Source: Pedobacter sp.
Lineage (GTDB): Bacteria > Bacteroidota > Bacteroidia > Sphingobacteriales > Sphingobacteriaceae
Reading direction: 5' to 3'
Length of the DNA: 32,124 bases
Assembly (NCBI GenBank): GCA_031179845.1
Contig: JAPSHM010000009.1
Coordinates: 1-32,124 of the forward strand
Translations under genes and position numbers: made by a program
Notes under the pieces: model-generated
Seen by the model: the letters and a program-made list of their open reading frames with translations, nothing else
Told to the model about the DNA's origin: nothing
Database searches by the model: none
Shown: one piece after another, positions 1-32,124 of the stretch
How positions within the stretch are numbered: position 1 is the first letter of the stretch
Layout: each line of letters opens with the position of its first letter

Positions 1-432
1 AACCAGTTTAACAGGTACCCGCTTTACTGTTTTTTCAGAAAAGTCAAAATACAAAGTATCAGGCTTTACGGAAATGATCTTCTGCGAGGTCTCGAGCTGC
101 CGGTTTACATTGTAAAGCTGCTCTGAAAAAAGTATAAAATTTCTGTTGTTAAGCTTTTCGAGGCTGATGGATATCGATTGTGGCTTGATCCGCAACCTGG
201 CAAAGAGCAATTGCCATCCTGTACCCTCTACCTGTAAATCTACCGTGTCTGACTGTAGCGGATGAAATGCTCTTTTCTGAGGGATGTTCTCATACTTTAA
301 CACTGTTTTCGCCGTGTAAACATATTTATTGTTCAATGCCATGAACAACCATGCTGCGATTGCAATAAGCAGGCAGATGACCAGCATTAGAAAGCGTTTT
401 CGCTCTACTTTTGTGAGTTTGATAAACGGCAT
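1..432 (-). CDS. YbbR-like (CdaR-type) protein, 3' part outside window
   Basis: I translated this leftward reading frame by hand: 144 codons from an ATG at 432 to the window edge without a stop. The protein begins with a short basic stretch (MPFIKLTKVERKRF), then one hydrophobic span at about residues 15-33, then a beta-rich extracytoplasmic region. A single N-terminal anchor followed by repeats of this kind is what YbbR/CdaR-like proteins of Bacteroidota look like, and in that phylum the gene commonly sits beside yajC, as here. In Firmicutes CdaR modulates a diadenylate cyclase; no such role can be inferred here. A terminator (525-564) separates it from yajC, so it probably has its own promoter, with TATTTTTG just ahead of the ATG as a weak candidate. 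The assignment rests on layout and context, not on a diagnostic motif. Confidence 0.7.
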   Translation of the reverse strand, partial: MPFIKLTKVERKRFLMLVICLLIAIAAWLFMALNNKYVYTAKTVLKYENIPQKRAFHPLQSDTVDLQVEGTGWQLLFARLRIKPQSISISLEKLNNRNFILFSEQLYNVNRQLETSQKIISVKPDTLYFDFSEKTVKRVPVKLV

Positions 433-524
433 TGATACAAAAATACAAATATTCTACTACTATAAAGACCCTCTCTATACCTTTCTATTTTGAAAAACGC
501 TATATTCAAAGAAAACAGCAGCAT

Positions 525-564
525 AAAAAAAGGCTGTATTCTTGAAAATACAACCTTTTTTTTT
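525..564 (-). terminator. Rho-independent terminator after yajC
   Basis: Arms at 525-540 and 547-562 pair (A-run, GG, one mismatch, then TGTATT with AATACA, then CC and T-run) around a 6-base loop. The stem is flanked by A on one side and T on the other, so it can act in both directions. For the leftward yajC operon the run of A at 525-531 becomes the U-tract. It lies 16 bases past the yajC stop and ahead of the YbbR-like gene. Confidence 0.75.
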
Positions 565-579
565 AAAAAATCTATAAAC

Positions 580-909
580 CTAAACTTTAGGTGTTTCTTC
601 CTTTGGTGCAATTGCTTTTGTAGCATCTAATGAAACTGCTGATTTATCAAAACGGATTTTTGTACCGCCCTCAACCTCAATTAAAAACGTGGTGTCATTC
701 ATATCGACAATACGGCCATGAATTCCGGCTGTAGTCACAATCTTATCCCCTTTTTTAAGGTTTTCAACCATTTTCTTAAGGTCTTTTGCTTTTTTCACCT
801 GAGGTCTGATCATAAAGAAATAGAAAACTACCATGATTAAAACCATGGGTATCAATGTGCTTAACATACTGCTGTTTCCCTGGGCTTGCAAAATTACTGT
901 TGATATCAT
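580..909 (-). CDS. yajC: Preprotein translocase subunit YajC
   Basis: The 109-residue product has the YajC layout: a short periplasmic start, one membrane span at about residues 18-34 (LIPMVLIMVVFYFFMIRP), then a basic cytoplasmic domain with the family's RPQxKKxK stretch and a small beta domain (GDKIVTTAGIHGRIVDM). YajC associates with SecDF, which uses the proton gradient to help SecYEG move proteins across the inner membrane. The start is an ATG at 909. It is the last gene of a leftward cluster after nusB and the DUF1573 lipoprotein, 21 bases downstream of the latter, and is followed by a terminator. Length and motifs are normal for the family. Confidence 0.95.
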   Translation of the reverse strand: MISTVILQAQGNSSMLSTLIPMVLIMVVFYFFMIRPQVKKAKDLKKMVENLKKGDKIVTTAGIHGRIVDMNDTTFLIEVEGGTKIRFDKSAVSLDATKAIAPKEETPKV

Positions 910-930
910 ATTGTGTTGTATAAATTTATA

Positions 931-1389
931 TTAATTAGCTTGTTCGATAATTTCACCTGTTAAATGTAAGGTTGCAGTTTGAGGTTGAGCGTTTGAAGTA
1001 ACAGTGATCACCTTGTCTTGCATACCCGATTTTCCGTTGCTGTCGAATACCACTTTAATTTCTCCTTCTGCTCCTGGTTTGATAGGCTCTTTAGGCACTT
1101 CCGGTACTGTACAGCCGCACGTTGCAGTTGCGTCGAGTATTATCAAAGGGCTTGTACCTACGTTTTTAAATTTGTAACTATAGGAAACTTTTTCACCCTG
1201 GGTAATCTTACCAAAATTGAAGTTTCCGTTCTCAAAATTTATTACTGCTGCCTCTCCAGGTGCAACTACCGCTGAATCAACAACTTCTAATGAATGCTCG
1301 CTCTCTGTTGTTGCTGAGCTAGTTGCATTTGTGTTTTGGCATGACATAAAAGTGACGGCCACTATAGCCAGTACAAAAAGTTTCTTCAT
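931..1389 (-). CDS. DUF1573 lipoprotein
   Basis: From the ATG at 1389 the product is 152 residues. It begins with a lipoprotein signal peptide (MKKLFVLAIVAVTFMSC), so the mature protein should be lipid-anchored at the cysteine. After a Ser/Thr/Glu-rich linker, residues from about 48 form a DUF1573 Ig-like beta domain with its typical FxFGxIxxGEKV, CGCTVPE and GEIKVVFDS motifs. The reading frame is open back to a TTG at 1401, which would overlap the nusB stop by 11 bases. I prefer the ATG because it starts the signal peptide cleanly and lies one base after the nusB stop codon (1391-1393). DUF1573 proteins are abundant in Bacteroidota and have no established biochemical role. Confidence 0.93.
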   Translation of the reverse strand: MKKLFVLAIVAVTFMSCQNTNATSSATTESEHSLEVVDSAVVAPGEAAVINFENGNFNFGKITQGEKVSYSYKFKNVGTSPLIILDATATCGCTVPEVPKEPIKPGAEGEIKVVFDSNGKSGMQDKVITVTSNAQPQTATLHLTGEIIEQAN

Positions 1390-1390
1390 T

Positions 1391-2341
1391 TTATTCTTCA
1401 ATTAGTCCGCGTCCTACTTTGTGAATACTATCAGTCCTTTTCAGATCGCCTAAAATTTTATCTAAGATACCGTTAATAAATGAATTACTTTTCGGCGTAC
1501 TGTAATCTTTTGACAAATCAAGATACTCATTGATCGTTACTTTAACGGGGATCGATGGAAAATTTAACAATTCGCATATCGCCATTTTCATTAGAATGGT
1601 ATCCATCAATGCAATCCTTTCAGATTCCCAATTTTTAGTCCGTTCTGCAATTAATTCCTGATATTCCTTGTTATTCTTGAGGGTGTAGATGAATAGGTCC
1701 TGAACAAACTTGCTATCTTCTGCCCAGTCCTGACTGATCGGGGTTAGTTTGTTTTTGAAAGGATCATCAGATGTAAAATTCTTAATCGTCTTGGCCACCA
1801 TGCCTTGCATCACCTCCTTGTCAACTGACCAATTGATAAATTTATCTTCAAATGCCTGTATGATGTTATGGCTTTTGAGAATGATCTTCCTAAAGATGAA
1901 TTTGATGATGGTCTTTGATTCCTCGAGATCGTTGTTCTCGTCGGCCAGATAAGCAGCATACTCCGGTGATACCTTAAGGGTATTGAATATCGCTTTTACA
2001 AATTCGGGATCCGACATCCAGTTTATCCGATACTTGTGGATGGCAGCGATGTAATCTGGATTCTGTTTTAGGGTAACCGCAAATTTGTTGTTCAATAACT
2101 TCAAATTTGGATTGAGATCGTCTGCAGTGGGCAGGTGCTTGTTGGCACGCTCCGTGGCGTCAATTTCCGTGTACTCCGTGGTCTCTACCAATAGCGAAAG
2201 CATGCGGACGTACATCTCATATACGTCATCAATACTCTGCATCAACGCCTTTTTGGACGCTGCCAGATCTCTTTTGTCTGTCATTTGCCATGCGAAAATA
2301 TTCTGCAAAGCTTTAATTCTTAAGTGCCTTCTGTTTAACAT
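1391..2341 (-). CDS. nusB: Transcription antitermination protein NusB, long form
   Basis: This 316-residue protein starts with the NusB signature RRHLRIKALQ and ends with a typical NusB helical core (about 225-305: NWESERIALMDTILMKMAI, then FPSIPVKVTINEYLDLSK and a final SNSFINGILDKI). Between them lies about 190 residues not found in the 140-residue E. coli protein; such long forms are usual in Bacteroidota. NusB with NusE (S10) binds boxA RNA and helps RNA polymerase finish rRNA operons. The ATG at 2341 is 33 bases from the upstream dehydrogenase stop and the next gene starts one base past this stop, so the genes are likely co-transcribed. Confidence 0.93.
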   Translation of the reverse strand: MLNRRHLRIKALQNIFAWQMTDKRDLAASKKALMQSIDDVYEMYVRMLSLLVETTEYTEIDATERANKHLPTADDLNPNLKLLNNKFAVTLKQNPDYIAAIHKYRINWMSDPEFVKAIFNTLKVSPEYAAYLADENNDLEESKTIIKFIFRKIILKSHNIIQAFEDKFINWSVDKEVMQGMVAKTIKNFTSDDPFKNKLTPISQDWAEDSKFVQDLFIYTLKNNKEYQELIAERTKNWESERIALMDTILMKMAICELLNFPSIPVKVTINEYLDLSKDYSTPKSNSFINGILDKILGDLKRTDSIHKVGRGLIEE

Positions 2342-2374
2342 GAATGTAAGAACGAGCGGTAAATTACCTGGTTA

Positions 2375-3463
2375 TTAAAATGATGATTTTATTTTCTTGA
2401 TATCGATTATCCTTTGTTCCGCAATCCGGTTTGCTGCCCATATTGTTGGTATATTGTCATTCTTGGACATTTTAATTACGTCCCTGGTAGCGTTGTAAAT
2501 GTTCTCAGTCAACTGCATGGTACGTTTCTTACCATAACCTGTAAGCTCCGAATAACAACTGATCAGCCCTCCAGCATTGATCAGATAATCCGGCGCGAAT
2601 AAGATGCCTTTATCCAACAATAGCTTTCCGTGAACGTTTTCGTCTGCTAGCTGGTTATTTGCAGACCCGGCAATAATGGCAAACTTCATTTTATTGATAG
2701 TCCTATCGTTGACTGTAGCGCCTAATGCACAAGGCGCATAAATATCAACATCCAGACCAAAAATTTTATCTGCACTGATCGGCTTTGCTTTATAGGTGCG
2801 TGCAACATGTTGTAGGCGTTCTTCGTTAATGTCACTGATATAAACTTCTACATTTTCGGCTCTGAGAAGTGCGACAAGATGCTCACCTACATTTCCAATT
2901 CCCTGTACAACTACAGATCTTCCGGCAAGCATATCCGTTCCAAAGACTTCCTTAACACATGCTTTGATTCCAAGGTATACCCCTTTTGCAGTAGTTGGAG
3001 CCGGATTACCCGTCCCTCCTAAAGACTCAGGAACACCTGTCACATGGCTGGTTTCCATGCGAATGTACTCCATATCTTTGGTTGTGGTACCTAATTCTTC
3101 TGCGGTAATGAACTCACCATTAAGATTTTTGATGAATCTGCCAAAGCTGCGCATCATTGCTTCTGATTTACCTTTTCTGGAATCACCAATAATGACCGCC
3201 TTGCCACCTCCTAGATTTAATCCGGTGATGGATGCTTTATAGGTCATGGCACTTGATAACCTCAATACATCTTCCAGTGCTTCGGCTTCTGTTGCATAGC
3301 TCCACATTCGGGTTCCGCCTAAGGCAGGGCCTAAAGTCGTATCATGAATGGCTATAATCGCTTTTAATCCAGTATCGGGATCATTGCAAAAGACAACCTT
3401 CTTGTGCCCCGATGCACTCAACTGATCCAAAACGGAATTTACCACAGAACTATTACCAGACAT
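2375..3463 (-). CDS. Leu/Glu/Phe/Val dehydrogenase
   Basis: The 362-residue protein belongs to the amino-acid dehydrogenase superfamily that reversibly deaminates branched-chain or related amino acids with NAD(P)+. Visible features are the substrate-binding region around residues 44-90 (GPALGGTRMW, a lysine near 76, and GLNLGGGKAV with K88), and the dinucleotide-binding Rossmann motif GIGNVGEHL at about 188-196. Its closest layout is leucine dehydrogenase rather than the longer (about 450 residue) glutamate dehydrogenases. A likely role in this phylum is supplying branched 2-oxo acids, which prime iso-branched fatty acids; that is inference. It is first in the leftward cluster with nusB, the DUF1573 gene and yajC. 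Exact substrate cannot be read from sequence. Confidence 0.88.
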   Translation of the reverse strand: MSGNSSVVNSVLDQLSASGHKKVVFCNDPDTGLKAIIAIHDTTLGPALGGTRMWSYATEAEALEDVLRLSSAMTYKASITGLNLGGGKAVIIGDSRKGKSEAMMRSFGRFIKNLNGEFITAEELGTTTKDMEYIRMETSHVTGVPESLGGTGNPAPTTAKGVYLGIKACVKEVFGTDMLAGRSVVVQGIGNVGEHLVALLRAENVEVYISDINEERLQHVARTYKAKPISADKIFGLDVDIYAPCALGATVNDRTINKMKFAIIAGSANNQLADENVHGKLLLDKGILFAPDYLINAGGLISCYSELTGYGKKRTMQLTENIYNATRDVIKMSKNDNIPTIWAANRIAEQRIIDIKKIKSSF

Positions 3464-3488
3464 ATATTTTTATTTATCAGATATGTCG

Positions 3489-3496
3489 CAAAACTA
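3489..3496 (-). promoter_or_regulatory. Putative -7 element upstream of the dehydrogenase
   Basis: On the minus strand this reads TAGTTTTG, matching the Bacteroidota TAnnTTTG -7 consensus, 25 bases ahead of the dehydrogenase ATG. I found no convincing TTG -33 element at the expected spacing. Confidence 0.4.
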
Positions 3497-3535
3497 GCAT
3501 AAAAAAACATTATTTACATTGTTTTAACTAAAGAG

Positions 3536-3568
3536 TTTGAAAAAAGTACCGCGATTTGGATAACTTTA
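3536..3568 (+). promoter_or_regulatory. Putative promoter of the ABC transporter gene
   Basis: TTTG at 3536-3539 is separated by 21 bases from TAACTTTA at 3561-3568, close to the Bacteroidota TTTG/TAnnTTTG pattern. The start codon follows 6 bases later, so the transcript would be leaderless or nearly so. Confidence 0.4.
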
Positions 3569-3574
3569 CGGCAA

Positions 3575-5365
3575 ATGAAACACCTGCGTTTTTTAAACAA
3601 ATACTTCTATAAATATAAATGGTGGATTATCCCGGGGGTATTCTTTGTGATCATTTCCAATATTTTTGGAGTTGTCCCAGCTCAGGTTATCGGCCACGCA
3701 TTTAATCTTATTACAGAAAACATCCAAATTTACCAGCTCTTTGAAGGATTTGACCGTGCAGCTGTGGTGTATGACATCTTCAGCACAAGCCTTTTCTATT
3801 TTGGGATGCTGGTTTTGGTACTTTACTTATTAAGGGGACTGTTCCTGTTTTTTATGCGGCAAACTATTATTCTGATGTCAAGACACATAGAATTTGACAT
3901 GAAGAATGAGATATATGCACATTATCAAAAACTAAGTCTTGGCTTTTATAGGCGAAACAATACGGGCGACTTAATGAACCGGGCTACGGAGGATGTGAAC
4001 AGGGTTCGGATGTATGTTGGTCCTGCAATTATGTATACCATTAACACAGCAGTACTTTTCTTACTGGTTATTTATGCCATGTTCTCTGTGAATGTTACAC
4101 TGGCCATCTGGTGCCTTTTGCCTTTACCAGTACTGGTGGTCATTATCTATTTCGTCAATACACTGATCAACCAAAAGAGCGAGCAGATCCAGGAACAATT
4201 GTCTAAACTTTCAAGCTTTGTGCAGGAGCGGTTTTCGGGCATCAGAGTGATCAAATCCTATGTTAGGGAGGATTATACGCAAAAGATCTTTGCTCAAGAA
4301 AGTCAGGGTTACAAAAACAATGCAATGGGCCTTGTTAAGGTGCAGGCACTTTTTTTTCCTACAATGCTTTTACTGGTAGGGCTGAGTACAATTCTTACTA
4401 TTTATATCGGAGGTAAGCAGGTGATAGACGGATCAATTACTCCCGGTAATATTGCCGAGTTTATCGTCTATGTAAATCAACTTACCTTCCCTGTTTCCAT
4501 GCTTGGATGGGTAACCACGCTGATCCAGCGTGCCTCGGCTTCTCAAAAACGAATTAATGAGTTTTTACAGTTGACACCGGATGTTACTTCTGGCGAAATA
4601 GGAATCTCCCAGCTTAAAGGCAATATTAAATTTGAACAGGTTAGCTTTACCTATCCGGATACTGGCATACAGGCTATCAAAGATGTAAGTTTTGAGATTG
4701 AACAGGGACAGTTTGTAGCACTCATTGGGCGGACGGGTTCAGGAAAATCAACACTTGCCAATTTGATCATGCGGATGTATGATGCACAGGAAGGACAAAT
4801 TACTGTGGATGGGACGCCAATAAAGGAGCTCAATCTGAATAAGTACAGGAGCCAAATCGGCTTTGTACCGCAGGAGGTCTTTCTTTTTTCTGATACCATA
4901 AAAAACAACATTGCCTTTGGGCTAGACCAGGTGACGGATGCAGAGGTCGAGCGTGCAGCGAGACATGCTGCCGTATACCATAACATTATCAATTTTGAAC
5001 TGAAGTTCGAAACGATGCTTGGAGAAAGGGGTATTACTTTATCTGGCGGACAAAAACAGCGCGTTTCCATTGCTCGGGCGTTGATAAAAGAACCGGGAAT
5101 TCTTATTTTTGACGACTGTCTTTCTGCTGTTGATACGAGAACTGAAGAAGAAATTTTAAGTAATTTAGGGAAAATTATGAAAGATAAAACCAGTATTCTG
5201 ATTGCACATCGCATTTCTACGATAAAAAATGCCGATAAAATAATAGTGTTGGACAGTGGTAAAATCATTGAACAAGGCAGTCATACGCAATTATTGGCAC
5301 TTGAAGGCGCTTATGCTGAAATGTACCAAAACCAATTATTGGAAGAAGAAAGTGAAACTATTTAA
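3575..5365 (+). CDS. ABC exporter half-transporter (membrane domain fused to ATPase)
   Basis: The 596-residue protein is a type IV (MsbA-like) exporter: six membrane spans in about residues 15-320 followed by an ATPase domain. The ATPase shows Walker A (G385-S392, GRTGSGKS), the signature LSGGQ (489-493), Walker B ending in D513, a SAVD D-loop and the switch histidine H545. The residue after the Walker B aspartate, normally the catalytic glutamate, is aspartate (D514). Such a change is typical of the degenerate partner in heterodimeric exporters, yet no partner gene is adjacent. It is divergent from the dehydrogenase operon and 67 bases ahead of the PUR gene. Substrate (drug, lipid or peptide) cannot be told from sequence. 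Confidence 0.9.
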   Translation: MKHLRFLNKYFYKYKWWIIPGVFFVIISNIFGVVPAQVIGHAFNLITENIQIYQLFEGFDRAAVVYDIFSTSLFYFGMLVLVLYLLRGLFLFFMRQTIILMSRHIEFDMKNEIYAHYQKLSLGFYRRNNTGDLMNRATEDVNRVRMYVGPAIMYTINTAVLFLLVIYAMFSVNVTLAIWCLLPLPVLVVIIYFVNTLINQKSEQIQEQLSKLSSFVQERFSGIRVIKSYVREDYTQKIFAQESQGYKNNAMGLVKVQALFFPTMLLLVGLSTILTIYIGGKQVIDGSITPGNIAEFIVYVNQLTFPVSMLGWVTTLIQRASASQKRINEFLQLTPDVTSGEIGISQLKGNIKFEQVSFTYPDTGIQAIKDVSFEIEQGQFVALIGRTGSGKSTLANLIMRMYDAQEGQITVDGTPIKELNLNKYRSQIGFVPQEVFLFSDTIKNNIAFGLDQVTDAEVERAARHAAVYHNIINFELKFETMLGERGITLSGGQKQRVSIARALIKEPGILIFDDCLSAVDTRTEEEILSNLGKIMKDKTSILIAHRISTIKNADKIIVLDSGKIIEQGSHTQLLALEGAYAEMYQNQLLEEESETI

Positions 5366-5370
5366 TTTGA

Positions 5371-5403
5371 TTTTGAACTTTACTGATTAATAGTTTATAT
5401 TTA
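5371..5403 (+). promoter_or_regulatory. Putative promoter of the PUR-family gene
   Basis: TTTTG at 5371-5375 is followed after 20 bases by TATATTTA (5396-5403), close to the Bacteroidota consensus, and the ATG lies 29 bases further on. This would give the PUR gene its own transcript in addition to read-through from the ABC gene. Confidence 0.45.
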
Positions 5404-5432
5404 CCCGAACCAAAACCAAGATCAATATCACC

Positions 5433-5759
5433 ATGGGAGAATTTGACAACAAAGAGAGAGAAGAGGTATTTTCAAAAAAAGTAAGAGCGGGTAAAAGAAC
5501 TTATTTTTTCGATGTAAAAGCAACAAGGTCCGGAGATTATTACCTAACCCTAACAGAAAGTAAGAAAAGACTAGAAGACGGTGTATTTGTAAAGCATAAA
5601 ATCTTTTTATATAAGGAAGACTTTGAGAAGTTTACAGAAGGTTTAACCGAGACGGTTGAATATATCAAAAACCACCAGGAGGTTGTAGAAAAACGTTATG
5701 AATATTCTGAAAATCATGAAGGAGTGGTAAAAAACCACAACGATGATTTCTCTTTCTAA
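5433..5759 (+). CDS. PUR-family nucleic-acid-binding protein (DUF3276)
   Basis: The 108-residue protein carries one PUR-like repeat: KVRAGKRTYFFDVKATR then YYLTLTESKK and FVKHKIFLYKEDFEKF, a beta-beta-beta-beta-alpha pattern. It matches the DUF3276 family, whose Borrelia and Bacteroidota members resemble eukaryotic Pur-alpha and are expected to bind single-stranded DNA or RNA as dimers. The C-terminal 25 residues are hydrophilic, His/Asn/Glu-rich and probably disordered. The gene has a putative promoter of its own and ends at a strong terminator. Its cellular target in Bacteroidota is not established. Confidence 0.88.
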   Translation: MGEFDNKEREEVFSKKVRAGKRTYFFDVKATRSGDYYLTLTESKKRLEDGVFVKHKIFLYKEDFEKFTEGLTETVEYIKNHQEVVEKRYEYSENHEGVVKNHNDDFSF

Positions 5760-5775
5760 AATATAAAGGAACTTT

Positions 5776-5812
5776 AAAAAAGCCCTGTTGATCATTTCAG
5801 CAGGGCTTTTTT
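5776..5812. terminator. Bidirectional Rho-independent terminator
   Basis: A 10-bp stem (AGCCCTGTTG, 5781-5790, with CAGCAGGGCT, 5799-5808 approx., one G-U pair) has a 7-base loop and is flanked by A6 on the left and T6 on the right. It serves the rightward PUR gene and the leftward outer-membrane protein gene, whose stop codon lies only 14 bases away. Confidence 0.9.
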
Positions 5813-5825
5813 AATGTATTTGCTA

Positions 5826-8717
5826 TTAATTCATGAAGCTTCCATCACCTCGGCGAATCACGTCTTTATTTCCTCGTCCTCTCGCTCCGGTCCATTTTTG
5901 CAGGCGCATACTTAGCCGAAGCATAAAATAGCGACTAAGTGCATTCGACTTGGTATCCGTATATCCCCCGTCTTCTCGAATGTCACGATTTACGAAATTG
6001 TTTTGATTGAGTAAGTCAAAAGCTTGCAAAGTGACCTTCCCCCTGCGGTTAAGCAATTCTTTTTCCAAATAAGCATTAACAACAAAAGGGTTACTTGTAA
6101 CATTCGCATTGATACCACTTACGTAATTTTTGCTTGCACTATAACCAAACAGCCAGTCTTTAAAAAAATAAACTCTTCCATCTACGTTTAAAGCAATAGT
6201 GCTTTGTTTAACATCACGAAATTGTGGAACACTGTTTACAGATTTTGTATAGTTGTAAGATATGTTTGGATTGATTTCAAACCAATCATTGGGATTGATT
6301 CTTGGACCAAAACGCTCGATAAAAGTTTGTACGACATTCACATTCTTTTGCGAATCGTTCATTGAAATACGGTTATCATAACTAATAGACCCGCTAAATG
6401 CAAGATTATACCGCCTGTCATTCAACTGTTTATTGATGGAGTAATTCCCACTGATCTTGTAAACGCCATTCATATTCAAATATCTCGTTTCAGTGATAAA
6501 AACAGAATCAGGAAGTACGCTGGCATCAAGAATTGGCACATTATTTCTGATCACAGCATTATCTGTTAGTGACGCATTCAAATGTACTGAGTAATTTAGC
6601 TTCGCATTGGCTATGTAATTATCATATACTGCCCTGACACCATGTTGAAACGTGGCACTCAGGTCGGGATTACCTACAATAGGGTTTTGCGGGTTAGTCA
6701 CATCTCTTACGGGTTGAATCTGATCAAAAGTTGGTTCAACTGCATTTCCGGAATAGTTGAACGCAATCCTATGTTGTCTGGACCATAGATACTCAAATCT
6801 GGCAATAGGGACCATGTTGAAACTGCTTCTGCTGGTCGATGTTCCCAAGCTTACTTTAGTCCCTGAGAGCACGGACGGAATTGCCGTTACGCCCAGTGAA
6901 AAGCGAACCTTAGAAGTATTGCTTAGCCCATATCTGTAGTTTAAAGCGATGCGTCCTTGAGTAAATGAATAATCATAAATATTACTTAATGAATCAATAA
7001 TGCCGGTAGGATTTCCGTTTATGATATTTTTGGTGGTAGCGGTGTTATCATACCCATTGTAGTTTATTTGGGCATTCAATTCAAACTGGGTATTGGCAGT
7101 TAACGGTTCGGCAAACGTTAAACTTCCGCGGTAATTATCCTGCAAATTTTTTCTGGCAACAATCCTGTTCACCGCAGAATCGCGTTGTTCTGTTTCCGCT
7201 TCGTTCAAAAAATAAATGATCTTAGTATCCTGTTCCTGTTGCTGATCTTGATTATTACTGTTTAGATCAGCTTGAAAAGAGATGTTTCGTCTTGGTTTTT
7301 TGAATATATGCTGATAGAACACTGAGGTACCAAGTTGAGGTCTGGTATTTCTGCTATAATTTTGTCCTTCTCTGTTTTGATGTAAGAAACCTGTCTGACT
7401 AATTTTCGAAAGACTACTCGTATTGGCTAAAGTGTATCTTAGCGTTGGAACAATCCGCAAGAAATTGCTGGTATCTAAATTAAATTCAAGTTCTGCCTTA
7501 AAATTGTGATTCCTATTGATGTTATCACTTTCGATCAAGCTAAATGCATTGGTAAAATGGGTAACATTACCATTTACCGTATCACGGATTACAGTGGGTG
7601 TAACGGAGTAACTATCATTTAAAGAGTTAGTGTTGGTCGTCCTATAATCATAGTTAATGTTGTATTCGATCTTCTTGCTAATTTTATCACGAATGCTGAA
7701 TGATCCATTTCCGCTCGTCGTAGTTCCGCCACTTGCACTATTGTTTCCTCCTTGATTTCTTCCTCCATTGTCTCCACCTGCAACTCCATTGATCGTATTA
7801 TTATATCTTCCATTTAAACCGATGGTCTGATTTTTATTCACCCGGGTCGCAAACATTCCAGCTTCATAACGATCATTGTTTCCACCACCTACGTTCAGGT
7901 GTGCCATATTGCCTACTGATTTATCTTCGCGGGTAGTGATGTTTAAGATTTTTTCCGGATCCCCGTTTTTTATGCCTGTACGTGCTGCCTGATCTCCATA
8001 ATCATCAACGATTTGAATTCGATCAACTATCTCGGCCGGCAGATTCTTGATGGCATTTGCAAGATCACCACCAAGATATTCTTTTCCGTTCAATTTAGCT
8101 TTTGTAATGCTCTGTCCCTGATGTACCAGGGTTCCGTCATTTCCTACCTCCATGCCCTCCATTTTTTTCAAAAGCTCATCTACCGTAGAGTTGGCCCTTA
8201 CGACATAATCACTTGCCTTGTATTCTACAGTATCTGTTTTATAGGTAATTGAGGGTGTCCCATTGATCACAACAGTATTAAGCATATTCTTTTCTTCCTT
8301 CAATACAATGGGGTCCATTACTATCCTCGGAATCCTATCATTCTGCTTGAAAAGCATGACAGGTGTTTTGGTGAAACCTAAGCTTTGCACGACCAGCGTA
8401 TAAGTTGCCGATTTTACATTTTTGAAAACGAAAATGCCATCACTATTTGTAGCGGTTTTCAAAGTATCTTTATCGGAGGTTAGACTGACGGTTGCCCCAA
8501 TTACACCCAGATCTGTGCTGTCTTTTACAATTCCACTGATTTGCCTGGTTGGTAAAGGCGGATCTTCCACTTTTTTTTGAGATGGCTGCTGAGCTAATGC
8601 TCCGGAAAAGCAAAAGAGCATTAACAAAATGGCGACTAGTGTCTTGGGGTTTTTTCGGAATTCGGTTTGAATCGGCGCATTCAAATCACTGGTAATTACC
8701 CGATTATAATAATTCAT
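5826..8717 (-). CDS. Outer-membrane beta-barrel protein with carboxypeptidase-like N-domain
   Basis: This 963-residue protein has a signal peptide at about 22-43 behind an unusually long 20-residue N-terminal lead (no other Met start is available). Next comes a carboxypeptidase-regulatory-like beta domain (about 57-137: ISGIVKDSTDLGVIGATVSL), then a plug-like region (about 145-265), an Asn/Gly/Ser-rich segment (312-340), and a long stretch of alternating beta strands forming a barrel of the TonB-receptor/OMP_b-brl type. The C-terminus ends in a basic, non-aromatic tail rather than the usual final aromatic residue. It follows the secreted Gly-rich protein by 49 bases, so the two are likely one transcript. 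No substrate can be assigned, and no SusD partner is present. Confidence 0.88.
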   Translation of the reverse strand: MNYYNRVITSDLNAPIQTEFRKNPKTLVAILLMLFCFSGALAQQPSQKKVEDPPLPTRQISGIVKDSTDLGVIGATVSLTSDKDTLKTATNSDGIFVFKNVKSATYTLVVQSLGFTKTPVMLFKQNDRIPRIVMDPIVLKEEKNMLNTVVINGTPSITYKTDTVEYKASDYVVRANSTVDELLKKMEGMEVGNDGTLVHQGQSITKAKLNGKEYLGGDLANAIKNLPAEIVDRIQIVDDYGDQAARTGIKNGDPEKILNITTREDKSVGNMAHLNVGGGNNDRYEAGMFATRVNKNQTIGLNGRYNNTINGVAGGDNGGRNQGGNNSASGGTTTSGNGSFSIRDKISKKIEYNINYDYRTTNTNSLNDSYSVTPTVIRDTVNGNVTHFTNAFSLIESDNINRNHNFKAELEFNLDTSNFLRIVPTLRYTLANTSSLSKISQTGFLHQNREGQNYSRNTRPQLGTSVFYQHIFKKPRRNISFQADLNSNNQDQQQEQDTKIIYFLNEAETEQRDSAVNRIVARKNLQDNYRGSLTFAEPLTANTQFELNAQINYNGYDNTATTKNIINGNPTGIIDSLSNIYDYSFTQGRIALNYRYGLSNTSKVRFSLGVTAIPSVLSGTKVSLGTSTSRSSFNMVPIARFEYLWSRQHRIAFNYSGNAVEPTFDQIQPVRDVTNPQNPIVGNPDLSATFQHGVRAVYDNYIANAKLNYSVHLNASLTDNAVIRNNVPILDASVLPDSVFITETRYLNMNGVYKISGNYSINKQLNDRRYNLAFSGSISYDNRISMNDSQKNVNVVQTFIERFGPRINPNDWFEINPNISYNYTKSVNSVPQFRDVKQSTIALNVDGRVYFFKDWLFGYSASKNYVSGINANVTSNPFVVNAYLEKELLNRRGKVTLQAFDLLNQNNFVNRDIREDGGYTDTKSNALSRYFMLRLSMRLQKWTGARGRGNKDVIRRGDGSFMN

Positions 8718-8766
8718 TTGTGTGTTCGTATGGTTGAATGCGTTCGGTCTGGTCAGCGTTTATTAA

Positions 8767-9606
8767 TTACTTCTTCGCAAGCGTATATTTCCCCCAAAAG
8801 TCTGTAGGGCTTATCATTGCCTGAAAGTCCACTCCTCCACGGCCGCCAGATCCACCGCCACGAAAATTACCGCCGCCACCTCCGAAATTGCCCCGACCAC
8901 CTCCGCCGTCAAATCCAGGTAACTGTAATCCGTTGAGCTTTATATTATATGCGAACTCTTTGGGTGTTGCAGTGGAAATTCCCAGTTCAGTTAATGGGAT
9001 TGCAACTTCATAATAGAAGGTATTGTCTTTGTCAATATTCGCAAAGGCTTTGATACCATACTCATTGTAAATCGCTACCAAAGTATCCGTAGTTTTTTTA
9101 AATCCTTTCAATTTAATCTCTTTGGATGACTGCAACTGTGACTTTTGTCTGGCTACCATAAATGAATCCCGTTGCTTCTTATCCTGTGGGCGCCCCCCAC
9201 CTGGAAAGCCTGAACGACCTACCCTCCCGCCACCTTGTCCTCTACCGAACGGGGCAGCAATGGGATAGGTCAATGCGATACTTCCTTCTTCTTTTTTCTG
9301 GCCGTTGGGGTTAACAGAAAAAGTGATGCCTCCCGCCATTATTTTTGAATTATTTGTCAGATCTGAAGATTTAATAATTAAATAAAGATTATTATCGTCA
9401 TTACTAACAATATAGGAAAGGCTTGTACGCTTGTTCACCGAAAAATCTGAGTCCTTCCACTCAAAATTTTTGCCGTCAATTTTTATTGCATGCGGCGCAA
9501 ATATGCTAACTTCCTGTAGTTCATTGATTTTTTGAGCCTTGCCTGACAGGCCGAGGCCGATCAGCAAAACCGTACTGTATGCGATTTTGAGAATTTCTGA
9601 GTTCAT
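8767..9606 (-). CDS. Secreted Gly/Arg-rich protein with CBM9-like fold
   Basis: The 279-residue product has a signal peptide (about 1-25, ending GKAQ). Residues about 36-115 and 165-228 resemble halves of a CBM9/DOMON-like beta sandwich: IKIDGKNFEW, then a NNLYLIIKSSD strand, and later YYEVAIPLTELGI, a stretch typical of that fold. Two low-complexity insertions interrupt it: Gly/Arg/Pro-rich at about 119-140 and an RGG-like glycine tract at 233-258. The C-terminus (TDFWGKYTLAKK) closes the fold. It lies directly upstream of the outer-membrane barrel gene on the same strand. I do not know its function; attachment to a carbohydrate, heme or cell-surface partner would be compatible with the fold. 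Confidence 0.75.
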   Translation of the reverse strand: MNSEILKIAYSTVLLIGLGLSGKAQKINELQEVSIFAPHAIKIDGKNFEWKDSDFSVNKRTSLSYIVSNDDNNLYLIIKSSDLTNNSKIMAGGITFSVNPNGQKKEEGSIALTYPIAAPFGRGQGGGRVGRSGFPGGGRPQDKKQRDSFMVARQKSQLQSSKEIKLKGFKKTTDTLVAIYNEYGIKAFANIDKDNTFYYEVAIPLTELGISTATPKEFAYNIKLNGLQLPGFDGGGGRGNFGGGGGNFRGGGSGGRGGVDFQAMISPTDFWGKYTLAKK

Positions 9607-9783
9607 AGTTCGGTGTTCAAATGCGATATTGAATTTAAGACTGACTAAAATGATTTAGGTTTAATGTCTATTTTTCTAAATTATTTTTACACTCCTTATC
9701 TTTCTATCAAGTTGCACACGAATTAAACACAAAATCCAGTCTATTGGAAATTGTTATCTTAATTTGTTACATAAGTACTTCAG

Positions 9784-9829
9784 TTAATCGGTTTTGCGGA
9801 TTAAGATGCAACTGTCAGGCTGTTGCATC
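9784..9829 (-). repeat. Two adjacent hairpins at the end of cydB
   Basis: On the minus strand GATGCAAC (9829-9822) pairs with GTTGCATC (9812-9805), and directly after it TTAATC (9804-9799) pairs with GATTAA (9789-9784). Both have 9-base loops. The first spans the cydB stop codon. No T-run follows, so this is not a standard terminator, but it may stabilise or end the cyd transcript. Confidence 0.5.
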
Positions 9830-10828
9830 CTTCCGTTTTTGGAAGATATAAATTAAATAGACCAGTGCAGGTAGAATAAATAAACTTCCGATAAGCAGGG
9901 CGTAGCCTAAAGACAAGATCGTTTTAGCTTGCCCCTGATGCGCGAGCAGAGATAAGTTATCCCCATTCTTAAGCAATACAATATCTGGAAAATGGCTATA
10001 CGTGGCTGCAAAAAGAATCATAGACACCTGAAAACCGGCAAGTAATCGCAAAAGTATGGGCTTATTGTGATTTAAGGCATAGAACATGGCGATCAGCGAC
10101 AAACTCGCCGCGGTAATTGCAATTAAACCAGGTGTATCCCCTAATATCCATGTAGTTAATGGAATGCCATCAAAATATGCAGCGACAAAAACCAGTGCCC
10201 CACAGCCCATTACGACGAAAATGGCACGTTTCGCTTTTTCTATAAAATGGGTCCTATCGCCGCCCTCTTCTGTTTGGCCAATGATGAAAATAGTGGCTAA
10301 AAAGCCACATATACTAACTGTAAAAATACCAACTGCAACAGAGAACCAACTTAACCAGCTAAACACATAAGCCGATATGAAATCATTTGCAAGGGGATCG
10401 ATCTGTCCGGATACAGAACTGGCAGCGATAACACCAAGAAAAAAAGGGGTAATTAAACTTGAATATACAAAGATAGGAGTATAAACCTTTTGCATATCGT
10501 CCTTTACAGCATCATAATTTCTGAAAACAAAAGCTGTTCCTCTCGCAATAATACCAAGTAGCATACAAACCAGTGGAATATGCAGGTAAACGGAAATAGT
10601 GGTATAAATTTTTGGAAATCCAACAAAGAGAATCACAATTGCAATGATTAACCACATGTGGTTCGCTTCCCAAATCGGGCCGATCGCCTTGTACATCGTT
10701 CTACGGGTTTTGGCCTTGTTGGCTTTAGTTGTAAACAACTCAATGATACCAGCACCGAAATCCGCTCCTCCAAGCAGGATGTATAATAGGATAGCCATCC
10801 AAAGAAAAACAATAACTACATATATCAT
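9815..10828 (-). CDS. cydB: Cytochrome bd quinol oxidase subunit II
   Basis: The 337-residue protein is almost entirely membrane-embedded, with about eight or nine spans. CydB landmarks are GGADFGAG (about 20-27) and GPIWEANHMWL (about 50-60) in the first third. CydB pairs with CydA in the bd-type terminal oxidase, which oxidises quinol and reduces oxygen to water with high affinity, without pumping protons. The ATG at 10828 is 4 bases beyond the cydA stop, so translation is probably coupled. No small cydX-like frame was found after it. A pair of hairpins overlaps its stop codon. cydDC assembly genes are not in the window. Confidence 0.95.
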   Translation of the reverse strand: MIYVVIVFLWMAILLYILLGGADFGAGIIELFTTKANKAKTRRTMYKAIGPIWEANHMWLIIAIVILFVGFPKIYTTISVYLHIPLVCMLLGIIARGTAFVFRNYDAVKDDMQKVYTPIFVYSSLITPFFLGVIAASSVSGQIDPLANDFISAYVFSWLSWFSVAVGIFTVSICGFLATIFIIGQTEEGGDRTHFIEKAKRAIFVVMGCGALVFVAAYFDGIPLTTWILGDTPGLIAITAASLSLIAMFYALNHNKPILLRLLAGFQVSMILFAATYSHFPDIVLLKNGDNLSLLAHQGQAKTILSLGYALLIGSLFILPALVYLIYIFQKRKDATA

Positions 10829-10832
10829 AAAA

Positions 10833-12158
10833 CTAATCTTTTAAATTTGACTGCGAATCGTAAAGTTCGTCAACCATAGTGATCTGGCGGAATAACAATA
10901 CAGCAACAATTACGGATAATGAAATGTATACGGCTGTAAATAGATAGAAAGAATACGCTATTCCAGGCATAGGAGTCACTGCATCAGCGGTACGCATTAC
11001 CCCACGAATAATCCAGGGTTGTCGGCCTACCTCTGTTACCGTCCATCCGGCCTCGAGTGCGATGAATCCAAGCGGGGTCGCAATAACAAATAATTTCAAC
11101 AGCCAGCGACTGTTCAGCCATTTCTTCTTCCTTACCAATGCGGTGAAGTACAGTAATGCGATCAGTACCATGACCATTCCTAAGCCGACCATGATTTGAA
11201 AGGCGTAATGGGTAATTGCAACAGGCGGCTGGTCTGCTTTTGGAACACGGTCTAAACCTTGAACCTCACCATTGAAGTCGCCCGTTGCCATAAAGCTTAA
11301 TAGTCCTGGGATTTTTATAGCATAATCTACTTTCTTGTTTGCAGTGTCGGGAATACCGCCAATAATTAGCGGGGCATTTCTTTCTGTGTGGAAATGTGCC
11401 TCCATCGCCGCTAACTTTTCTGGTTGTCTTTTAGCCACATCCTTTGCCGAAATGTCACCGCTAATAGGTTGCAGACATGCTGCTACTGTTCCAAATATGG
11501 CTGCAATTTTAAACGCTTTACTGTGAAAACCTATATTTTTTCCCTTTAGTATCATCAGCGCGTGAACACCTGCTACCGCAAAGCCAGTTGAAACAAATGC
11601 CGCAACACTCATGTGTAGTGCCTGAGAGAACCACGCATCATTAAACATCGCCTTTATAGGATCAATATTTAAGTACTGCCCGTCCACATAGTCAAAGCCT
11701 GCCGGACTGTTCATCCAGGCATTTGCAGCAACAACTAGGATTCCTGAAAGCAATCCGCTAATGCCAACGACCACCCCAGTAGCCCAATGGAACCAGGGAT
11801 GTAATCTGTTCCAACCATATAAGTAAAAGCCAAGGGCGATCGCTTCAATAAAAAATGCCGTTCCTTCCAAGGAAAACGGCATGCCAAATATCGGTCCTGC
11901 ATGCTCCATGAAACGTGGCCATAAAAGGCCGAGCTCAAAGGACAGCACGGTACCGGAAACTGCTCCGGTAGCAAAAAAGATTGCCACTCCCTTACTCCAT
12001 GCCTTGGTTACATCCCGGTAAACGACGTTTTTAGTCCGAAGCCAAAAAAAATGGGCCACTGACATGAAAAAAGGCATAACCATGCCGATACATGCAAATA
12101 CAATGTGAAAGCCTAAGGAGAAAGCCATTTGGAGGCGTGCAGCTAAAAGATCGTCCAT
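10833..12158 (-). CDS. cydA: Cytochrome bd quinol oxidase subunit I
   Basis: The 441-residue subunit carries the hemes of bd oxidase. Visible are H18 in the first helix (LGFHIVF, the heme-ligand position), FSLEGTAFFIEAIALG with the conserved acidic pair near 96-106, a histidine in ALHMSVAAFV near 182 (heme b558 position) and the GRQPWIIRGVMRT motif near 370-385. The periplasmic quinol loop between about residues 230 and 310 is short compared with E. coli CydA (522 residues), placing it with the short Q-loop type. It is the first gene of cydAB. Upstream TACTTTTA at 12191-12198 on the minus strand is a possible -7 element; I saw no clear FNR-like box. Confidence 0.96.
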   Translation of the reverse strand: MDDLLAARLQMAFSLGFHIVFACIGMVMPFFMSVAHFFWLRTKNVVYRDVTKAWSKGVAIFFATGAVSGTVLSFELGLLWPRFMEHAGPIFGMPFSLEGTAFFIEAIALGFYLYGWNRLHPWFHWATGVVVGISGLLSGILVVAANAWMNSPAGFDYVDGQYLNIDPIKAMFNDAWFSQALHMSVAAFVSTGFAVAGVHALMILKGKNIGFHSKAFKIAAIFGTVAACLQPISGDISAKDVAKRQPEKLAAMEAHFHTERNAPLIIGGIPDTANKKVDYAIKIPGLLSFMATGDFNGEVQGLDRVPKADQPPVAITHYAFQIMVGLGMVMVLIALLYFTALVRKKKWLNSRWLLKLFVIATPLGFIALEAGWTVTEVGRQPWIIRGVMRTADAVTPMPGIAYSFYLFTAVYISLSVIVAVLLFRQITMVDELYDSQSNLKD

Positions 12159-12190
12159 ATTTAAACGTTAAGTGCTATCAGAATATCTCG

Positions 12191-12198
12191 TAAAAGTA
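12191..12198 (-). promoter_or_regulatory. Putative -7 element upstream of cydA
   Basis: On the minus strand this reads TACTTTTA, one base off TAnnTTTG, 32 bases ahead of the cydA ATG. There is no good -33 partner. Confidence 0.3.
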
Positions 12199-12325
12199 CA
12201 GCTTATCTGCTTTAAAAGGGCGATTTTTTGGTGTTTAATTACAATAAATTGGTCATAATTATAAAACAGATCGCAAAAAACAACCTGCATTGGATTATCT
12301 CTATATGAAAACTTAAATATATATC

Positions 12326-12403
12326 ATGAAATATTTTTATTATGAGGATAATAAAGTCAAGTTCACCGTGTTAAACAATAAATATCAACTTCAAACAATT
12401 TAA
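12326..12403 (+). CDS. Possible 25-residue upstream ORF
   Basis: ATG at 12326 opens a 25-codon frame (product starts MKYFYYEDNKVKF) that stops with TAA one base before the ATG of the lipoprotein gene. The product is hydrophilic and tyrosine-rich with no membrane or leader character. It may be a leader peptide coupled to the lipoprotein, a gene remnant, or chance in an AT-rich spacer. I cannot tell which. Confidence 0.2.
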   Translation: MKYFYYEDNKVKFTVLNNKYQLQTI

Positions 12404-12404
12404 C

Positions 12405-13208
12405 ATGAAAATTCCAATACAGCCTCAGGTCCTTACGCTTCTCACCTTATTAAGCTTAGCAGCATGTAAACAAGATAACATGGATATTCCTAAAATTCCG
12501 GAAGTTAAAAAACCTTCCGTAACAAAGCGACAGGTTCCCGTAAAATTTGAATCGACTGAAATTACGCTCAATTTGAAATATAAAGCCAATACCGCTATTC
12601 TTTTGGAGATAGATGAAGGTAGAGGAAACAAATTTTTGATCGACTACACGCCGGAGAACTTTCCAGCCACTTTGGAAAAATACCAGAATGGCGTGCTGGT
12701 ATATATCGTGTATTATATACTGGATACTAAAAAGAAAGTGGCGAAAGCTGTTACCTTCAATCATGATGATAAATTACAGGAATACACTCCTACTGGATCG
12801 TATACGCTAAGCTATAAGGAACCTGAATTTCTCGAGGTTGTCAAATATTATAACGAAACGGACAAACCTGGCCATACTTATATTAGAACTTTCAACGGTT
12901 CCGGAATCCTTTCAGAAATCGGTTCAACAAGCAGTCAAGGGTTGCTAAACAAAGTTGGTTTTCACTTTGATCAACAAAATGGAATTTCCAGTTTGATACC
13001 TTACAGTCAACTTTTCTCTTTGGAAGCTGATTATTGGTTCTTATTCTGTCTAGGTGGCAACTTATTGAGCCGAATCAATGAAAAATCCCCGCTTGAAAAC
13101 CTCAGTTTGAATTATAGTTACGCTGACGACGGATATCCGTCAGTGGTGAACCTAGCTAGAAACGGAAGTACACAAAAAATTAAAATAACTTACAAAACGC
13201 TGGAATGA
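12405..13208 (+). CDS. Lipoprotein of unknown function
   Basis: I do not recognise this 267-residue protein beyond its class. It begins with a lipoprotein signal peptide ending LSLAAC, so the mature protein should be lipid-anchored at about C21. A Pro/Lys/Val linker follows (about 27-45), then a beta-rich body. Near the end is SYADDGYPSVVNLARNG, resembling the repeating beta-hairpin units in Bacteroidota lipoproteins of the DUF4595 sort; this is a weak resemblance. It stands alone on the plus strand between the divergent cydAB operon and the convergent peptidase gene, whose stop lies only three bases away. Confidence 0.7.
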   Translation: MKIPIQPQVLTLLTLLSLAACKQDNMDIPKIPEVKKPSVTKRQVPVKFESTEITLNLKYKANTAILLEIDEGRGNKFLIDYTPENFPATLEKYQNGVLVYIVYYILDTKKKVAKAVTFNHDDKLQEYTPTGSYTLSYKEPEFLEVVKYYNETDKPGHTYIRTFNGSGILSEIGSTSSQGLLNKVGFHFDQQNGISSLIPYSQLFSLEADYWFLFCLGGNLLSRINEKSPLENLSLNYSYADDGYPSVVNLARNGSTQKIKITYKTLE

Positions 13209-13211
13209 TAA

Positions 13212-15779
13212 TTAATTTAGCGCCTGACGTGCCCTGAACAAGTTATCCGTTGCCTGCAATATTTTAGCTTTCAGCTTGGGGTTATAATCGGAATGCTCTT
13301 TTAAGAAATCAGCTACAATATTTGCGGCCTCGTCACTTTGATAAGCGCTGAAAGTAGCTTGAAGCCAATTTTGTGGAAAAAAAATATCTCCTGTAGTTTG
13401 AATTTCTTCCAACATTTCTAAACTTTTCTTGAGGTAGGCTACAGAAGTCGCCTGCCTCAAAGGATGGTGCAGATAATGAAGTGCAGCTCCAACACTAGCT
13501 TCTTTATCCCGATTCGTTTTACTTTCCATGCTTTTAAAGAATTCATCCCTTTCAGTTTGATTAGATGATAGTGCTGGCATAATGAACTCAAAACGTTTCT
13601 TTCTATCAATATCATTGATTCGCGCCAATTGCACTTTCATAAGTGTCGAATTATCGGATGCTCTCAAAGCAAGGGAAAAAGTTAAAGCGGTGTAATCATC
13701 CTCGGAAAGTTTTACACCCTCGGGAGCCTGTTTCAAGTTCCAAATTTCGTAAAGCCGATTTTGTGCTTCCCTGCTTGAAAATACATCTTGATAGGCTTTA
13801 AACAAAAGCTTTTTTTGATTGGACCCCAGCTGCTCAGTCATGGCGTTCCAAATTTGTTGTTCAGGAAGCTGGCCAAGATTGGCCCTTTCCTCGTGAGAAA
13901 GGAATACCCAATAAATCGTATTAATATAACTGGACATCAGTTTAAGGTTCAGTTCTTCTTTTTCTTTTCCCAATCCGTCCAGGAAAAGTCTTAATAACTC
14001 CATGGGCTGAACAGACCTTGCATTTAACATATTCTCATAAAGTGAAATGTATGCAGCGGCACGGTTCAAAGGTTTGTCCATTGTATATAAGTGATTGAAC
14101 ATTGTCCGGTCTGTCGGCCATAGCCCATAGCCTTGACCCGATGAGTTGAACAATACAAATAAAGGGACGTCCAGTCCCTCTACGGCGTTAACCCGAACCT
14201 CCGGCGCGTTTAGATTCACTGTGATTTCTTTACTATATCCAGGGTAAAATAAAGTGAGCTCGAAAATTTGTGGCCAGATCCTCGACGATTTACCATATTC
14301 AGCAGTTTGTTTGATCACAAATTTGCGAATTTTGTTTCCGGACCGTTTTAATGTATAATCTATTACAGGTCTTCCAGGCTCTTCTACCCACACGCTATTC
14401 CACTGTTGCAGATCAGCTGCTGCATATTTGTCGAGGATAGCAATCAAATCCGGCCATGAAGCATTGCTATTTGCAAACTTTCTAAGGTATTCTCGTACCC
14501 CTTGTTTAAACTGGTCCTTTCCCATTAGCCGCTCGAGTTGCTGCATCATGATCGGAGCCTTGTGATAGATTATGTTTCCATAGAGAGTTCCCGCATCTTT
14601 CAAATTTTCGAGATCCTGTCTAATCGGATTAGACCCTATCGTTCGGTCAACACTGTACGCTGCGGGAAAGTGGTTGGTAAGGAACTTAAGGTCAAACACC
14701 TCTTTGCCTACCAGTCCCTCGGCGCTTTTGTCTGCCATGAAATTGGCAAATACCTCCTTCATCCAGACAACACTAAACCAGTTCATGGTTACCAGGTCCC
14801 CAAACCACATGTGAGCGGTTTCATGTGCAATCAAATTGTTCCTTGAATTGAGCTGATCCTTAGTAGCTGTCGCATCCAGAAACAACGTTGATGCCTTATA
14901 TTGTATGGCTCCAACATGCTCCATCCCCCCAAACTGAAAATCAGGAATAGCGGCAAAGCCGAATTTTTGAAAAGGATATGGAATGGCAGTCCAGTCCTCA
15001 AAATATCGGAGTGCATCAGTATGAATCTTAAATATATCATTCATGCTGAACTTTATTTTCGCCGTATCAGATTCTCTGTATAGGAAATCTGTAACCATCG
15101 TGCCCACGTGATCAGTTTTTTCTTTGAAGTTCCCTGCAACGAATGAAAACAGGTAAGTGCTCAATGTATCGGACGTTGCAAAATGACAAATTTTACGGCC
15201 ATCCATCAATGCAGTGCTCTTCAATGGACCATTGCCCATTACCTTCCAGTCTGCCGGAACTTTTAACATCAGATCATAAGTAGCTTTTAGATCGGGCTGG
15301 TCAAAGCAAGGAAAAACCGTTCTGGCTCTATCAGGCACAAAAAGCGTATATAGATAATCAGAATTGCGGTTAAGGGCAGCTTCTCCCGACTCAAAAGCGA
15401 TTTCAATCCGATTGGCTCCTTTAGCTAAGTATTTAGCGGAGATCAGTAGATGTTCTTTTAAGTGTTCTATGGGCGATGACTGACCGTTTACCGTCAAATT
15501 CCATAATTTAGACGGATGTTCTTTGAAATCGATTTGAAGGTCCTGATCATTGGAGCTTAGGTTGAATTCCAATATTTCAACTGCCGAAATTTTCTCTTTT
15601 CTATCGGCCGGTATGTCGAATTCCAATTTATAGTGGATACCACTTACAATTGCCTTCCGATGTAATGCCAATTGTTTTGAAACACCAATTTCTATTTCCT
15701 GCGCCATTGCAATCCCTGCCACAGAGAAAAAGATTAGAAATAAAATTCCCTTTATCAAAATACTATGAAAATTGACCAT
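13212..15779 (-). CDS. M1-family metallopeptidase, exported
   Basis: The 855-residue enzyme has a signal peptide (about 1-26, ending AMAQ), so it should act in the periplasm or outside. Its zinc site is complete: H319-E320-x-x-H323 and, 18 residues further, E342. The exopeptidase motif upstream reads GGMEH (near 283) in place of the classical GAMEN, a variant that is common in this Bacteroidota subgroup. A tyrosine near 397-403 (LYGNIIYHKAP) is placed to stabilise the transition state. The remaining 400 residues form a beta domain and a helical C-terminal domain. M1 enzymes remove N-terminal residues from peptides. The gene converges with the unknown lipoprotein, leaving three bases between stop codons. 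Confidence 0.92.
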   Translation of the reverse strand: MVNFHSILIKGILFLIFFSVAGIAMAQEIEIGVSKQLALHRKAIVSGIHYKLEFDIPADRKEKISAVEILEFNLSSNDQDLQIDFKEHPSKLWNLTVNGQSSPIEHLKEHLLISAKYLAKGANRIEIAFESGEAALNRNSDYLYTLFVPDRARTVFPCFDQPDLKATYDLMLKVPADWKVMGNGPLKSTALMDGRKICHFATSDTLSTYLFSFVAGNFKEKTDHVGTMVTDFLYRESDTAKIKFSMNDIFKIHTDALRYFEDWTAIPYPFQKFGFAAIPDFQFGGMEHVGAIQYKASTLFLDATATKDQLNSRNNLIAHETAHMWFGDLVTMNWFSVVWMKEVFANFMADKSAEGLVGKEVFDLKFLTNHFPAAYSVDRTIGSNPIRQDLENLKDAGTLYGNIIYHKAPIMMQQLERLMGKDQFKQGVREYLRKFANSNASWPDLIAILDKYAAADLQQWNSVWVEEPGRPVIDYTLKRSGNKIRKFVIKQTAEYGKSSRIWPQIFELTLFYPGYSKEITVNLNAPEVRVNAVEGLDVPLFVLFNSSGQGYGLWPTDRTMFNHLYTMDKPLNRAAAYISLYENMLNARSVQPMELLRLFLDGLGKEKEELNLKLMSSYINTIYWVFLSHEERANLGQLPEQQIWNAMTEQLGSNQKKLLFKAYQDVFSSREAQNRLYEIWNLKQAPEGVKLSEDDYTALTFSLALRASDNSTLMKVQLARINDIDRKKRFEFIMPALSSNQTERDEFFKSMESKTNRDKEASVGAALHYLHHPLRQATSVAYLKKSLEMLEEIQTTGDIFFPQNWLQATFSAYQSDEAANIVADFLKEHSDYNPKLKAKILQATDNLFRARQALN

Positions 15780-15880
15780 GGAAGCTAATTTAAGCAGGAT
15801 TTTCTAATTTATTCGTCATGTTTATCCTGAAAGTGTATTTTAATACAGATTACTCAGCCATATGCGTAATTTAGAGGCAG

Positions 15881-15888
15881 CAAAACTA
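15881..15888 (-). promoter_or_regulatory. Possible -7 element for the M1 peptidase
   Basis: The minus strand reads TAGTTTTG, a full match to TAnnTTTG, but it lies about 100 bases ahead of the peptidase start and has no -33 partner at the right spacing. Confidence 0.25.
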
Positions 15889-15931
15889 TTTTAAAATTAA
15901 CTGGTTACAGTAAAAACAAAAATCAAAACAT

Positions 15932-16780
15932 ATGAACACAACCTTTAAATCGATGTTGCTACTTCTACTAGCCGTAGCTTTGAATGCTGATCTCCAGGCA
16001 CAAGGATTGAAGATGCCGCAGGCCAGTAGCAGTCAGACTATTATTCAAAATTTTGGATTAGGTAAGATTACAGTAAACTATTCCCGTCCCAATGTAAAAG
16101 GTCGTAAAATCTTTGGAGGTTTGGAACCTTATGGTACGGTATGGCGCACTGGGGCGAACTCAGCGACTTTAATCAGTTTCACAGAGCCTGTAAAAATTGA
16201 TGGCAAGGACTTACCTGCAGGAGATTACGGTTTATTTACAATACCTGGTAAAGACGAATGGACCATTATCTTCAATAAAGGTGCTAAACAATGGGGATCT
16301 TATGAATACAAGGAAGCCGAAGACGTTTTAAGACTAAAGGTAAAAGCGAACAAATTAAAGGATAGGAGCGAGACATTTACCGTTCAGTTTGCCAATGTTT
16401 ATCCTACAACTGCCCAGTTACAATTGATGTGGGAAGATACAGGCGTAAATGTAAATTTGAGCACTGAAATCGATGCCACAGTAATGGCAAGTATTGAAGA
16501 AGCTATGAAGGGTGAGAAAAAACCTTACTTTGCGGCGGCACAATATTACTATTCAAATGGCAAAGACTTGAACAAAGCATTGGAGTGGGTTAATGCAGCC
16601 GAAGCAGCAGATAACAAAGCGCCATGGATCAAGTTATGGAAAGGACGTATTCAGATGAAAATGGGCGATAAAACAGGTGCAGCAAAAACAGCAGTTGCAG
16701 GTTTAGCTGCAGCTACTGAAATGAAAAATCAAGAATATATCCGTTTACACACTGAGTTGATGAACGAAACAAAGAAGTAA
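15932..16780 (+). CDS. DUF2911 protein, exported
   Basis: The 282-residue protein has a signal peptide (about 1-23, ending LQAQ). Residues about 25-170 are a DUF2911 domain with its landmark motifs: NYSRPNVKGRKIFG, YGTVWRTGANSAT and LPAGDYGLFTIPG. The remaining 100 residues are helical and TPR-like (ALEWVNAAEAAD, then a second helix pair). The domain's biochemical role is unknown; it is widespread and often multicopy in Bacteroidota. The gene is monocistronic and ends at a very long hairpin. Confidence 0.88.
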   Translation: MNTTFKSMLLLLLAVALNADLQAQGLKMPQASSSQTIIQNFGLGKITVNYSRPNVKGRKIFGGLEPYGTVWRTGANSATLISFTEPVKIDGKDLPAGDYGLFTIPGKDEWTIIFNKGAKQWGSYEYKEAEDVLRLKVKANKLKDRSETFTVQFANVYPTTAQLQLMWEDTGVNVNLSTEIDATVMASIEEAMKGEKKPYFAAAQYYYSNGKDLNKALEWVNAAEAADNKAPWIKLWKGRIQMKMGDKTGAAKTAVAGLAAATEMKNQEYIRLHTELMNETKK

Positions 16781-16790
16781 TTCAATTTGT

Positions 16791-16852
16791 GAACTCATGA
16801 AACAAAAGGAGCCTGGTGTCTTTACATCAGGCTCCTTTTGTTTCATGAGTTC
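16791..16852. terminator. Long perfect inverted repeat between convergent genes
   Basis: Arms at 16791-16815 and 16828-16852 are exact 25-base reverse complements around a 12-base centre, where three more pairs can form. The inner part (AAAAGGAGCCTG with its complement ending CCTTTT) has the form of a bidirectional terminator. The outer 13 base pairs extend it well beyond the usual length. It lies between the DUF2911 gene and the symporter gene, 14 bases from the latter's stop. Confidence 0.85.
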
Positions 16853-16866
16853 TTTAAAAGATCAAA

Positions 16867-18570
16867 TTAGCTGGTTTCATCTTCTTTGACGAAACCGAAG
16901 GTTTTTTGAATAATTAATGAGATGGATACCACAAGAAAACAGCCTATAACATTCAGCCATAAATAAGCGATGATGTCAGCCTGTCCAACTGCAATGATGA
17001 TCGCCTCCGTAAGTAAGGCTGCAATAAACACCGCCTTTCCATTCACCTGTTTTACATAAAAAGCGACCAGGAAAACACCAAGTATGGTTCCATAGATGTA
17101 CGAACCTAATATATTCACTGCTTCTAGCAGATTGCCAATCTTACTGGCATACAAAGCCATTATAATACAGACAACACCCCAAAAAACTGTTGCAAGCCTT
17201 GAGGCCTGCAAATACTGATGATCTGTCGCATCCTTTTTGATCAGTCGTTTATAGATATCGATCACTGTAGTAGATGCCAAAGAGTTGAGCGCACTTGCTG
17301 TAGAGCCCATCGACGCTAAAAAAATGATTGCAATCAGTAGGCCAATCAGTCCTGTAGGGAGGTACTGTGTAACGAAGCTTAAAAAAATGTAGTTGTTGTC
17401 CTTAGTATTGGCTTCCTTATCATTTATCTGCATCAAATCTGTCACCCGCTTTCGAATTGACTTTTCTTTTTCGTCAGCAAGCTGAAGGGCTACCCGCTGT
17501 TGATCAATTAGCTTTTGATCATCCGCATCCAGAGCAGCATTCAGCTTATGTAAATCATCCTGCTTCTGATCAAATGCCTCATTGTAATCCAACTTAATTT
17601 TTTGTAACTGAGGCGCATATTCGCTGTTTTCCAGTTTTTTCAGTTCGAAACTGTTAAAAAATATTGGCGGACGGTTGTACTGATAAAAAGCAAAAACGAG
17701 TACGCCAATAAGCAAGATCAGGAACTGCATAGGTATTTTTACCAAACCATTCATCAACAAACCCAAGCGACTCTGACTAACGGAAGCACCCGACAGATAC
17801 CGCCCTACCTGGCTTTGGTCTGTACCAAAATAAGACAACTGTAAAAAGAATCCGCCGATTAAACCTGTCCAAACAGTGTACTGATTGCTGAGATCAAACT
17901 TAAAGTCTATCGCATTCGTTCTACCCATTTTTCCCGCAATACTAATGGCCCTGCCAAAACTAACATCACCCGGCAGCAGGTGAACCACCATTATTCCAGC
18001 AGCAAATAATCCACAGAAAATGATGCTCATTTGAAGCACCTGCGTATAGGACACAGCCTTAGTTCCACCGTATACTGTATAAAATATAACCAAGCTTCCG
18101 ATGAAAAGTGTAGTATAAGTAGTATTGATGTTGAGGATTGTGGATAAAATAATGGAAGGAGCGTAAATAGTTATGCCGGTCGACAGCCCTCGTTGAATCA
18201 AAAATAGGAAAGCAGTTAATGCCCTTGTATTCAAGTCAAACCGTTGCTCAAGATATTCATATGCAGTATAAACTTTCAACCGATGGAATATGGGAACAAA
18301 AGTTATACACAGCACGATCATGGCCAATGGCAGTCCAAAATAAAATTGCACAAAACTCATTCCTGAGGAGTAAGCCAAACCCGGCGCAGATAGAAAGGTT
18401 ATGGCACTAGCCTGTGTTGCCATTACCGAAAGGCATACATGGTACCAAGGCAGTGATTGATTTCCCAGCAAATAACCTTCGATATTTTGGGTACCCCGGC
18501 TTTTATAAACTCCGTAGACCACAATTACAATGAGGGTGACAACTAATACTGTCCAGTCTATATTACTCAT
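16867..18570 (-). CDS. Sodium:solute symporter (SSS family)
   Basis: From the ATG at 18570 the product is 567 residues with about 13 membrane spans. SSS landmarks are the IEGYLLGNQSLPWY lead into span 2, the TQASAITFLSAPG helix break and the GGTKAVSYTQVLQ segment. These carriers take up sugars, acids or nucleosides with sodium. Between two spans (residues about 300-394) lies a charged, helical insertion rich in Lys, Asp, Gln and Leu, not part of the standard SSS core. The frame is open to a TTG at 18621, but the ATG overlaps the stop of the upstream 47-codon gene in an ATGA arrangement, which fixes the start. The substrate is unknown; co-transcription with a deacetylase suggests an amino-sugar derivative, which is inference. 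Confidence 0.9.
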   Translation of the reverse strand: MSNIDWTVLVVTLIVIVVYGVYKSRGTQNIEGYLLGNQSLPWYHVCLSVMATQASAITFLSAPGLAYSSGMSFVQFYFGLPLAMIVLCITFVPIFHRLKVYTAYEYLEQRFDLNTRALTAFLFLIQRGLSTGITIYAPSIILSTILNINTTYTTLFIGSLVIFYTVYGGTKAVSYTQVLQMSIIFCGLFAAGIMVVHLLPGDVSFGRAISIAGKMGRTNAIDFKFDLSNQYTVWTGLIGGFFLQLSYFGTDQSQVGRYLSGASVSQSRLGLLMNGLVKIPMQFLILLIGVLVFAFYQYNRPPIFFNSFELKKLENSEYAPQLQKIKLDYNEAFDQKQDDLHKLNAALDADDQKLIDQQRVALQLADEKEKSIRKRVTDLMQINDKEANTKDNNYIFLSFVTQYLPTGLIGLLIAIIFLASMGSTASALNSLASTTVIDIYKRLIKKDATDHQYLQASRLATVFWGVVCIIMALYASKIGNLLEAVNILGSYIYGTILGVFLVAFYVKQVNGKAVFIAALLTEAIIIAVGQADIIAYLWLNVIGCFLVVSISLIIQKTFGFVKEDETS

Positions 18571-18710
18571 TGGAAATACCTGGTAAAAGCGTAGAAAACT
18601 AAGATTAGCAAAACCAGCCAACCAATGAGAAGGCGGTAGAACTGTTGCCAGGTTTTGACAAAGGGAGGAAGATCCTGTCCGTCATCTTTCAATTGCTTAC
18701 GCTCGATCAT
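18567..18710 (-). CDS. 47-residue single-span membrane protein coupled to the symporter
   Basis: I found this by reading the gap between the deacetylase and symporter genes. ATG at 18710, 47 codons, TGA at 18569-18567. The product has a charged N-terminal segment (MIERKQLKDDGQDLPPF), an aromatic region (TWQQFYRLL) and one strong membrane span at about residues 28-42 (GWLVLLILVFYAF) ending in RYFQ. The stop overlaps the symporter ATG in an ATGA junction, and the start lies 11 bases after the deacetylase stop, so the three are probably one translationally coupled unit. A small accessory subunit of the symporter is the simplest reading. I recognise no named family. Confidence 0.75.
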   Translation of the reverse strand: MIERKQLKDDGQDLPPFVKTWQQFYRLLIGWLVLLILVFYAFTRYFQ

Positions 18711-18721
18711 CTGGTTACAGT

Positions 18722-21157
18722 TTATTTCTTATGAGACAGCATATTCACAAACAAACGGTATGCACCCGGCACACCAGCAGGCAACTGCCTGAAAAAAGAA
18801 ATCCCCGTATAGATATACCGACCTTTACCATAATCCGCTACAATCAGTGATCCCGTTTTTGGACTCTCGCCCGTATCATTGATACTCAAGATTTGTTTAT
18901 ATCGCTGATCTGGATCGGTCACAAAATACAAACCACGTTCCTGTATCCAACCTTCGAAATCTTTCGCAGTAATTTTATTCGGAAAATTTAAAACCGGATT
19001 TTCAGGTTCGAGGATTCTAACTTTCGAATCTTCTTCAGTAACCCTGTCGCGCGACAACCTGAATGGGTAAGGACCCAATTTATCGGTCTTCAACGGTGAG
19101 TTTACATTGTATTGAACTAATAATGTCCCACCATTTTCCACATAGCGCATCAAAACTGGTTGCATGCTTTTGATCTGATCATTCACATTATACAACCTGA
19201 TTCCCGTGACGATGGCGTCAAAAGCCGACAAGTCTGCGCTCACTACCTGGCGCTCCGTCAAGTTTACCACTTCATAGCCGATCTGCTTCAATGATTCCGG
19301 CACCAGATCTCCTGCACCAGTAATATAGCCAATTCGTTTACCCGCAAATTTCAGATCAATCTTATCAAGCCTGGCTTTTGCAATCGGGAAAAGTGTTTGC
19401 ACCGGAATGTGTTCGTAACTAATTACACGCAAGCCTTTGTTATGCACTTTCCCATCAACTGCTATTTCGAGTTGCAGATCACCGCCTGTTGTACTTCCAG
19501 AAGGTGTAACCGTAAATAAATAGGATTGCTCATCTCCTTTCTTAGCCAGTTTGAAGTCCACTTCTTTAGGAATGACGCTCCAACCTAGCGGCACTTTAGG
19601 CGTTAACACTCCTACTGCGTTGTCTTTGAAACTTTTCAATTGAACGGCTATATTTTTAGGTTCATTGCCATTGAAGATAAACGCCTTTTCCGAAAGAGTT
19701 GCAGTAACCGGTGGTGCGATCACTAAAGGTTGATAAATTTCCCCTCTCACCTGATCCGTATATTTAAATACCACTGCCCGTTTCTTTTCGATCACCTGGT
19801 CGCCAATTGTAATCTTAAATACAGCCAACAGACCCGGCTTATTTTCAGGCAGACCAATATTTGAAAGCGAATCGACTACAAAACTTCCCAGCAAATGCGG
19901 TTTTTCAAGCCAGTATGGTTGCGTTATATCGGAATTTGCCGTGGAAATCTCCTTTTCCTGGGATACAAGCTCATTTGGCGACAAAATAAACGAAGCTCCA
20001 CTGTTCAATTCTTCCAGTTTTACCGTTAAGGGATAATCAGATTTTACTCTTGCAATGCCCTGAACCTTTAGAGTAACGGCCTGGTTTAATGTATAGGATG
20101 AGTTTAAAGCCGTGCTTTCAAACCAAATACCCATACAAGCAAGGATCAAATCGTCCAGAAGTCCATGTTTAAACGGCTTCCCATCTACCAACCGCTTCAA
20201 CTGCAATAACTTGGTTACTGATGCAGAAGGATCTGCTGCATTATATTCCGTATTGATTTTAGACAGTAAATCCATAGCAGCTTTGCTGTCAGGCGTTCTT
20301 TTCAAGGAAAAGTCAATACCTTCAAATAGATCGACAGCGGCATATTCGCCTGCTACGGGCTTAAAGAATTCGATCGATGTGCCACGTTGCCTTGCTGAGC
20401 CGAAACCCTGACTTCGATGATTGGATCTGCTTTCCGCTGCGATTTCGCCATAGCTCTTACCTAAAAGAGGATTGTATAGCCCAACGTCAATTTTCAACTG
20501 GTCATTAGCGGTGGTATTGTTCCCCCCAAAATTGAAGGTATTCCAAACCAGCCTCTTAGCTTGCCAAGGTTTTACAAAAATCAATTGTTCTGGAAACTGC
20601 TTTGGATCAGCAGCTGCCGCAAACGCTTCATGCGCGAGAATTGCGGAACCTGAATGGTGACCGTGGCCAGCACGTGCATCCTCGGGAAACCGGGTAATGA
20701 TTACGTCTGGCTGAAATTTACGAATCACCCAAACCACATCAGAAAGTATTTTTGCCTTGTTCCAGATTTTGAAGCTTTCTTCAGGGTTTTTAGAAAATCC
20801 AAAATCGTTTGCTCTGGTGAAGAACTGTTCGGCACCATCTGTTCCACGCGCAGCGAGCAATTCCTGTGTACGGATCAGCCCGAGTAATTCCGCCTGTTCA
20901 TTGCCAATCAGGTTTTGTCCACCATCTCCCCTTGTTAAAGATAAATAACCAGTTCTAACTTTCTTCTCCTTGGCCAGGTAAGCAAGCAGCCGGGTATTTT
21001 CATCATCGGGATGTGCCGCGATGTAGAGAACACTACCAGATACATTTAACGCTTCCAAGCCTTGTTTAATCTCCGCAGCATTGAGCTGTGGCATATTTTG
21101 TGCATTGGTAGCAAATGCGATACTGGCAAATAAGAGCAGAAAAGATAGAAACTTCAT
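18722..21157 (-). CDS. PIG-L family deacetylase, exported, multidomain
   Basis: The 811-residue protein has a signal peptide (about 1-19, ending TNAQ). The PIG-L domain follows with its zinc motif AHPDDE (H48-E53 region) and the second histidine cluster GHGHHSGSAILAHEAF near 163-178. PIG-L enzymes remove acetyl groups from N-acetyl sugars or related thiol-sugar conjugates; exported forms like this one are not the cytoplasmic BshB/MshB enzymes. A middle beta-sandwich resembling NEW3 domains (GWSVIPKEVDF, around 520) and a C-terminal Rossmann/amidotransferase-like domain (IGYITGAGDLVPESL to the end, about 605-800) complete it. It leads a unit with the 47-residue protein and the symporter, suggesting that its product is taken up by that carrier. 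Confidence 0.85.
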   Translation of the reverse strand: MKFLSFLLLFASIAFATNAQNMPQLNAAEIKQGLEALNVSGSVLYIAAHPDDENTRLLAYLAKEKKVRTGYLSLTRGDGGQNLIGNEQAELLGLIRTQELLAARGTDGAEQFFTRANDFGFSKNPEESFKIWNKAKILSDVVWVIRKFQPDVIITRFPEDARAGHGHHSGSAILAHEAFAAAADPKQFPEQLIFVKPWQAKRLVWNTFNFGGNNTTANDQLKIDVGLYNPLLGKSYGEIAAESRSNHRSQGFGSARQRGTSIEFFKPVAGEYAAVDLFEGIDFSLKRTPDSKAAMDLLSKINTEYNAADPSASVTKLLQLKRLVDGKPFKHGLLDDLILACMGIWFESTALNSSYTLNQAVTLKVQGIARVKSDYPLTVKLEELNSGASFILSPNELVSQEKEISTANSDITQPYWLEKPHLLGSFVVDSLSNIGLPENKPGLLAVFKITIGDQVIEKKRAVVFKYTDQVRGEIYQPLVIAPPVTATLSEKAFIFNGNEPKNIAVQLKSFKDNAVGVLTPKVPLGWSVIPKEVDFKLAKKGDEQSYLFTVTPSGSTTGGDLQLEIAVDGKVHNKGLRVISYEHIPVQTLFPIAKARLDKIDLKFAGKRIGYITGAGDLVPESLKQIGYEVVNLTERQVVSADLSAFDAIVTGIRLYNVNDQIKSMQPVLMRYVENGGTLLVQYNVNSPLKTDKLGPYPFRLSRDRVTEEDSKVRILEPENPVLNFPNKITAKDFEGWIQERGLYFVTDPDQRYKQILSINDTGESPKTGSLIVADYGKGRYIYTGISFFRQLPAGVPGAYRLFVNMLSHKK

Positions 21158-21177
21158 ATACAGGTTTTAAATGATCA

Positions 21178-21207
21178 TGGCTGTGCAAAGTTCAACCTGC
21201 ACAGCCA
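21178..21207 (-). repeat. 10-bp perfect hairpin ahead of the deacetylase gene
   Basis: TGGCTGTGCA (21178-21187) and TGCACAGCCA (21198-21207) are exact reverse complements with a 10-base loop, ending 20 bases before the deacetylase ATG. Without a T-run it is not a standard terminator. It would sit in the 5' leader if transcription starts at the -7 element near 21280. Confidence 0.6.
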
Positions 21208-21219
21208 GAATGGTTCGAA

Positions 21220-21239
21220 ATTAATGAAAAATCATTAAT
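21220..21239 (-). repeat. 8-bp AT-rich inverted repeat in the same leader
   Basis: ATTAATGA (21220-21227) and TCATTAAT (21232-21239) are exact reverse complements with a 4-base A loop. It could be a weak hairpin or an operator for a dimeric regulator. Confidence 0.5.
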
Positions 21240-21278
21240 CTATGATTTGATCACCAATTAAATTCCGTAACAATACTG

Positions 21279-21286
21279 CAAAAGTA
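21279..21286 (-). promoter_or_regulatory. Putative -7 element of the deacetylase-symporter unit
   Basis: The minus strand reads TACTTTTG, a full match to TAnnTTTG, about 120 bases ahead of the deacetylase ATG. No TTG lies at the expected -33 spacing. It would give a leader containing both inverted repeats. Confidence 0.35.
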
Positions 21287-21295
21287 CTACAGAAT

Positions 21296-21898
21296 TTATA
21301 GGAGAATTTTACTGCTCACTTCTTTGTCAATCGTAATAAAGCCGGGATATTTAACCAGCGTACCACCTACTCTAATGCTCGGCCGGATTTTAAGCGTAAG
21401 AATTCCCTTTTTTTCTGGCCCACCATTTTTGCCACTTTTCAGGAAATCACTGATCTCGCCCATTACCTTACTATTCGAAATAAAAGGATACACGTTTACT
21501 TCCATGTCAACTGGAACTACGGAGGATTGCCCGGCCGCAATATTCATCGCCTGATTGACGAAACCAGTAGCCAATTCCTGCCTGTTTATCAGGATTTTGT
21601 ATTCAAATTCATTGATTGCAGCTTCATCTCCGGTCGGGTTCTTGACTTCCAGATTAATGCGTGCCCGTAAAGGAACATCCTTTCTTAGGAGTCCAAGTGC
21701 TAAGCCAGGTAAACTCGCCAAATTAATATCCTGGTTGCTGATCATCTTTTTTACATCTGCACCGCCTAAAGTAATTTGATCTGCCGAGGTGATTCTGTAA
21801 GTACACTTTTCAAGCGCCTTGATCTGTCGGGTTTGCTTGCTGATGCCACAGCTTGCTATAACGATAGCCATAAGGCCCATCAACATTAATCTCTTCAT
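21296..21898 (-). CDS. LEA14-like lipoprotein
   Basis: The 200-residue protein starts with a lipoprotein signal peptide ending IASC (about C17). The body resembles the LEA type 2/water-stress beta-sandwich domain: VPLRARINLEVKNPTGDEAAI, followed by YKILINRQELATGF, matching the family pattern of a conserved NPxG turn and alternating strands. Bacterial members are single-domain envelope proteins with no proven biochemical role. It is 38 bases downstream of the DoxX gene on the same strand, so probably belongs to the TetR-DoxX transcript. Confidence 0.7.
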   Translation of the reverse strand: MKRLMLMGLMAIVIASCGISKQTRQIKALEKCTYRITSADQITLGGADVKKMISNQDINLASLPGLALGLLRKDVPLRARINLEVKNPTGDEAAINEFEYKILINRQELATGFVNQAMNIAAGQSSVVPVDMEVNVYPFISNSKVMGEISDFLKSGKNGGPEKKGILTLKIRPSIRVGGTLVKYPGFITIDKEVSSKILL

Positions 21899-21936
21899 AA
21901 CTGCTATAACGGTATCAGTGGGTAAATAATATAAGT

Positions 21937-22368
21937 TTAATGATTGCGACTGTGTAATCTTTTGCTAATGATATGGTCAATACTGTATTTTCCGGGTCCA
22001 ACCACTAATAGAAAAACATATACCAGCAAGTAATGCAATCCGATTTCCTGTTTGCCAAAACCGTCCGCGGCATGTACTATAAATACAGCTACCAGCATGG
22101 TGATGATCAAAGGTACCGTTGCCAACCTTGTACAAAAACCAAGCAACAGAAAGATTGAACAGAAGAATTCTGCAAAGACAGCAAGATACAAAGAAGCCGC
22201 TTGACCTACGCCAATCGGGTCACCAAATTGAATTTCACCTCCTGCTGTGAGCCAACCTAGCTTTTGATAACCATGAACGATCATAAAAGAGGCAATACCT
22301 ATTCGCAGAATAAGGAGCATGAAATGTAGGGATTCATTGTTGAAATTGGTGTTGAATAATCTTTTCAT
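21937..22368 (-). CDS. DoxX-family membrane protein
   Basis: The 143-residue protein has four membrane spans, with the DoxX landmarks LRIGIASFMIVHGYQKL in span 1, AEFFCSIFLLLGFCTRLA in span 2-3 and HYLLVYVFLLVVGPGKYSID at the end. DoxX/DoxD-like proteins occur in redox and stress contexts, but this subfamily has no defined reaction. It follows the TetR gene by 52 bases, and the arrangement suggests that the TetR protein controls it. Confidence 0.88.
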   Translation of the reverse strand: MKRLFNTNFNNESLHFMLLILRIGIASFMIVHGYQKLGWLTAGGEIQFGDPIGVGQAASLYLAVFAEFFCSIFLLLGFCTRLATVPLIITMLVAVFIVHAADGFGKQEIGLHYLLVYVFLLVVGPGKYSIDHIISKRLHSRNH

Positions 22369-22420
22369 AAGAGTTTTTAAGTGTGTATTTAGATATTATG
22401 GTATAAAAGGTTTTTTCAAG

Positions 22421-23035
22421 TTAAAACATTAGTGATTTAATAAAGCCTGCTATTGCGTCCTGAAGAATCATACGGTTTTGGTCGGTAGGTCTCACATCAT
22501 TTCTAATCATTTGGATAGACACAAGACCATGAAGAACAGAAACATAAGTATGGTATTTAAGGTATACATCAGCATCTTTATTAGCACTTTTATTGATGGC
22601 TTCCTCTATAGTCGAAATTATTACTGCCGTCATATTTTTCAATTCAGCAATTTGGTTTATTTGCTCACAGGCGGGGATGCCAAGACCAAACATCAGCTGA
22701 TAGTATTCCTTGTGCTCAAAGGCAAAGTCCCAATAAGCATGTGCAATTGCTTCAAGTTGGACGGCGGGTTCCCTGTGTTTTTCTTTAACCAGTTGGAGTG
22801 AATCCGCTAGTTTTTGAAAACCTTCTTTGGTGAATTCAAGTAAAATTGCTTCCTTGTTCTCGAAATGGTTATAAATTACGGGGATACTATATTCAATGGC
22901 ATCGGCTATTTTACGAATCGAAAGCGATTGCCAGCCGTCAGTAATTACCAGCATCCAGGCGGCTTCCAGTATGCTGGTCCTAAACTCTTCCTTTTGTCTG
23001 ATCTTTCGTTCTGCAATCCCCATATTGGTATACAT
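22421..23035 (-). CDS. TetR/AcrR-family regulator
   Basis: The 204-residue protein has an N-terminal TetR helix-turn-helix (about 38-60: LSIRKIADAIEYSIPVIYNHF, then NKEAIL) and a helical ligand-binding domain with the pattern AYWDFAFEHKEYYQLMFG of the WHG-type C-domain. The ATG at 23035 has an in-frame alternative at 23023, just before GIAERKIR, and either is possible. A palindrome directly over the predicted transcription start (23039-23053) points to autorepression. Co-oriented DoxX and LEA-like genes follow and are probably in its regulon. The ligand is unknown. Confidence 0.92.
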   Translation of the reverse strand: MYTNMGIAERKIRQKEEFRTSILEAAWMLVITDGWQSLSIRKIADAIEYSIPVIYNHFENKEAILLEFTKEGFQKLADSLQLVKEKHREPAVQLEAIAHAYWDFAFEHKEYYQLMFGLGIPACEQINQIAELKNMTAVIISTIEEAINKSANKDADVYLKYHTYVSVLHGLVSIQMIRNDVRPTDQNRMILQDAIAGFIKSLMF

Positions 23036-23038
23036 TTA

Positions 23039-23053
23039 GTTAACGGTGTTAAC
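23039..23053. promoter_or_regulatory. Putative TetR operator (GTTAACGGTGTTAAC)
   Basis: Two copies of GTTAAC, each itself a palindrome, are separated by 3 bases, giving a 15-base two-fold symmetric site. It abuts the -7 element at 23060-23053 and covers the expected transcription start of the TetR gene, 4 bases beyond its start codon. Both position and symmetry suit autorepression. Confidence 0.6.
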
Positions 23054-23060
23054 AAATATA
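23053..23060 (-). promoter_or_regulatory. Putative -7 element of the TetR gene
   Basis: The minus strand reads TATATTTG, a full match to TAnnTTTG, 17 bases from the TetR ATG. No clear -33 element. Confidence 0.45.
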
Positions 23061-23119
23061 ATGGGTTAATTTACGCTACGAAATTCTATTTGTCTTTCTG
23101 ACTTAAATACAACAAACAA

Positions 23120-23722
23120 TTATTTAATCAACAGAAAAGTCAGATTGATCCGGGTAGATGTAGGAACAACGGTTTTTGGAAGTCTATGTTCCCATAGATG
23201 TTGCGTTTCGGCCTTCATGACCAACAAACTGCCGTGATTAAGTTCGATTGAAATGATTGGCATTTTATCCACGAAATGTCTGAATTGAAATATTCTGGAG
23301 GCACCAAAGCTTACTGAGGCTATAAACGGGTATTGACCAAGACTTCTACTATTGTCCCGGTGCCAGCCAACATAATCAGCGCCATTGCGATAATTATTTA
23401 GCATGCAGCTGTTAAATTTCACATCAAATTTGCTTTCTATGACCTCCTTGAGTTGCTGCAGCTCAGCTGTCCAGGCCGATGCCTGCATGGATACTCCAAG
23501 ATAGGTATACTTTATGCCTTCGTCGCCATAAAAAGCTGTAAAACGCGGCAGCATCACTTGTTTTCCGAACACTTTCACAGGTTCCTGCTTCCAGGCAATC
23601 TGGGTATTCAGGTAATTAAAATATTGATCACTTACTTCCTTTTCAAAAAATCCCGGGTAGAAAAAGGCTTCTCCGGGGATTGGCAAAAGATTTAGATGAT
23701 CCAAATACAGCGATTTGTCCAT
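23120..23722 (-). CDS. alkB: AlkB-type 2-oxoglutarate/Fe(II) dioxygenase
   Basis: The 200-residue protein matches the AlkB family, which removes alkyl lesions from nucleic acid bases by oxidation. Iron ligands are visible as H121-x-D123 (GWHRDN) and H179 (LWEHRLP). PRFTAFYGD (59-67) matches the nucleotide lid, NNYRNGADYVGWHRD the core, and R191 (RINLTF) the 2-oxoglutarate ligand. The family motif RxNxTxR is completed by leucine at 197 rather than arginine; codons 23132-23152 confirm it. It follows the sigma factor gene by 13 bases, so it is probably co-transcribed with it, suggesting a damage or stress regulon. Length is typical of ALKBH2-like bacterial members. Confidence 0.92.
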   Translation of the reverse strand: MDKSLYLDHLNLLPIPGEAFFYPGFFEKEVSDQYFNYLNTQIAWKQEPVKVFGKQVMLPRFTAFYGDEGIKYTYLGVSMQASAWTAELQQLKEVIESKFDVKFNSCMLNNYRNGADYVGWHRDNSRSLGQYPFIASVSFGASRIFQFRHFVDKMPIISIELNHGSLLVMKAETQHLWEHRLPKTVVPTSTRINLTFLLIK

Positions 23723-23735
23723 GAAGGTAAATATA

Positions 23736-24596
23736 CTAGATATATTCCATCATATAAGCTTTAGGCTCTTCTGCACGAAGTGTTTTTAATGCTTTATCCT
23801 TAATTTGCCTCACACGTTCCTTGCCAAGCTTCATTTTATAACCAATTTCATCTAAGCCAATCGCAGGATGGCCACCGAGGCCGTAAAACATCGAAAGAAT
23901 TAGTTTTTCACGCTCAGGTAACCGTTTCATCAACCGCTTGATATCAATCATTACAGAAGTTTTCAGTACAGAGGTGTCTGTTTTTTCAACGCTGGTATCT
24001 TCAATAGTTTCCACCAGAGTGAATCCGGATTCCTCAGCGATCACGGCATCCAACGAAGTGGTCATGGGTGCATGGTACAGATAATCTGCCACTTTTTCTT
24101 CCGGCAATTCGATATAATCGCAAACTTCCTCTAAACTTGGTTGTCTTTCCAAATGCTGTTCAAGTTCGATCATTGCCCTATTCACCTTCATAATTCCACC
24201 TATTTGATTTGCGGGCAAACGAACCATTCTTTTTTGCTCTGCAATGGCGACCATGATACTTTGCCGAATCCACCAAACGGCAAACGAAATGAACTTGAAA
24301 CCTTTGGTTTCATCAAAACGCTGTGCAGCTTTAATTAGCCCAATATTTCCTTCGGCAATTAGATCCGACAGACGGATGCCTTGATTTTGATATTTTTTGG
24401 CTACGGATACAACAAATCGTAGATTGGCCTTTACCAACCTGTCTAAAGCAGATTGGTCGCCTTTTCTAATTTTCTGAGCCAGGACGATCTCTTCTTCAAT
24501 GGAAAGCAGGTCAATTCTTGCAATATCGTAAAGGTATTTCTCTATTGAGTCCGAATCCCGGTTGGTAATGGACTGCTCTATCTTTAATTGTCTCAT
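23736..24596 (-). CDS. RpoD-type sigma factor, probably group 2
   Basis: From the ATG at 24596 the product is 286 residues beginning MRQLKIEQSITNR, exactly as Bacteroidota sigma-70 proteins start. It has region 1.2, region 2 (NLRFVVSVAKKYQ, then GFKFISFAVWWIRQSI), region 3 and a region 4 helix-turn-helix (LDEIGYKMKLGKERVRQIKDKAL). Compared from memory with the primary factor, it has KMKLGKERV in place of FNLTRERV, and ends EEPKAYMMEYI, lacking the usual SRSKLLKSYLG-like tail. It is therefore likely an alternative, primary-like factor. The frame is open to a TTG at 24605, which I reject as start. alkB follows 13 bases on. Confidence 0.88.
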   Translation of the reverse strand: MRQLKIEQSITNRDSDSIEKYLYDIARIDLLSIEEEIVLAQKIRKGDQSALDRLVKANLRFVVSVAKKYQNQGIRLSDLIAEGNIGLIKAAQRFDETKGFKFISFAVWWIRQSIMVAIAEQKRMVRLPANQIGGIMKVNRAMIELEQHLERQPSLEEVCDYIELPEEKVADYLYHAPMTTSLDAVIAEESGFTLVETIEDTSVEKTDTSVLKTSVMIDIKRLMKRLPEREKLILSMFYGLGGHPAIGLDEIGYKMKLGKERVRQIKDKALKTLRAEEPKAYMMEYI

Positions 24597-24686
24597 CTCT
24601 GGCAAGATCAGAAGAAATGCAATTTAGATCAATGGACGGTTTAAAATTCCGATTATTTTCTGGAAAATATTAAAAAAAATTGCGAC

Positions 24687-24709
24687 TTTTACGGAATTTA
24701 CTCGTAAAA
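24687..24709. promoter_or_regulatory. Inverted repeat in the sigma/Lrp intergenic region
   Basis: TTTTACG (24687-24693) and CGTAAAA (24703-24709) are exact reverse complements with 9 bases between. It lies about midway between the divergent sigma and Lrp genes, so it could be an operator for either. Confidence 0.4.
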
Positions 24710-24738
24710 CGTTCATTTTTTTATCAATTTTTAATTTC

Positions 24739-24757
24739 AAGTGTACGTAATACACTT
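24739..24757. promoter_or_regulatory. Palindrome upstream of Lrp gene (AAGTGTACGTAATACACTT)
   Basis: AAGTGTA and TACACTT are exact reverse complements spaced by 5 bases, ending 23 bases before the Lrp start codon. Length and position suit an autoregulatory site of an Lrp/AsnC dimer, which bind degenerate palindromes of about 15 bases. Confidence 0.5.
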
Positions 24758-24780
24758 TCACCGGATTAAAGCAAAAAAGT

Positions 24781-25242
24781 ATGGTAGAACTTGACAAAAC
24801 TGACCTTGGAATTTTACGGCTATTGCAACAAGATGCACTACTCAGTAATAAGCAACTGGCACTAGAACTAAATAAATCCACCGCAACGATTCACGAACGG
24901 GTGAGAAGGTTGCGGACAGAAGGTTATATCAAACGATCTGTGGCCATTCTCGATGGAAAGAAGATAGGGAAAAGCCTCATCGCCTATTCGCAGGTACAAC
25001 TAAAAGAACATACAGACAGCGCATTGAGTGGCTTTGAAAAAGAAGTAGTAAATTTTCCAGAGGTAATGGAATGTTATCATATGACAGGTGCATTTGACTT
25101 CATCCTGAGAATCGTCATCTCCGACATGGACGCTTACCACCATTTTTTAAGGAGCAAGTTGGCTCAGCTCAGCAATATTGGTACTGTTCAAAGTTTTTTT
25201 GTCATGTCTGAGATTAAAACTGAGTCGGCCTATCCACTGTAA
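24781..25242 (+). CDS. Lrp/AsnC-family regulator
   Basis: The 153-residue protein has the Lrp layout: an N-terminal winged helix (LDKTDLGILRLLQQDALLSN, then QLALELNKSTATIHERVRRL) and a C-terminal RAM domain (VMECYHMTGAFDFILRIVISD) that binds small effectors, usually amino acids. Family members form octamers or dimers that act on amino-acid metabolism genes and often on their own promoter. It stands divergent to the sigma factor gene, with two inverted repeats in the spacer, and ends at a strong hairpin. The effector is unknown. Confidence 0.93.
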   Translation: MVELDKTDLGILRLLQQDALLSNKQLALELNKSTATIHERVRRLRTEGYIKRSVAILDGKKIGKSLIAYSQVQLKEHTDSALSGFEKEVVNFPEVMECYHMTGAFDFILRIVISDMDAYHHFLRSKLAQLSNIGTVQSFFVMSEIKTESAYPL

Positions 25243-25284
25243 TCAAGATTGAAGGTTAGGTTTTAAGACACGTAAATAATATAA

Positions 25285-25324
25285 GAAAGAGCGGCCAAAA
25301 CATTATTGTTTTAGCCGCTCTTTC
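25285..25324. terminator. Bidirectional terminator after the Lrp gene
   Basis: GAAAGAGCGGC (25285-25295) pairs exactly with GCCGCTCTTTC (25314-25324), and after one mismatch AAAAC pairs with GTTTT, giving a 17-level stem with a 6-base loop. It separates the convergent Lrp and J/KTSC genes and can serve both. Confidence 0.75.
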
Positions 25325-25348
25325 GTTTTAACGTTATCAAATAAAGGG

Positions 25349-25795
25349 TTATGCTGTTGCCAGTTTTGCTATGTTTCTATATGGGAAAGATCCAAAAATA
25401 TGACGGCGGGCAAATCGGCCCGGAGAATCTGCATTTACCAATTTCACATAGATCGCTTTTGGTACTCCAAAGTATTCATAAGCACTTCCGTCTAAAAAGT
25501 GTACAGTAAGCACTAAGCCTGCCCAATTGTAGTCTGCAATGCCACAAGTGCTGGTCGTCTGTGTATATTCATCAATTGACAGTGCCAGGGTTTCCGGGGC
25601 TATACTCACCAAGAAATGATAAGCTTCAATGATTTCTTTACTTTTTACTTCAGCCTCTAATTTGGCTTCTTCGCTGTCCTGAAATTTATCAGGGTGCCAG
25701 TCTTTCATTAAATTCCTATAAATGGTTTTTAATTCCTTTAATTCGGCATCCTTTTGTACACCCAATAATTTTCTGTAGTCAGTGATCTTCTTCAT
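25349..25795 (-). CDS. J-domain and KTSC-domain fusion protein
   Basis: From the ATG at 25795 the product is 148 residues. Residues about 5-65 form a J-domain-like helical unit with the HPD motif (KDWHPDKF) between helices II and III, the part that stimulates Hsp70 ATPase. Residues about 85-145 form a KTSC domain (IADYNWAGLVLTVHFLDGS, YEYFGVP, then SPGRFARRHI), a small beta domain of uncertain role originally noted in a lysyl-tRNA synthetase. The frame is open to a TTG at 25807, which I reject. No adjacent dnaK is present. A link to nucleic-acid binding or Hsp70 recruitment is inference. Confidence 0.82.
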   Translation of the reverse strand: MKKITDYRKLLGVQKDAELKELKTIYRNLMKDWHPDKFQDSEEAKLEAEVKSKEIIEAYHFLVSIAPETLALSIDEYTQTTSTCGIADYNWAGLVLTVHFLDGSAYEYFGVPKAIYVKLVNADSPGRFARRHIFGSFPYRNIAKLATA

Positions 25796-25804
25796 AAATT
25801 TGCG

Positions 25805-25812
25805 CAAAGGTA
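25805..25812 (-). promoter_or_regulatory. Putative -7 element of the J/KTSC gene
   Basis: The minus strand reads TACCTTTG, a full match to TAnnTTTG, 9 bases from the ATG at 25795. A transcript from it would be almost leaderless, which also argues against the TTG start at 25807. Confidence 0.4.
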
Positions 25813-25970
25813 AGGAGATTTATCTTGCAATTGTATTAATTTCCAATTATTTACAACAAATATATTAATTACGTTGTATAAAATGAGGTCATTACATTTT
25901 CTTAAACATTAGATAACAAAGAGTAACAGATTATAATGATAAATAAAAGTAGTATTGCAAAAAAATTGAA

Positions 25971-26837
25971 ATGAAGTTTTTATTAGCCCTTGCCTTTTTA
26001 CTTTCTACAATCTACACAAACGCCCAGGTCAGACCAGAGTGGCATGCCCATCGCGGCTTTAGAGCATTTATGCCCGAAAATACCATTGCAGCATTCAAAA
26101 ACGCCGTTGATCTGCAAGCCGATGTACTTGAACTTGACATCACTTTTACCAGCGACAAAAAAGCAGTCGTATCCCATGATCCCTGGCTCGATCACCTCAT
26201 TACGCTCGATAAACATGGAAAAGAGATTGCAAAGGGAAAAGACCTCTCCATCTATCAAATGAAGTATAAAGATGTTAGGCAATACGATGTAGGATCCAAA
26301 CAACATCTAAATTTTCCTGAGCAAAAAAACTTTAAGTCGTATATGCCCTTATTAGAAGAGGTTTTAGACTCAATAGAAGCTTATGTAAATCTTAAAAATT
26401 ATAAAAAACCCATTTATAACATCGAAACTAAGACCGCACCTGCCAGAGATGGGATTTATCATCCTGCTCCAGAAGAGTTTGTGAAGCGTATGATGCGCAT
26501 TATTTATAAGGCAAAACTAGAAAAACGGGTAATTATCCAGTCTTTTGATCCCAGAACTCTGGAGATTGTAAAAAGAGATCATCCTGCCGTTGCTGTAATG
26601 CTGATCACAGCAAAGGGGAGTCTGGCAGAAAACATGAAGAAGTTATCATTCTTACCGGACTATTATGCGCCTACTCCGGCTATGATCGACAAAGAGGTAG
26701 TTAAATTTTGTCAGCAGAATGGAATCAAGTTGTTATGTGGAAATACCAATAACAAAAAGGACATTGATAAAGTGTTAAAACTAGGGGTCACTAGAATTTG
26801 CAGCGACTATACCTATGACGCAATAATGCATCCGTAA
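25971..26837 (+). CDS. Glycerophosphodiester phosphodiesterase, exported
   Basis: The 288-residue enzyme has a signal peptide (about 1-19, ending TNAQ) and a complete GDPD catalytic set: H27-R28 (HAHRGF), PENT (35-38), E54 and D56 (LELDITF) for metal, and H69 (SHDPW). Such enzymes cleave glycerophosphodiesters from phospholipid turnover to glycerol 3-phosphate and an alcohol. The C-terminal part has the TIM-barrel strands VIIQSFDP and ICSDYTYDA. It is exported, so it probably acts on substrate outside the cytoplasm. No clear -7/-33 pair was seen upstream, only TAGTATTG near the start. Confidence 0.92.
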   Translation: MKFLLALAFLLSTIYTNAQVRPEWHAHRGFRAFMPENTIAAFKNAVDLQADVLELDITFTSDKKAVVSHDPWLDHLITLDKHGKEIAKGKDLSIYQMKYKDVRQYDVGSKQHLNFPEQKNFKSYMPLLEEVLDSIEAYVNLKNYKKPIYNIETKTAPARDGIYHPAPEEFVKRMMRIIYKAKLEKRVIIQSFDPRTLEIVKRDHPAVAVMLITAKGSLAENMKKLSFLPDYYAPTPAMIDKEVVKFCQQNGIKLLCGNTNNKKDIDKVLKLGVTRICSDYTYDAIMHP

Positions 26838-26849
26838 TTGATAAAAACG

Positions 26850-26881
26850 TTTGTACTGAGCTAATTTTGTTGTTAAATTTG
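26850..26881 (+). promoter_or_regulatory. Promoter of the zinc metallopeptidase gene
   Basis: TTTG (26850-26853), 20 bases, then TAAATTTG (26874-26881): both parts match the Bacteroidota consensus exactly. Transcription would start near 26888, about 38 bases before the ATG. It is the best-matching promoter I found in the window. Confidence 0.55.
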
Positions 26882-26925
26882 TATTGCATTTTAGCAATTT
26901 TTGATCAAGTAAAAACGAAGGTATT

Positions 26926-27624
26926 ATGGAACTAATGGGTTATTATCTGATTGCAGGTATTATGTTAGTTGTTGGCCTCATTGTAAGTAGCAGGCTCAAA
27001 AGTAAGTTTGCCGCCTACAGTGAGATCAGTTTACGGAATGGAATGAGTGGTGCCGAGATTGCAGAAAAAATGCTGGCTGACCATGGGATCTACGATGTTG
27101 AGGTCATATCTACTCCAGGACATTTAAGCGATCATTATAATCCACAGGATAAGACAGTCAATTTGAGTGCAGAGGTATTTGCCGGACGAAGCATTGCCGC
27201 CGCCGCAGTTGCAGCACATGAGTGTGGCCATGCCGTTCAACATGCGACTGCTTACAATATGCTAACGCTACGCAGTGCTATCGTTCCAATAGTGAACGTA
27301 AGTTCTCAATTGTCACAATGGATCATATTGGCAGGGTTGGGATTTTTAGTCGGAGGCGCTAACCCGACTATTCTATTAATAGGAATAGCCTTGTTTTCTT
27401 TAACCACTTTATTTACTATTATAACGCTACCTGTTGAATACGATGCAAGTAACAGGGCTTTAAAATGGCTGGAGAACAACAGTATTACTACCGCAGCAGA
27501 GCATGATAAAGCAGCTGATGCTTTGAAGTGGGCTGCCCGTACTTACGTAGTTGCGGCAATAAGTTCAGTGGCCACACTTCTCTATTACATTCTTCTTTTC
27601 ATGAACATGAGGGACCGGGAATAA
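26926..27624 (+). CDS. Membrane zinc metallopeptidase (YugP-like)
   Basis: The 232-residue protein begins with one membrane span (about 5-22), then a conserved domain with GMSGAEIAEKML and YNPQDKTVNLSAEVF, then the zinc motif H98-E99-C-G-H102 within AAHECGHAVQHA. Two or three more spans follow (about 118-165 and 205-228). This layout matches the YugP/zinc metallopeptidase family (PF04298), a set of integral membrane proteases of unknown substrate. The gene has a good promoter of its own. Its TAA directly abuts the stop of the convergent hutU gene with no base between. Confidence 0.9.
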   Translation: MELMGYYLIAGIMLVVGLIVSSRLKSKFAAYSEISLRNGMSGAEIAEKMLADHGIYDVEVISTPGHLSDHYNPQDKTVNLSAEVFAGRSIAAAAVAAHECGHAVQHATAYNMLTLRSAIVPIVNVSSQLSQWIILAGLGFLVGGANPTILLIGIALFSLTTLFTIITLPVEYDASNRALKWLENNSITTAAEHDKAADALKWAARTYVVAAISSVATLLYYILLFMNMRDRE

Positions 27625-29625
27625 TCAAAGCAGATTATCCAGCAGGCCATCCTGAACGTGGTGCGGCAAGGTAACGCGTAAGTCTGGCCTGCGCGCCATT
27701 TCCCGGGTAATTGCAAACCGGGCTTCTTCATTTCTTGCCCAGCTTCTCCTGGCAATTCCATTATTCACATCGAAGAACAACATGGATTTTAACTTTTCGA
27801 AAGTCGATGCAGTCCCATCAAGCACCATTCCAAAACCTCCATTAATAACTTCACCCCAACCAACTCCTCCGCCATTATGGATCGATACCCAGGTAGCACC
27901 CCTAAAACTGTCGCCAATTACATTATGTATGGCCATGTCGGCGGTGAAACGACTGCCATCGTAGATGTTACTTGTCTCTCTAAATGGAGAGTCTGTTCCA
28001 CTGACATCATGATGATCACGCCCCAACACTACAGGAGCGGACAACACGCTTGATCGTACCGCTTCATTAAATTGTGTTGCAATTTTCGCACGACCTTCGG
28101 CGTCGGCATAAAGTATTCTTGCCTGTGAGCCAACAACCAGTCTGTTCGCTCCAGCTTCCCGAATCCATTTTATATTATCCTCCAGCTGCTGTCGTATTTC
28201 AGATGGTGCATCCACTCTCATTTTTAGCAGTACGTCTTCCGCAATCCGGTCTGTGATTTTCAGATCGTCCGGATCTCCGGAAGTACAGACCCATCTGAAT
28301 GGTCCGAAACCATAATCAAAGCACATAGGCCCCAATATATCCTCTACATAGGACGGATATTTAAAATCTATTCCATTAGCTGCCATCACGTCGGCCCCTG
28401 CTCTGCTGCATTCCAACAAGAATGCGTTGCCATAATCAAAGAAATATGTTCCTTTGGCGACATGACTGTTTACAGCAAGCGCATGTCTGACCAATGATTT
28501 CTTAACCAGTTCTTTAAAGAGGACCGGCTGGGCAGCCATCATCAGATTTGCTTCTTCATAGTTCAAACCTACCGGGTAATAGCCGCCAGACCAAGGGTTG
28601 TGGAGGGAGGTTTGGTCGGAGCCAACCTCTACAAAAACACCTGCAGTATCAAAGTACTCCCATACGTCCACAACATTGCCAATATAAGCTATGGATACAG
28701 TTTCGTTTTGTGTCTGAGCCATTTTAACACGCTGTACAAGTTCGTCCAACGCGGTTATCATTTCATCTACCCAGCCCTGCTCATGTCTTTTTTGAGCAGC
28801 CTGCGGATTTATTTCTGCACATACAGTAATGCAACCGGTAATATTGCCTGCCTTAGGTTGTGCTCCACTCATACCACCCAAACCGGCCGTCAGAAAAACC
28901 CGGCCTTTGGGGCTTTGATCTTCGCCCAACTTTTTTCTAAAGGCATTCATAAGCGTAATGGTTGTACCATGTACGATTCCTTGTGGACCAATATACATGA
29001 ACGAACCAGCAGTCATTTGCCCATATTGCGTTACGCCAAGTGCAGTATACCGCTCAAGATCCTCGGCGGAGGAATAATTTGGCACCATCATCCCATTGGT
29101 TACCACCACGCGGGGCGCTGCCCTGAAGGATGGAAACAGTCCCTGCGGATGTCCACTATACATATTCAGGGTTTGCTCATCTGTCATCGTCGCCAGGTAT
29201 TGCATTGTTAACAGGTATTGCGCCCAATTTTGAAACACACCACCATTGCCCCCATAGGTGATCAGCTCATAAGGATGCTGTGCTATCGCTGGATCCAGGT
29301 TGTTCTGGATCATCAGCATGATACATGCCGCATGTAGGCTTTTATACGGATAAGCCGAAACTGGGCGGGCATAGATCTCATAGTCGGGTTTGAAACGGTA
29401 CATATAAATACGCCCATATCGAGTTAACTCTTCTAAAAATTCGGCCGCAAGTTCTTCATGCCATCCTTCAGGGAAGTAACGGAGTGCATTACGCAAAGCA
29501 AGTTTTTTTTCGTCCCTGCTTAAAAGATCCCTTCTTACCGGCGCGTGGCCGGTTGTCGTGTCGAAAGGCTTTTTTTCAGGTAAGCGATCAGGCATTCCCT
29601 GTAAGATCTGCGCTTTGAAATTCAT
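27625..29625 (-). CDS. hutU: Urocanate hydratase
   Basis: The 666-residue enzyme catalyses step two of histidine degradation, urocanate to imidazolone propionate, using tightly bound NAD+. Recognisable urocanase stretches are MYSGHPQGLFPS, GQMTAGSFMYIGPQGI, TAGLGGMSGAQPKAG (NAD/substrate region) and near the end ISIHNGGGVGWGEVINGG. It is about 110 residues longer than the 555-residue Pseudomonas type, with an extended N-terminus (residues 1-90) and inserts, as is usual in Bacteroidota. It lies 27 bases downstream of hutH and is probably co-transcribed. hutI and hutG are not in this window. Confidence 0.95.
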   Translation of the reverse strand: MNFKAQILQGMPDRLPEKKPFDTTTGHAPVRRDLLSRDEKKLALRNALRYFPEGWHEELAAEFLEELTRYGRIYMYRFKPDYEIYARPVSAYPYKSLHAACIMLMIQNNLDPAIAQHPYELITYGGNGGVFQNWAQYLLTMQYLATMTDEQTLNMYSGHPQGLFPSFRAAPRVVVTNGMMVPNYSSAEDLERYTALGVTQYGQMTAGSFMYIGPQGIVHGTTITLMNAFRKKLGEDQSPKGRVFLTAGLGGMSGAQPKAGNITGCITVCAEINPQAAQKRHEQGWVDEMITALDELVQRVKMAQTQNETVSIAYIGNVVDVWEYFDTAGVFVEVGSDQTSLHNPWSGGYYPVGLNYEEANLMMAAQPVLFKELVKKSLVRHALAVNSHVAKGTYFFDYGNAFLLECSRAGADVMAANGIDFKYPSYVEDILGPMCFDYGFGPFRWVCTSGDPDDLKITDRIAEDVLLKMRVDAPSEIRQQLEDNIKWIREAGANRLVVGSQARILYADAEGRAKIATQFNEAVRSSVLSAPVVLGRDHHDVSGTDSPFRETSNIYDGSRFTADMAIHNVIGDSFRGATWVSIHNGGGVGWGEVINGGFGMVLDGTASTFEKLKSMLFFDVNNGIARRSWARNEEARFAITREMARRPDLRVTLPHHVQDGLLDNLL

Positions 29626-29652
29626 GATTGTGATATTTGGTGGCTAGATAGA

Positions 29653-31230
29653 TTAATATTTTTCAAACAAGTCTGAGAACTCCGCGGAATTTGAAATCTC
29701 CTCCCGGGCCGCAATTTTTGCTGATAGCTGCAATAGGTTTCCACTTTGCACCATTTCAATTGCGGACTCCATCATTTCGTACATGATCTGATCTTCTTCC
29801 AGGTGACTTATTTTAGACCGGACATAATCATGTATGGCGTTGATGACCTTTCCAGATTTAAGTGGGGCATGGTAATCCATGGCCTGTGCCGCACAGAAAA
29901 GTTCAATCCCTAAGATCTTCTCTACATTTTCGATCACCTGAAGTGCTTTTCGTCCGCTGATTGAGCCCATGCTTACATGATCCTCCTGACCTAAGGAAGT
30001 AGGGATACTATCGGCGCTCGCAGGAAAGCAAAGCCCCTTATTTTCGCTGGCCAAGGCAGCAGATGTATACTGTAATATCATGAAACCTGAGTTTAAACCA
30101 GTCTCCCTCATCAGCAGTTTAGGCACAGTACTTGTATTTCCTTCGAGCGACAAGTAGATCCTCCGGTCGGATATGTTACCGATTTCAGAAGCGGCCAGAC
30201 AGGCATAATCCAAAGGCATTGCCAGTGGCTGCCCATGAAAATTTCCACCACTAATGGTCAGATCCTCACTAAAAATAACAGGGTTATCAGTAACTGAATT
30301 AATTTCTATCTCCAGCATCTCCTTCAAATGTAGCCAGGCGTTTCTTGAAGCGCCATGCACTTGTGGGACGCAGCGCAGGGAATAAGGGTCCTGCACCTTT
30401 GTGCAGTCTGAATGTGAGGCAACAATTTCTGAACCGGCCAGGAGATTCCTTATATTTCCAGCAACATACTGTGTTCCGGAATATGGCCTTAAACGATGCA
30501 GTTCTTCGTTGAACGGCTTCACAGACCCCATCAATCCTTCAAGCGTCATGGCCGCTGTGATGTCGCCCATAGCTAGCACATTGTGAAAACGTTCCACTAC
30601 TTTTACCGCATGTGCAGCGATAAATTGAGTGCCATTAATTAGCGCTAATCCTTCCTTGGCATTCAGCACTATTGGATTCAATCCCTGCTCATGTAGAAGT
30701 ATTTTGGTTGCGATTACAGTGCCTTTATAATGAACCTTCCCCAATCCTATCAGTGGCAGGAAAAGATGCGACAATGGCGTTAGATCTCCTGAAGCACCTA
30801 CAGAACCTTGCTTAGGAACCAAGGGGATTGCGTCATTTTCGAGATGCCAGATCATACGGTCAAGCGTTGCTTCCTGAATACCGGAATATCCTTTTGCAAG
30901 CGCCTGCAATTTAAGTACGAGCATTAATCTGGAAATCTCGCTGTCGATTGGTTCACCAACGCCTACCGCATGGCTTTTAAGAATGTTTTCCTGAAGTTTT
31001 TTTGTGTCTTCAGCCGAGATCATTTCGGTACATAACGGACCAAAACCAGTATTGATACCGTAAACTGCCTTATCCGAAAGCGCTATTTTTTCTACTATTG
31101 AGCTGCTTTCCCTGATCTTTTGTCGGGTTTCCGCGCTTAAGACACCTTTTATGATTCCTTTGCTGATGGCAAGCGCCTTACTTACTGTAAGAAAATCGGA
31201 ACCGTAGTTAAATGGCTGATCTACATTCAT
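29653..31230 (-). CDS. hutH: Histidine ammonia-lyase
   Basis: From the ATG at 31230 the product is 525 residues. The enzyme converts histidine to urocanate and ammonia. Its cofactor MIO forms from the Ala-Ser-Gly triplet in GSVGASGDLTPLSH (A146-S147-G148), and the catalytic tyrosine lies in YGINTGFG (Y57). Further landmarks are NGTQF (near 205) and the QEDHVSMGS stretch near 410. The frame is open to a TTG at 31236, but ATG is the better start. It is first in the hutHU unit, preceded by a -7 element at 31248-31255, and divergent from a LysR-type regulator that is the likely controller. Confidence 0.96.
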   Translation of the reverse strand: MNVDQPFNYGSDFLTVSKALAISKGIIKGVLSAETRQKIRESSSIVEKIALSDKAVYGINTGFGPLCTEMISAEDTKKLQENILKSHAVGVGEPIDSEISRLMLVLKLQALAKGYSGIQEATLDRMIWHLENDAIPLVPKQGSVGASGDLTPLSHLFLPLIGLGKVHYKGTVIATKILLHEQGLNPIVLNAKEGLALINGTQFIAAHAVKVVERFHNVLAMGDITAAMTLEGLMGSVKPFNEELHRLRPYSGTQYVAGNIRNLLAGSEIVASHSDCTKVQDPYSLRCVPQVHGASRNAWLHLKEMLEIEINSVTDNPVIFSEDLTISGGNFHGQPLAMPLDYACLAASEIGNISDRRIYLSLEGNTSTVPKLLMRETGLNSGFMILQYTSAALASENKGLCFPASADSIPTSLGQEDHVSMGSISGRKALQVIENVEKILGIELFCAAQAMDYHAPLKSGKVINAIHDYVRSKISHLEEDQIMYEMMESAIEMVQSGNLLQLSAKIAAREEISNSAEFSDLFEKY

Positions 31231-31247
31231 AATCAAAATCTTTTACA

Positions 31248-31255
31248 CAAATATA
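31248..31255 (-). promoter_or_regulatory. Putative -7 element of hutHU
   Basis: The minus strand reads TATATTTG, a full match to TAnnTTTG, 17 bases ahead of the hutH ATG. The -33 position shows only an AT-rich TTT. Lack of a good -33 box would suit a promoter that needs an activator. Confidence 0.45.
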
Positions 31256-31306
31256 AAACCTATCTTTAATACTTATAAATACCATTTACATCATTAACCA
31301 ATAACC

Positions 31307-32124
31307 ATGAGTTATCAAATAGAGCTTAGGCATTTTAAATACTTTCAAGTTCTTGCATATGAATTGAACTTCCGCAAAGCAGCCGAGTTGCTGTTCATTT
31401 CGCAACCGGGACTTAGCAGACAAATTAAACAAATGGAGGAGATATTTGAAGTCAGCTTATTCGACCGGAGCAAAAAAAAGGTGGAACTCACAGCTGCCGG
31501 AATTTATCTGAAAGACGAGGTCGACTTGCTCTTCAATCATCTGGAAACCATCCGGCGTCAGTTAGGAAATATCAGTCAGGGCAAGGAAGCAGAATTACGC
31601 ATCGGTTTTTTAGGTTCAGCTGCACAAAAGGTAGTACCTGAGCTCGTTCTAAGTTTGAGCAGAGAGTATCCGGGAATACAGACCATGTTGAATGAAATGC
31701 CCAATAAATTGCAGATAGAGCTGCTGGAAAAAGATAAACTCGACCTGGCCTTCGTCCGCCTGCATCGTCTTCCTGACGGAATTTCGAGACACCTGATACA
31801 TCAAGATACCTTTTCCCTGGTACTACCCAAAGAGCACGTTGTAAACGAAGCAAACTTCAACAGCTTAAATGATTTCAAGGAAGAGCCATTTATCTTTTTT
31901 TCGAGTGAAGATAGTCCTTTCTACCATGAGCTGATCACAAGTATCTGCGAAGACAATGGCTTTCGCCCTAAGGTATTTCATAAGTCCGTAAATGCACTCA
32001 CAATATTTAAACTAGTTGAGGAAGGTCTGGGCATAGCAATTGTACCTACTTCACTACAATATGGTTATAACCTTGATGTCAAATTCATCGAGCTCAAGCA
32101 CATCATACAACGCACAGAATTGTA
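31307..32124 (+). CDS. LysR-type regulator, 3' end outside window
   Basis: I translated this frame by hand: 272 codons from the ATG at 31307 to the window edge with no stop. Residues 5-65 are a LysR helix-turn-helix (RHFKYFQVLAYELNFRKAAE, then ISQPGLSRQIKQME and LFDRSKKKVELT). From about 90 on is a periplasmic-binding-like effector domain (LRIGFLGSAAQKVVPELVL, DLAFVRLH, and GLGIAIVPTS). Only the last 20-30 residues appear to be missing. It is divergent from hutH with 76 bases between start codons, which suggests that it controls hutHU, probably in response to histidine or urocanate. That role is inference from position. Confidence 0.92.
   Translation, partial: MSYQIELRHFKYFQVLAYELNFRKAAELLFISQPGLSRQIKQMEEIFEVSLFDRSKKKVELTAAGIYLKDEVDLLFNHLETIRRQLGNISQGKEAELRIGFLGSAAQKVVPELVLSLSREYPGIQTMLNEMPNKLQIELLEKDKLDLAFVRLHRLPDGISRHLIHQDTFSLVLPKEHVVNEANFNSLNDFKEEPFIFFSSEDSPFYHELITSICEDNGFRPKVFHKSVNALTIFKLVEEGLGIAIVPTSLQYGYNLDVKFIELKHIIQRTEL

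Follow-up and report, generated by a model that had tools for sequence, protein, structure and literature searches.

The window analyzed here is a 32,124-nucleotide stretch of a Pedobacter contig, taken from a draft genome (G000) of 392 contigs that is 75% complete. On its minus strand, genes for a PIG-L family deacetylase and a sodium:solute symporter of the SSS/SSF family (hereafter SSS) flank a small open reading frame, P0001 (Table 1). The genes run in the order PIG-L deacetylase, an 11-base spacer (18711-18721), small frame, SSS symporter. Read from ATG to TGA, the small frame encodes the 47 residues MIERKQLKDDGQDLPPFVKTWQQFYRLLIGWLVLLILVFYAFTRYFQ, and its stop codon (18569-18567) shares the tetranucleotide ATGA with the symporter start codon (18570-18568). 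The original prediction of a 47-residue frame, set 11 bases from the PIG-L gene and overlapping the symporter gene at ATGA, is borne out by the sequence and its translation.

Table 1. Genes and sequence features at the P0001 locus, in window coordinates.
Feature	Position	Strand	Basis
SSS/SSF sodium:solute symporter, 567 aa	16867..18570	-	PF00474, TIGR00813, PDB relatives, AlphaFold2 model
Symporter helical hairpin insert, residues ~307-383, TM7/TM8	17422..17652	-	Model helices 307-314, 319-348, 352-383
ATGA, overlapping symporter start and small-gene stop codons	18567..18570	-	Sequence
Small single-span membrane protein P0001, 47 aa	18567..18710	-	Translation, homologs, pN/pS 0.178
Predicted transmembrane helix of P0001, residues 27-43	18582..18632	-	Hydrophobic core; conservation periodic at 100 degrees per residue
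LPPFVKTW motif of P0001, residues 14-21, adjoining the membrane span	18648..18671	-	Alignment, 79 sequences
PIG-L family deacetylase, 811 aa, operon neighbor	18722..21157	-	PF02585, E 5.1e-17

The symporter matches PF00474 with 125 bits (cut-off 22.8, E 4.7e-36) and TIGR00813 with a score of 245.6 (cut-off 184). An upstream TTG (18621), given as its start by the mechanical list of reading frames, was rejected because homology places the start at 18570; the symporter query sequences began at 18573 and thus carried one extra N-terminal residue, which left the results otherwise unaffected. From an AlphaFold2 model of the protein (mean pLDDT 82.6, pTM 0.78) we read 13 transmembrane helices, TM0 to TM12. 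Solved transporters of the SSS family, SiaT and vSGLT among them, are sequence relatives, and the subfamily found in the window differs from them in having a hairpin of ~80 residues between TM7 and TM8 and what appears to be a dedicated small partner gene. The hairpin splits the Pfam match in two pieces and is presumably periplasmic, if the topology equals that of other SSS carriers.

Distribution and conservation of the small gene

At E up to 0.1, homologs of P0001 turned up in 64 of 148 genomes, the source genome among them; the weakest of these matches are probably due to chance. We take as chance those of two genomes without a symporter match (G108 and G117; E 0.064 and 0.094), which lie inside frames of 363 and 661 residues. 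A narrow profile, A1, applied across the phylum with an E cut-off of 0.01, matched 41 of 395 genomes (again including the source genome). A scan of genome_contigs returned 283 pattern matches, of which 125 were confirmed and 80 kept. Besides Pedobacter, the genera represented are Sphingobacterium, Daejeonella, Nubsella, Dyadobacter, Telluribacter, Arcicella, Fulvivirga, and Roseivirga, and the small gene also occurs in single bins titled Krumholzibacteriia, Melioribacteraceae, and Thermoanaerobaculales. A search of plasmids for the small gene gave no match.

Two of the checks named for the original prediction, conservation of the frame at syntenic loci and dN/dS below 1, came out in its favor. 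All 29 further loci of the same genus (best matches) keep the frame and the motif LPPFVKxWxQFY, with a PIG-L gene upstream, the symporter gene downstream, and the ATGA overlap. Across 38 disjoint pairs of loci, chosen for symporter N-termini at least 85% identical, pN/pS was 0.178 for the small frame and 1.00, 1.91, 1.00, 0.345, and 2.17 for the other five frames. The first 200 symporter codons of the same pairs gave 0.054, and the small protein therefore evolves faster than its neighbor. Other estimates of dN/dS for the small gene had medians of 0.28 (516 pairs) and 0.20 (269 pairs); a set of 42 disjoint pairs, with a pooled value of 0.52, included saturated pairs from distant species and was superseded by the pairs chosen on symporter identity. 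Judged by its substitutions, the small frame is a real gene under selection at the protein level.

Alignment of 79 member sequences with lengths of 30-51 residues (A2) gave the consensus LPPFxKSWxQxYxLxxxxLxxLIxLFYxFTxxF. Y25 is invariant, and conservation reaches at least 90% at W21 and I36; the weighted frequencies of P15, P16, and W21 are 0.83, 0.78, and 0.96, respectively. The N-terminal half is poorly conserved. Over residues 21-46, conservation follows a period of 100 degrees per residue to an extent reached by none of 20,000 permutations, and W21, Y25, L28, L32, L35/I36, F39, T43, and F46 form a conserved helix face; Y40 and F42 are conserved yet lie off this main face. The distribution of lysine and arginine around the span depends on the flanks compared. 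With an N-terminal flank of 14 residues set against ~4 C-terminal residues, the N side has more in 60 of the 79 sequences and the same number in 19, whereas with equal flanks of four it has fewer in 47, the same number in 25, and more in 7; a claim of N-in orientation was withdrawn on account of the latter count. One group of Pedobacter loci (L096, L100, L101, L104, and L108) encodes a 30-residue form, in L096 MENYRSFYRFLIGWLIFLILIFYAFTKYFQ, which lacks both the PP motif and W21. Going by this short form, the essential part seems to be the helix by itself.

The small protein is accounted for by no Pfam or NCBIfam family. P0001 itself matched no model of either collection at E up to 1, and the 79 members matched five Pfam and three NCBIfam families weakly, one to three members each, with a best E of 0.00089 and with DUF2976 in 3 of the 79. 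Among PDB chains, searched by profile to an E of 10, no match was credible (best E 1.6).

Linkage to one symporter subfamily

We then examined how closely the small gene follows the symporter. At distinct SSS loci, a small gene lies immediately upstream in 151 of 159 by profile match, a proportion that is inflated, given that profile A2 was partly built from these loci and that many of them were fetched through the small protein. The eight misses are G098, which has the symporter and PIG-L genes and no recognizable small gene; five loci of the Arcicella type; one symporter fragment in the Thermoanaerobaculales bin (G535); and L279, where a short frame can be read by eye. In a separate reading of loci by regular expression, six small genes (L096, L100, L101, L104, L108, and L160) were overlooked and read by eye, and one false match arose, at the paralog L190.

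Two less biased sets point the same way. First, of 99 genomes searched, 73 have a symporter match at E up to 1e-100, and 37 of these have either no P0001 match or, in one case, a weak one. When 20 of these 37 symporter loci were fetched, 19 proved by eye to carry an upstream small frame of like design, frequently a short form ending in FYYLFTKFWA. Second, in the 92 genomes of a Flavobacteriaceae-like family (that of G208), 37 have the symporter at 1e-100 and 25 have a small-protein profile match at 0.001; all 25 fall within the 37, and none of the 55 genomes without the symporter has one (Fisher p 8e-14). The remaining 12 symporter genomes have a diverged short frame in the same position, as read by eye, and 21 of the 25 small genes adjoin the symporter gene. 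In 14 of the 15 Flavobacteriaceae-like loci read (L177, at 8071-9924, and L267-L280), small gene and symporter share a reading frame and are separated by one stop codon and 0-1 codon.

Neither paralogous SSS genes nor genomes without this symporter had a match to the small gene. Upstream of 36 paralogous SSS genes from five genomes that do have the small gene, none was detected (best E 0.13); these were all 5 paralogs of G000, all 10 each of G026 and G012, all 6 of G536, and 5 of the 8 of G208. Three further symporter regions (L193, L194, and L199) were left out of this set, and separate scans of L193 and L199 gave no match. Among seven relatives lacking the symporter at 1e-30, two of which are 80-83% complete, none carries the small gene (best E 0.058).

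A probable accessory subunit of the symporter

The accessory role put forward in the original prediction is supported by four observations: the small gene co-occurs with one SSS subfamily, usually adjoins the symporter gene, is under purifying selection, and encodes a helix conserved on one side. We consider it likely, from comparative sequence evidence, that the small protein is a dedicated single-span accessory subunit of the adjoining symporter. Against this stand G098, where symporter and PIG-L genes occur without a recognizable small gene; G535, in which the small gene lies between PIG-L and BshC genes with no symporter adjoining; and the poorly conserved N-terminal half, together with the 30-residue Pedobacter form that has neither W21 nor the PP motif. 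In such a complex the conserved helix face would pack against the membrane domain of the symporter, and the docked helix, acting on the symporter as MAP17 acts on human SGLT2, might aid its folding, insertion, stability, or transport cycle.

A comparable pairing of an SSS-fold transporter with a small single-span protein is that of human SGLT2 or SGLT1 with the auxiliary subunit MAP17 (PDZK1IP1). According to passages of two papers, SGLT2 needs MAP17, whose single helix contacts TM13 of the transporter (PMC10803289; PMC9616851), and a passage of the former favors a role in folding and localization over one in the transport step (PMC10803289). As in MAP17, we find one transmembrane helix in the small protein, with a hydrophobic core at residues 27-43 and conservation on one face. 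However, MAP17 is a human protein that binds TM13, the 14th helix of the SGLTs, whereas the symporter subfamily of the window has 13 helices as read from the model. Because these are TM0 to TM12, the symporter model offers no TM13 to bind, and the small helix would have to dock at another site or might itself occupy that place. No homology to MAP17 was detected when the 79 members were scanned with Pfam or when PDB chains were searched by profile (E limit 10).

Other small membrane proteins encoded beside SSS genes are known from bacteria: YjcH (DUF485) with ActP, YhdT (DUF997) with PanF, DUF3311 with MctP, and the small subunit DUF4212. These partners resemble the present case in gene arrangement and differ in being larger, with two or more spans. 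None of the 79 members matched DUF485, DUF997, DUF3311, or DUF4212 in Pfam and NCBIfam searches at E up to 0.01. For DUF3311, a passage of one paper places the gene within the MctP gene context (PMC9100948). The earlier statement that few small proteins are described as partners of SSS carriers is fair, although such partners, MAP17 among them, are already known as a kind; the small-protein family itself is new and matches none of them. Our literature search, which covered open-licence PMC papers, found no paper on this pair of small protein and symporter.

A protein of 30-51 residues that has no family in Pfam or NCBIfam accompanies one class of sodium symporters in many Bacteroidota and in a few bins with other titles. 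If these symporters require it as a subunit, studies that omit the small protein would be missing a component, as was the case for SGLT2 until MAP17 was recognized. If our reading is correct, the pair would also offer a bacterial system for studying how one additional helix contributes to an SSS-fold transporter.

We also modeled the read-through fusion of small protein and symporter from a Flavobacteriaceae-like locus with AlphaFold2 (mean pLDDT 81.6, pTM 0.80). Its best fold relative is SiaT (5nva; Foldseek E 4.1e-22). The small helix reached a block-mean pLDDT of only 49-61 and was not placed. Mutual information over 145 pairs (effective number 54.7), a measure confounded here by phylogeny, mostly linked F24 with symporter residues 148-174 and L32 with residues 270-276. 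One structural variant would make the small protein a detached fourteenth helix in a TM13-like position, so that the two genes encode a split SSS transporter. It would require a helix oriented N-in/C-out, and the charge counts vary with flank length; we regard this variant as unlikely.

Separated copies and alternative roles

In some genomes the small gene and the symporter gene are apart. Five copies from Arcicella and related Cytophagales (L074, L075, L078, L083, and L099) have no symporter or PIG-L match in the flanks examined, the downstream flank of L074 covering only ~50 bases. In the same genomes the symporter gene is on another contig, with no small gene within up to 600 bases upstream (304 in one). 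In four related Flavobacteriaceae-like genomes (G171, G183, G197, and G241), the small gene is ~15 kb from the symporter gene. With all pairs pooled, pN/pS was 0.239 for the five Arcicella-type copies and 0.142 for the four Flavobacteriaceae-like ones. Because the separated copies remain under selection, the small protein can, by this measure, act in trans.

Such copies would also fit a protein that only shares an operon with the symporter and has other targets too, be it a general membrane chaperone, an insertase helper, or a stress peptide; tiny single-span proteins often act in these capacities. Co-occurrence with a single symporter subfamily, and absence upstream of the 36 paralogous SSS genes in five genomes, weigh against a general function, which we judge quite improbable.

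The small protein could instead serve the PIG-L enzyme as a membrane anchor or export partner, with the symporter a mere neighbor. Of the 152 symporter loci with 1.4 kb or more of upstream sequence, 116 matched the PIG-L protein of the window. At one Flavobacteriaceae-like locus, L177, a different and shorter PIG-L gene (6205-7071, minus strand; 289 residues; PF02585, E 2.7e-23) lies ~1 kb upstream on the opposite strand. In the Thermoanaerobaculales bin (G535; L077 on contig C100 and L228 on contig C156) the order is a DUF2911-like gene, PIG-L, small gene, and BshC, so that the small gene is beside PIG-L without an adjacent symporter gene; the symporter start is on a different contig, which opens with the end of a BshC gene. 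However, at 32 loci small gene and symporter occur with no match to the PIG-L protein of the window in the examined flank; a position between these two families, which the original prediction proposed to check, is not the rule. Pfam found no PIG-L protein among 33 neighboring frames at 18 such loci, all Flavobacteriaceae-like. For the 72 frames at 13 others, PIG-L was absent from the families listed (25 of 105, each with at least two frames), and at most a single frame could still be PIG-L. G098, moreover, keeps PIG-L and symporter genes without the small gene. The PIG-L gene is an operon neighbor and not an obligate partner of the small protein, and a role centered on the enzyme is very improbable.

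A further alternative is a leader frame, translated only to set up re-initiation at the symporter start through ATGA, with a product that has no job of its own. The short frame sits at a fixed place, and ATGA overlaps are present at 120 of the 151 symporter loci with a small gene. The same count favors the translational coupling of the original prediction, which is nonetheless dispensable, as the gene is apart from the symporter gene in the five Arcicella-type and four Flavobacteriaceae-like genomes. A leader of this type is hard to reconcile with the selection on amino acids, with helix conservation confined to one face, with the selected copies away from the symporter gene, or with the 31 of 151 loci that lack the overlap, and we give it very little credence. 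A chance open frame, for which only the short length speaks, is refuted by the low pN/pS of the small frame set against the other five frames, along with its homologs, helix periodicity, and recurrence at symporter loci, and its probability is practically nil.

Neighboring genes and possible substrates

The accessory subunit remains our preferred reading, and the genes around it bear on what the symporter may carry. The BshC gene after the small gene in G535 raised a link to bacillithiol. BshC was found in all 56 genomes picked for a small-gene or symporter match (the symporter was checked in only part of them). It was also present in 22 of 26 genomes without a symporter match at 1e-100, one of which (G036) has the small gene and a symporter fragment; the bacillithiol link is therefore uninformative.

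The N-terminal stretch of the 811-residue PIG-L deacetylase resembles a signal peptide by eye, and the enzyme is thus probably exported, in contrast to the BshB enzymes of bacillithiol synthesis. In operons of the Pedobacter type, this deacetylase might process a compound that the symporter imports. At L177, a glucosamine-6-phosphate-isomerase-type gene (7115-7876, minus strand; PF01182, E 1.2e-21) adjoins the small gene and symporter, and together with the short PIG-L gene there it hints at an amino-sugar substrate.
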